Source: Isoetes taiwanensis
Taxonomy: Eukaryota > Streptophyta > Lycopodiopsida > Isoetales > Isoetaceae
Direction of reading: 5' to 3'
NCBI GenBank assembly: GCA_021234155.1
Contig: JAJEKV010000014.1
Location: forward strand, 8,573,563-8,637,562
DNA: 64,000 nt
Shown here: piece by piece, positions 1-64,000 of the stretch
Position numbering within the stretch: the first letter of the stretch is position 1
How the letters are laid out: each line of letters starts with the position of its first letter
Notes under the pieces: model-generated
The model's database searches: none
What the model was told of the DNA's origin: nothing
What the model saw: only the letters and a program-made list of their open reading frames with translations
Program-made: the position numbers and the translations under genes

Positions 1-726
1 CCCTAACCAGACCCCAAAACACCGCCGCCATTTGCCGGGTCTGATTTTATCCTACTTTCTTACGTCACGCCATGTCCGTCCGTAATTTCATGCGGAAGAA
101 CTCCTTTCTCGAACGACCTCTCGCTTGGGGCGCCATCAGCGTCGGAAATCGCCCCATTACGCGACATGTATGGCCGCTTATGACATAGAGGGAGGCCATC
201 TTGGTCTAGGGCTCAGTCCGCGCCACCCACCCCTCGTGTCGGGTCCTCGGTTCCGCCCCCAAGCGTGCAAACATTGCTCACAACCTCGGTCTCCTCATCA
301 CTATCGGGAGCCTTATCGGGCTCAACCTTCTCAACCGTACTTTCACACCCCCTGAACATGCCTACATCCATCATTCTTCAGGGCCATCGCCTCTTCAAGA
401 ACCATCATCTCCCGGGTGGCACGCGGCTATCCACATGTCTCCTTTGCACCTACCAGAATATCCTTTCCCTACGTTTCCCTTTGCTCTTCTTCGTTTACAA
501 CCTTACGGATCTCAAAACCAATGCTCCGGGCTACTTAGGTCTCTCTCATAGCGGTCACCCCTTCATCGTGGTCCGCAGCACAAAGTGCCACATCCACCTC
601 AACCTCAATATCCTCACTATCCCTTTCGTCGCCCAAAGACTTTCACATCTACCTTCGGACTGAACCGACTTATCCCACCTTTGGCAACACTAAAGGCAAA
701 CCGTTAGACCAAAGTGCTCAGCCCAC
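1..726. other. Unassigned 5' stretch, probably retroelement
   Basis: No reading frame here resembles a known domain. The CT-rich open frames have no recognisable motif. It probably belongs to the 5' untranslated or early gag region of the Ty3/gypsy element that follows, but no LTR or primer-binding site is visible, so the element's 5' end is likely outside the window. The opening heptamer looks telomere-like but is present only once. Confidence 0.3.
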
Positions 727-1690
727 ATGGAAGAATTTGAGGCTCTAGCTGTCCTAAATGGTCACGCCAAACCTCAACTGAAATTCCACATCTTTTTCCA
801 CCACATCAAGCGTGGCTCTCCTCATCAATGGCTCATGTCCAACAAAAGCCATTGGAAACAAGACTGGTCCGAAATGCGACCGCTTTACGTCTCATTACGG
901 GACCACGGATGATGATCAACTTCATCTCAAGCAACTCAATGAACTTCAACAAGAGCCCACCTGAGTTCCGCCTCGGATTTTATGGATCGACTTCACATTC
1001 TGCTAAGTAAGCTCAAGGAGTACCCTACACAGAGCCAGATTTTGGTCTGGTTTCTCCAAGGACTTCCTCCCGCTATTCGACTCATGACTGAATACCTGCG
1101 TCCAAAAACTTTGGAGCAGGCTATCGACCTTGTCAATCACTCCGGCCAATGTTTCCTCCCGAGGCGTGGCTCTTCAAGAGCTCCCGCTCATTCCACTCCG
1201 TCATGGTTCCCACAAACGGCTGCTTTCAGCCTCAACACGCTAATCCACCAAGTAGTCAAATCTGGTGCCATATTTGCAAATATCAAGGCCATTTGGCCAA
1301 TGAGTGCAACTCCACCAATGGCCCGCCTCATTGCAAACGATGCAACATGTGCAATCATGCCACGGAAGAGTGCACTCGCACTCATCCCACACCGTTCCGC
1401 AACAAAATGGTTTATCAAGTGCAAACCACACCTCAAAGAACAATCGCACTATCGCCAGCCCACCTCTTCGTGCAGCCCACGCAACTCTATCAAAGAACCG
1501 GACCAACCACGGGGATCCAACCAACGTCCTCCTTTTGATCCTTCTAAAGCTCGGTGTTATCACCGTCAAGAATGGGGTCATACCACCGCGGCGTGTCCTC
1601 AACTTCCACAAGTTCGTGCGGCTTTCCCGGCACAAATCGGGACCACATCGGTCCGCCTCACGGCTTACCAACTCGCTCGCTAATGGCAAA
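727..1690 (+). pseudogene. gag remnant with zinc knuckles
   Basis: Broken gag of the Ty3/gypsy element. Around 1,270-1,310 the translation gives CHICKYQGHLANEC, a CX2CX4HX4C zinc knuckle that in family members binds the retroelement RNA. A second knuckle, CKRCNMCNHATEEC, follows at about 1,340-1,380 in the same frame. A third, degenerate one lies near 1,550 (CYHRQEWGHTTAAC, with the second Cys replaced by Arg) in a different frame. The upstream part (about 730-1,130) includes a segment typical of retrotransposon gag, reading LVWFLQGLPPAIRLM near 1,040. At least two frame changes are needed to read it through. Confidence 0.7.
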
Positions 1691-1699
1691 CAAGGCCCA

Positions 1700-2766
1700 G
1701 CGACCCGTTCTTAAGAAGCCACCAAAGCGCCTCAAAGAATCACGCTTATCAACCAGCTCCAACAAATCAACCTCACTGGATCAACAAGCCCAAGAGGAAA
1801 TTTTTCGTGCACTTAATCCTCCAATCCAGTCAAATTGGGTTGGTTTAGTTTCACGCCGCACCAAGGCATCACGCCCCTTGACTATTATTCGAAGGGCACG
1901 CGAACCCGCCTTTGCGGTTGACACCATTCCTCATGGGGACGAAAAAAAGGTTCACTTTGCACCTGACTTGGAGAAGCTCATGCCACATGTTATGCCCAAA
2001 GTTCGCCAAAGCATTTTGAACCTCATGCAAGCTGCTGAAGGCCGCACATTGGCAAATGTTCATGCCACCACTAGAGCTCAACAAAGACAAGATACACCTT
2101 CAACATCTCAACCTCCACGCTCTCAGACATATCCCAATATTGCAGCCGAGGTTGACTTACTCAAAGAAGTTGCTGCTTCCCTGCCACGCACTCCCGCACC
2201 AGTGGAACCAGCAGATCCTTTTTCTCATGTACCTCTCGAACTCCAAGAGGAGCTCGCTAAGATCAAAATTCCTTTAAGCTTGGCAACCATTTTAAAACTC
2301 TGTCCTGCTCTCAAGGACCAGTTACCACTCCCAACTGTTTTAGTTGGGGCTGTGGCTACCTCTACACCCACGGTCCATGCCACGGTGGGAAATCAGCAAG
2401 TCAACCATGTTCAAATCGATGGAGGTAGCGCAGTCAATCTCATCACGGATAAACTCCGCAAACAAATGGGCATCACCCAACTCTTTCGCGCCCCATATGA
2501 CATCAAATTGGCTAATGGCCACATCACGAGACCTCAAGGCGTCACCCCTATTCTTCACATCCACATAGGTGATCTCCGCTTTCCCATGGAATTTGGAGTG
2601 TGGAAAGCTGGCGAAGATCCAGGTGACTATGAAATCTTTGGTAGGCGGACCTTTTCTCCGCCCGGGCAAAGAGTATCCACATCGGGCCGCGGACCGCTTA
2701 GTCATCACCGATGGTCATCTCAATGCCACCATGGACTTGCAAGCAAAGCGGGATCATTTTCATTGA
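1700..2766 (+). pseudogene. gag-protease region, aspartic protease core
   Basis: A 458-codon open frame covers the spacer and protease. The catalytic segment reads VQIDGGSAVNLI near 2,410, corresponding to the D[T/S]G-type active site of retropepsins, here DGG. It is followed by LANGHITRPQGVTP and a flap-like region. Near 2,640 a frameshift moves the rest of the protease (PFLRPGKEYPHRAADRLVI) into the next frame, where it ends at 2,766. The protease would normally cut the Gag-Pol precursor in the virus-like particle. Here it is inactive because of the frame break and possibly the altered active site. Confidence 0.65.
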
Positions 2767-3359
2767 CAATGCGGAACCTTCTCTCGGACATTATTCGAAC
2801 TCAAGACATTTCGAATATTTATCAAGTTCAAGCTCCACTGCGAGTGCGCCTCTGTCATCCTATCCCGAAATATGCCGATCCTTGGGGAGAAATGACTCTT
2901 GATCGGGACCGGTACGGGCGCCTTACTTGACCCCTATCGGCTCCTTGCAATCGAATCCAACGCGTTGATCACTTTTCGGACATCGACACTTCGCAACTCC
3001 CCGTTGATGTACCTTTGTCATGAAGCAACCACTACTAGATGACACTGAAAGCAACCTCTCTTTTTCACCACGCGAAGTGCCACGATCGGTTATGCTCCAA
3101 CCTCCCGCACACATTGTCCGGATACTGAAGTCATACCCCATATTCAGACTCGAAAGTCGAGATTGTGGGCGTTGGCAACAATCAACTTTGTCGCATTGCC
3201 GCAAACCTTAGGCTCCTTATCGTAGCAGGGGCCGCCATTGCTTAAAAAAATTCAAACACATTTTCGCCGGAGTTACAAAGATCTTGGGGAATCAACAAAA
3301 GCTTGGGGAACTCACCATTCCTACCAAATCTGATGCACCCGGTGTAGCAACGACGATGC

Positions 3360-4130
3360 ATGTGCTCAACCCTAATTACCGCGGATCGCGTCAAGGCGGA
3401 AATTGACAAACTCCCTTTGCCGGGTTTGATCTATGAGGTCAAACATTTCGAATGGGTGAGCCCCATCGTCATTGCCCTTAAGCACAATGGTAAGATCCGC
3501 GTGCCATGTAGACTATCGGAAACTCAATCGAGCCACGGGCGTGATCATTTTCCACTTCCTTCACGAGACCAAGTTACGGAAGAAGTGGGCTGGACATGAG
3601 ATGTACTCCTTTATGGATGGTTTTTCTGGCTACAATCAGATCTCCATCAAAGAATCTGATCAACTCAAGACCACTTTCACCACCCCGTGGGGCACTTTTG
3701 CCTACAAGGTGGTTCCTTTTGGATTATCCAACTCTCCTTCAACATTTCAACGCATCATGCTCTCGGTTTTTCATGATTTCATGAAGGAAAATCCCTTCTT
3801 GCAAATTTTTCAAGATGACTTCTCTGCCTACAGTTCCATGGCTGACCATTTGGATAAATTGGAACTCGTCTTCCAGAAATGTGATGAGTCCGGCATTAGT
3901 CTCAATCCTGAGAAATGCACCTTTAAGCGTCACTTACGGTGTTACGTTAGGGCCATGTTGTCGCAAAAGCGGGAATCACCCGATCACGCCAAAATCGATT
4001 GTGTGCTCAAGGCTCAAGCACCAGCCAATATCAAAGAGACACGCTCTTTCCGGGAAAGGTCAATTATTACTCCACCTTCATACCGGATGGCAGCCATTGC
4101 AGATCCCATTCATAAACTCACGGGTGTGAA
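3360..4130 (+). pseudogene. Reverse transcriptase remnant (Ty3/gypsy)
   Basis: The RT core is readable from about 3,590: YSFMDGFSGYNQI, TTFTTPWGTFAYKVVPFGL, NSPSTFQRIM and SLNPEKC are textbook Ty3/gypsy RT blocks. The catalytic box that is normally Y[V/I]DD reads FQDD (about 3,811-3,822), so the aspartates remain but the two preceding positions are altered. The N-terminal fingers (KAEIDKLPLPGLIYEV at 3,380) are one or two frames away. Several frameshifts in 800 bp rule out function. Confidence 0.8.
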
Positions 4131-4139
4131 TCCACGGGC

Positions 4140-4640
4140 TTGGAATTCCCAAAGGAAGCCGCTTCCAACAAACTGAAGCTTTTTGCTTACCGAGTGCACC
4201 GGTTCTTGTTCCTCCTCAATGGGACAAGCCCTTTCATGTTCATGTCGATGTCTCGGCGTTTGCTATTGGAGCTGTTCTTTCTCAAGAATATGATGCGCAC
4301 ACTGATAAACCAAATCGCTACGCCAGCCGAAAACTCAATTCTGGCCGAAGAACTATTACGCCGCGGGCGTGAAGCTTTGGGTCTCATTTTTACGTGTCCA
4401 ACGCTCCGTCATTACCTTTTGGGCAGTCAAATCAAGTTCTTTGTGGACCACCAAGCACTCCTCTATTTGATCAACAAGTCCACGCCCACGGGCCGCATTG
4501 CTTTCGTTGGGTCCTTCTTCTCAAGAATTTGCTCCTTTTGAAATCGTTCATAAGGCTGGCAAATCTCATGTTGTTCCGGATTATCTTTCACGCATCCACA
4601 CGGATGATCCCGCAAGGGGTCTCAGACGCCTTCCCTGATG
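4140..4640 (+). pseudogene. RNase H remnant of the same pol
   Basis: Two overlapping frames together show the retroelement RNase H: FHVHVDVSAFAIGAVLSQ near 4,232-4,290, then SQIKFFVDHQALLYLINK near 4,420-4,480 and HKAGKSHVVPDYLSRI near 4,550-4,600. This domain removes the RNA strand during reverse transcription. It is interrupted by at least three frame changes. Confidence 0.7.
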
Positions 4641-5079
4641 CTCAACTCTTTTTAGTCACGGCAACACCACATTGGTTCCATGATTTTCAGCAGTACCTCC
4701 TCACGGGGTGCTCTTCCACCGTAAGGCGAGGCGCCTCTCTCACATGGCGACAATCCTGTCGCCATCAATTTCTCAGGAGAGGTCCGTGACTACACCATGG
4801 TTGCGGACATCTCTACAAAAAGGGTAAGGACACCATCCTTCGACCGTGTTCTACCTCATGAAGTTCGGATATTGTTCGAGAAGCTCATCAAGGGCTCGGT
4901 GGTGGTCATTTTCATGGTGACACCACGGCATGAAAAATCCTTTCCGGGTATTATTGGCCCACGCTCTTCAAAGATGCTCACGCCCACGCCAAGACGCGTG
5001 TGGCGCTTGCCGGGTGGGGGGGCCCGCGCCCGTGGCGCTCTTCCCTTGACGCCGGCCGCCCGCGCCACTTCCCGCCGAT
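4641..5079 (+). pseudogene. RNase H-integrase linker and zinc-binding region, decayed
   Basis: This stretch should encode the tail of RNase H and the HHCC zinc-binding N-terminus of integrase. Only fragments can be read (near 4,850 a frame gives DRVLPHEVRIL). The segment around 4,990-5,070 is GC-rich and looks scrambled relative to a normal integrase. No intact HHCC set was found. Confidence 0.4.
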
Positions 5080-5997
5080 AAATGGGGAATGGACTTTGTG
5101 GGACCTATAGATCCTCTGCGAGGCACACTTTCGTGCCGATACATTACTCGTTCTCACCGACCACGCCACCAAATGGGCGGAAGCTTGTGCACTTCCGGAC
5201 AACTCTTTTGCAAGCACGGCTAGAGTCCTCTATCAACAAATCATCACGCGATTTCCGCCTACGGAGCTGGTCGGTGGCCGTGGTGTTCATTTCATCAATC
5301 ATACTATCAAAGAGGCGACGGATTATCTCTCGATACATCATCACAAGAGCACACCTTACTATCCTCAAGGCAATGGGTTGGGCGAAAGCACCAACAAAAC
5401 TACGGTCACCATTCTCAAGAAAATTTGTGACGCTTCCCGCACAGATTGGCAGACAAAACTTCCTACTGTTCTTTGGGCCTACAATACTTGTTTCAAGATT
5501 GCTACGGGTCACACTCCTTTTAAATTGGTTTATGGTCAGGAAGCTCTCATGCCATTTGAATACATCCTTCCAACACCCGCTTTCAACCGCTAGCTCGCTC
5601 ATAATCCACGGTTGCTCTCAAAGAACGGGTCTATCAATTAGAACAGTTGGATGAACTTCGAAGGGATGCTTATATTCGTGTTCTTCATGGACAACAGTTG
5701 CAAAAATCTTTACATGACAAACGTTTGAAGACCAAAACATTCAAAGAAGGAGATTTGGTTCTTCTTTATGATTCCAGGTACAAAAATTTTCCGGGTAAAC
5801 TCAAGTTTCGTTGGCTTGGCCCTTATCACATTGTTCAAGTGGTTAGACCAAGCGTTTTCCAACTAGCTGAGTTAGATGGCACTCCATTACCTACATTGGT
5901 TAATGGTTTTCGTCTCAAAGCATTTCATCACACAGAAAGTGAACATCAACACACAGAGACAGTTCAAGAAGCAAACACCACAGAAAGTGACTAGAAA
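5080..5997 (+). pseudogene. Integrase core and C-terminal remnant
   Basis: The integrase catalytic core starts near 5,083 with KWGMDFVGPIDPLRG, carrying the first catalytic Asp. It continues to YYPQGNGLGESTNKT near 5,360-5,402, where the Glu fits the catalytic Glu of the D,D-35-E core, and then to WAYNTCFKIATGHTPF and LVYGQEALMPFE. A stop at 5,591 splits off the C-terminal part. That part (5,647-5,997) is open and reads FKEGDLVLLYDSRY and KLKFRWLGPYHIV, the usual DNA-binding tail. No chromodomain follows. The frame ends at a TAG at about 5,991. Confidence 0.75.
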
Positions 5998-6037
5998 GGC
6001 GGTAGATTATATTATAGTGGAGATTTTTTACAAAATG

Positions 6038-6100
6038 TGGGCGCAGCCCAGCTATTTCCGCTATGGGCACTGCCCTATATACAAAAACGGGCTCGAGCCC
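6038..6100. repeat. Three short GGGC...GCCC palindromes after integrase
   Basis: Three closely spaced inverted repeats follow the integrase stop: GGGCGCAGCCC at 6,039-6,049, GGGCACTGCCC at 6,065-6,075 and the perfect 12-mer GGGCTCGAGCCC at 6,089-6,100. They lie in the non-coding 3' part of the retroelement. Function unknown. They could be small hairpins in the element's RNA. Confidence 0.6.
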
Positions 6101-9100
6101 TATTTACTAAGTCCCGAGGAACAACCCTCTACTCGGGGTTCGGAAAAGGAGGTGATGCGAGGAGATGGTAGAGGTTCTGCCCCGGATCCCGAAGATGCAG
6201 AACCACCTCCATCCGTTGGTCTTGGTCGGGATGTTCAGCCATCCCGCACACACGGCCGTCCATGCGAATGCCGCGGTTGTGGCGGCGCCCGAGATCCGAA
6301 CAATTCATCTTACAAGTGATCCACTCGGCGGTTAGTGGGCATTGTGCAATCTTCGTTCAAGCCCGTGGCGACCATACCGGCGCCATCGGATGCCGCCGTT
6401 TCTCGGTTCGTCTTATATAGCCAATCGAGGAACTCCTTGTCGGCGTGGACTAATCACACAAATCGCCAACGTGTTTGCAATGCAAGGTTTGTTTCTAAAA
6501 TGAGAATCGTTCTCCTCCGCATATCTAGCCATGGTACCTTGACACATTCCTTTTAAATGATATCCCACCGAGTTGCCCGGCATTGAATGCCATTCCTTCT
6601 TTCCGCCCGTCGAACATTAATGGGTGTCCTTTGCCATCTGTCACATCCGATCTTTCTTTCACGTCTCATCCTCACCGTTCATTGCTTCTCCCTTACGTTT
6701 TTGGGACTTAGCCAAATTTTTGCCTCTCAATACCCTTCTTAGCATCTTTTGATTTTTTGGCACCATCAGCGGTTCGGTTCGCACTCTTCATACCTCTTAA
6801 GCCTCCGGTTTATGCCCTAAAACAAACCTTTTCGTTTCCTGCGCCTTCGTCCTCCCGTGCTTTCGACTTTCGTCTTCGCCTTTGGCATCCCTCTTCGTTC
6901 GCACATCATTCCCATGGCGGCCCCAAGATTTTCTACACTTCAAACTCTTGCTCCCAAGGATCCGCCCTTTTGCATCGTATCCTTCTTGGCGCCCACTTTC
7001 CGTGAAGCCCTTGTTGGCCCAAATAAAAGTATTGAAGCGACACCGGCTTTTTTGAATTCTCTCAAATGGAACTTAGGCTCCAAATCGACCCGATTCGCGG
7101 CGGTTCATCGCGCCAATATATCGTTAACTTGCCCTTAAAGGTTACACCAAGCGTGGTCGATGGCACCACCATTTCATTGACTCAACATTTGATTTCGAGG
7201 TATTTCATATTCCCTTGCACACCCCTTTGTGTATCATGGTGCGCTATACGGGATATCGATGTCACGAGTTTGGTGCCTCGCTTATCATGTCAATGTCCAT
7301 CGTCGACCAATATCGACAAACCTCCGAGACCTTTGTTAAATTTTACGTGGCGAAAATTCCTTGGGTATTCTATCAAGAACACCCATATCAATAAGCCCCG
7401 TCTTCCCACGGTCATGAGCACGGTCACACTCATGTCCTTTGTCTCCTCCTCTACACCATCCACTTCACACCATTTTTCCCGGACCTCCCAAACTGGGCAG
7501 CGGCCGGCTCCACCACCACAACACCCTGCAATGGGTTGTTGTATCGGTATCGGCCGAGGATGCTCAAGTTGCCGCTCTTAAGTTTTAAGAATCCCAAGGC
7601 GCTCTTATGGCGGGTTCCAGCAATTTTCGAGGCCTCGATGCGGTACACCAAGACCTCCGGCTGCATCGCCCAAGTTGCAACTTTGGAGGCCAAACTTCAA
7701 GACAAGCATGAAGCTCTCTTACGGGCTCATGCGGATCTCAAAAGTACACAAGCTCAAGTCAGCCAACTAGCGGTCGGCGGGCTCAGCTCGGTCGAAATTC
7801 AGACTTTATTGGAGCACAACAAGTCCAAAGCGGCTCTCGAAAGTACCAAGGACGGAATATTGCTAAACTCAATGCCTTGTACTTTGAAGCTGTGTGAAAA
7901 TTTCAGCACTCAAGTTCAAAATCTTTTTCGGCGGGGCGCTCAAGTAAGCCTCCTTGGCCGGCTCGGCTTTCTACAGACCTCTCACGCTCACCTCTCTTCA
8001 AGATCAGCCTACGGAGGTGCGGCAGAAAATACTAGATGGCGGAGATTGCCGTGGCTTCGTCTCAATACACCGGGAAATCTTCCTCCCGTGTCAATCCTTA
8101 CCGAAGCGGGTCGTGACCCGATCACGCGCTGCTACTCGAAAGGGACAATCGGATCCGTGATCTCGAACAACAATTTTGCGGCAAGCTATTGATCTGGCGA
8201 TGAGGCTCAAGCAAAACTTGGCCTTGATCGCAATTCTTCACCGAATGCCGGTTGACTCCCGGCTCCCTCCCCGCTATCATGATTATGTGGTTGCTCGGCG
8301 CCACCTCTTCCTTTCAAAGTGGGCGCGGCCGATGGTACAATGGATATTCAGCGGCGATCTTTGATTTTCTTGGATTTGGCGAACTCTCCATTGAAGACAA
8401 AGGGTTGTGATGTGCCCTTGTCGTCTTTGATCTCATACACCATTGTGCCGATCCGGACTTTCTCACCTTGAGTGGTTCAGCCCATGGCTTACATCTTTCA
8501 TGATTTCTATGCGGGTGATACACGGAAAACTTTGGAAATGGGCCACGCCCGGCTTTTCGAGGTGACCCCAACGTGCAATGGGTGCTTCGGGGATAACAAT
8601 CCATATCTTGCGGATTCTCGCCGGACCCAAACTCTTCATCGAGTACATGCACGAGCTTGCCAATCATTTATCTCTCGGCAAGCGGAAAGGCTACAACAAA
8701 TCGAGGGAAGTATCTAGGACATCCAGAAGATCTTCCCTATGCACAAATTTATATGCGACACCTATTTGGTTACAATCGATTACAAGCTCGTTGGATAGCA
8801 AGGCGGTCCCCACGGGATGGGATAGCCCTCTGTCAACTCTCGACTCTGCTTCTCTTTGGGATCGTTGGTGTCGCACTTGATCCGGATCTTGTCGATCCAT
8901 TCAGGGAGCGCTTTCAAGAACCCACGCCTACGGGCATGGTTCCTTCTCCCTATGCTTCCACATGTACCTCCCGCCCGGGTTCTGACTTCGATTGGCCTTC
9001 CTTTTTGGACCAAGGTCATGGATGGTCATGCGGTGGACCCCACCTCGGATCTCGGCCGGATCTCCGGTGGGATCCACGTTTTGTTCGCCGCTCACATTGG

Positions 9101-9612
9101 GAAGAAGGTGCCACTCTGGACAACACCACCAATTGGATCTACATTGCTAATGGCGTGGTTGGCAGCGGCCGGCGGATGCGCTTCATGGTCTCAACACCTT
9201 CTTGCAGGAATGCCTCCACCTCACGATCGCCGTCCATCTTCAAGCCGGATTTTGCGCTGCCCTCAAATGCATTTTGCTAAGCTCCTTAAATCGGCGTCCC
9301 CATTTTTCTTTGCAATCCAAATGCCGTCGGTGCCTTTGGCCTTCGATTTGTCTCCTCATGGAATGTCGGTACATTTCTTGAGGGCCCGCCGCGCCCTTGA
9401 AGACATGGTCCTCTCGCTTTCTTATAGATGCCGATAGATCCGCCCTTGGCCAAAACACACCTCAAGCTCTTCAAATCGCCAAGATCTCATCAGCCCGATT
9501 ATCATAATGGTGCCGTCCTCACTCCGTGAGGATCACTTTCGAATAGATGGCTTCAGCCCTCCCAAAGCGCTTCCTCCTTTTCTTCTTCACTCGGTGTCGT
9601 TTGGTGGGGGAG
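6101..9612 (+). other. Non-coding 3' region of the retroelement
   Basis: Open frames here are short, shift frequently and match no domain I recognise. One stretch, about 7,660-7,850 on the plus strand, reads as a heptad-like Leu/Ala/Lys-rich segment (ATLEAKLQDKHEALLRAHAD), suggesting a decayed coiled-coil protein. The position between integrase and the polypurine tract suggests an extra 3' region or a captured sequence of the Ty3/gypsy element. I cannot exclude another inserted element. Confidence 0.4.
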
Positions 9613-10098
9613 TGTTAGTCCTCTGTGCCTCACAGTGCAGGGACTATTCATCATATCTGACAGACCAGGTCAAGCTCAAGGATCCTCGATCAACCCTTGG
9701 GTCGGACATCCAAGGCTCATGAAGACCAAGCGGCGGACCCGCGGTCAAAGCCTTTGGTACATCAACAAAGAGGCTTCGGACAAGTGGCGGCCGCGTCCGC
9801 CGTCGTCGGCGTGATTCTAGGCACTTCAAGAGCACCGCCAACATTCACCAAATCAGGCCTCCTTCGAGTCGGCACCGAGATCGATCGAGTGTCTATATTG
9901 GGCCCAAGGCCATTGTACTATATATATGAGTAGAGTTAGCTCATAAGTTTTTAGATGAGTTTTGAGTCTTGTCTCTTTTCAGTTTTCTCTCTATTGCGAG
10001 AGCTCATGTATTTTCATCATTGATATCAAGGAAGCTTATCATCTTTCTCTCATTTGTTCTGTTCTCTTCTTTTCTTCTCTTTCGGCAAATCCGTGACA
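9613..10098 (+). repeat. Probable 3' LTR of the Ty3/gypsy element
   Basis: A purine tract (GGTGGGGGAG) ends at 9,612 and is followed by TGTTAG. A matching CA end occurs in CCGTGACA at 10,098, giving a 486-bp candidate LTR with TG...CA ends. A TATA-like TATATATGAG lies at about 9,919. No second copy is in the window, so the boundaries rest only on the tract and the terminal dinucleotides. Confidence 0.4.
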
Positions 10099-10590
10099 TA
10101 GTCCCAGGACTCTCTGTTAGATCCACGGGTCCTCACAGAGGGTCATCTTCCAGAGTTCGAACCCAGACCCCAAACATGGTTCATGCCCATATCTCCTCTC
10201 CCACCCCTGCTGTCCAACACAAAGAGTGATATATTTTTAAGGCCTGAAGTTGATTCTGGCAAGAGACCTTTGTACCCAATGGGTGAATCTTTGGACAACG
10301 TCGTCTTCTCCGATAATCTTCTTCACAAGGGCCACTTTTCTTCTCAACTCGCCCGATTACCTTAGGGGTAGAGTCTCCTTATGTTTTGTATTTTTAGCCT
10401 TGAATTCTTTAGGAAGTCCTTTGACCAGAATACAAACTTCTTGATGTCATCATTCGACCTTGTATTTGTCCCGGCAATCAATTTCGGATAATGCCACATC
10501 CCCCGATAGCCTTTGTTAACTTCGGCTCCTACGGTGACTTCATAATCACATTACATCCTTTACATGGCTGCGGCACTCAACGAAGGACAT
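10099..10590. other. Unassigned spacer
   Basis: No recognisable gene. At about 10,155-10,170 there is a GTTCGAACC motif resembling a pol III B box, but no partner A box or tRNA fold is evident. Confidence 0.3.
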
Positions 10591-10591
10591 C

Positions 10592-12650
10592 CTATCCTTG
10601 GTGAAAGCACCCTTCTTGTATAAGACTTCCTTCTTTAAGCAGCGGTCTAAAACCCAAATGGTCTCGGCGTCGTCTAGCCCCCGAAGTCTTTCTCATCTCT
10701 GTCACATTCAAGTCAAATATGCTTACATCAGCGGGGAGGCACCCTACCCATAGTGTGCGGCTTCCCTTGTGCATAAAGCGTCCCGAAATTCATTCCACTT
10801 GAGCCATCGCCTCCTTACAAAACACAATCTTATACGAAGTCTGTTGGTCACGACTGCTGGATGAGCTTTTGAAGGATGCGCAATGTCATCACCACCTTTT
10901 TCTTTGATTTTCTTGCGGTCTTCTTCTTCTCTGTATAATTGTGCGACGAGTCGCTCCAGCAGCTTGAATGCCTCAGACTTTGACCCGCATGCGGTGGGCA
11001 ATGGGCCACTATTCCACCCCTTGTTGGTGGGCGTGGCGGTTGTTCAACGTATGGATTTGCAATAATACGGACATTGAATCGATATCATAGAATAGAAACG
11101 CCGGGCGCGATTTGAATAGAATTGATCAAGAGAAAAATCACGCCTGGCGTGAAATGAATAAAGTTACTAATGCAATCCACGCCAGGTGTGCTTTAAAATC
11201 AAATCAATTCCGCCAGCGTGTTTTCAAATCAATCAATTCACGCCCGGTGTTTTGGATCAATTGGTTGACTTGAAAACACGCATGGCGGAATTGATTGATT
11301 TGAAAAGCGCTGGCGGAATTGATTTGATTTGAAAATCGCTGGCGTGAATACAATTTATGAAACCGGTAGATTTGAAAACACTTTGGCGTGAATTCGATTG
11401 ATTTGAAAACACGCCTGGCGTGAATATTAAAATGCATTGGAATAGATGCAGTTAGTTACCTTTTGTATAGAAATGTCTTCCCCATTTCATTCAAAGTTGC
11501 GCTAATCTCAGCCAAATCTGCAGGTGAAGTATTGGCATCCAAGATACGACACCTCCTATACGCATAGTGATTGTAGAACGCGTTTTGGCCTGTTTGTTAC
11601 GCTTTGCGATGAGGGCCTTCGTGCCTCAACAGAATCTTTGCCCGTCGATGACGGCGAATTTAATATTTTCATTTAACATTAACTCACGGAAGTTCGGCCC
11701 ACCGGCGGCCGGGCTTGTTCGAGATCATATCCCAAGGTAACACATCATTTGGCATAGGCATTTTGACTGGATTACTAATCATGCTACGAACAATCTCCAT
11801 GGCATGTCTTTGGATCATATCTTCGCTAACATAAATGGAGCTTGGTGAACGGATGAGGGACTTCACATGGATCATAAAAGTTTCCTTAAGACCCAATGGA
11901 TAATGGTCGAGTATTTATTGACTTGTTCATCGCCTCTATTTGCGCCACTCGTCTGTTCATTCTCAAAAGCGAAGCCTCCATGCCTTCGACAACTGCAGGT
12001 TGAACATCCTTCCCTAGATCTAGGACCCTCTTAGAAGCTTTCAAGTCGCCTAATTCCCTAGCTTGGCGCAAATAGTGACTTGGTGTCGGTTTTTAGTGAA
12101 CATGCCTCTACACTGTTTTGTAACCCCTTGGCAAATAGATATTGGCGTAAGCGCTACATTGGTTGGCCAACCATACTTAAAACATGTCTCACCGTTCACA
12201 TGTCTTCATGAGCGTATCCTTGTATCACGGTAGCAAAGGTGAGTAAGTCCGGAAAGATCTTTCTTACGCTTACCGTGTAATCTCCAAGAGCAATTTGCAG
12301 TTGGTGTCATCCTCTTCCTCACAAGAGATTAGGATCCCTTGTTTGGCCATCTTGTCTGCTTCCTTTTTCCTCGAGAAGAGAGTTAAGTCGAGCTTGCCAT
12401 TTGTCTTGGCAAGGTCAACGTACCACTCGGCACCCTCGTCCATTTCCTCTTCGAGGGAGGCGGGTCGGGTGGTTGCTATAAGAATCGGCCCTTCATCATC
12501 TAAGGTGAGATCATATGGTATCTTTGATCCGGGGTCGTCCGCCTTGCTTTCTTGGCGAGGATTAGAACCCGAATTATTAGGGTTTTCTTCCTCTTGAGCA
12601 CCGCAAAAGAAGATGAGCACTTTTAGAGTACTTTTTGAACAAGAGATCAC
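10592..12650 (-). pseudogene. Decayed minus-strand frames, unknown protein
   Basis: Several minus-strand fragments with protein-like composition follow one another: 12,650-12,270 (acidic, reads ASLEEEMDEGAEWYVDLAK), 12,071-11,684, and 11,001-10,744 (reads FKLLERLVAQLYREEEDR). A further fragment near 10,590-10,670 in a shifted frame reads AETIWVLDRC. They could be exons or broken pieces of one gene or of a mobile element. I recognise no family. The palindrome array at 11.1-11.4 kb lies inside this span, so the region may be the body of a transposon with subterminal repeats. Confidence 0.3.
11095..11425. repeat. CACGCC/GGCGTG palindrome array with fold-back
   Basis: About ten variants of a CACGCC-N-GGCGTG palindrome occur in 330 bp. 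Perfect copies lie at 11,139-11,151 and 11,410-11,422. Imperfect ones are at 11,178, 11,211, 11,239, 11,276, 11,307, 11,337 and 11,379. AT-rich spacers of the AATTGATTTGAAAA type separate them. The spacers change orientation in the middle, so about 11,192-11,243 is the approximate reverse complement of 11,282-11,332: the array is a large imperfect fold-back. Confidence 0.75.
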
Positions 12651-12698
12651 GCTTGGCGTGCATTTAAACCTAAATTAGTACAAATCACGCTTGGCGTG
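12648..12698. repeat. Two CACGCTTGGCGTG palindromes
   Basis: Identical 13-bp near-palindromes at 12,648-12,660 and 12,686-12,698, same family as the array at 11.1-11.4 kb. They lie just upstream (in the minus direction) of the acidic frame at 12,650-12,270. Confidence 0.7.
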
Positions 12699-14027
12699 TT
12701 GGTAGCTCATATTTCACACTATTTAACCTCATTGAACATTGCTATCTCCAACTGTCTAACACCGCTATATTCTATATATAAAACAGAGCAAAATTATGTT
12801 CTACTGAGCGGACAATCGAGCATTGGCGATGTTAATACTTAAAATTCATGCAAAGCATAATAACTCAAACTCATGCAAAGCATATTAGCGAAGGCAAGGA
12901 AATATCTCAAATTCATGCAAGCATAATACTCTCCACGGTGTGTGTATACGTGGCAAATTAAATACCTTGAATAGGGTTACGTGGTATTATACGGTATTAC
13001 GATCAACGTCCTCTCGAAACTTGAGAAGAGCGGGTTTAGGGATTCCTCTTCCCCGCTTCCTCTCCCCGTCCGCCTCGACCTCGATTCACTTTAGAAGACA
13101 TCTCGAGTCGCCTAGTAATGTAGTCGGAAGGTCGCGGATCTGGCCTTTCGAAGCCGCTCAAGAAATAGTTTGTTTTCTACCAGACGAGAAATAGAGAAAT
13201 TTGAATTTCAAGAAAACACAAAATGCGGTTTCGAAATATTCTTGACACATACAAATAATAATGGCGAAGACCCGTCCGCCGACTTCTTTCATTAAGTTTT
13301 TAAAACCAATCTATCCAAAAGTATCCCGCCAAATTTATCCGCCTAAACGTAGTTAACCTAATCTTTCTTCTAATTGAATTTTCCTAACCGCGGAGTTTCC
13401 ATAGCGCCTTCAGCTTCTCAAATCAGCTTCGAGACACAAATCGACTTCTCAAGAATGGCTCTGAGAATTACGGTACTCATCTCATTCCAATAGCTTGAAC
13501 ATTAATTTCCAATAGTAGGTGTTCGAATAGCAATTTTTACTGCGAAAGGTCGAAGATGAATGTTTCATCTTAACTACAAATCGAAAAAGGAAAGTAGGAT
13601 TATGCAAGATCGACTCTATCGATCCGATCAGAATGCTTGTCATGGAATTCCGCCGGGGATAAGTATGTCCGAAGTTCTGATTGATTAATCACTGCGCTAT
13701 GGATGAAGCTTTACCTCGCAGACACCCCGGTGGGGATACGGTTGGAGAAAGTGTTGGAACATTTGTTGCATGGCCAAGAAACCGCTTAAAAAAGGTATGT
13801 AACATGTATTACATTGTAGAAATATAGAAGTAGACAAAATTTGTTGTATTCATTGGAAAAAGATTACAATTATATATAATCACGGATAAACCGGATAAAA
13901 CCGGACAAAATCCCGGACTACTCTTGTTTCAAGCCCGATCTCTTTGAGTAGTGGGCTTTTCGATCTCCCATTTCCATTGCGGGGCATAGTGAATTCTTCG
14001 GTAAAACCCCAAAAAAAACACCGGGCT
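12699..14027. other. Unassigned spacer
   Basis: No convincing gene. Three nearly identical phrases containing AATTCATGCA and AAGCATAATA recur at about 12,840-12,925. The rest is AT-rich with short frames only. Confidence 0.4.
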
Positions 14028-14595
14028 CTAGCTCCACCACCCCTTTGCTCCACCTCCACCTCTTGCTCTGCTCTGCTCGCTTTGCTCTGTTGAACCTCCA
14101 ATGCATCGTATAGCGCTGCAGTAGTGGTTCCATTGGTTGAGCCATCTCCATTGCATAAGTATACCGCTTTGTGGTAGTGGTTCGTGTTGGGGCATCCGGG
14201 CATAGAGGCTAACCACTAAGAAACGCAGCTCCTCATTTTGAATCTCGAGCTGACGGATGCGAGATTCACTCTCGATCAATGCATGTACTGCATTCTCGAA
14301 GTGATTAGATAAGAGGGCCGACCTCAGATGCGATTGCAAGGGCCCCCGAGCCCGGATCTATCATTGCCCTGCCTCTGCCGCCATCATCATTACTTGATCC
14401 AAGTACTCCGGGGTTGCAAGACCGGTGCTCGGTAGGACCGGTGCTTTCATTACCGCGGTTCAACCGGTTGGAGATTGGAGTAAACCGAGTCAACGTGTGA
14501 TTCTGGCCCAAATGTAATTCCAATCCATCTTCGCCTGTAGGGTGATTAATGTAACCGCATCTATCAATAGGAAGTGAGCGAGTATCGGTATTCAC
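14028..14595 (-). pseudogene. Coiled-coil protein fragment, frameshifted
   Basis: Minus-strand frames 14,595-14,305 and 14,339-14,028 overlap and probably were one exon. The second contains a Glu/Leu/Arg-rich helix (ALIESESRIRQLEIQNEELR) typical of a coiled coil. The first is hydrophilic and carries no known motif. Family unknown. It may belong with the other minus-strand fragments at 10.6-12.65 kb. Confidence 0.35.
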
Positions 14596-14837
14596 CGCTG
14601 GCGTGTTATATTTATTTATTTATAAACTTAGAAACTAAGAGACCGCGCCCGTGTTTAGCGTAAAAGTTGAAAGTAGGGATACAATTGTTTGCACTTTTCA
14701 GCGATGTAAACCGCTATATAAGAAAAACTATACATTTCGGCGTGCATTCGAATTGAGGAGGGAGAAAAAAAAAACACATACGAGATAGATAAGTAAATAG
14801 ATAAAGGCCAGGCAATTATTTACACGCTAACTGAATG

Positions 14838-14895
14838 CACGCCGAGCGTGTATTCATGTTGAAGGCTAAGGTTACCATAAAACACGCTTAGCGTG
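14838..14895. repeat. Two further CACGC...GCGTG palindromes
   Basis: CACGCCGAGCGTG at 14,838-14,850 and CACGCTTAGCGTG at 14,883-14,895. With the copies at 11.1-11.4 and 12.65-12.70 kb they define a dispersed CACGCNNNGCGTG family limited to about 11-17 kb. Confidence 0.65.
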
Positions 14896-15464
14896 TTTCA
14901 AATATTATCTTTCATTTTTCTAATGCTTTCTACTACACTTATTCATAATAGAAACTTGCATGCAATAGCATGATTAATTCAGAAGAGAAACTCAAGAATT
15001 TACGAAACAAAAGAAGCGGATGAAGTTTATAAAAACTATTACGGTTTTCATAAACATCATCCGCTTCCTCCGCCTCGAAAGCAAATGCAAAAGCTTGTCT
15101 TCTTGGATTAAACCGCCATTGAGATGCAACTTAAAACTAAATGAAAAACTAACCTTGAGTTAAATTTTGGAAGGATTCAAGAACGGAGGACTATGCTTGT
15201 GGTTTTAATTCGAGGCTTTTTCGATTCATGAGACCTTAGTCCTCTGCTTTTGATTTTAATTCGAAGTCTCCGATTTCCTCTCGCTACGGATCTCTGAGAA
15301 CAAAAGCGGACTCTTTTAGTAAGTTAGGAATTGCCAAAACCAAACATCTAACATTGATGAATATAAATCTGCTCACCAAGATTTGGACGGGCGGATCCAA
15401 ACACGCCAGAAGCAGAACTAACCGCAAATCGTTATGAAGGAAGGAAGAAAAAATGTAGGAACTT
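14896..15464. other. Unassigned spacer
   Basis: No gene recognised. At about 15,015-15,065 a phrase and its near reverse complement (GAAGCGGATGA ... TCATCCGCTTC) form a short inverted repeat around an AT-rich loop. Confidence 0.4.
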
Positions 15465-15550
15465 TGAGGCGTAAAATGGATTTATATAGGTACAATTAGA
15501 AAAAAGTTAGCGTGAATAATTGATTGCTTGAATTAACACTTTGGCATCTG
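15465..15550. repeat. Direct repeat copy A with TATA-like box
   Basis: About 85 bp beginning TGAGGCGTAAAATGGATTTA and containing TTTATATAGG, then GTTAGCGTGAATAATTGATT and GGCATCTGG. A diverged second copy is at 16,648-16,732. The core could be a promoter or the edge of a repeated element. Confidence 0.6.
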
Positions 15551-15991
15551 GTCTTCCCCCGGACATGACATGTATATGGTATATATGGAGAATATTGCAT
15601 TTCATGCAATAAATTCTCTGACATTTTATTCCATTTATTGCATTGAAAAAAATAGAATTTAGAAATTTTATATAGGCTACATTAAAAATGATTTTAAAGG
15701 CAAAATTATGAAGGCTAAAAAATGACTTGTAAGGTTGGGGAATTGTTTTAGGTCGTATAGGAAAATTTCCTATGGTTCTTGGACTAATCGAGAGATTTCT
15801 CATGTGGTTGATTTATAGTGTTCCCGAGACTTTGTTGAGACAAAATTTGCTGAGATACAAAATTTTAGAGATAACGACTTGGAGACAAAATAATTGGAGA
15901 AAACAGGTTGGATTTAATTCAAATAATTTTATGTCTGGAAAAAGCTGTTCGAATAACCTTTGTTTGAAGAAAATTTTATGATTAAAACTGT

Positions 15992-16657
15992 TTGATTTCA
16001 TTCATAAGAGGAGAATGTACAGATGCCGAAGGCTTTTCACAAAATTACAGGGAAAAAAAATGCCGTAAGCAACCAAAAAAAAGGGGCCGCCCGGGGATCA
16101 GATCATTGATCTTCCACGCCCCGCAACAAAGAAGGAAGAAAGGTGTTAGAAAAGAAAGAAAGGTGAAAAAAAAAAAAAAAAAGCGGACATGCAAACTGGC
16201 TCATCTCTCGGCCATTCTAAAAACCGGGTCGAATTCTCGACCTTCCTCCTCATCCTCTTCCCTCCCCTCCTCCTCCTCTTCCTCCTCCTCCTCTTCGGAG
16301 ATTTCATTCTCGTTTCGAGGTGGTCAAGCCAACCCCAGAAGCGAGCGGTTTCATGCTCTTGGGAGGACATCTCCTCCTCTTCCTCCAACTCCTCCTCTTC
16401 CTCCTCTTCCTCCTCTTGAATCGGAGGAATCGGAGGAGCTCAACCTCTCCTCTTCCATGTCAAAATCAAGCATCATCCTCCCGAATGGGAATCGAGGAGA
16501 ATTGGGCAAGAAAATCTATGAGGGGGGGAAGAGAGGGGGTTCTTCAACCCGCGTCTCTTTGACGAGACCTCGGGTTCTTCATGAAGTTCGAGCCCGAGGT
16601 GAGCAGCTTCATGCATGGCGAAAAAAAAATTGGGACGAGAATGGTCTTGAGGCGTGA
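15992..16657 (+). repeat. Poly-A and TCC-rich low-complexity DNA
   Basis: A run of A's at about 16,164-16,181 and two (TCC/CTC)n tracts at about 16,240-16,300 and 16,366-16,420 keep a 221-codon frame open, giving Lys-rich then Ser/Pro-rich protein. The composition follows from the microsatellites. I do not regard it as a gene. Confidence 0.7.
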
Positions 16658-16732
16658 ACTGGATTTATATAGGGTTAATTAGAAATTAGCGTGAATAATT
16701 TATTGCCTCAAATAACACGCCAGGCATCTGAA
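16648..16732. repeat. Direct repeat copy B with TATA-like box
   Basis: Second copy of the repeat at 15,465-15,550, beginning TGAGGCGTGAACTGGATTTA and containing TTTATATAGGG, TTAGCGTGAATAATTTATT and CACGCCAGGCATCTG. The copies are 1.18 kb apart and in the same orientation. Confidence 0.6.
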
Positions 16733-17040
16733 AATTCCTTGACTATATTATCTAGGGTATATTATTATGGATAATAAATTCTCACGTCTATTAGTTATAT
16801 GTCTTTTCGTAATCATATATCCAAATTTTTGATAATTAAAATTTGGATATATTTATATAAATGTCATTTCCTTGTTGTTGCCATGAAAATTCTTGTTTTA
16901 AATGATTTCGTTTACACCCATTGTTATTATTATATTAAACCTATTTCATAGGAATTTCTTGCTTTTAAAAAAATTTGATTTATCTCTACATATTCCATAA
17001 ATGTACGTACTTTTTTTATCTTATGGTGTAATAATTTTTT
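16733..17040. other. AT-rich spacer
   Basis: AT-rich DNA without open frames or motifs, just upstream of the DUF7869-type gene. Confidence 0.5.
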
Positions 17041-19877
17041 CTTACTCATTGACTAAAAAGGGTGCAATTTGCCTAGGTCAATGGTGCCCCTCCAACTCAA
17101 GATGGTGAAAAGAGCAATATCAATGAAAAACCAACTCCTAGCAAGAATGTTGAAGAAAAACAATTAGTCCTCTATAGTAGGGTGCAATGGAGGAACAAGA
17201 AGGTGAGAATCATGCACAAGTGCAACAAGGAAATAGTAGGCCAAGGAGTCATTGTGCTAGCAGATCCTGGTCAAGCTGTTAATGATGAAAGACTAGGGGA
17301 AGACAATATTGGTATTGCAATTTCGATGTTGGAAGACAACTGGAAAGGTAAAGGTTTGGGTGACAAGGAATGTTTTGGTTGTGTCAAGCAATTGGAGGTT
17401 CCTTGCATCATGGCATGGCCTATAAGTAGTGTTCAATTTGTGGAGGATTATATTTTTCCGAGCCTCGAGGTTGTTGGGGACAATGATTGTCTTGATATTG
17501 ATCCATTGGCGGTTGGAACTCTAAACCTAGGCAAAAGGGGAGAAGTATCGGTTTGCCGGACATTATCCTAGCAAAAGAGCCAAGTTGATTAGTGACACCA
17601 AACGTGAGACAATGGTGAAGGTTAGGGGCTGAGATTGTTGTTGGAGTGATTGTATGCAATTCTTCACAATAGAACAATTGGTGGAAGCAAGAGCCACTTT
17701 TCAAGAGTACATTGTTGATGAGAGGAGGACCTACATGTACACAATCTTCGAAAGCATGCACTTCAAGATGAAAGAAACCCAAGCAGAAAAAGATACCCTT
17801 TGCTAGGCAAATGGATACGTGCAAAAGCATGGCGGGAGTATCCATGCAATTCCAACTTCTTCATGGCATAATTGGCAAAAAAAAAAAAGAGAGAGGAACA
17901 GGATTGCTTTACATGGAAATAATGGTTTGTTGAGACCAACAAGCTAGGACCTTGGCTGCCGGGGAGATATTTGAAAAATATATTGATTTCAATGCGAGAG
18001 TCTATGCCACACAAAAGCAGAAGGGATGAAAAGGGAAGAGCAGGTTGTTGAGAAAAGGTTGCCATCACATTGTACTCAAAAGAGTATTTTGGAAGAAGTG
18101 AATTCCCTACTTGAGAATTGGGAATTCTTCCAATATCCCAACCTAGCTTTAGTAGGTTATGGAAGAAGCATTTCAATCATGTCACCATAGCAACTTCAAA
18201 CAACTTTGCAAAGTGCAATTTATGTGCTAAGTTGAAGGAGACTCTTGATAAAACTGTGCAACCTAGTCAAAGGGCTAGGATAAGGGAGCATATGAAGGAC
18301 CATATGATGACCAACTATCATGTAGATCATGTTATTGGATGTGGAGGATCTGATTCGCATTGGAACCCAATAACTATTTATGTATTATACATGACAAGAT
18401 GGACCAACAAAAAGACTTGTCTTCCACAATTCAAGTACATACCAAAGTCATGTGGAAGATCATACCCTTCTGAGATCTCAATGATGGGGCAATCTTGCAT
18501 GGGCAGAATCAAACCTACTATGGCCATTTTAGTTTGGAGTTGTGGAGTGATGGTCCAGATTTTCATATTGGGAGTATCATGAGGTGTTTGAGAAACTATG
18601 AAAATGGATACAATGGTCACCTCCAGGGACCTTACTGACTAGCCGAGGCACTACATAGAGCATTGTTCGATGGAAACCCTAACAATATTGAAAAGTTCAG
18701 CAAGGCAAGGTTTAGGAAGCATGGGTCCAATGAACATGTTGGAGCTTCAACTTCACGTGCTAAACCTCAAGATCTACCCAAAAGGTTTCTCTTGCAACTT
18801 GATAATTGTCTTTGGCCAAAATAAGAACGGTGGATGTTTTCTTTCCTATCCTACTTAACAATTTGTGGGGATATTTGAAAAAGAGTTAATTTAGGGTTTC
18901 TTATGCGGGCATACCCATGAGGATGTGGATGCATTATTTGGCAAATATAGTTGTATCTTGAAGCAGACAAACAAGGACCAACTTTCCTAGGCTAATGGAA
19001 ATCTTGCATGAATGCACTACTCCAAACCCTATAGCTTCTCTCATAGAAAAAGTGCAGGATTGGAAGAGCTTTGTGGATGGTTATACATTGGATCTTGAAG
19101 GTCATTCCAGGCCTCTGCAGTTCACTTTTTGGGTGAGAGATGGGATTCCAATCTTCCAATGGAAGATGAGACCTTCGAGAGGATGAGTGGAGAGGAGGGA
19201 GGAAATATGCGTAGAGATGAGAATGGCAAGCCTATGATACCTCTAGGTCAACCAAAAGCTTTAAAACCCCATGAAGAAGTGAAGCAATTGGGATTGACTA
19301 AGGAAGGAATCCAAGACTATATAAAGCATTGGCAAACCAATCCAGATGACACCAACCGTGCCTTGGTGGCTTACTGGAAGAAGGTGATTTACCTGTTGGG
19401 GGAGATAGACACATCCTCAGATGAATTGAAAGAAGGGTGGTTGCCTAAAACTAGGTGGAAGACCTTAGCAGTCTGCCGAGGATTTTGATGACACCGTAAG
19501 TAGCATTCGCAAAGCAATATGCTCCTCCTCCTTCTGACAAACACTATGTTGGTCCTAAGAACAATAGGCCAAAGTTTCTAGGCATGGATGCTTATGAACC
19601 TTCCACTGACTTGGAATGCCACCAAATTGTGGTAGTAAAGCCATCAGATTTAGATACATATCCAGTGTGGTTGGGGTTCACTATCTCTGATATTTGCAAA
19701 GAAGAAGGTAATATTAACTTCAACCATGTGCGGGTGGAATGGTGGTGTCCAGTGCATCAGTTGACCAACGTATCGGATAAAGAAAGGTACTCAGATTGTT
19801 GGACAAAGAAATGGAGGAGAAATCCGAGTGATCCTGATCTTTGGCTAGACTATGAAAGTGTTTTGTACTCATGGACT
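17041..19877 (+). pseudogene. DUF7869-type transposase-like gene, 5' and middle part
   Basis: A decayed plus-strand gene whose pieces line up in the order known for the DUF7869 / integrase-like proteins of plants and animals. Readable parts are KCNLCAKLKETLDK (18,205), HDKMDQQKTCLPQFKYIP (18,390), LLQLDNC (18,790), GHTHEDVDALFGKYS (18,907-18,951) and IASLIEKVQDWKSF (19,030). The GHTH-ED-D-LFG and QLDNC blocks are the hallmark and probably form part of an RNase-H-fold nuclease core. Stops and frameshifts occur throughout. Its last coding part is displaced to 30,633-30,728 by an LTR retrotransposon inserted after the Thr codon at 19,875-19,877. Whether it was a transposon gene or a domesticated one cannot be said. 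No terminal inverted repeats were found. Confidence 0.7.
19873..19877. repeat. Target-site duplication, left copy
   Basis: GGACT immediately before the left LTR. The same five bases follow the right LTR at 30,628-30,632. Confidence 0.9.
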
Positions 19878-21733
19878 TGTTGAAGGTATTCCTGGCAAAA
19901 CCTTCAACCTCAGTGGTTTAGAACCTCCAGGTTGCTTAAGGCAACCACTCTGAGTGCAAAAGTTCCAGAAAGAATCACAAAAGATCACTAGGAGTGTGTT
20001 TCCCTGAAGAGAAAAAAGTCTGCCTCACAAAATCTCTTGCAGAATGTGATCTATGGGGCTATGGGTGTGGATATCACTCCTTGATGTTCTCAACACTTGT
20101 CACTAACAGACTGCAAAAGCTCAATGAGGTCAGAGTAGGCTAGGTGGGCGAGATTCAAATCACTGACCCAGTCAATTTTTGGTCAATATCCCTGACAGAG
20201 AGCTGATATTTGGAACTCGATATTGGTGATGAATTTTTTGGGACTATCAACTCTATCTTTCTCAGATTTGTCTGCACACCAGGGGCCAACTATTCTTTCT
20301 GACCAGAAAGGATCCAATTCTTTCTTTTGATAATTCTTAGCCTAAGACTGTAAGAAGAAAATGTTCTTGAAAGAATATGTAGCATAATGACAGGGGGTTT
20401 TTTTTGCGTTTTTATACACTTTTTGCTAAGGTTTTCCTATGATTTGGTGGCCGTATTCATCTATGTGTACTAAATAGTATTTCTAGAGTGCATCGTTTCT
20501 TGGCCATTGATTTTTTATAAGAGGCAAAATCGTGCGGTTGTAATTAAATTTATCTCATTTGCATAGGGTGGACCATAGTCTAATTTTTGTATTAATTTTT
20601 TTTTTAAGGGGCCGAAAAGGCATGCAAACATCGAACCCATTTGCTAGGGTTTGAAGATCTTCACAAGTTCTTTGCCGATTCGCTTTGTTGGCCGATTCAC
20701 CTGTTCATGATCTTCTGCTTTATGCTAGATATGCAAGCACCGGTGTAAAAATATTTTAGGGTTTCTGCTTCTTGTAAACGGACTCAGATACAGAAGCAAA
20801 CTGATAAATCGATTGGATTTTTTCATGCTATAATGGCCGAAGACTCTGTACCGGATTTGAAGTCCGGATTTGGCAGCGGTTGAGTGAGGATCTTGCATCA
20901 GACAAAGATGGATATGGCATTGGATGATTGAGGTACTTGTCTCGGATTTGGAGTGCAGTATGGAGTCCGGATTTGCCAGCAGCGTTATCTCAGGTTATAG
21001 TCAACTTGGTGTTCGATTTGCATTTTGCACTGCTCTTGTGATCCAGAACAATGCCATTTTGTCTACATCTCGATCCAGCTAGAGGTTCCGCAGCAGTGAG
21101 CAAAGGTCAGTAAAGCAGTTGAATATATAGTTGTAAAACAGGGTTTTGTATGCAGACGGCTATAAAAGTAGAAACCGATGGCCATATTCTGGTAAATCTA
21201 TTCTTCTTGTGTTTGCTTGCTTAAAATAAGTGCTTGGTTTTTGTATCTGTTAACATGATCTAGGGGTCTTTTAAAGCAAGCAAATTTGGCCATGAATCAT
21301 AACCAAGTGCATTATATTTCTTTTAGCTCTTCCTACATTAAATATGTAAACAAGCAGATTCTGTTGCTCTTTCCTTAGATTAGCTAATATTGCCATAGGA
21401 TATGGATGGATACCTGATTTTATTGTAAGTTCTGCAAATAAGAATAATCATCTGCATGGCACTCATGTCTATAAGGTATGGGAATGTCTGAACTAAAATT
21501 TTCTTGGCAGAGAATGTTTCTTCACAATAGAGAGACTATGAAGCATTTCGTAACATCCCATTTCGAGATTTCTTCCTTCTTTATATAGACCAGCGAGTCT
21601 AGGGCAAGGACTAACTTCCACAGTTTCTTGGCTTTTTTCTCAGATTAGGCAATAATCCACATTGCCACAGTCCATATTACAAACAGGATATGGATCAGAG
21701 AGTTTCATAAAGTAACATCATCTCGTATGCTTT

Positions 21734-21810
21734 GCAATGCAATGATACTGAGCAGTATATCTTCTCCAACACTGCAATGCAATGATACTGAGCAGTATAT
21801 CTTCTCCAAC
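21734..21810. repeat. 40-bp tandem duplication
   Basis: A 40-bp unit beginning GCAATGCAATGATACTGAGC occurs at 21,734-21,773 and again from 21,774, almost complete. Confidence 0.85.
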
Positions 21811-21857
21811 AAAAAAGTGTTATGTTATTTGCTTCTATTGTAAAATAAAGTGTTACG

Positions 21858-21962
21858 AGATGGTGAAGCATTTGGTGAGATCTCAATCATAGTAAACAGA
21901 TGGTGAAGCATTTGGTGAGATCTCAATCATAGTAAACAGATGGTGAAGCATTTGGTTAAATC
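21858..21962. repeat. 40-bp tandem repeat, about 2.6 copies
   Basis: A different 40-bp unit, beginning AGATGGTGAAGCATTTGGTG, repeated at 21,858, 21,898 and partly from 21,938. The first two copies are identical. The third diverges after GGTTAAATC. Confidence 0.85.
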
Positions 21963-22420
21963 TCATTGGGCATTTCTTCCTTGTAAGAATCATCTTTTCA
22001 CTTATTTAGAATTATCTTTAACTCTTGTTATAGTTTACTTTTGAAGGGGCATGCATGGACTCAGACATTCCTTGTTGGCAACTACCATATAAATTGTTGC
22101 AATACATTTATCCTACAACGACCTAGTTTACACCAACACATCTCCACATGCTTTGCATATTCTGGCCAAAAGTTGGCCAAAAGTAGCACGTGGACCTCTT
22201 ATGGGAAGAGGATAAACTTGTGGACTGGTTAATGAACTAAGTATTTTTCAATGTTAATAAATGATTAATCCCACATTTCACATTACATTCGTTGTACCCT
22301 ACATTCATTACATGTGTTCAACTACAATATCCAAACTTAGTAATTAATATTTTAGACTCTTAAATTTTACCTATGTTTTCTTTTGTTAAAGCCCAAAGGG
22401 CCCAATTTTTTTTTTTTGTA

Positions 22421-22874
22421 AAACAACCCACATAACTACCATTAACATTAATTCACATAAACCATTACATCCAACATTTTTAGATTAAAATCCCCCTAAA
22501 ACCCCCTTTGATTTGGGTGCATATTCACACGAGGGGTGACGTAGGGCAGCGAGAGCCCCTTTAATCGTATAATATATGTATAAAATCAAAACTATTCAGT
22601 AGATACCCTCAAATCTTATAGTATTTTGCAAACTTGAATATACTGTATACAAAAATATGTACAAGCATACCCCACAAACGAGGATCGCTATGTACGGTTT
22701 GGATTGAGGAATAAAGGGCAAATATGCCCATCCAACAGCTCTCGATGCCCGGAGTCACCCCTCGTGTGAATATGCACCCAAATCAAAGGGGGTTTTAGGG
22801 GGATTTTAATCTAAAAATGTTGGATGTAATGATTTATGTGAATTAATGTTAATGGTAGTTATGTGGGTTGTTTT
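22421..22874. repeat. Fold-back repeat with ~120-bp arms
   Basis: Arms at 22,421-22,540 and 22,754-22,874 are reverse complements with about one mismatch, around a 213-bp loop. Ends read AAAACAACCC...GGGTTGTTTT. A diverged, reverse-oriented relative of the left arm plus loop lies at 59,761-60,085, so this is part of a repeat family, resembling a fold-back or MITE-type element. A GGGCCC-centred palindrome (GCCCAAAGGGC) lies just outside the left arm. Confidence 0.8.
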
Positions 22875-24865
22875 GTAAGGGTCAACTGCACGTGTATCTA
22901 ATGCTGTCTACTTCCACATACTTTGTTTGACAGGATTGAAGTTCAAACAGTGGCTCTCCCATGCTCCACACCTGTTGTGCAATACCTCATGTTCTAACAA
23001 TGCCAACTTTCCATTGCAATGCAGGGATTTGGCTTTTGCACTTTCTAAGGGTTTGTGATACAGGTAGACAAAACACAGCTAGCAATGTGCACGGGCACTA
23101 GATACTCACGCTATGACAATAAAGCTATGATAATTTTTGCTTTTTTGAAAAGATCACAAAGCAACTCAAACAAACTGCTGCAAAGGTCGGATTTTCAATT
23201 GAATCAGTCACTCAGAAGATACAATATAACATCCCAAGCTCGGGGTCTTGGGCACAGGATCAAATAGGTGCACATAAAAAATCCGGAGAATTAAGTCAAT
23301 AATCCGGATCAAAGGTAAACATAGGAGGTCAGGATCAAGCTCAAGGTTGTCAAGCCGGTCCTTCTTCAAAGCCAAAAAATCTTCTTTGCCTTCAAGCCCT
23401 CGAAACTCTTCTGTGCGAAAAATCCCTTTTGTAGAATGTCTTTGTTCGTTGAAATCTTCATCATTTCTTTCAATTCTTCTGTCTTTTAGCCCGCACTAAG
23501 CATTCATGGCATTAATCATAATGATTTGGCAGGTTTAGGTGCTGAATTAATGGTTTGTTAGGTCGCTCTGAACGGATCTTGGCATTTTCCAGGTTTAGGT
23601 TTCTGGCAGTTCGAAGAGAAATATCCCACAGGCCCAATTCAATTTAGCAGACAAAGTATATAAGGCCCAAAAAATTGATTTCTTCGATTATTGCGTCAAA
23701 GTGTCCACGTGGGATTCGGTACCTCCACGCCCTGCGCCCGGGATGCTCCTTGGGGGGGGATTGGCTTGGAAGAGAAATTAGGTCGGGGAGGGGGGGTAGA
23801 TAGGAAAAATTTTTGCACCCCTTACACCCTATGGCACGATTCCCTAGAACACATATACCATGCCTAAAATAAGGCCTTTTCTCAAAATTCTTTTTTTTCT
23901 AGGGGAATCTCTTTTTGTGCCCTATAATATTCTGGGGTCTTTTTTCACCATAGAGCTCTTTGGAGTTTGGAAAAAATTTGGGGAGTGGATGAAGTGGCAT
24001 TTGAAACACATGGCATGGCTAGGTAGTATGACATGGCCAATGGGAATGATGACGTGTCAGCCCACTTGAATTTAAAAATCCTCTCTAGTCAAAATTTTTA
24101 GAATGATGTGGAGATGATGTGTGTGAATGATGAGGTGTCAAAAGTGATGTGGCAACAATGATATTTTGAAATGAATTTTGATTTGAATGAGAGTTTGAGA
24201 TGAAAAGGATGAAATGGTGATGGGTGTGATGTGTGAAGTAAGGTGTAGGGGGACTTGGCACATCTAGTGCTCATTAGGAAGCCAAAAATTTTGTGGAGCA
24301 TCTTTGAAGCATCTTTGAGGCATATTTGAATTTTTAGCATTTCCCTTAGGGATTTTGCAAGCCTCTCTACATTTTGCTCAAGTTGCATGGAATGTTGACT
24401 TCATAAGCAAAGTTATGACTAAGTCAAGTCTCTCTTGAACTAGTGGATGATGAAGCAAGTGGGTGTTTTATGAAGGTGTATTTTGACTAGAAAGAACTTT
24501 CAAGGTCAAGTTTGACTTTGGGAGGTGTATGAGGAAGGAGTCAAGGTTCAATGCTATTTGGGATGGTGGAGTGGATGAGGATGGAAATAAAAAAAAAAAA
24601 AAATATGCCAAAGATGCCAAGCTCATAAATGATTACATACCATGGAATGCTCTTCAAGGGGTCTTCTTTCTCTTCTTCTCTACACTTCCTATGCTTGTTT
24701 GACCTTTTGCATCTCTTGAGTGACTTGAGTCAATTGTCCTTCCTTTGCTCTTCAAACTTGAGTGTATGCTAGTGAAGCATTCTCCTAATATCTTGCAAAT
24801 TGAACCAAACTGATAGGATTAGTACTAATATATGCTTGGCTCTTACATCTTTGCCATAGCATGGC

Positions 24866-25500
24866 GAAAGATTATGCCAAACAAAAGAGAAGGCTGGTCT
24901 TCCACCCCCTTTTGACTAGCTGCTTGATGACTCTTGACATGTTCTCCGGCCGGTTGCCAATATGAGAATATGGTTGGCAACTCAATGACTACATATGGAT
25001 TGGAAGGTGATAGATTTGATATTATGAGCGTGCATATGATGCTACTTTCGGATGAACCCGCATGGAAAATAAATCTCTTTAGTTATGAGAAGTCGCAAGA
25101 TGGTGGTATGACAAGCAGACTTGGGAAATTTATTGGCAATGTAGGAGGAGTTTCGATGCAATGAGGTCAACTCTTGATCGGATGACGGATGGAGATAAAC
25201 ATGGGAATGCACCGCATGTGAAGATAAAGCTTGTTAGTATGAGTGAGTTCTTTGGTGTGGAGGCAATGTCGGCAACTCCGGATGATGGAGATCAATGTAG
25301 TGCAATGGAAGAGATGTGTGACAGACATGCTCGGATGCACCGCATGGAACTATGATCATTAGTATCAATTCACTCCTTGAGTTGATCACAATCGCATAGC
25401 AACACTTATAAATTCATTAACACACCAATAATAACCCTAAAGCGAGAACTAAATTTACTAAGACAGCCTAATCGATCTAGTTTTAACCATATGTATTAAC
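24866..25500. other. Retroelement interior without recognised coding
   Basis: Lies between the left LTR and the integrase tail. A pyrimidine tract (TCTTCCACCCCC, about 24,898-24,909) is the plus-strand image of a likely minus-strand polypurine tract. Plus-strand frames at 24,934-25,355 resemble no known protein. Confidence 0.45.
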
Positions 25501-26640
25501 TATACCTAGCTACATCTTACCACGAGAGATTTAGGTTGAGCGAGCAAGGGCAACATGTTGTTGCCAATACCTTTTAGGTGCACAATGTTGATAGGGTTCA
25601 TCAATTCTCGCCATCGGCAATATCCTTCACCAATATGAATCCTTGCCATTTGTCCCTATTACTTCAAATGGTCCCTCCCAAAGATTTTTGAATTTTGTTG
25701 CCATATCTTCCCTTGCTTTGTTCCACTTTAACACTAACTCTCCTTCTTTCAAGACTCCCTGTAATTTATGTCTTTCGCTTTGAAGGTCTGCAATATCCTT
25801 GGCCTTTTTCCTTATTATTGCATTCTCGACCTCATATCTATGCTCCTCAAAGCTGCATCAATCTCACAAATCTGTCTTTTTAGAGCATTATCCATTTCCA
25901 AATTTATCCGATAGGCCGGTCGAGTGATGGAAGCTCTAATTCTATAGGCAATCTCGATTCTATCCCATACACTAAACTGAAAGGGGTGTGCTTTGTAGCC
26001 ACTTTGATGGTAGTTACGTATGCCCAAAGTGCATCATGAAGTTTCAAATGCCAATCCTTTCTTGAAACACCGATGGTCTTCTTGGGATTGACTTGAGAGT
26101 CTTATTGGTTGACTCTGCCGGCCATTTCCACGAGGGTAATAGGATGAACTCTTGGTGTGTTTGACTTTCAAGGTGGCTAGAAGTAATGCAATTGTATGGT
26201 TGATGAATTGGTGCCTCTATCGTAAAACAATTTTGAAAGGGATACCAAATCGCACGGATATTTTCATGTAGAAACCTTGCGCGTAGCTTGGGCATTGGCT
26301 TCTCTCAAAGGAATTGCCTCGCCCATTTGGTAAAGTGTCGGTGGCAACTAATATAAACTGGGTCTTTGGTGAGGAAGGTGGGTCTATGGGGCCTATAAAA
26401 TCCAGTCCCCACATTTGAAAAGGTCCGGGGAAATTATGGCGGTCGGGGCATTTGGTTGCAAGGTTCTTTTGCCAAAAATCGGCATTTGTGGCAAAGCATT
26501 TTATAGCTTCATAACAATCCTTAAAGAGAGTAGGCCAAAAGTATCGACCTTAAAATCTTTTTTCTTTGTTTGTCGGGCCGCAAAGTGTCCTCCACAAACT
26601 CCCTCATGACACGCCTCAATTATCATTCTAGCCTCTTCCT
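25500..26640 (-). pseudogene. Integrase remnant of the 10.75 kb element
   Basis: Minus-strand pieces of a Ty3/gypsy integrase. EACHEGVCGGHFAARQT near 26,620 fits the zinc-binding N-terminus, MWGLDFIGPIDPPSS at about 26,414-26,370 gives the start of the catalytic core, and KVATKHTPFSLVYGIE near 26,010 gives its end. Multiple frameshifts separate the pieces, so the protein cannot be made intact. The C-terminal DNA-binding tail is poorly preserved. Confidence 0.7.
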
Positions 26641-27689
26641 TATCCACACATCTCAACAAGACTCTGCCTTGTCAACTTTGCATAGGATCCCCTCAATTAG
26701 ACTGAACTTCTTGCATTTGTCCCTAAATCTCCTTTCTTGACCCGACACTCAAGTTCTTAGGTAACTCATTGCTTTCCAAATAGTTTTCGATGTCAAATTG
26801 CCAATCAATGTTTTTTGCATCAACAGAGATCAAGTTTGTTAGATTGTCATCAACACACAAACCATCTTGATCTTCATGCTCAAACAACACAAGTGGAAGG
26901 TAGGAGCTGGGATTCTCGATCAACTTTACCACCTTTACGGTAATATCATAAGCTTGGATCTTACAAGCCCACCTGCACAATTTGGCCTTTTGCTTTTTTT
27001 TTTGCAAATAGGAGTGAGAAAGGATTTTTTGCCTCATGAGCACTTGCACCTGATTGTTTTTGAGGAAGATGTCCTTGCCTTTCTATCAAAAACATCGGGG
27101 CTGCTGCACTCTTCTCCAACTTTGGGATATCTAATCTCGATGTCGGACCACATTTTGCTTGCAAAAGTAATCACATGATCCCCTTGTAATGATTGCCACA
27201 CCAATTGCTTTCTTTGTCACACCGATGTAAGCTTTGAAGGGCTTCTCTAGATCGGGAGGTTTTAGCGGGGATAGATTTGCAAATGGCATCAATGATTTTG
27301 TCAAAAGAATTTTGGCATTGCTCATCCCAATCTACTAGGATGTGTTTGCTTTCACTTTTGGAGAACTTCCCAACCTTTGTGAGGCTGGAGATTGGGCTTA
27401 TGGTGTGGGAAAAATGAGGGACATACATTCTCAAGAAGCTGGTCATCCCTATGAAGCTCTTAACCTGTTTGAGGGTTTTTGGAGGTGTCAATCTCCTTAG
27501 GGCTTCAATCTTACTGTCAGATATTTGAACTCCTGCTGTAGACACTACATGTCCAAGCAATTCCCCTTTTGATGATAAAAAAACACACTTTTTGGGGTTC
27601 AAACTCACTCCCCCCTTTCTACACAAGTCAAACAACATGGTTAGCATATCAAAATATCCCATGTTTGATGCGAAAAGTTTGCAACTCAA
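26641..27689 (-). pseudogene. RT (3' half) and RNase H remnant
   Basis: The frame 27,689-27,171 reads GGVSLNPKKCVFLSSKGELL, then TPPKTLKQVKSFIGMTSFLR, the end of the Ty3/gypsy palm and the thumb/connection region. RNase H fragments continue to about 26,720 (KAYIGVTKKAIGVAI near 27,235, CRWACKIQAYDI near 26,965). The catalytic YxDD box and fingers are absent: upstream sequence passes directly to gag near 27,660, which I read as an internal deletion. Confidence 0.75.
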
Positions 27690-28071
27690 ATATTAAACCT
27701 TGAGGGTCCAAGACTCTTCCAAACCTTGCTAGAAACTTTTTTACCAGTTCTTCCCAAGAATTGGTGCCTAAACCTATAACATATTCTAACCAAGCCCTTA
27801 CCTCATCATTCTTGAAACATTTCTTAAACTCAGAAAACTTACAGCCTTTTTTGTGACCATATTCTTGATAGTATTCTTCAAAGGTCTTGAGGAAATTGTT
27901 GGCATTCATGCTCGGATCAAAAACAGGGACTGGAGTAGGCACATTTAACTCGAAGTATTGATAAGGCATGCCTGCAGTTGCTTGTATGGTGACAGTAGGT
28001 GTAGCAGTAGCTTCCTGATTATCCTGTGTCTCAGTAGGCTCAGATGTCTCATTAACTCTTCTTGGTGCCAT
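27649..28071 (-). pseudogene. gag N-terminal part
   Basis: Starts with ATG at 28,071 and has 140 codons. The segment NNFLKTFEEYYQEYG and the following WEELVKKFLARFG are typical of retrotransposon gag (capsid-like). The first codon lies 44 bp from the LTR. The usual downstream zinc knuckle is missing because of the deletion near 27,660. Confidence 0.75.
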
Positions 28072-28114
28072 GAGTCCAGATTCCAGGAAGATGATCTCGG
28101 TAGAACCTCCAAAA

Positions 28115-30627
28115 TGTTGAAGGTATTCCTGGCAAAACCTTCAACCTCAGTGGTTTAGAACCTCCAGGTTGCTTAAGGCAACCACTCTGAGTGCAAAAGT
28201 TCCAGAAAGAATCACAAAAGATCACTAGGAGTGTGTTTCCCTGAAGAGAAAAAAGTCTGCCTCACAAAATCTCTTGCAGAATGTGATCTATGGGGCTATG
28301 GGTGTGGATATCACTCCTTGATGTTCTCAACACTTGTCACTAACAGACTGCAAAAGCTCAATGAGGTCAGAGTAGGCTAGGTGGGCGAGATTCAAATCAC
28401 TGACCCAGTCAATTTTTGGTCAATATCCCTGACAGAGAGCTGATATTTGGAACTCGATATTGGTGATGAATTTTTTGGGACTATCAACTCTATCTTTTCA
28501 GATTTAATCACGCACACGGGGGCCAACTATTCTTTTCGACCCGAGAAAGGATCCAATTTTCTTTTGATAATTCTTAGCCTAAGGCTGTAAGAAGAAAATG
28601 TTCTTGAAAGATAATGTTTTGTAAGGGTCAAGCTGCCGCGTGTATCTAATCTTTGTCTACTTCCACATACTTTGTTTGACGGGATTGAAGTTCAAACAAT
28701 GGCTCTCCCATGCTCCACACCTGTTGTGCAATACCTCATGTTCTAACAATGCCAACTTTCCATTGCAATGCGGGGATTTGGCTTTTTGCACTTTCTAAGG
28801 GTTTGTGATCTGGGGTAGACAAAACACGACTAGCAATGTGCGGGCACTAGATACTCACGCTATGACAATAAAGCTATGATAATTTTTGCTTTTTTGAAAA
28901 GATCACAAAGCAACTCAAACAAAGGGCTGCAAAGGTCGGATTTTCAATTGAATGGTCCACTCGGAAGATACAATATAACATCCCAAGCTCGGGGTCTTGG
29001 GCACGAGGATCAAATAGGTGCACATAAAAATCCGGAGAATTAAGTCAATAATCGGATCAAAGGTAAACATAGGAGGTCGGGATCAAGCTCAAGGTTGTCA
29101 AGCGGTCCTTCTTCAAAGCCAAAAATCTTCTTTGCCTTCAAGCCCTCGAAACTCTTACGTGCGAAAAATCCCCTTTTGTAGAATGTCTTTGTTCCGTTGA
29201 AATCTTCATCATTTCTTTCAATTCTTACGTCTTTTAGCCCGCACTAAGCATTCATGGCATTAATCATAATGATTGGCGGGTTTAGGTCTTGAATTAATGG
29301 TTTGTTAGGGTCGCTCGAAGCGGATCTTGGCATTTTCAGGTTTAGGTTTACGGCGGTTCAAGAGAAATATCCCACAGGCCCAATTCAATTTAGCAGACAA
29401 AGTATATAAGGCCCAAAAAATTGATTTCTTCTGATTATTGCGTGCAGTGTCCACGTGGGATTCGGTACCTCCACCGCCCCACACGCCCGGATGCTCCACG
29501 CGGCAGGGGGGGATTGGCTTGGAAGAGAAATTAGGCTAAGGGGGGGGTAGATAGGAAAAATTTTTGCACCCCTTACACCCTATGGCACGATTCCCTAGAA
29601 CACATATACCATGCCTAAAATAAGGCCTTTTCTCAAAATTCTTTTTTTTTTAGGGGAATCTCTTTTTGTGCCCTATAATATTCTGGGGTCTTTTTTCACC
29701 ATAGAGCTCTTTGGAGTTTGGAAAAAATTTGGGGAGTGGATGAAGTGGCATTTGAAACACATGGCATGGCTAGGTAGTATGACATGGCCAATGGGAATGA
29801 TGACGTGTCAGCCCACTTGAATTTGAAAATCCTCTCTAGTCAAAATTTTTAGAATGATGTGGAGATGATGTGTGTGAATGATGAGGTGTCAAAAGTGATG
29901 TGGCAACAATGATATTTTGAAATGAATTTTGATTTGAATGAGAGTTTGAGATGAAAAGGATGAAATGGTGATGGGTGTGATGTGTGAAGTAAGGTGTAGG
30001 GGGACTTGGCACATCTAGTGCTCATTAGGAAGCCAAAAATTTTGTGGAGCATCTTTGAAGCATCTTTGAGGCATATTTGAATTTTTAGCATTTCCCTTAG
30101 GGATTTTGCAAGCCTCTCTACATTTTGCTCAAGTTGCATGGAATGTTGACTTCATAAGCAAAGTTATGACTAAGTCAAGTCTCTCTTGAACTAGTGGATG
30201 ATGAAGCAAGTGGGTGTTTTATGAAGGTGTATTTTGACTAGAAAGAACTTTCAAGGTCAAGTTTGACTTTGGGAGGTGTATGAGGAAGGAGTCAAGGTTC
30301 AATGCTATTTGGGATGGTGGAGTGGATGAGGATGGAAATCAAAAAAAAAAAAAAAAAAAAAAAATGCCAAAGATGCCAAGCTCATAAATGATTACATACC
30401 ATGGAATGCTCTTCAAGGGGTCTTCTTTCTCTTCTTCTCTACACTTCCTATGCTTGTTTGACCTTTTGCATCTCTTGAGTGACTTGAGTCAATTGTCCTT
30501 CCTTTGCTCTTCAAACTTGAGTGTATGCTAGTGAAGCATTCTCCTAATATCTTGCAAATTGAACCAAACTGATAGGATTAGTACTAATATATGCTTGGCT
30601 CTTACATGCTGCCATAGCATGGCAGCA
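28115..30627 (-). repeat. Right LTR (5' LTR), 2,513 bp
   Basis: Complete LTR with TG...CA ends, not interrupted. Compared with the left copy it is nearly identical at 28,115-28,480 and from about 29,540 to the end, but has many small differences in between, mostly at CAG/CTG triplets. A poly-A run of about 22 lies at 30,342-30,363. Confidence 0.9.
30607..30627. repeat. Terminal hairpin of the LTR
   Basis: The last 21 bases form two 9-bp arms (TGCTGCCAT / ATGGCAGCA) around AGC. The left LTR end is diverged (CTTTGCCATAGCATGGCGA), so the hairpin is only partly preserved there. Confidence 0.6.
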
Positions 30628-30632
30628 GGACT
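30628..30632. repeat. Target-site duplication, right copy
   Basis: GGACT directly after the right LTR, identical to 19,873-19,877. Confidence 0.9.
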
Positions 30633-30728
30633 CCAAACACTATTCCAGCTAGAAATGCGAGAATTACAATACCTCAGGATGTCAGGAAGAAGGCTATGAT
30701 ATCATTGGGGGTGCTTGAAGAAAGTTGA
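30633..30728 (+). pseudogene. Displaced 3' end of the DUF7869-type gene
   Basis: Reading on in the frame that was open at 19,584-19,877, the sequence after the second GGACT gives PNTIPARNARITIPQDVRKK and ends at TGA 30,726-30,728. The frame is continuous once the retroelement and one GGACT copy are ignored, which shows that the insertion fell in coding sequence. Confidence 0.8.
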
Positions 30729-31435
30729 ATAACTATGTAAATTTTTGTTATCACGTTTTTATGATATGGTGCTATATTGTGAAATATTGACTATTTTGTA
30801 AATAACATGATATTACGTTTTCATAATTTTGAGGTGAAATGTGTGAATTTGAATATGCTACTAAAAACATGCAATATGAAATTTGTCCCAAAATTAAGAC
30901 ATAAACCCAATTTAATTGAATGATGGTTAATGGCAGTTATGACTTTTATTTTTGTAACAATTGAATTTGTGGATTTTATGGGTCTTATATATTGTTGTTT
31001 TGGAGCCCTCAAAGGGCCAATATATATCATAAATGAAAACAAAATATGCCTGACCAACATTCTTAAACATTTATAACAATGTTGCGAATATTGATGCATA
31101 TGCCATAACTATTTGCTTTGGATTTAGCAGCATTTGATCATTTATTGTTTAAAGAAAACAACACCTGCATCCTTTATAAGATAAACAACCCATCATATTT
31201 GTTATAAGAAAAACAACCCATAATGTTGTTTTTAAAGCCACGTCATTTGCTGAAAACATCTATTTTTATAAAACTACATGTGATTTCTATGTAAAACGAT
31301 ATATCAAAATTTGTTCTCATCAAAAAAACAATATTAAAAAACAACAATTGTTTTGATAAACCACATTTTTCTTTTGAAATTACATATAATTTTTTGTGGA
31401 AATCAACACTTGGAAACAATATAGTTAAGAGAAAA
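30729..31435. other. AT-rich 3' flank
   Basis: AT-rich DNA after the displaced stop codon. No gene recognised. The minus-strand frame 31,099-30,821 shows no motif. Confidence 0.45.
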
Positions 31436-31813
31436 AACCAGAAAACTACGCCTAGTATCTAGCAAAGTCCGACAAAATTCTCTACGTGGTTTTTTAGTGT
31501 TGTTTTTTTTTTGCAAAACAACAGTTAAAATAACATGTGGATATTTTAAGTTTATTGAAAACAACATGTCTATTTTTTAGGGAAAAAACACTTGAAAACT
31601 ACAGCTAACTTTAAAAACAACATGTAGAAACACATGTTAATTTCTACGCATAGGTAATTTTGACAAAAGTCTACGTGTAGACTTTTTCCCAAAAAACTAC
31701 ATGTAGAAAAATTTGGCTAAAAACTACACATCGTTTCTAGCAAAATCGGACAAAAATCAGCACGTGGTTTTTTGACGTTGTTTTTTGGCAAAAACCACAC
31801 TGAAAAACATGTG
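31436..31813. repeat. Direct repeats rich in ACGTGGTTTTTT
   Basis: Two related ~95-bp segments, at about 31,436-31,540 and 31,722-31,813, share AAACTAC, TCTAGCAAA, CGACAAAA, ACGTGGTTTTTT and ACATGTGG. Further ACATGTAGAAA-type phrases lie between. They resemble subterminal repeats of a DNA transposon, perhaps the one that carried the DUF7869-type gene. Confidence 0.5.
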
Positions 31814-33600
31814 GACCCAGTATTGGGGTTGTTGTATCTTTGTCTATCTTCTAAATTAGTTTCTTGTCTCATGGAGCTGATGGCGCCTTTCGTGCCCTTG
31901 TTAGAACCTCCATGCAACCCCCATAAGCTACATGATCTCAAGGTTCTAATTGAGTTCTGGCTTCTCCAAGCAGAACAATCTCTATATTGCTGTTGCCGGG
32001 ATCCCGTTTACTATATACAAGGTCTGCCCTACTATCTACAATTCTAAGGACTATTCCCAGACTTCTTACAATAAGCTTATCTTAGTTCTTACTTCTTCTT
32101 ATATACCAATGTGGCAAAAGACATTCAATCTCATATTATCACATTCAGGATCACCCAGATTCCTTTATACTCTTAATTCAAATCATTAAATCGTGATTCT
32201 CTTTCAACAAGAACGATCTCAGCAATCTAAGCTTCCCCTGGTGTAAGCGGCAAACCACCCACCTGAGAACCAGTTCAATGACGATCTTTTGACTCCTTCT
32301 ACCTGTTTTCTTCTCAAAATATCCCCTCCTTTCAACTTCTAGCTCCAGAAAGCAAGCTGCACAAAGAGATACAATGGTGCAGTCAATTCTGATACAGCTT
32401 CACTCTTTCTGTAATATCTCCCTCATACGGATGAATTTCGACCTTATCAGACACAATCCGGAAAGCTGATTTAAAAATCTTTTCAACAAAGTAAGAATTA
32501 CCTGAATTAGATCTCAGATTGGCGAGATATGATGTTCCAGGTTTCGGCCAACAAAAATGCCCAAAAATTGCTCCTTCTGCCTCCGTCCAGAAACCCTCAT
32601 AAAAACTGATGCCCTTTGGTTTTATCACATGAATTTAGTATAAACTCCTCATACATAATATGTATTTCTCATGTAATGATCAATTGGAATATTCTCTGTA
32701 AGCATTAATAATGAAATATAAACTACATATCTGCTAATGGGCCAAGCTCATTATAAAAAAAACACCCTGGTTGGTTGTTGAGAAAAGGTATATAAGCAGA
32801 AGGTTTATCTCCATCCAACTTTTCTTGCATGTACTTCCAATCATTGTAGTAAAAGCAAAAACAAATTGCAAATTCATTACATCCCAACCGGAATGATCCC
32901 AAACAATTTTGGACATGATCTATTTTGGTGCTTCTTAGAAAAGGGGTGGTCTTTTGCCCACAAAACTTGGTCCCCAAGGTAATATCGATGTTTGGAGTCC
33001 ATTTGCAAATCCAAATTGCAGTTCCGGAGTGGGAGAGTTGCTCTTAACATGGGGCAATCCAAAAATGTCACGTTGAAAATAATTTACAATATGAGTGCTA
33101 TTAGAGAATTGCAACGAAAACTTCTCCCAAAGAGACCATTGAGGAAAGAAACATGCTTCTAGAGGTTAATAGGATAAACATGCAATTGAATATTTATGTT
33201 ATCAAGAAATACATGGAAGTTCAGTAACATACGGAAGCTCCATAGGATCTTCAAACAATCAACATGAGGTTGGCTTGTGGTGAGCCCATGGTTAAAGTCT
33301 AGTAGGGTCATACTCCCTACCATTTTCTTGCATAGGAAGCTAGTGCGAAGACAGGAAAAGGACAGATGGTTGATTTTGAAATTGTCTTGTCTTTAAATGG
33401 ATGATTCCTGGAGATTAAATTAGAGATAAACAAGAGTTGTCATATGTTTCCAATTGATTGTTGAACTGAACAAAATGTTATCAACATTTTGTGTGGAGCA
33501 ACATGATGGGGATGTATAGAGCCACCACATTGATAGCCATAATGACGATAATTAAAATGGAACAACAGGAGCCAAGGAGCTACAATCCTTTAGGATCCCT
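31814..33600. other. No gene seen
   Basis: Only short frames without motifs on either strand. No long repeat was noticed. Confidence 0.5.
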
Positions 33601-34581
33601 GATCCCGAGTGCCTATATGTAGACACATGGAAGCAAGGGGGTGAAAATCTAGGCTTGAGAAAAGCAAGGAACCACGTTTGCTTGTAAAGGGGTAAAATGA
33701 TGAGGCCCCGCAATGATGTGTATACACCTCGCTAGACAACAAAAGGGCCTCGTGTAACCGGCGAAGGCGGTGGTCAAAGTACCAACCCCAAGGAAGAAGA
33801 AGCAAAGACTCAGCATTAATTAACCAGAGCATTTTGGGTAATGTGGCTCAATTCTAAAAAAAAAGAAATGACGCTTGCTGCATAGGCAGGGAAAAATACA
33901 CCAAATGATATAAAAAAACAAAAATCGGCAGGAAAAATACAGAGACACGCACCATATGCATAAAAACAAAAGGCCCACAAAAAAACAAACAGTGAATTCG
34001 TGAGAGAGAGCCTGGCCTCGCCATAGCTCACAAGCTGCCGCAGCAACGCGAGCAATCGCGCCGGAAGAGAGAGAGAGACAAGTGAGGCCTCCGGCGGCTG
34101 TCGGAGTATATACATGCCTTGATCCAAGAAGGTCCTTTTCGCGTTGGACAAAAAAAAGCCTTCCGTTGCTCGCGAGCGAACGCATCAAGCATGGCCGGAG
34201 CTGATGCAGCAACCGGATCGATGCTTGGATTAGTGAGAAAAGGGGCTTTAGATATGGCTGTGTTCTGGTACCCACCGGCCACTACTCCATTCATGTCTAT
34301 TCCCTTGCCTGCCTGCTCTAATCAATCTCCATAAATGAAGTCTAATTTCTGCTCCAATTTGACGCAGCCAGCTGAAGATGATGCGTCCTTCGTAGATCGG
34401 GCAATTGATGGTCTGTTGTTTCTGCCGGAGCTGAGATGAGCTGCTCCAGAATCAATAATGCACTTGTTTGTGCAGCTTAAGGTAGGAATTACAATAAACT
34501 AGCCCCTTTTTAGATGATATCGGACCATAGAGCTCGGCTTTAGGTACTTTGTTAGTTTGTTCTGGGGAAGTTGAGTAAGTA
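33601..34581 (+). promoter_or_regulatory. Upstream region of the IDD gene
   Basis: About 1 kb before the IDD start codon. It contains a GA repeat at about 34,066-34,078 and a TATATA at 34,107-34,112, both usual for plant promoters or leaders. GCTTAAGGTAGG near 34,475 could be a 5'-UTR splice donor. An in-frame TAA at 34,576-34,578 shows that coding does not extend further upstream. The transcription start cannot be placed. Confidence 0.4.
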
Positions 34582-37224
34582 ATGCACAGTCAAGCAGCAA
34601 GAACAAACGGTAGTTTTGAAACCGATTTCAGCAGCAGCGGGTCTTTCAAATTTGAGGGGGGATCCGCCAGCATGCCTCTATCTAATTTAACAACGGCATC
34701 TGGCGAAGCCAGTATTTCATCAGGTAACATGAACGGCTACCAGCCGGCCTTGCAGCAACAGACTTCCAACATATCCGTTGCGCCCACATCCAGCGCTAAT
34801 CCTGCCAAGCGGAAGAGAAATCTTCCTGGAACGCCAGGTAAAAGCTTCAAATCTTATCTACAAAATTTTAATCCATTCCATTTTGTTGTTATTGCTTCTG
34901 TTGCTCAGTGCTGGCGTTATTTGTCTGCAGATCCTGACGCGGAAGTGATTGCACTCTCGCCAAAGACACTCATGGCCACAAACAGATTCGTATGTGAAAT
35001 TTGCAATAAAGGATTTCAGAGAGATCAGAACCTGCAGCTGCACAGACGTGGCCACAATTTGCCATGGAAGCTGAGGCAAAGGACGAGCAAGGAGATTCGT
35101 AAGAGAGTTTACGTTTGCCCGGAGCCTTCGTGTGTCCACCATGAGCCTTCAAGAGCACTAGGTGATCTGACCGGCATCAAGAAACACTTTTGTAGAAAAC
35201 ACGGAGAAAAGAAATGGAAGTGCGACAAATGTTCCAAGAAATATGCAGTTCAATCCGATTGGAAAGCTCATTCCAAAACCTGTGGTACTCGGGAGTACCG
35301 TTGCGACTGTGGAACACTATTTTCCAGGTTCGTTCAAGTTGCCCACTCAAAAATTCATCAAATTGATTTCGTCATGTCCATAGATCTGGTGAATTATAAG
35401 GTTAGAAAAAGCAGCAACCAGAATAGTTTTTTTATGAGAGAAATTGCGAGCGTGCTGTGCTGAGATCACCTAGCCATAGCCTGGCATTAAATGCCAGTTT
35501 TAGATTAACCAAAAATTGGGCTGGGGGGCTGACAGCAGGCCGTTACGGTGCGCATTAGGAAGATCCCAATCGATAGTCAAATGCCCGAATTTGAGAAAGG
35601 GTGATGAGAGCGTTTGAATCTTACAGCATTCCTTGATTTATGCTTAGAATCTAATCAAGGGCAATAGATGGATGTGTTATTTTGAGCATCTAGGGAGAGT
35701 AAAGAAACATTAAGTGTTGTGAGAAGTTAATTCTAACAAGAATGGTTGCGATTTGCAAGCAGGAGGGACAGCTTCATTACGCATAGAGCATTCTGCGATG
35801 CATTGGCGGAAGAGAGCGCCAGGGTAACGGCGGCCAAGCAAGGGGTGCACAGCGGCGAAAGCAGTCTGGATGCAGATCCTTCATTGTCCAAAATGGGAGC
35901 ATCTTCGCCTCAATCAATGCACATGCCATCCTACGATTCCCTCACTTCCATTTCTCGGAATGGATTGCCTGCCAACATCGCCGCTCTTGGTCTGCCGGAA
36001 CATGGCTCCTCCTTCAGATGGGGCCAAAGCGGATCAGCTCCAAGGCTGTCCCTGTGGTTGGATCCAGGTCCCGGCCCTCCGAATGCCCAGCAGATTATGC
36101 ACAACTGTGATTCTGCATCTCCCATGAACCATCTGGACAGCAGCTCTGCCTCTGCTTCCCTTATTCAAGCTGCCAACAAGGAGTTCATGGAATTTGATGC
36201 GTCTCAGTCATCTAGGGGTTCTAGTAACTTTGTCCCCATGCCTACCTCGGGCAATGGAAGCCTTACAAATAGCATTTTTGCTCCCATCAATAGCATGTGT
36301 TCTGTGCTTGGACAGAACATGCCCACATTTTCAGATTACGAAGATTTGGCCAATGGTTTGGACAGAGGTATGAACAACGGAAATGGATCTCTTTCTTTGT
36401 CGTCCACAGTTGGATTGACAAGCACAAGCATGGCCTCCCATGACGTTTCCAGGAACCGGCCAAATAATAATGTATCTTGTTCAGTGTTTAATCAGCAAAC
36501 GACGGGTTCACAGATGTCTGCAACTGCATTGCTGCTGAAAGCTGCACAGATGGGTGCCACCAGCAGCAGTCCATCAATATTGCGTGGATTTGGTTTAACC
36601 TCATCGGATTCTAACTCTAGTGCATCACTGTGGAATCAACAGCAGCAGGAACAAAAGTTATCTAGCAGTAACTCCAATGCTCCTCCTCCTATTCATCAGC
36701 ACCCGTTGCTGAAACGTGCGGGTGAGCTTTTTGGATGCTCCCTTGAATCAAATGCTTTTGGTGGCCAAGAAAGGCCCACAGATAACGTAGGAATGACAGA
36801 ATTTGTATCCTCTATGTCGGACACTTCTGACGTTTTTGGTGCAAGTGTGAGCAACTGGCAACAAATGTTTGGACTGCCTGGAGGTAGCGATGTGGCCAAT
36901 AATGTGCACTTAACAGAGGCTGCAGAAAAATGCACATCAATGCAGGGAACTCCGCATTCCCAAGGAAGCCGTCTTCCTTCAATACAATCCGGTTTCGGGA
37001 GCTTCCCAACAGGGGAGGAACATGATACGTTCACTCGTGACTTCTTAGGAGTTGGTGCATCGAATGGGCTTCCAGGCAGAAATCTGCCTCCCAGGGACCT
37101 GGCTAGCATTACTCCAATCACTGGTCTCAGATCAGATTTTGCTTCCTTCAGAAATCAGAGGGAGAGTCTTAGAACCATTAGTGCCAATGGACCTTCCCAA
37201 GCTGAGGCAGCAGATGCCTCCTAG
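34582..37224 (+). CDS. IDD: INDETERMINATE-DOMAIN C2H2 zinc-finger transcription factor
   Basis: Exons 34,582-34,837, 34,931-35,327 and 35,763-37,224 (GT-AG) give 704 codons. Known role of the family: nuclear DNA-binding regulators that work with GRAS proteins in plant development. Seen: basic signal KRKRNLPGTP at residues 76-85; C2H2 finger with C107, C110, H123, H127; second finger C148, C153, H171, H176; two C2HC fingers from C183 and C210. The conserved IDD motifs MSATALL-KAAQMG (469-482) and TRDFLG (642-647) lie in the C-terminus. LSLWL (313-317) resembles an EAR-type repression motif. The C-terminus is Ser/Asn/Gln-rich. The start is the first ATG after an in-frame TAA. At 704 residues it is longer than typical angiosperm members. 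No damage seen, so it is probably functional. I cannot name the orthologue. Confidence 0.95.
34838..34930 (+). other. IDD intron 1, 93 nt and frame-neutral
   Basis: GTAAAAG...CTGCAG intron at the position conserved in IDD genes (within the Asp codon after LPGTP). Its length is a multiple of three and it has no in-frame stop, so a transcript retaining it would add 31 residues between the nuclear signal and the first finger. Confidence 0.85.
35328..35762 (+). other. IDD intron 2, 435 nt
   Basis: Splits the Arg codon (residue 218) inside the last finger, after CDCGTLFS, as in other IDD genes. Begins GTTCGT and ends GCAAGCAG. Retention would add residues and then stop at about 35,461. Confidence 0.85.
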
Positions 37225-37460
37225 TATTTCCAACTATTTGCAGCTCCATGCAGCTCACTTATTAAATGTGCTCCTCAAGTATCCTCTTACATTTGCTCGG
37301 GACAAGTCTAAGTATTGCAATGTACAGTGGTGCTTGCACAAGGTAGCAACCCTAATCAATTCCTAGTTTAAACTGTACTACATTCCTCTGTAAACTAGCA
37401 GCTGTGGTAGAAGATTTTCTAGATATGCTGATGAGACAGCATTGAATGGTTCCGAAATCA

Positions 37461-37466
37461 AATAAA
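37461..37466 (+). promoter_or_regulatory. Likely poly(A) signal of the IDD gene
   Basis: AATAAA 237 bp after the stop codon, followed by T-rich sequence with TTTGTTTGC. Consistent with a 3' end near 37,480-37,650. Confidence 0.45.
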
Positions 37467-37649
37467 ATTGGTATGCTGGGACAAATCCTTTGTTTGCTCA
37501 AGAAGTTGGGAGCTGCACAGATGGATGGTATTCTTTTTTTAAGTTTAATGAGGGTATATTTGAATGTGACAAATATTTGTAGCGGGGAATTGTACCACTT
37601 GAATCTGAGCCTGAGGTATAAGTGCATGTAATAATATTCAAGTGATGGA

Positions 37650-40600
37650 CGTCTCTTTTCAAGACGTTCCAATGGCATAGGAAGCATGTGAAATAACAGC
37701 GACTTTCATCATATTTGTAAAGCTCTAATTTGCACACAAATAACGCTTGCTCTGCTGCACATACGTTCTGCTGGGCTGGGCTGCTGCAGCACAAAGGAAA
37801 GCACATCATTGCACTGTGTAGTAATGCTATAGCTTGGCCGTCCTATGACGTGAAGCGTACTCTAGCAATAGTCCAGAATCCAGAATAGTTCAGGGTCATT
37901 CACTAGAGCCAAGTACAGTGCATTTTGGGGTATCGCAAATATCCATGCTTCCAAAAACCTAAAAATATGGACAGAATGGGGATGGATAGATGGCCATGAA
38001 ATGCCACGAAACACGAAAGGCCCGAAAGAGACTTGAGTTGATGTTTTTGGCAGGAAAAAGAAGCGAAAAGGAGGGCAGCAGGTATGAGCGGAGGTACCAC
38101 TGAAAAGTTCTTAGCACCCGACACAAACAAACGGAGCCCGTTAACGGCGTACGACTTCCCAGTCCCTGTTAGCCCAGTTTTCTTTTGGTCTCAATTATGA
38201 GTTTTTTTCGAGTGGCAGAGGGGATAAGCGTAAAGCAAAGCAACGATTGCTTCATCATTTAGAGGGCTTTTGTAACATGGCCCAAAGAGCAATTGCTAAA
38301 AGAGAGTAACAATTGCTACATCATTTGTGGCTTTTGAAGAAAAGCTACAGCCGCAGGTACTGCAGAATTGTTCCCCCATCCTTTAGTCGACCATGAATTA
38401 GAATATGATTCGGTCATGATGGAGCCCACAATTTATTAATGTTTGAGCTGAGATGCTTAAGTACTCGAACTATTGCATTGCCCCTCCCCTCGTGATCCAC
38501 TTTGTGAAAAAGAGAAATCCAGCAGCTTTCTACTTACTAGGATTTTTTACCAAAATCCTTTGGCATATGTATGTGTATGGGACCCCACCAAGCTTAGAAA
38601 ATAGAATGCATGAGCTCAACACTCGTGTGTACGCTATTCCGGGGTTTTGTAAAAGAGTTAAAAAAGCGAGGAAAGAATCAGGAAGGCACCCAAATAAGAA
38701 AGAAAGGGATTAAAGAAATGGGAGCAACAAACTGACGTAGCAGGGAGGGAATCAGGCAATTTGTGGAAATGGGACGAGAAAGCGAGGAAAGGGATAAACG
38801 GGACGGCAGGAGGAGCATCAGAGGCGGAGGAGGAGATTCTTCACGGAGGAGAAGGCCTCGCGAGACAGATGCAGCAGCAGGCCAGGATCTGCTTCTGCAC
38901 TGCACCATTTTCAGAATTAGCAGAGCAGTGCAGACTCCCCCCCACACATTATACAAAATATTTGGCCCAAAAACAGGCCCCACCGCCCAATCCATGCAAC
39001 TCCCATTATGCCTCATCATCATCATCCATTCAACTCAATGCATCTGCATGCCCAACATTTAAACCCCAAAAAAAAAAATCACATTTTCATTTTTATTTTC
39101 ATTTTCATTCTCATTACCCCATGCCATGATGCCCTTTCCATGCAATAGACTCCCCCTCCTAGTTACGCCCCATCATTTCACCCACTACCCTTCCTACGTC
39201 ACAGCACCTGCCATCCCCTTGTCCAAAGAATAGACTAAAAGCAACGCCAATAACAAAGGCTTTTTGGCCTTGTTGATAAGAGATCCATTGGAATTTCCAA
39301 GCCGAAGCCTCTTTCTTTAATCTAGCAGCGCCAGTGCTGTACCTCATGCTGCAGGGCCTTTGTTTTTAGTATCTCCGTGTATTTTTGGGGGTGTGCTAAT
39401 AATGGGTGAAGCCAGAAATTGGGGTTTGTGGGAAGAAGTGTCGATTGGGGCGGCGCTAATCAGTTTGATTTCTTTATTTAATGAAGGCATGGGGCAGTTT
39501 TGCGTTGGGATCTCCAACTCGCTTCTCCACATTTGTAGTCTTCCATCGTTTCACGAGGGGAAGACCATTCCAACTCCATTCATATGCTAATCATATGCTT
39601 TGGGAAGCTTGCCTCCAACATTTTCCCCTTGCTTTCTTTCGCCCTCTGCCACTTTAAAAGATGGTCAACCGCAAAAAAGCCAAAGCAAAAGCAAGATCTT
39701 CTTGCTACGCCCCTTAACATTTTTCCTTTGGGGTGGTTGAGTAATACCCTAGAGTGTTAGGTCAAATGGGGTTTTCAAGGAATGTAACACGTACACTTAC
39801 ATGCTCCTCTTCCTCAGTATACACGCATATTCCTGTTCAACTAGGATTCCCAACCTGGTCTCCATTGTCGACGTTCCAACCCCCCATGACTTAATCAAAT
39901 GTCATTTTCATGACAGGCCCCCCTTATAACACATTCACATACTACATTCTCTTGTTCCATGCAAATGATTAAACTATTCATCCCTTATAATAAGTTCAAA
40001 ATAAAACATAATAAAACATATCACATACTTTTTAACATTACACTATGTTTTCTAGATGTATATGCTCTTTTTTTTAAGTGACCTTACATTTTTCCAATAT
40101 TGTGCACATCTGTACCCTACGATTGCAATAAGGATGTTCTTATCTGGAGATGCCAAGGGGGAGTGAATGTCTAAGCTAGATTGTTATTTGTCGTATGCAA
40201 ACTATCAAATGATTCTATGAAAACATCCATATGGCACAATGGGTAAGCACGACACCCTAAACTTGACAGCACGACATCCTCGAGTTGTTAATACTTGTTG
40301 ATGCCTTGCCAATATATAATTTATTCGAGCATTTTTTTTTTATTAAGTACTCAAATGCAATTCTATTATGCTTATTAAAGAGTAGGTTTAGAATCTCAAA
40401 GAGACAAGATCTTTTCAAGCATATGATCTCAATGTCACATAAGCGTGCCAGAAGTTTTTTATTTTGTATATTTATGTACTTGCAAGCTTTTATGATTGTA
40501 TAAGAATTAGAACATAGGTCAATTTGTAAGCAATGTGAAGGGAAACTTATTCTGTTTTTATAAATAGTTAACTTTTAATAGCGACTTATACTTGATTGCC

Positions 40601-41576
40601 AGTCTCTTTACTTGAGCACTTGGCTCATAATATATTGGGAAAACAGAATAAGGAGGCAACCATCACAATGTCAAAGCAATTGAGAGCACTTTTGAGAGAT
40701 GCGATGAATGATTTTTCTTTTGTATGTCTATAATTTCATGATGTGCCCGTAGTTTTCATAAGGGCAAATAACACTTACATTATTGAGCATAAGTTTCTCG
40801 AACTTCCCAAAGAAAGGCATTCACATCCATTTGAGACATTTGTTTTTAGTTGTACCATTGAGGTAATAAAACTATCCTCATTTATCGAGATGAGTGGCTT
40901 GTCTCATCATCACCATCATCAAAAAAAGCTTAGTGCTATCAAGTTATAATCTCTAGATGTAGAGTGCTATCAAGTTATAATCTATACATGTATTTGGATT
41001 ATGATGTTATATGAAGATGGAATTAGCAGACACCAATGAGAAAACGATTTGTAAGTATGAAATATAAACTATCCTCTACACCTATATAGGAGAATAACGT
41101 GAGTCTGGTATATGCTACTCTTGCCAAAATAAGAAGTTATTCTTCGTCCATCTTGAATGGGTCGTCAATCTAGAATGCAAAAATAAATGATAATGATAAA
41201 ATCAATATAATAAACATTTTAATTCCAAATAACACCATCTACCAACTAAGACATTTGTGGCTAATAATAACCTAGTGGCTAGGACCAACAAAGATATGGT
41301 TAATCAAGCAAATTTGGACATGTGTCAACATAATGAGCTGTCAAACGAATCAACTAATGCTTTGAGTTGACGTCCATCTGCACCTGGCTTGTGCTCCTTG
41401 TAGATCAAGCTAACTTTATCACTCTTTGAGCACTCACACTGCAATTACATCCTAAAAACATAACTAGTAAACTGTGCCCAGCATTGCCACGTATAATTAG
41501 GGTCATGTATTTATATGTGCATTTGATATAAGACTGATTACAATGATGCAAGGTATAGCTTGAGACTAATGTTTAA
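37650..41576. other. Intergenic, no gene recognised
   Basis: Contains only short frames without motifs. Simple sequences include a pyrimidine-rich TTTTCATTTTTATTTTCA tract at about 39,082-39,115, CATCATCATC runs near 39,005 and 40,905, and a 21-bp direct duplication beginning AGTGCTATCAAG near 40,931 and 40,963. A segment near 40,233 (GGCACAATGGGTAAGC) resembles a pol III A box but has no convincing partner. Confidence 0.45.
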
Positions 41577-42172
41577 TTGATGCTTATTAACATGCTTGGA
41601 AAACGGAGAAGAGATATCTTAGCAAAGTTCAGGATGGGATGTCATGATCTGAGAATTGAAAAGGATAGGTGGAGAAAAGTAGACAAACAGGACAGGCTAT
41701 GCAGAATCTGTGACAGAGTGGAAATAGAGGACGAAAACCACATGCTTAATGAATGTCCAACTTACACAGACATCAGAGAAAAGTACAGGAGAGTAAGATG
41801 GGGGCAATCAGTACATACCATAATGGCAAGGACAGAAACAATGGGAGATCTGGCAGATGCAATACGGGAGATGCTGAACAGGCACCGGGAAGCACATGAA
41901 CAAAAAGGGCTTACGATATGATTTGCTCAAGAGGCAAATCATAGACGCCCACTAAATGTACAGCTTAAAGCTGTTTGATATAGACGCACACCTGCACGGC
42001 CTAGAAGCCAGAACAAAGTAGGGTGCCGGCATTAATAGGAAAAAGTGAGCCTTCAGAAAAGGCTACAACAAAACAGCGTGATGAGCTAGTAGCCCCCACC
42101 AGGGAGCTCGCCCACGCTACACAAGTCCAGAGGCCTCAGGGCACAAGGGACAATAATGTATTCTATTCTATT
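41577..42172 (+). mobile_element. 3' fragment of a LINE
   Basis: A 114-codon frame reads LAKFRMGCHDLRIEKDRW and then CRICDRVEIEDENHMLNECP, the CCHC-type zinc-finger tail (C-x2-C ... H-x4-C) found at the C-terminus of LINE reverse transcriptases. Downstream sequence up to a TATTCTATTCTATT tail (about 42,158-42,172) looks like the 3' UTR and tail repeat. The RT and endonuclease are missing. It differs from the LINE at 43.6-46.4 kb. Confidence 0.6.
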
Positions 42173-42346
42173 AAACGGGTGTTGCTAACATAATGGTATG
42201 ACATTTGCAAAACTTGTGAACCATATGGGAAGGAGGTGCATAGACACTTGTGAAGGATTTCGTTGGAGTCTAAGATTACATTACATATGATATAAGTTTT
42301 TTGTTTGGATTTATAGCATATGCTCAATAAGCGTATGTCTATAAAT

Positions 42347-42381
42347 ACTTCTTATCTTATCTTATCTTATCTTATCTTATA
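42347..42381. repeat. (CTTAT)n microsatellite
   Basis: Six to seven perfect CTTAT units in a row. Confidence 0.9.
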
Positions 42382-43571
42382 AACCAAAATGTTATAAAGA
42401 TGCTTTAGGAAATGTTGTTTAGCTTGACTTTCATGTTAACAAAGGCCTAAATAATTGATGATCGATTAGCTTCAAATTATTAACATGTTTGAGCCAAGAA
42501 TTTTGGAGGAGAATTAATTGCCCTTATGATTGTTTTTGGGTCAAAGCATGGAGGTGGGGGGCACTTTTTGTGTCAATGACACATGGTGCGTAGTGGGTGG
42601 CTATTTTCTTTGTATTTTTGAAAAATAGTTTTCTTTCATTTTTTGATATTTTTCCCTGAAACGCATTCATATTACGCTTTGGAATAATTCAGTAGAACTA
42701 GGACATTCCAAAAGCTATGGATTCCATCTATTGGATGAATTGCTGTGTAGTCCGTAATCTTTCCTGACCTCCCTTTACATAACAATTGTACAAGTATGCA
42801 GTCATATTTTGGAAGTGATAGCTTACCATGCTTTAGATTGTTATAGCTTATGAAAAGCAATTAAATAGCATATATACACAACCAAAAATATCCAACAAAA
42901 CAAGCATACTTCATTGTAGAAAAGGGTTAAAGCATGGAGCTGGGGGCATTTTTGCGCCAGCCAAACATCCCCGAAGCACCTAATGCTGAAACTTTTACTT
43001 ATTTTTATTTCTATAACTCTGATGAAGCTGAAATTTGGTTAGTAATGCGAATGGCAAAGTGCCTATAAATTCTTTTGGCCATACTTGGGATTTCTTGTAG
43101 GACTTCATGATCTTTGTTTGATTGAAAAATATAAATCGAGACAGGCAGATCGACCATGAAAGAGCATGAATAGAGGATTTGCCAATGCTGTCAGCTAGGA
43201 GTTATTGAAGATGAGGCCTATACTCTTCAGCAGTGCCCACCATGTGCATCTATTGGGACATGCTATGAGGGGTTGGCTACACCCGACCAATCGCTATATA
43301 TGATGATGAACACACCTGCAGTAGGAGCACCGACATCCTACATCTAGGAGATATTGGACATGCAGAGTCAGTTATGTTTCTGATCATCACATAACCATAT
43401 AAAATTATAGTTTATCAGCAAACCTATTACTGCTAAGGTTTTTTCCCTCGGAATTCCTTTGAAATGGGTTTTCTTATTCTTGGATAGTAATAGGCCAGTT
43501 GTTTGTTGTTTGGGTCCCATAGGTCGATTGATCTTCGTGGACGATAAAATTCAATTCAATTCCTTAGATTA
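42382..43571. other. No gene seen
   Basis: AT-rich DNA without recognisable frames. Two related phrases, TTTGGGTCAAAGCATGGAGG near 42,536 and GGTTAAAGCATGGAGCTGGG near 42,925, suggest an old duplication. Confidence 0.4.
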
Positions 43572-43592
43572 AATAATTCTTTTACATTTGTA

Positions 43593-45844
43593 CAGGGTGC
43601 TTGGCAGGCTGAAAAGCTACATCCAGCAGTTAATGCAGGCCTAATTGCTCTAATCCCAAAGGTAGATATGCCCATCAATTTTTCAGATTGGAGACCTATC
43701 TCATTAACAAATGTGACATATAAAGTTTTGGCTAAAATCTTTGCCAACAGGATCAAAAAAATTCTTCAGAATAAGATCTGTCCAGTCCAGTCTGGCTTTC
43801 TTCCAGGGAGATGCATCTTGGACAATTTTATTGGAGCTTATGAAGGTCTACAATGGAATAAACTAACCAATCAAGGCTGTGTGCTCTTAAAGTTGGATTT
43901 TAAGAGAGCCTATGACACCATTGACTGGAAATTTCTTCATAGGGCTATGGCACAACTTGGATTTTCAGAACAGGTTATTGGGAAAATAGTTGGCTTCAAT
44001 GCAACTGGCTGTTCAACAGTATTGGTTAATGGCTCTCCTTCTTCCTTTTTTGAGTGCAAGAGAGGGGTTAGACAGGGGTGTCCTTTAGCCCCCTATCTCT
44101 TCCTAATAGTAGCAGAAATGATTACTAGATATATCATGAAGATGCAACAAGATAAGAAAATCAGTTGCCTAAATCTTCCAGACACAAGAGACACTTTATC
44201 AGTAATGCAGTATGCTGATGATACTTTTGTGTTTTTAAAAAGGCAAGGGGACAGTATCCAAAATTTCCTTACTGCCATGGAGCTTTTTGGGAAAGCTTCA
44301 GGAGTGGTTCTGAACAAGGAAAAATGTGCCTTCATTTCTGATAGCCTGGAGGATCACATTGAGGGAATAAATGTTTGTGGTCTTCAGAAAGCTACTAAAC
44401 TGTTGGGTCTTCCATTAGCTCTCAACATGAGTCTACATGGCCTTTGGGAACCCATTGTGACCAAGATAAAGAAAAAGCTCCAAATGTATCCCAAATCTTT
44501 GTCCTTAGCTGGGAGAGTAGAAATAATTAACAGTGTTATTGCCAGCTCTTATGTCTATTTTTCATCGGCAATAATTGCAGACAAAAAAACATACCAGGAG
44601 CTAGAGGTCATTATGAAGGAATTTATTTGGCAAGGCACACATATGGTAGGATGGAAATATTTGACTTTACCTAGAAAGAAAGGAGGATTGGGATGCAAAG
44701 ATCTTTTCTTGCAGGCCCAAGCTTTGGCAGCAAAATTGGTTTGGAGAGCTCTGGACCCAGCTGCTAAATCTCCTGCCCTTGTTTTCACCAGATACTGGGT
44801 CGGGAAGACTACATTAGTAGGAAGTCCATCTACCCCTCATCATCTTCCTGATTCAACCTTTTATCAACTCAATCCAGGGTCTGGTACCTCCACCATAATG
44901 AAAAGGATAATCCAAGCCTGGAACAAGGTATCTGTATGCTTTAAAGCTTATCCAATAGAACAGGTTTCAGAAGACTTCAACTTTTTCTGGCATCAAGGGC
45001 TGGTTAGTGAGGATGATGGATGGAAATACAAGGAATGGATGGATAGGGGCTTGTGCACAATTGGTAGCATGACAGTTGGTGAGAACTGGAAAACATGGCT
45101 AGAAATTTCTAGTCTTGTTCAAGACACCACCTCTAATAGAAACATTTACAGAATCCTAACAAGACATAACAGGGAGAGGGGTGCACAAACAGCTGATCAG
45201 AATTGGACCATGAATGGTAAAGGATATAGTGTGGCTAAAGCTTATTCCTTGCTGTTGGGGTCAGCCAATGGGGCTGCACAGAACAGGAAGCCATTCAGAT
45301 TATTAGAAAAGGATGGAAACTACAATGTGCAAAGAAAGTCATTCTTTTCAGGTGGCTTTTCTTGAACAAAAGCTTGAAGTCAAATGCTCACAGAGCGAAA
45401 TATAATAACCAAAACTCTGACAGATGTCCTTTAGGTTGTGGCCAAGCTGAATCCTCTACACACATATTTATTTGCCCTTGGCTGACCCCCTTTTGGAACT
45501 GGATAGGCAATCATATTGGTGCTGTTCCAGCTACTGAACATGATCTTTTTGACTTCCTAGCAAATACTTCCTCCTTTGTGGATACAATTAGATCATTATG
45601 CTTGTGGGTAATCTGGAAGCACAGGAACAATGTGGCCATCAATCACCATGCTCCAGATTTGAACTTTCTTAAGACTACCATCCAATTGGAGTTAGCAGAG
45701 GCAGCCATGGCACACAGAATGAATAAGGGATGCAATTATGATAAAAGATGGGATGCTTTGGGCTCTTTTCAAGGGTTCTATGCTTTCTTTTCGTCTTATT
45801 TCAATAACATATCTAATGTCTCTGACAGATTATCTAGTCAGTAA
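43593..45844 (+). pseudogene. LINE ORF2: reverse transcriptase and zinc-finger tail
   Basis: The frame is open from about 43,593 (QGAWQAEKLHPAVNAGLIAL) to 45,365. RT blocks in order: FSDWRPISLTNV, GFLPGRCILDN, LKLDFKRAYDTIDW, GVRQGCPLAPYLF, the catalytic MQYADDTFVF (about 44,209) and KLLGLPL. A frameshift near 45,360 moves the C-terminal zinc-binding part (45,362-45,844; CPLGCGQAESSTHIFICPW, the zf-RVT motif) to another frame. Apart from that break the copy is well preserved. Lacking the N-terminal endonuclease it cannot retrotranspose. Confidence 0.88.
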
Positions 45845-46407
45845 GCATCATGAGGGTGGCCATGCCAGAGAGGTCCCGGAGGATACTCGACCCATGTCTC
45901 ATCAGGAGGTGTTAGCAGCTCTGCAATGGGTCAAAACAGAAACGATCATGATCCGAACCTTTCAGCGAATATTGAAAGATGAAGATATTTGGCTCTTCAA
46001 ACAGGAAATCAAGCATTATTTCGAGGAGAAGCTGCAAATCTGTATAGGGGCCCGGGAATCGTGGATCCTCCACATTCTGGATTCATCTGCTTATGGAGCA
46101 GTGGAGCTTGATCACCTACTGTTCAAGTATACTATTCACGCCTCGGCAATCATATCATTGGACGGAGTCACAGAAGGCTGAAGTTTTTATCACTCTAGCA
46201 GGAGCTATCAGAACAGTTAAAACTTAATGCTCTTATAATTTTGATTTTGGTATTCCTAAAAACTTTATTCAGTGTTTGAATTTTGGTAATTATCCTCCTT
46301 GGGAGTGTCAAGGCCATTTTTCAATTTGGCCTTTATAACAGGGTTTCCCCCTGTCCTTTTGTATTACTATGTATTTACATGTAATATAATATCACTGCCG
46401 TTTCTAC
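45845..46407 (+). other. LINE 3' region
   Basis: Between the ORF2 stop and the poly-A tail. The frame 45,738-46,181 stays open through it and reads VLAALQWVKTETIMIRTFQR, which I cannot assign. It may be a further domain or chance. Confidence 0.4.
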
Positions 46408-46447
46408 AAAAAAAAAAAAAAATAATAATAATAATAATAATTCTTTT

Positions 46448-47508
46448 CAATTGTCCATATGGCACGATCTCGTCAAGTGCAAAGGACACTAATAAAAGCT
46501 CCCATAGCTTTAAAAATGAATATTACCTCGGGCTATGAGGGATTTTGTCTATTCCCCTTTAGATTTGTATTTAGCAAGCTTGCGTAAAGAGAGCTGCATC
46601 CAGATATCATGCCACATCAGCTTAAATTGATGAGCACCATTGAATTTCTAATTTCTTAATCTAACAACTATTAAAATTTAAAAAACTCTTGGAAATTGCA
46701 TGGGCCACTCTTCTCCGTCGACTATACTTCCACTCAACTGCATCCTGCATCGGCTATAGAGTGGAGGTCGCTGAAGCTAAAAGATTGGGATTGAGAGTCT
46801 CTAGAGCTAAACGATTTGAGCTGACCTGCACCCTTACACTGATGCAAGTTAGTTTGCTTTATTCACATTCTTCCAACTAATAAGTGCAAAGAATGATATC
46901 AAAAATCTCCTTTACCCTCTTGCAAAAATCCCCTTTGCCTCCCCAACTCAAGGCGACCCCCTACTCAAGAGGGCAAAGGCAAGCCTGCCCCTTTCCCCTT
47001 TGCCCTCTTGCAGGTCCAAGCTCTTAGTTAAGCGGATTGCATTTTTGAAAACCTACAAATGTTCCTTACAATATTTTTTAGCATAGAAGATTTAGTAGAG
47101 AAAGGGGATATGTTCTATTTTATTGAAACTAAATAACATGACTTGTTTGCATTGCCAGAGATTGAAGGCTTTTAAAATATCTATCCTGTGAAAAAATCAA
47201 GTTTTAAACAAGGGCATTGTGGAAATGGTGGAGTTGCTTGCTATGTGAGGCAGGAATGCAAGCATTGTGTGAAAGGTACATGGCAGGCATGTATGGATTA
47301 AGAACAAAGGCAATCATTTATTTGGCTAGAGCAAAAAACTGATGTGGATTTTCTCTATTTTCACAAAAGTCCTTTTGGAGACCCCATATTTTCTCTAATG
47401 AGACGACATACAGTGTATATGGCAGTATGCAATTTGGCTCCACGTCATATGCAAGAATACTTAAATGCATCTAGTGACGATCTGTTTTACAATTTAGAAC
47501 AAGGCATT
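46448..47508. other. Spacer with a strong hairpin
   Basis: No gene seen. Perfect 14-bp arms CAAGAGGGCAAAGG (46,966-46,979) and CCTTTGCCCTCTTG (46,997-47,010) flank a 17-base loop. Confidence 0.6.
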
Positions 47509-47983
47509 TGTTACGAACCATAGGTTAGCAAGTAATCAAAAGATCAAACATCTATTAAGCCAACACTAAAACATTTATGATTCTCAAAACCAGGCCTTTA
47601 GCCCAAAGCTCTCCACCCAACTGGACTCGCGAAATCAAGAATCTCCAAGATAGTCCATGTGCAGTTTATGTCAAGTAAGAAGGAATTTAGGACAAACCAC
47701 CCTAAGAGAATCCTCTCTAAGGAACAAACACAGAGTTTATGGAAGCTGGCAGTTGAAGGAGCAAAAGATGATGGAGATGAGTCCCCCCTTCAATAAGTGC
47801 ATCTCCTCCCCTTATATATTGATCAAGGAGTCTTTTAGAAAGGTAAAGGTGCGTGGGCCAATTATAGAATCTTAATCTTTTCCAAGGCTCCATAAATATC
47901 TCAATTGGTTCAGGTCTTATGTTCAATTCTGCAACTATCTCATTCTTGCTTTCCGAACCACTCCTTCGAGCACCACCATATCA
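47509..47983 (-). repeat. Left LTR (3' LTR), 475 bp
   Basis: Begins TGTTACGAACC and ends ACCATATCA, just before the tract GTTCCTCCCCTTCCC (47,984-47,998), the complement of a polypurine tract. It preserves the uninterrupted site GTCAAG (47,670-47,675) where the DNA transposon inserted in the other LTR. Confidence 0.85.
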
Positions 47984-48083
47984 GTTCCTCCCCTTCCCGG
48001 GATTGATCGTCCTCGATCAAGAAATTATATAGCAAAATTAGCATAACCAAGTCCATGGCTACAACCTGTACAATACAAAATAG

Positions 48084-48277
48084 TCAAGTCCAGCCCTTTA
48101 GACTAAAAACTTTCCAAGTCCAGTTGTTTAGGCAAAAATTCTCAAGTCCAGCCCTTTAGGCTAAAAATTTTTATAACCAAGTCCATGGTTACAACCTAGT
48201 TGAATCCACAACTAGAAATATTCAAGTCCAACTCTTAAGGCTAAAAATAATCAAGTCCAGCCTTTTAGGCTAAAAAT
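48084..48277. repeat. Five copies of a CAAGTCCAGCCCTTTAGGCT unit
   Basis: Irregularly spaced copies of a ~25-bp phrase, CAAGTCCAGCCCTTTAGGCT followed by AAAAA, at about 48,084-48,277 in the internal region of the LTR element, interspersed with AACCAAGTCCATGG phrases. Confidence 0.75.
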
Positions 48278-49678
48278 GTACTAAAGATCAATTATTATGC
48301 TTAGTAATCTCAAAATGTACTTTGCACAAGATTTTGCCTATGAAATTCTACCGTAGGATTCCCTTAAGCTAAATGTAACTCAAATATCCCTTTATTTTAT
48401 AACACAAATGCCTAAACCCTTAGGTTGCTCCTTGCGTCCATAAAAGATGATAACATTTGCCAAAATAACTTCATACATGACAATTTCCATGTCATGTGAT
48501 AACTCAACAAACAACGTTAGACGGGCAAACCCATCCAAATTGATGTGGCTCCTTTGGTTTCTACTTATGTCATTAACTGCATCATGTTCTTCAATCCACC
48601 ATGGCACTCATTATCACCATCAAATCATAATTTCAACATATACCATGTCAACACTCAAATTTTTGTTTCCAAAAATCACAATCCAAACTGCTTCTAGGCA
48701 AATAAAACTCTTAATATTTCTTACTGTGTCAATTATTATATTTTCTGAGTTTTAACATCTATACCCAGACATGCTGTTTTCCTAGCAAAATTTTCAAGAT
48801 AGAGCTATTCAATGGGTCTAAATAAAATACTTTAACAAGGCCAATTAGCTCCTGGTATTTAGGTTACCTAATTTAACCATCGAAAATTAAGGTAGACTTA
48901 GGCATCGAAATTTTTTAACAAGACTTTTAGCTAGTTAAGATTAGGGTTCCATGAAAAAAAAAACGATGGCAATTGCTTGAAGTGGTTGTGGCTTCGAGCA
49001 AGATCTCCCAACACCTGTAATCTTCAGCTCTGGCTATGGTCTAGCGGAAAAAACTTTGGGTTGATAAATAGGTCGAATTTAAGACCTTGGTTGCGGATTA
49101 CGACCATGACGGCAAGCTTAGATCCAGGAATGTCAATCTAGGATAGAGTATCTCAACATGCATTGGATTTGCAAGCTAGCTGGCCCTTTTTTTAATCAAA
49201 AAGGTAAAGCTCTCAATTAGATTCAACACTTTGACAGAGATGAAGCATGGTTTTCAGAGATAAAGGTCGGCTGCTGACAGGATGCAATAGCAAATCCGAA
49301 ATCTGCCAATGCGATTTCATATGTCTGTGTGGTTTTAAGCAAATTAAGAATCCAGAGCAAATACATCCTAGCATAGTTTTTCCAATTCTAGTGATCAAGC
49401 AGCGCATCCCCTAATCCTTATATAGCTTGGAATCTGGCCAAGTTTTTATAAAGGCTTTAACAATTTTTGGAGCAGATCTGAAGGGAAATTATGAAAAACT
49501 GAAGTAACACCAGAAAAAAATTAGTTCATGAATCTATGCTTTTCCCTTATCCCTTTATGCCATCCAAAATTCTAGTTATTTTCCTTGAAGCTTATTTTAG
49601 GGATTCTGGCGTCTTAACTTTGCTTAAAGAAATAGAAAACTTCTTCTAAACACAGGCTTCAAGAAAAATCAGAACCGT

Positions 49679-49690
49679 GCTCTGATACCA
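49679..49690 (-). other. tRNA-iMet primer-binding site
   Basis: GCTCTGATACCA on the plus strand, i.e. TGGTATCAGAGC read in the element's direction, two bases from the LTR end at 49,693. Confidence 0.85.
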
Positions 49691-49692
49691 CT

Positions 49693-49857
49693 TGTTACGA
49701 ACCATAGGTTAGCTAGTAATCAAAGATCAAACATCTAGTACGCCAACACTAAAACATTTAAGATTCTCAAAACCAGGCCTTTAGCCCAAAGCTCTCCACC
49801 CAACCGGACTCGCGAAAGCAAGAATCTCCAAGATAGTCCATGCGTAGTTTATGTCAA
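49693..49857 (-). repeat. Right LTR, first segment
   Basis: Matches the first ~165 bp of the left LTR with a few differences and stops at the DNA transposon boundary. Confidence 0.85.
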
Positions 49858-49885
49858 GGTGAAAGTATGCTGGTGGGTAGCAAAA
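49858..49885 (+). repeat. Left terminal inverted repeat, 28 bp
   Basis: Begins GGTGAAAGTATGCTGG. Exact reverse complement of 57,573-57,600. Confidence 0.93.
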
Positions 49886-49969
49886 GCATGCGTCCGGACG
49901 CATGCTTATAGCAGGGTTTTAGCCCGCTTAAAGCACCCCTGCTTTTGCTTAATTTGGGGTGCTTTAAGC
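49884..49969. repeat. Left subterminal palindrome and hairpin
   Basis: A perfect 24-bp palindrome with core GCATGCGTCCGGACGCATGC lies at 49,884-49,907. It is followed by 14-bp arms GCTTAAAGCACCCC (49,926-49,939) and GGGGTGCTTTAAGC (49,956-49,969). Subterminal palindromes of this kind are often transposase-binding sites. That role is inference. Confidence 0.85.
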
Positions 49970-51803
49970 GTAACTGCCCGTCATTTTTTTTACGCCCTTC
50001 ATGTACTAACACGTCCACCTCACGAATGAACCGTTAGGATAATGATTGTGGGTTTTTGGCTGGATTTTCGCACGAGTGGTGTGGTAGTACGTTGCAAATT
50101 GGATTACTTCGTCATGGGCCGCGAAAATTCTCCCTCCAATTCAATTATCCTCCCTCTCTCAGGAATTTCATGGCGCTCCCTGATACCGGCCTGGAGGCAA
50201 TCACGCGTTTAGCATTGGATTTTCGGCCTGATGAATCCCAATACAGTGTTCCAAATTTGTTGGATGTCAATCCAACACAGGAAATATCACGTGAAGATCC
50301 AGTTTCCTCTGCAATTTACAAGAAATTGGATGCAGAGAGAAAGAGAGAATACAGATTAAGGAATAAGATGAAAAGAGAAGCGGTTGAACGGGAGGATCTG
50401 AGCATGAGACGCAGGCAAGAAATAGCCAAGCAAGTAGTTGATTACTTCAATAAGCTCACCAAAAAGCATTCACCAGAACTCAAGGCTGATGTGATGAAGA
50501 GGGTGGTTCATCACCACGAAATGGAAATCTCAGAACCTGGACTTTTGCCAAATCCAAAGGAGTGCAAGGCGGAGTCTTTGCTCAACAACTTGAAACAGAC
50601 AATGGCAGCCACAAAGAGGCTAAGGAACCATGATATTTGGAGAGCCAGAACCTCAACACTTGTGATGGCTTCTTCCACAAATTCGAGATGCAATTCCACT
50701 ATGGCAGGGCTGTTAGGTACATCTATTTCTTGTCTTCATGCCTGTGCTTCTTCATGCTTTCAAGTGCTTGTATCTGCTGAGTGATGCTGGCTGGGATATG
50801 TTCATTGATACATGTGCAATATTTCTTATGATAGGTTGCATGAGGTCAACAATTGCAACTGCTGCATTAAGGAAATCGGAAGCCTTCCTTGGAAATGGTC
50901 CGTGGTCTGCTTTCCAAAAGAGGTTGAGGTGCGATTCTCTCACCCCTGCTTGCAAGCAAAGCATAACAGAATTCTGGAAAGAAAACAGCAGAGTCTCTCC
51001 TTGCAAGAAAGATGTTGTGAACACTGTTGGAGAGTCAGGCTTCCGAATTTCTTATCCCTTGCACCTTCTGGAGGTCACACAGGTATAAGTTTCCATACAA
51101 ACTTTTTTTTCTGCTATTTCTAACCAAAGGCCACCATTCAGCTGCAGCTATATCAACAATACAAAAAGGGACATCCTGAACACCCTGTTTGCTTAAAGGC
51201 TTTCGAGAAGTTGAAGCCTATTTATGTGAAGAAAGTATCAGAAAGGGAAACCTGTTGTTGCATATACCATATGAAGTTGGAGTATGCCAGGGTAGCACTG
51301 AATGCATTAAGGTCAGCGAAAACTGGATTCCATGGTGAAGAGTGCAAGTGCACCTTGAGGTCTGTGGACTGGTGAGAAGTGTTCGGCCAGACCAACATAA
51401 TTATGACTCAACCAATGAGCTCACGGAGGGTCGTGGGTTTGCAACAAGAGCGAGGGTGAAGAATGGTATAAACATGACTGCTTGATGCAGACATGTCAGA
51501 AGTGTGGCACGAAAAGTCTTCCTATATGTCCAAGAGAAAGAGAGAATCACGAGTTCTTGCTTGAATGGAAGACGTTTGAAAAGGTAATACTCTCTTTATT
51601 GTTTGCTGAAGCATGCTGATATGTGCTGTCATGCGCTGACTACTGCTTTTGTGCTTTCAACTTGCGCTGATCTTCTTTTTTTTATGCTACAGACCTTGTT
51701 ACAGATTCCAGTGGAGACAGAAGAAGCTGATGGAGTTGCAGCCTGCGTTACCAAGGAAGTGCCAGGTGGCAGCAGAAAGAAAAGATCTAATGCCACCAAG
51801 AAG

Positions 51804-51985
51804 GGAAACCAAAGTAAGAAGTCCAAGGTAGCTGGTGGGACACGGCCTGAAGCTGCAGCACAAGCTGAGAAGAATGGAAACAAAAGTAAGAAATCCAAGG
51901 CAGCTGGTAGGACACAGCCTGAAGCTGCAGCACAAGTTGAGAAGAAGGGAAACAAAAGTAAGAAATCCAAAATTTGGTGGGACCT
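51804..51985 (+). repeat. 72-bp in-frame tandem repeat in the transposase-like gene
   Basis: Units start at 51,804, 51,876 and 51,948. Each encodes GNKSKKSKAAG-T-PEAAAQ-EK (24 residues). The KSKKSK runs are basic and could act as nuclear signals or DNA-contact arms. The third unit is truncated and diverges to IWWDLTEAA. Confidence 0.85.
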
Positions 51986-52743
51986 GACTGAAGCTGCAAA
52001 GACAAGATGAGACCTCAAATGGCAAGGGAAAAAAAAAAGAAAGGACCAAAGCCAGTTCTTAGATTGTCTTACAAGAGAACGGCAGTGAAGGCTTTCATTT
52101 CATATCTGTGTTCCACGTTGAAGATATTCGTGTCACACAATTACAGGGCTAGGTGGCAGGCCATGCAATTCAAGAGGTGCTTGGACAATATCCAAGATGG
52201 CACCATTGTTTCTGTAATTGATTTTCTTTGAGAATTACTGACATCAAAATACAAAGGGAGGTTCAAAGCGGCATTGGCACAATGACCAAATAACAATTTC
52301 GTCCACATCAATTATAGGATGGACAAATGACTCTGGGATCGAGAAAGCTATTGAAGGAAACCCATTTTACTTGAGTGATGACAAGATTCATGACACTCTT
52401 TTTGTGCAACACCGTCTTAGAAAGCACAATTCATGGCTAGTATCAAATGGTGTAGAATTCTCCGGGCATATAGTTTGGTGGGATGGTTGTTCTAGCCAAT
52501 TCAAATCTGCGGACCATTCTATTTCCTACCAAGATATCACCACGAGCTAGGGAAGGAAATAATATGGAATTTCTTTGGGACAGCCCATGGTAAGGGAGAG
52601 CACGATGGGCAAGGGGCAGTCCTCAAAGGGGCATTCACTAGAGAGCAGCTCAAGTATGATGGAGTGAGATTTAGGGGTGCTGCTGATGCCTGTGAATTCG
52701 CTATGAGTTGGAATGAAGGTGCCAGCAACGGGGACATCAAGAG

Positions 52744-52892
52744 GTAATATGCTTTCATCTGCATTCATCTGCTTTTAACGTGCTTTCATCTGCTTCACAA
52801 AGTGCTTTTATCTGCTTTTATCTGCTGTGTAATGCTGTAATGTGCCTCTGTACTGTATGTGAACTGCAATAGTTGTTGCTGGCTTTTTGCAG
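52744..52892 (+). other. Intron with degenerate TGCTTTCATC repeats
   Basis: GTAATATG...TTTTTTGCAG. Contains about six variants of TGCTTTCATCTGC. A related phrase family (TGCTGATATGTGCTG) fills the intron at 51,584-51,692. Confidence 0.7.
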
Positions 52893-53557
52893 GCACTTTT
52901 GGTTCATTGGAAAGGATGATGTTGATAGGACAGACCGGCTGGACCCGTGGCTGGGAGTGGAAGGGACGAAGGAAATACACAAAGATCGGGACATACTTGG
53001 CCAAATCAAGCACAAGGGTGGCTCATAGAGGTTTAAGTTGTTTCTGTGGTAACTGTTTGAAAGGAAACTGGTCATCTTGTGTGAACAAGCAGAGGTTAAA
53101 GAATTGGAAATATGTTACTCTAAAGCCAGAAAAGTCTACTGGTGAAGGTACTGAAGACGAAATCGATGAGGCATTTTTTGAAGGTGATGGAGAATGGCTT
53201 AGTGGAAACATAGAGGAAGGTGATAACTTTGTTTGTTGTAGCCGAGGAGGGAAATCGGGGAGAATGCAGATTTCTATGTGGTCAAATGTGTTAAGCGAGG
53301 CATATCCTTGATGTAATTGTCAAGGATATTTCGGGTCAGACCTTCAATATCGATGAACATGTGTTGGCTGGTTTGTACTATCTTTGTCCGGCCCGATGGT
53401 ACTTTGGGAGCTACTTGAAGACAAAGGTCCGACCTTCCAAAGATATCATCGCGTATCGCCATCAAGTTTGAGATGAATCGATTCACGGCACTAACAGATT
53501 TTCCCTTGATCAGGCTACTCACCAGATGATCCTTGACAGTCTGCCATATGAAGGTTG

Positions 53558-53876
53558 AATATGCTTTGACCTAGTTGTTTTATCATTTTAACAGGTCTGT
53601 AGTTACTTGTGTACTTGTCTCAAATTTTGATCATTATATTGGAGACAATGCTTGTGAGTATTGGAGTCTTTTAGTATTGGAAACAATGCTTGTAGTAGTC
53701 TTTGTATTGGAGTATTTTAGTCTTTGGAAACAATGCTTGTAGTATTGCGAGTAAGCTTGATATATATTAGAAAATTGTACACTCAACATTTGAGACATCT
53801 TACAAGATCACTCAATACTCAAGATATAACACAAAGTATCTGCATATATTACAAAAAGTAGTGTACAATGGTTACT
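53558..53876. other. Intergenic between the two convergent transposon genes
   Basis: Contains three partial copies of GGAAACAATGCTTGTAGTA (about 53,640-53,745) and AT-rich DNA suited to 3' ends of both genes. No coding seen. Confidence 0.5.
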
Positions 53877-56800
53877 TCATAAGTCATCGAAGTCCTCAAA
53901 TCTATGCTCGCCGCCGGGAAGGGTGCCCAAAGAAATTTGCCTTTGTACTTCAATAGGAGCATTGAGGATATAGTAGGTCGAGACAAGGTAGTTGTTGAGA
54001 CGGTAATCCAAAGATCAAGAATCGCCTCTCGAGGGCCAACCATGCATCGGTGAAATCAATTTGTGAGATCGTTTCTGCATCTTGTATGAGAGGCCAAGTA
54101 TTCCAAAGCAGGACACACAAACTACGCAAAAAAATTGTCCTCTTCTTGCCCCTTGAAAGGCATAACAGAAGCGGTTGTGTGTGCGGGGGTTTAGAAACCC
54201 TTTGTGCGGTTTGTCATCAACCAAGAAAATCATACCATGATATTGAGGAAAATCCTCAAGAACAACCTTCAACTCCTTGAAAAATAGTTGCTTTTTCAGG
54301 TCTTTGGTTGGATGCTCGCATGCATAGCAATGCTCTTGACCATATATCTTCAAGAATCTGGTCTGCAGATCAGGGAACAATGCATCCACCATATCCCTTG
54401 TATTCCGAAGTAGAGAAGCACTCCAAATCACAACATCAAACCTCTGCAGTGCCCACTCCACAAACTCATGATACCCTGGTCTGCAAATGAGGTACTTACT
54501 TGCAGTTTCTTTTACAACATGGTTCGTTTGTGGTGGATGCAAGATTTTTTGATTCATTCTCCTCTGTTATTAATGTGCCCGATTACACCATTTATGTCAA
54601 GCACCATGCACTTCCGTGCGGGTGTCCATCCCTCGGCGTTTGCAACCCTTTGTCGATGGGCTGCCGCATCGTGCTTTATGCGTCTTTGGGCTGTCTTTGG
54701 GAAGTGCTATATCCGGACGTCTTTGGAAGTTCTTTGCGACCTCTTTGGACTCGGTTTATCTTTGCTACCAGGTGATGGAGAGTGCTGATAGCCATAGCTA
54801 GATACATCCTTACTAGTATCTCCCTGTCCCCAATGTATGGGTGTTTCCTGGCTATCAGTAACCCGTACCAAGTGGTGGCTTAGGGTCCTTGGTCTCCTGC
54901 AAAATCAAAAGTGGTGCTACAATTACCAACCTGGCTGGCGAGGACATTATGCCAAGTGAAATAAGACAAGTAAAATAACTGCTTGAACTTAAATATTGGA
55001 TTGCACCTTTTATATGTAAGAGTTTGTTTTGCACTTTGGTTTCTTCATTATCCGTGCGGGTTCTCTCACTATCTTGAGCCTCAGTTGATTAAGCACCACT
55101 TGTGGCTGCCTTCTCCTTCGCATGCAAATGCATATTGATCCCTAGGTTGAAACTTCGAAACAAATTTTACAAGGACACAATGGGGAAAAACATATATTAT
55201 GGTATTACACAAAAACCTTTTAAGCGATCGTTTTGCCAAGTCTTGTGCAAACAAAATTGGCCCCTGAAACGAAAGTACATATAAATTACATTAGATTTTG
55301 TTTTTTTCCTAGTGCCACGTCTATAGGCACATCCTCATCAACCGAATCATCGACTCACCCTCACTCTCGGGCTCCGGGACCTTTTTGGTCCCGGACCTTG
55401 AGAACTTGTGATTCGGCTCACAACCTTGTTCACTGCTTATCCACTATATTGGTCTTCAACATCCTTATGCCGCCTGCATCAACGGTGTTAGAGGAGGCCT
55501 TTGTAGAGGTTCTTTGCAGAATTTGGAACTATATTGTATTTTCGGCATCGTCGCCGAACTACCGGAATCGCTTTGGACCGTGTTGGTGTCTTTTGCACGG
55601 TGCTTTTGGTCTTTGCAATGTCTTCAGCCGACCGCTTGCCTCGTCTTTGTTCACTTTGTCTCTGGCGCTTCTAATGTACCCACTTCAGAAACAAACGCGT
55701 GTACCTTTTTGGCTGTTCTTGCTTGTGGAGTTCGAGTCCTTGTAGACTTGTGTCCGGGGTCCTTTACTAAGAGGTGTTTTGACATGCTTCCTTTTCTGTT
55801 GATATCACGGAGTTGTAGCTACCACCTCATCTAGGTCAATTGTCTCAACTATTTGTTTGTGTGTTGCCCCAAACATGTAAGGGTTCTGCTATTTGTCTTC
55901 CCCAATTCCTCCACTAAGCCTCTTTGGGGCTGTTTTACGAGCATTCGAGGCGGTGTGTCTTCTCCATAAGCAAACTCAGGCGGTGACATGATATCGTGGC
56001 CACATTTCAGCTTCGGACTTAGGGTGTAATCATCCGGAATGCCGGCCCGCATGTGGAGCATCGCTCCTCATCTCCAATTGGCAACTTTGAATGTCACCGG
56101 GATAGATGCTCACAAGCTGGCCAGCTCTCCTTGTAAGTTCCCTAAGCCTGTTGAGATTACAGTAAATCTTTGGCTTTTGCAAGTTGCGCCGGTGTTTGCA
56201 ACCTCGGCGGCTATAGTGGCCACTGTTGAACTATCCCTCATCTATTGGGCCACCCCCATTTCAACAAGGGCTTTGAGCATGTACTCGCCATGTCTTTCTC
56301 TCTCTCAAGCTCGAGCTTCTCAGAGGCACCGACATCGGGACACAGAGCTGCTTGAAGGCGTGAGATGTTGTCTTTAATTTTCTGCAATTTCTCTTACGAA
56401 GCCAAGAAGAAAGCTCCCTTAGCACGGGGACTGGACAACTAGCTCCTTCTTGGAGACTAAATCGGCTGCTTTGCGTGTCTAGGGTTTCCCCGCAAATCTT
56501 TGCATAGGACTTCAGGCGTGATATGTTCTCCCCATAAGTTGTGTGTAATTTGTTGGGCGCGATGCAAAGCTCTAATGGACGGCCTCCCTTCTAATTTAAT
56601 ACCGGTGCCTCCGAACCCGGCCTTTCGCTATGCTTTTCGGTCTTTGTGGTTTGCCGAGATTTGCTGGCCTCGCCTACGCTTCTTTGGAGCACCGGGCGCT
56701 TGCCGGTTCACTTTTAACCTTCTTCTTTGTAGGCTCTACTCTTTCCGCAACGCTGCCCAATTAACCTTGAACTTCTGTGGATCCTGCTTTGCTCTGAGGC

Positions 56801-57350
56801 AGTTATTGAATGCAAATAGGTATGATACTGTCTTTCTAACTTCTCTGTTCTTCAACCCGTCCGGGTATATTTTGCTCAGAAGCTCTATTAGAGCTTCTTC
56901 GTGCTCTGGCCTCACCTTGTCAATGGAAGTTTTGCCAGGAATGACCCCGTTGGTATCCCAAACTTCATTGTACTGCTGCAGAAATGAGGTCTGCGTTGAA
57001 ATTGAGAGGGATGAACGCCCTCGTTTGGCGGACACTGCATACGCATGGAAGTCTTCTTTGGTTCGGCAATCAGCTAGGTCCGGTCTTAAGGGAACGTTTC
57101 TTCCGGCCCGAAGAATGCAAGAAAATCGAATTAAATCGTGGTTGAACCCTAAACCCATTGAAATTTTGTTTTGTTGCTTTTTGCTTACCCGGATAATGGG
57201 TTCCGTTGGAATTACTGCTTGAGCGGGCGGATCAATCACCTTCTTTACCATGGTTGATCTGTTTGTATAAAGTGGAAATCCGAAAGCGCAAATTCGCGGG
57301 TTGCTTGGCCGGAGTAGAGAAAGTTGGGGAAGAGAGATTTGGAAAAACAC
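53877..57350 (-). pseudogene. Transposon-borne gene ending in an FCP1/NIF-like phosphatase domain
   Basis: Minus-strand gene convergent with the transposase-like gene. The 5' exon 57,350-56,736 (likely start ATG at 57,251, MVKKVIDPPAQ) encodes a domain I do not recognise (YNEVWDTNGVIPGKTSIDKV). A basic tract and a coiled-coil-like segment (KIKDNISRLQAALCPD near 56,370) follow in shifted frames. The C-terminal part is clear: VLDINGVI at about 54,583-54,606 matches the hhhD-x-[D/N]-G motif of the FCP1/NIF branch of HAD phosphatases. CRPGYHEFVEWALQRFDVVI, WSASLLRNT and IFLVDDKPHKGFLNP follow within 54,557-54,015, and GTLPGGEHRFEDFDDL ends at TGA 53,877-53,879. The second catalytic Asp is Asn, as in plant DLNG-type relatives. 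A frameshift near 54,560 and one near 54,010 break it. Known relatives dephosphorylate serine in proteins. The role here is unknown. Confidence 0.65.
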
Positions 57351-57498
57351 AAATTCGAAAGTTCGTTCGTTTGTCTAGTGGTTCCAGATTGCAGGGGTCG
57401 CTTTCATTACTGGGGGCGGCAAACAGGTAATGATTGTATAAACGGGTACCGGCTAGACGAATAGACGGGCAGAATATAGGTGGTACTATATAGGTGAA

Positions 57499-57566
57499 GG
57501 GTGGGAAAAAAATGTATGACGGGTGGGAAAAAATGTATTTTGGGTGCTGGTGCTGGTGCTGGGGTC
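57499..57566. repeat. Right subterminal repeats
   Basis: Two copies of GGGTGGGAAAA-AATGTA (about 57,499-57,516 and 57,521-57,537), then TGGGTGCTGGTGCTGGTGCT (57,541-57,560) leading to the right inverted repeat. Confidence 0.75.
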
Positions 57567-57572
57567 GCGTTT

Positions 57573-57600
57573 TTTTGCTACCCACCAGCATACTTTCACC
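57573..57600 (-). repeat. Right terminal inverted repeat, 28 bp
   Basis: Ends CCAGCATACTTTCACC. Exact reverse complement of 49,858-49,885. Confidence 0.93.
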
Positions 57601-57601
57601 C

Positions 57602-57874
57602 GTCAAGCAAGAAGGGATTTAGGACAAAACACCCTTAGAGAATCCTCTCTGAGGAACAACTGTAGAGTTTATAGAAGCTGGCAAGCGGCAGTTGAAGGAG
57701 TCGAAGATGATGGAGATGGGTCCCCCCTCCAATAAGTGCACCTCTTCCCCTTATATAGGGATTAAGGAGCCTTTTTAGAAAAAGGTAAAGGTTCGTGGGC
57801 CAACTATAGAATCTCAACCTTTTCCAAGGTTCCATAAATATCTCAATGGTTCAGGTCTTATGTTCAATTCCGCA
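57602..57874 (-). repeat. Right LTR, second segment, end missing
   Basis: Resumes at GTCAAG and follows the left LTR to ATTCCGCA. The left copy continues for ~50 bp to ACCATATCA, but this copy changes to unrelated sequence at 57,875, so the end was lost or replaced. Confidence 0.8.
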
Positions 57875-59402
57875 TCGATCCGAGCCATCGGATCGCCATT
57901 CTGGGAAGGGACGAGCTATTATATAAGGCCATTTCCTCTTTCGGACCGGTTATCGGCGTCTTCTCACAGCAGCTCTTCTTCTATTCTCGTTGCTTCCCTC
58001 CGTCTTTCCTTGTCCATTGCTTCTCACCTGTCTTATCATCTTGCTTCCTCCGTTTTCCCATCACAGATTCTGAATTTTTCCTGCTCTTCAACCTGCACTT
58101 GTTTCACATTTCTTTTTTGGCTCATCATCTTCTGGCTTTGGCCATTTGATAGCTAGGCTGCTCTTGCTGTTTTGTTTCAACTTATGATGTATACAAGGTA
58201 TCGCTTATGAGGAGTCTATAGGAGGATTGCTCTACACGAAGATCCGTCATGCACTATCAGGAATTATTGATGTACTTCCATGCGATTTAGACTGTAGTTG
58301 GGCTCTGGTTGGATGATTCCTGTTACAGTTGAGCTTTTCTTACATTTACAGCTATCTATCTGCATGCATCCTCTAACGGATTGGTTTTACTTCTCTCAAT
58401 TTGATCTTTGGAACATGCAAAGGAGTATGCAACAGCTATTTTCTTTTATAGTATATTGAGTGCAGGCAGAGCAGGGATCGGTTTCTGTCCAACGATCTGC
58501 CTCATCATTGATTCGTCAGGAGCAGATCTTTTCAAACATTTGGATTCATCTGGCACCTGCGTGGATTCGTAGGAATGGTTGACCTTCTTCTTTTGGGAGA
58601 CATCCGTCCTCAGGCTTCACCTATGAACCGCAACCCATTCTGGCCCAAGAACTGTTGATCCTTGACTCGTACCGGCCTTTCCTCTAGCATCTCCACGTTT
58701 TTCGCCTTTTGCCAAGTTGGCTTTTTGATTGATTTACATGGGTCATTGCTATCTCCAGATCTGGCCAGCTCTGCATGCTGCTCTATTTTCTGACAATTTG
58801 CCTTCCTAGTCTGGTCGGATTTGCCCCTGTGCTGCTTCGTTTTCCCTTGTGCTATACTTATGTTGCGATCCAACACACCAGCTTCTCAGATTCTAGCCTG
58901 CTGTACCTGCCTGCAACAGGCCCATGATTTCCGAAATTGGAGTTATGCAGCCGATTGGAGCCAGGTGGACAATTTGCCGAAAGCGCTCCAAGCATCGGCC
59001 ATCGGATTCCTTTGCAAATCAATTCTGGAGCTTCTCCAACGAATCCTCCTTCTTACATAATCTGATTCGGCCTATCCTCACTGCATTTGCTTCACAAGCA
59101 TCTGATCCTCAAACTCTTTGCCATTCGATTCCCCATTCGATTCCCCTTTCGATCACCTGTGCAACCCATGTCGGGGTTACCTTATCCTGGTATCCCCATA
59201 TTTCTTTTATTTTCTACCCTATTACCTAAGCTAAGATTTTCCACCATTACAAGGTTACATTATCTCTGTATCCTCAGATTTTATTTCGACCTCCTTCGAG
59301 GCATTCAATGTTGGTTAAGGCCGGGGATGATCTCTCAACTCCCTAGCACTCGGCTTTGGCGGATAATCTTCAGATAAGTTTTTAGAATTCCACATTTTCT
59401 TT
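57875..59402. other. Unassigned, pyrimidine-rich
   Basis: Pyrimidine-rich plus strand with short frames. No domain or terminal repeat recognised. Could be part of another retroelement or an untranslated leader. Confidence 0.35.
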
Positions 59403-59751
59403 GGGTTGTGCATTGAATCAGGTTAAGTTTAGTTGTGCATTTTCTTTGTCAGGCTTATTGCGGAGTTTATAGTTTAGAAGGGGCTCTACCATGTTCCTTG
59501 GTTTTTGTGGCATAGTGCGAATTATGACATCCGAATATCCTCATTTATTCCTCTGGGGTTTCTTACCATATTACTATCTAAGTTTGGGTTTTGCAAACAC
59601 TCACATTGTGCATTGAATCAGGTTCAGTTTAGTTGTGCATTTTCTTTCTCAGGCTTATTGCGGAGTTTATAGTTTAGAAGAGGCTCTACCATGTTACTTG
59701 GTTTTTGTGGCATAGTGTGAATTATGACATCCGAATATCCTCATTAATTCC
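59403..59751. repeat. ~150-bp direct duplication
   Basis: About 59,406-59,553 and 59,608-59,752 are about 95% identical, starting TGTGCATTGAATCAGGTT and ending CCGAATATCCTCATT. They are separated by about 55 bp. Confidence 0.85.
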
Positions 59752-59760
59752 AAGATCTGG

Positions 59761-60085
59761 ACCATACATAGCGATCCTCGTTTGTGGGGTACGCAAGTAC
59801 AAATTTTTGTATACTGTATATTAAGGTTTGCAAAATACTATAAGGTTTGAGAGAATGTACTTAATGGTGTTAATTTTGTACATGTATTGTAAAATTTTTG
59901 AGGCTCTCGCTGCCCTACGTAACCCCCCGTGTGAATATGCACCCAAACCAAAGGGGGTTTAAGGGGGATTTTAATTTAAATGTGTCAAATGCAATGGTTT
60001 GTATTAATAAATGTTAATGGCATATATGCGTTGGTTGTTATATTGTAAAAAAATTTGGGCCCTTCGGGCCCTAATAAAGCCCTTC
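59761..60085 (-). repeat. Second member of the fold-back repeat family
   Basis: Reverse-oriented, diverged relative of about 22,395-22,720 (left arm plus loop). Shared phrases include CATACATAGCGATCCTCGTT, GAGGCTCTCGCTGCCCTACG and GTGTGAATATGCACCCAAA. It ends at a GGGCCCTTCGGGCCC palindrome (about 60,056-60,070). No second arm is present here. Confidence 0.8.
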
Positions 60086-61775
60086 GGTCACTTTGCACAC
60101 TAAAAATGGCATAAATGCATGTAACAATTTTAAAAACACTTTTGCATGTAGACAAGCCTAAAATCACAAAAATGCGTTGTTTTAATATAAATACAATGAT
60201 GTGCATTAGTAGCATGATGGGATGCTTGCTATGGGCAAACACAAATCACATATGATGGATTATAGGTTTCCAAGGCTATGAATGAAATTGTCCTGATGAG
60301 AAATAGTAAAACATAGTGCCTTCTAACATTGAACATATGTTGTAGCATATGTTGTAGCATCGAATATCTCTGCATGACGATAACAAGTTTGCCAAGCAAA
60401 TATTACCAACCAGTGGGACTTGAACCCATTTTGTCCTTGTAATCATCTTAGTAAAGAAACTTGTGTACCTGTAAGAGCATAAATGCAAAAAAAATCCAGA
60501 GCATTTATCCAGCCAATACTTCTGAAATCCCATTGAATATGTATACTGGCATGATGAGAGACACCATTAGCAGTTATAACATTCTCTGCTGATTTTCATG
60601 TTCATCCTGTGACTAGGCTGATGCTTTTACGAACAGTGGACTTCTTAGCATAAGCTTATGTTGCCCTCTCACACATCTACAGCAATCGCCTCAACAAGTC
60701 TTTTAGTTTGTCACAAAAGGTCGTTCTACCCAGATTAAGTTACAGTAATATCATCCACATATGAATAAGTTCACAGACAAGAAACTATGATATTACCTCT
60801 ATCACAGGATCCAACATGGCAGCCATAACAGGATCATACTCCGGCTTAGAAACTAGCCTCCATTCGCTTCTCCTTTCTGTTCGTTACAACTTGCAACACT
60901 GAAACCATCCCAGAATCTAACTTCCGGGATACCTTCCGACTTTAATACTGCTACTGCAACAGCAAAAGATCACGTCACAAGTGTCAAATGGATTTAAATA
61001 AATGGGAAATAGCTTCAAATGCTCATGCTATTCTAAAGTGCGCCGTAAATCTGTCCAGACATGTGATCTTGTGTTAAAAAGGTTCCCTTCTTACACACAC
61101 AAAAATGACCTGAATAAGAACCAACCGAGGGAAGATTTTCCAAGCTGCAAATCATCAACAATCATAAATCATCTGACATAATTTCAATGGGTTCATCTAT
61201 TTAAATAGCAGTGCGATGACCAAGTTTTAAGGATCTAAATCTCAATGTTTTTGGATGGAATAAGATTTGGAAGCAAATAAGAGTCAAAGCCAAGAGCAAG
61301 CTGAGAGATTTGAAAACGATTATATGATCTTTTATGTCATGGCCATGAGAAATACAAAAACGTTTTGAGAGTAATGCGATGTTTGGTAATTCAAAAAAAA
61401 AGGGATTTCAAACCTGGTAGAAGACTTTTGGGCGTCGCTAGTCTGATCATTGGAGACCAAAGTATTATGACTAAGAATTCATTACAAGCTGGGGAGGCCT
61501 AAAAATGGAGCTTTCTATACAAGCGCTGGATCAGAACTTCAATGGCAGAGGTCTTTCTAGCAGAAGCCTAATCATTCTCCTATCAGCCTCCGTACAAATT
61601 CCTCAAGAAGACCATTTTAACTGCCTGAAAGCTCAGAACACAAAGAAACATCCATTTTGGCTTGAATAGAAAGGTTTCGGGCCAGCAAATACCTGGATCT
61701 TGCGGAGTTTTGCAGAAACGCCCCAAACTTAGTACAGAGACGGCCAAAGCAATTTCGGCCAAAGCAATTTCGGCT
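60086..61775. other. No gene recognised
   Basis: Short frames only. Near 60,410-60,425 the minus strand reads GGGTTCAAGTCCCAC, like a tRNA T arm, but the rest of a tRNA cannot be folded. Confidence 0.45.
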
Positions 61776-61955
61776 TCATCTCCAATGACGAAAAAAGCCG
61801 TGCGTACATACATAGTGCTCTGTTCCAAATAGAAGATCCAGCAAGCGGCCACATCTGCTCGCCTTCACACGCAACTCCAAATTATGTTCATCTAGTGCTT
61901 CCTTTAACCGTTCCACCTGTGCACGCGCTCGGCATTCTGCTTGAAGCATATGTAT
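61776..61955 (-). pseudogene. Coiled-coil exon fragment next to the uS9 exon
   Basis: Minus-strand frame reading RARAQVERLKEALDEHNLEL, charged and heptad-like, then CGRLLDLLF. A CAG acceptor (CTTCAAGCAG) precedes it. I do not recognise the family. Position, strand and splice-like borders suggest that it and the uS9-like exon were once parts of one transcript. Confidence 0.35.
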
Positions 61956-61999
61956 TTCAAAAATCATGCCCAAAGCATATGTATTTCAAAAATCATGCT
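61944..61999. repeat. 27-bp tandem duplication
   Basis: AAGCATATGTATTTCAAAAA plus ATCATGC occurs at 61,944-61,970 and 61,973-61,999, between the uS9-like exon and the coiled-coil exon. Confidence 0.85.
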
Positions 62000-62018
62000 C
62001 ACGCATTGGCTAGCATAC

Positions 62019-62116
62019 CTGGGAAGCCTTGGCAATGCTCTGGCCGATGGCATAGATCTGGAAGATATGGCCACCTCCACGAACCCTAATCCTCATATCC
62101 ACATTGGCAAAGCACC
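62019..62116 (-). pseudogene. Orphan exon of ribosomal protein uS9 (S16)
   Basis: Between a TTTTAG acceptor and a CAG|GTATGC donor the minus strand encodes [20 protein letters not shown] followed by [11 protein letters not shown]. This matches the conserved core of cytosolic small-subunit protein uS9/RPS16 (family: FAGVDMRIRVKGGGHTSQIY, AIRQSIAKA). Differences at otherwise invariant positions (for example His-Ile-Phe for His-Thr-Ser) and the absence of the other exons indicate a non-functional fragment. Retained splice borders suggest a captured genomic exon, not a processed copy. Confidence 0.7.
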
Positions 62117-64000
62117 CTAAAATAAAATAACCCTAAAGTGAAACATCTCGATGCTTGCATGTATGGCTTATTAAAATAAATAAATAAAAAAAATAAAATA
62201 AAAGGGGGTAAACCATTAGGGATATGGAATTTAGACAATAAAAATGCGGAGTGCACTCCAGATATACTGATTAGTATGCCTCGCACAATACGCCCATGAA
62301 ATCATATGAAAACCATGCCAAAAAACGTATAAAATCACAAAAAAAAACCCCCTGTTATAATGCTACATATTACTATCTTAGTTTGGGTTGGGTCTCTTTT
62401 CTACGCACTTATTGACACCTGCTATTAAACACTCTCTTATCACTCACATTGTGGCATATAGTTTCTTATTGGGATTTTATATTTTTGCTATGTTCCTTTA
62501 TGTAACCTATTTTGCTAGAAGTCTCGTCATTCATAGGGAGATCGTCTTTAAGGTTGAGTTATTTTTTCGGGCAATCTTCCAACCCTTCTGCTAACGTTGG
62601 CATATTGTTTTGTTAGAATTATATCTTACCCTTCATCATAACTTCGGTCCATATTACCTTTGCTTTCCATGTAAATTTTCCTTGATATAGCCCTTCTCTT
62701 CATTCTGAACCCTAAGTTCCAACTTGCTTGTGGTTTGACACTCATATCGATTTTGTCTTGTTCTCACCATTGCTCTCTCCACTCTTGTTCCCACATAGCC
62801 ATCTCGAAATTATTCCTTATTCCATTTGTCTCGGAAACAGTACACGTTATCTGCGGGGATTTTTACGTTCTTAGGGACCCTCGAAGGTGCGCATAAGGTA
62901 ATTTTTTGTTTGTTGATTTCATTTGGGACCTGGACTTTTTTAGCTCCTTTTTGCTATAGTTATTTGTGATGCATTTGGTCGCCGTTACAATACGTTGTGG
63001 GTTCGTTATGTCATTTGGGTGATTTCTCCTTAATGTTCTTCCGTACTTACGATTTTTGATGCTATTGACATGGGTTGTATGTTGCAACTTTGAGCTATAT
63101 CTTTGTGGATGTGTATGGTGTACCTTATGGACATTGCGCTTTGAGTATCAGGGGAGAGCATGTCTTCTTTTCCTTTGATAAGTTTCATCGAATATTTTCT
63201 TCGTTCTTTGCTCGCCGAGTTCTTTGTTTCCTATCTTCTAGGTCTCATATTGCTTCTCTTCGGTGATCTATATTTTGCTTTTTCACATGTTGCATTGCAT
63301 ACTTCTTTTACATATTTTCTATTGGTTTACGGTCATTGGCTCTATCTCAAATTTGTTTCTACACCACTTTTCCATATATGCATGTATTTGGTTGTCATTT
63401 TTTGCATTGAGATTTGCAAGTGGATTTGTCTAGCATCCGTTTACATTTTGGTGCGAGTTTTGTTCTGTTTTGCTACCCTTTTGTTGGACATTTTCCTTCA
63501 TACTTGGTCTTAAAGCATTTCCTATTTGTTGTCCTGATATGTTATGTTTTGGATTGTCATCTCTAGATATGCCCATTTCTTGTCCTGAGCAAGTTTTTAA
63601 TGTTTATCGAGTTGCCTTATTTTGTATCTGGATGTGGCATGCTCTTATTTTCCACATGACAATATGTAGTTGTTGTGTTCCCATTACCCATTTCCTCACT
63701 TGGTTATTGAACTCACCTCATTACTCCTACCCGACCCTTGGTGCTCTCAACCCCCATCTCCTCGATATCATTGGCCGTAACTTTTACCTTCGACTTGGTT
63801 TCACTTTTTGATCTCCTCCTTTCACACATCACCATCTTAACGTTCTCTCGCCTTGGGTCTCTTTTGCCTATATCCGCGATGTCTTTTCGGCTAGGAGCGG
63901 CACACGCGATCCTGCATGAATCGCACACATTGGGAGTTCTTGGGGGGTTCCACATGATGCTGCGTGCGCTCAAGGTCACTGGCGCTCCTCTTCTTCTCAC
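62117..64000. other. No gene recognised
   Basis: T-rich plus strand. The frames at 63,160-63,811 encode hydrophobic, Phe/Leu-rich sequence expected from T-rich DNA. The minus-strand frame entering from the right edge (64,000-63,713) is Arg/Lys-rich and has no recognisable motif. It could be the start of something beyond the window. Confidence 0.4.

Follow-up and report, generated by a model that had tools for sequence, protein, structure and literature searches.

The 64,000-nucleotide stretch of Isoetes taiwanensis DNA analysed here (the window) carries a TIR transposon with two genes, and raises the question of whether the second, which encodes a NIF/FCP1-like domain, is a working part of the element or cargo. 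We consider it likely that the locus represents a family of cut-and-paste TIR transposons whose two genes belong together, probably a new Sola lineage, in which gene 2 is a helper and not cargo. The TIRs of this family are repeated in the genome, its 4-bp target-site duplications (TSDs) are exact, an empty site is present, its two genes are paired convergently genome-wide, and both are under purifying selection.

Boundaries and target site of the element

The initial annotation had described 28-bp perfect inverted ends, and these were recovered from the sequence and by an inverted-repeat search at 49858-49885 (+) and 57573-57600 (-), the arms found by the search being 38 nt long at 89%. It had also read a GTCAAG target repeat. 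This repeat is indeed present on both sides of the element, but the true duplication is GTCA, at 49853-49856 and 57602-57605, as established by comparing the TSDs of copies and, on the left, by the empty site in a sister repeat. Twenty-nine stretches including the window were inspected and the 11 without both ends were left out; in all 18 copies with both ends readable the TSD was exactly 4 bp, and a 5- or 6-bp match was seen in none (0/18), which rules out a 6-bp duplication. The repeat in the window looks longer because the first base of the element is A where G is expected. With a 4-bp TSD and a first base A, the element, which has no assigned strand, therefore spans 49857-57601 (7745 bp), with GGGTG...CACCC ends. 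The empty site proposed at 47670-47675 also held, since the joined flanks of the element form a single alignment across this junction with the sister repeat at 47505-47939 (+), a probable LTR, over 445 columns at 88.5%. The element at 49857-57601 is thereby confirmed as a real TIR transposon.

Nor is its TIR pair unique in the genome; uniqueness would have spoken against the earlier reading. A first look gave 813 candidates in the same genome, and all 40 left-end matches scored were 96-100% identical. Copies range from 7.4 to 8.1 kb in length. In L029, which represents a divergent subfamily, the TIR is a variant of its own, the TSD is again 4 bp and both genes are present.

Gene 1 and the classification of the family

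Two convergent, spliced genes had been proposed inside the element, and both were found again, gene 1 at 50170-53558 (+) and gene 2 at 57251-53877 (-), with splice sites placed by eye from sequence alone. Gene 1, the transposase candidate, has exons at 50170-50716, 50835-51082, 51142-51583, 51693-52743 and 52893-53558; its frames are broken in the window copy, and the model draws on the sequence and on open counterparts in L016, L029 and L031. Exon 3 (51142-51583, +) encodes a Cys/His-rich, zinc-binding-like region, recognised through its counterpart L029:1745-2185, and matched nothing in Pfam or NCBIfam. The candidate catalytic core lies at 52061-52743 (+) and contains VIDFAENY, WSDGCSSQF and HGKGEHDG, placed by an 8-sequence alignment, by spacing and by the match in the window. 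With its ENY, DGCSSQF and HGKGEHDG blocks, gene 1 agrees with the earlier reading of a transposase-like gene with ENY and HGKG-DG blocks. The three Asp of a candidate triad, D-x86-D-x40-D, are invariant in 8 close relatives (L031 and its relatives) and frame-broken in the window. An AlphaFold model of the transposase exon from 8 sequences had a low pLDDT of 37; the triad is a candidate drawn from what these closely related sequences conserve. The dN/dS of the transposase core was 0.19-0.48 (15 pairs).

Known superfamilies were compared chiefly by TSD length. Transib and hAT elements have TSDs of 5 and 8 bp, respectively, and do not fit the 4 bp seen in 18/18 copies. Nor do MULEs, with TSDs of 7-12 bp (PMC10741241). 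The 4 bp does fall within the 4-6 bp described for Ginger (PMC10741241). Its other features do not fit: the ends are GGGTG...CACCC and not TG...CA, the TIR is 28 and not 40-270 bp long, and no Pfam integrase match was obtained in the gene 1 pieces scanned, as against the Gypsy-type integrase of Ginger. For Sola, TIRs of 11-1124 bp are described and most elements measure 2-9 kb (PMC10741241); the 28-bp TIR and the length of 7.4-8.1 kb lie within these ranges, and the TSD is 4 bp in 18/18. Judged on TSD length, size and the candidate triad, with Sola set beside it by description, the family probably forms a new lineage within Sola. The initial annotation knew of no named DNA transposon family bearing a phosphatase; the absence of a name for the element is now uncertain, because the 4-bp TSD and the D-D-D candidate fit Sola.

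That the element belongs to an undescribed superfamily of its own, likewise with 4-bp TSDs, is a real though less probable alternative. It would agree with the lack of any gene 1 match above cut-off in Pfam, where weak DUF5110, NUDIX_5 and YmgD rows appeared at E 0.008-0.035, or in NCBIfam; PDB likewise gave no match, and short-pattern scans of viral contigs and prokaryotic genomes confirmed no relative. TSD length, size range and the described occurrence of Sola elements in moss as well as ferns (PMC10741241, PMC6786969), however, all agree with Sola.

Domains of gene 2

Gene 2, the putative helper protein, occupies 53877-57251 (-), with exon 1 at 57251-57189 (MVKKVIDPPAQAVIPTEPIIR), exon 2 starting at 57107 and the stop codon at 53879-53877, as judged from the sequence, aligned copies and open counterparts in L016, L029 and L031. 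An unrecognised N-terminal domain and a coiled coil had been noted ahead of the phosphatase-like domain. An N-terminal domain without known family does exist (56748-57107, -; copy comparison and dN/dS), but the region also holds a RING-H2 finger that had been missed, at 55926-56072 (-). The finger is frame-broken in the window, as in 16 of the 21 rows compared, and whole in L010, L015, L016, L028 and L033. RING-H2 fingers follow the rule C-x2-C-x(9-39)-C-x(1-3)-H-x(2-3)-H-x2-C-x(4-48)-C-x2-C, and the spacing of 2,15,1,2,2,9,2 in L016 and L033, which represent two lineages, obeys it and is canonical. Its best matches among solved structures were E3 ligases (E 0.009-0.065), and its zf-RING_2 scores of 20.8 and 20.3 bits lie below the Pfam curated cut-off of 27.3. 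From its sequence, the finger is predicted to be a RING-H2 finger of E3-ligase type.

The FCP1/NIF-type domain claimed for the second gene was verified at 54003-54646 (-), where VLDINGV and FLVDDKPHKGF are found; sequence comparison agreed, and five sequences matched PF03031 (NIF) at 46.9 (a consensus piece), 36.9 (part of L029), 64.0, 68.1 and 77.4 bits, against a cut-off of 21.8. AlphaFold, run on a single sequence with no alignment, returned a pLDDT of 36 for this domain. UBLCP1 was its closest and sole solved-structure match (E 5e-5). UBLCP1 carries a DxDxT motif and is not known to have a RING partner domain; the transposon protein shares the NIF fold of UBLCP1 and SCP-type phosphatases and differs from them in reading DxN.

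That the domain is a phosphatase, as first proposed, is another matter. Active NIF/FCP1 phosphatases use a DxDx(T/V) catalytic motif, in which the second Asp serves HAD phosphatases as general acid/base. This Asp is Asn in every member whose motif was read (L016, L029, L030, L031, L033, L046, L055 and the window), the variants being DINGV, DLNGV and DINVV, none of which obeys the DxDx(T/V) rule. While the NIF/FCP1-like domain itself stands, phosphatase activity is unproven and doubtful, because the DxDxT motif reads DxN. An active protein phosphatase whose substrate would be the transposase or else the Pol II tail, with the RING secondary, thus seems unlikely on sequence grounds; the retained NIF fold and nucleophile Asp, the likeness to UBLCP1 and a second Asp pair, LVDDS, in L029, L030, L046 and L055 (though LVYDS in L031) would favour it, and the Asn in all members read stands against it.

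Pairing of the two genes and selection on gene 2

Among the transposase matches listed, 57 of 150 had a gene 2 N-domain match within 12 kb (expected 0.33), and all 57 pairs were convergent, with a spacing mostly near 4.0 kb. Conversely, a transposase match lay within 20 kb of 18 of 148 NIF matches; 15 of these 18 were within 4 kb, and 14 of the 15 were convergent. The initial annotation had held that copies lacking the phosphatase gene would count against its reading. The NIF region is kept in 15 aligned copies, with a mean gap fraction of 0.011-0.023 in three 200-bp bins from 54058, where a single NIF-lacking copy among 15 would give 0.067. However, L034 and L035, two of eight loci chosen by transposase match, showed no NIF domain in the blastn-fetched stretch or in a weaker protein listing. 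L030 showed no gene 2 N-domain in its fetched stretch.

Gene 2 is under purifying selection. The dN/dS below 1 by which the second gene was to be judged was found both for the NIF domain, at 0.15-0.19 in the five deepest pairs (L046 against five others, dS 0.79-1.12), and for the N-domain, at 0.046 (one pair, L031 against L029). Fisher p was 4e-20 for NIF L031-L046 and 1.9e-29 for the N-domain. Constraint was milder in the RING-bearing exon (0.37, one pair), and three close NIF pairs (dS 0.02-0.13) gave 0.54, 0.55 and 0.97. Retention of the NIF region in 15 copies, together with selection, supports the second gene as a lasting part of the family. Nor was a close local host gene seen as its source: among 18 NIF loci sampled from the genome outside the transposon family, the closest was at most 31% identical, and recent local capture is therefore disfavoured.

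Could gene 2 nonetheless be host cargo, a RING/NIF gene taken once by Pack-type transduplication and passively carried? The genome encodes many other NIF proteins of the DxNG group to which its NIF domain belongs, and plants offer a precedent in the capture of host PMD genes by MULEs (PMC5418596). This is nevertheless improbable in view of the purifying selection seen between diverged subfamilies, the convergence of 57/57 pairs, the presence of gene 2 in 15 aligned copies and the low identity to the outside loci sampled. Only recent passive capture is disfavoured, and an old capture later made useful is compatible with a helper gene.

Condition of the copies

In 20 copies, differences from the majority occurred at a rate of 0.142 per site per copy at positions no more than 3 bp from CHG/CG, and at 0.036 elsewhere. 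Near these sites they comprised 28% transversions, 34% indels and 21% C>T/G>A, and away from them 22%, 52% and 8%, respectively; identity to the majority was 83.9-93.3% near and 95.3-98.6% away. Much of what seems to separate the copies resembles nanopore base-calling error at methylation-type sites, while the raised proportion of C>T/G>A near them leaves room for real deamination. We doubt that the star-like divergence of copies reflects their true age, since the differences concentrate near CHG/CG sites. It is most improbable that we are dealing with dead relics whose gene signals arose by chance or assembly artefact. Although frames are broken in most copies read and differences concentrate at CHG/CG sites, some exons are open over 351, 415 and up to 693 aa, selection is seen at high synonymous divergence and the 4-bp TSDs are exact.

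Discussion

With Sola elements (Sola1 of Physcomitrella, SOLA in Azolla) the family shares, as these are described, the 4-bp TSD, TIRs, the 2-9 kb range and occurrence in seedless plants, the DDD-type transposase being only a candidate here (PMC10741241, PMC6786969, PMC9033089). This likeness is drawn from descriptions, and the second gene with RING-H2 and NIF sets the present family apart. In TransibSU and RAG1L-RAG2L, it is the transposase that carries the RING, and TSDs measure 5 bp. The partner protein there is Kelch-PHD, whereas here it is RING-NIF. They are likewise described as two-protein TIR transposons in which a RING finger is involved (PMC4411706), and in 2015 the same source stated that the RING finger was not encoded in known transposable elements outside the Transib/Chapaev discussed there. 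Sola2-Fanzor1 composites also join a Sola transposase with 4-bp TSDs to an unrelated second gene, which there is TnpB-like and differs between families (PMC3627910). A MULE with a captured plant mobile domain is similarly a plant DNA transposon with a host-type domain, for which anti-silencing has been suggested, but it belongs to another superfamily, the capture is recent and the domain is fused to the transposase (PMC5418596). The literature listings examined included no account of a DNA transposon with a NIF or RING-NIF gene, and a search of the main text of the Isoetes sinensis genome paper found neither Sola nor DNA transposon (PMC10541799).

We infer that gene 1 may encode an RNase H-type DDD transposase, which would bind the GGGTG...CACCC ends, cut, and insert with a 4-bp stagger. 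Gene 2 would act as a helper and not as cargo, a role read from its domains. Its RING-H2 finger may engage an E2 to attach ubiquitin to a target. Its NIF domain, in which DxN replaces DxD, may be a phosphoprotein-binding targeting module, perhaps for the Pol II tail, and not a phosphatase. We tentatively propose that the most likely joint effect of the two would be to eliminate or divert a host factor by which the element is silenced, or else to control how much transposase is present. To our knowledge, few eukaryotic DNA transposons have a second gene of recognisable regulatory chemistry (RAG2-like, MULE-captured PMD).

A further idea, equally speculative, is that DxNG-type NIF proteins are a transposon-borne family, that several transposase lineages each have their own NIF gene and that part of the plant DxNG NIF repertoire descended from them. 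A second DxNG class (L047/L049) has 13 dispersed matches, its own locus included, at no less than 85% identity over at least 190 residues, and weaker ones down to 25%. Other HGKGxHDGxG transposase motifs are encoded at 21 sites; at one of these, a NIF-like match from a different class lies in convergent orientation at a distance of about 3.5 kb and a second such match at 11.6 kb, where 0.047 would be expected within 20 kb.

A conserved RING-H2 and NIF protein under purifying selection suggests a plant transposon that manipulates ubiquitin or transcription-linked phosphoproteins to spread. The RING-NIF gene is a candidate explanation for how a transposon group could multiply to many copies in a plant, and a family of plant proteins may have arisen from this group.

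Termini, target site and copies of the element

The element occupies window positions 49857-57601. Its 28-bp perfect inverted ends, reported in the initial annotation, proved exact, and the empty site proposed at the sister repeat is real, since the joined flanks align to 47505-47939 as a single unbroken alignment (445 columns, 88.5% identity). The 6-bp GTCAAG duplication described together with them had to be abandoned: the TSD was exactly 4 bp, never 5 or 6, in 18/18 two-ended copies (14 of 20 left-end loci, the window copy, L029, L031 and L036) out of 29 stretches examined (28 loci and the window), the 11 without both ends being left out. The family termini read GGGTG...CACCC, those of L029 GAGCA...TGCCC and the start of L036 GGGGG; the window copy begins AGGTG, which is why its GTCA resembles GTCAAG. 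From the TIRs, TSDs and empty site it follows that the element moves by cut-and-paste transposition with a 4-bp stagger.

The TIR is repeated in the genome. Searching 1,658,258,908 bases (1110 contigs) with the left-end sequence gave 813 first-look candidates, of which 40 were scored, with matches at 96-100% identity. From these 40 we took 20 loci, 14 of them with both TIRs by strict match; among the six failing it, L016, L017 and L021 aligned end to end, as did L019 despite an insertion, and L026 and L027 did not. Eight further loci were taken via a transposase match, along with 20 short stretches bearing the NIF/FCP1-like (NIF, PF03031) domain. Elsewhere in the window, direct repeats of 2.0 kb (22869-24865 and 28615-30623, 95.7%) and 0.5 kb (19878-20380 and 28115-28617, 96.8%) are perhaps the ends of another mobile element.

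Gene 1 as a candidate transposase

Gene 1 has five exons (splice sites placed by eye), with a Cys/His-rich stretch in exon 3 and the motifs VIDFAENY, WSDGCSSQF and HGKGEHDG in exon 4, whose open frame measures 351 aa (L031) or 415 aa (L016). Nothing in Pfam rose above cut-off, NCBIfam and PDB returned zero matches, and the predicted structure was poor (pLDDT 37). Eight aligned sequences share three invariant Asp residues in the core, D-x86-D-x40-D, and this motif, together with the TIRs and TSD, suggests that gene 1 encodes a DDD transposase. At least 150 matches were found in the same genome (67-95% identity among those listed; 7892 first-look candidates). According to the features outlined in PMC10741241, Sola elements have a DDD transposase and a 4-bp TSD, are mostly 2-9 kb long and occur in some plants, such as moss, being uncommon in flowering plants. 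The element likely belongs to Sola, a placement made by described features rather than by transposase sequence comparison.

Within exon 4, window positions 51798-51970 hold about three 72-bp tandem units coding for a Lys-rich repeat, of which L016 has more units and L029 fewer. Gene 1 introns have in common short repeats of the type TGCTTTTATCTGCT, at 50755-50789, 51614-51648 and 52749-52837.

Gene 2 carries a RING finger and a DxNG NIF domain

Exon 1 of gene 2 encodes MVKKVIDPPAQAVIPTEPIIR and is closed by a GTAAG donor in aligned copies; exon 2 codes for an N-terminal domain of no known family (N-domain), a coiled-coil-like stretch (by eye) and a RING finger. The RING was read whole in 5 of the 21 rows containing its start and was frame-broken in 16. 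The whole RING is identical in L010, L015, L016 and L028, and the diverged copy L033 keeps all eight ligands at unchanged spacing. Scores against the zf-RING_2 profile were 20.8 and 20.3 bits, below the cut-off of 27.3, and the best solved RING matches were the E3 ligases AMFR, RLIM and RNF13 (E 0.009-0.065).

The C-terminal NIF domain scored 64-77 bits in L031, L055 and L046, UBLCP1 being the sole solved-structure match found. Its first motif reads DINVV in L030 and DINGV or DLNGV in the other members read. In a FastTree phylogeny of the 20 sampled NIF loci with L029 and L031, the DxNG sequences (L044, L045, L047-L049, L051-L054 and the window element's family) formed one group with support 1.00, its deeper branching having low support (0.05-0.34), and the DxDxT sequences fell outside. 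Among the matches listed, the NIF domain was absent from the fetched stretches of L034 and L035; the N-domain was absent from that of L030. The copy at C1029:4369106 has a NIF-like relic of another class (L007:2-474) ~1 kb beyond its left end.

A second DxNG class gave 13 matches at 85% identity or more over at least 190 residues, own locus counted, of 154 reported, weaker matches reaching down to 25%. Represented by L047 (C1027:14502650-14503350) and L049 (C1043:12179000-12179700), it is scattered over many contigs at 85-100% identity; some copies are decayed, and the class is perhaps mobile.

The two genes travel together under selection

Pairing counts are lower bounds, taken among about 150 matches listed per query. 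At least 57 of 150 transposase matches had an N-domain match within 12 kb (0.33 expected by chance), all 57 pairs convergent and mostly separated by ~4.0 kb. At least 18 of 148 NIF matches (two last listed rows excluded) had a transposase match within 20 kb, 16 of the 18 convergent and 12 at 1.16-1.41 kb. In L046 the set is complete, with transposase and N-domain matches adjoining the NIF domain.

Purifying selection on the phosphatase-like gene, raised in the initial annotation, was borne out by Nei-Gojobori dN/dS values of 0.15-0.19 for the NIF domain of L046 against five others, at dS 0.79-1.12; other NIF pairs gave 0.23-0.55 in nine of ten, and 0.97 in one very close pair. Values were 0.046 for the N-domain (one pair), 0.19-0.48 for the transposase core (15 pairs) and 0.37 for the RING-bearing exon (one pair, stops skipped). 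Selection keeps gene 2 alongside the transposase, and gene 2 thus probably helps the element. Two-gene transposons have precedents in TransibSU (PMC4411706), Sola2-Fanzor1 (PMC3627910) and MULE-PMD (PMC5418596), as these are described there.

The RING-H2 finger would point to ubiquitination. The second Asp of the NIF catalytic motif takes part in catalysis, and with Asn in its place the DxN domain may serve in binding rather than dephosphorylation. The favoured target of the protein would be a host factor for silencing or for transcription, a guess of low probability.

L029 (C1100:13731756-13740355) is a mosaic: against L031, its transposase is close (dS 0.25), its NIF stands at dS 0.34 and its N-domain is far older (1.54). 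From this contrast, subfamilies seem to exchange segments.

The motif HGKGxxDGxG, with a His codon (CAC) unused by the family copies read, was found at 21 sites (e.g. C1103:74705), coding HGKGEHDGAG, HGKGEHDGQG or HGKGTHDGEG, and at none in a reversed control; judged by the motif, these would be other transposase lineages. Against a hand-picked partial list of 92 NIF positions, 20/21 sites lacked a NIF neighbour, and one had a convergent NIF match of another class ~3.5 kb off, with a second match at 11.6 kb, a thin lead and the most interesting to follow.

Differences between copies cluster at CHG and CG sites

Across 20 copies, 74% of differences fell at positions no more than 3 bp from CHG or CG, which make up 43% of all positions. 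Near these sites, transversions made up 28%, indels 34% and C>T/G>A 21% of differences; away from them the shares were 22%, 52% and 8%. The Isoetes taiwanensis v1 assembly (1658.30 Mb, 204 scaffolds and 909 contigs) is described as built from nanopore reads, with subsequent polishing (PMC8566536). Part of the differences at CHG/CG sites is possibly real deamination. The clustering, largely of transversions and indels, is read as likely base-calling error at methylated sites, unpolishable by short reads in repeats, and many broken frames, the window copy's included, therefore need not be real. Age estimates and pseudogene calls in the Isoetes taiwanensis genome would be led astray by this likely methylation artefact of nanopore sequencing.
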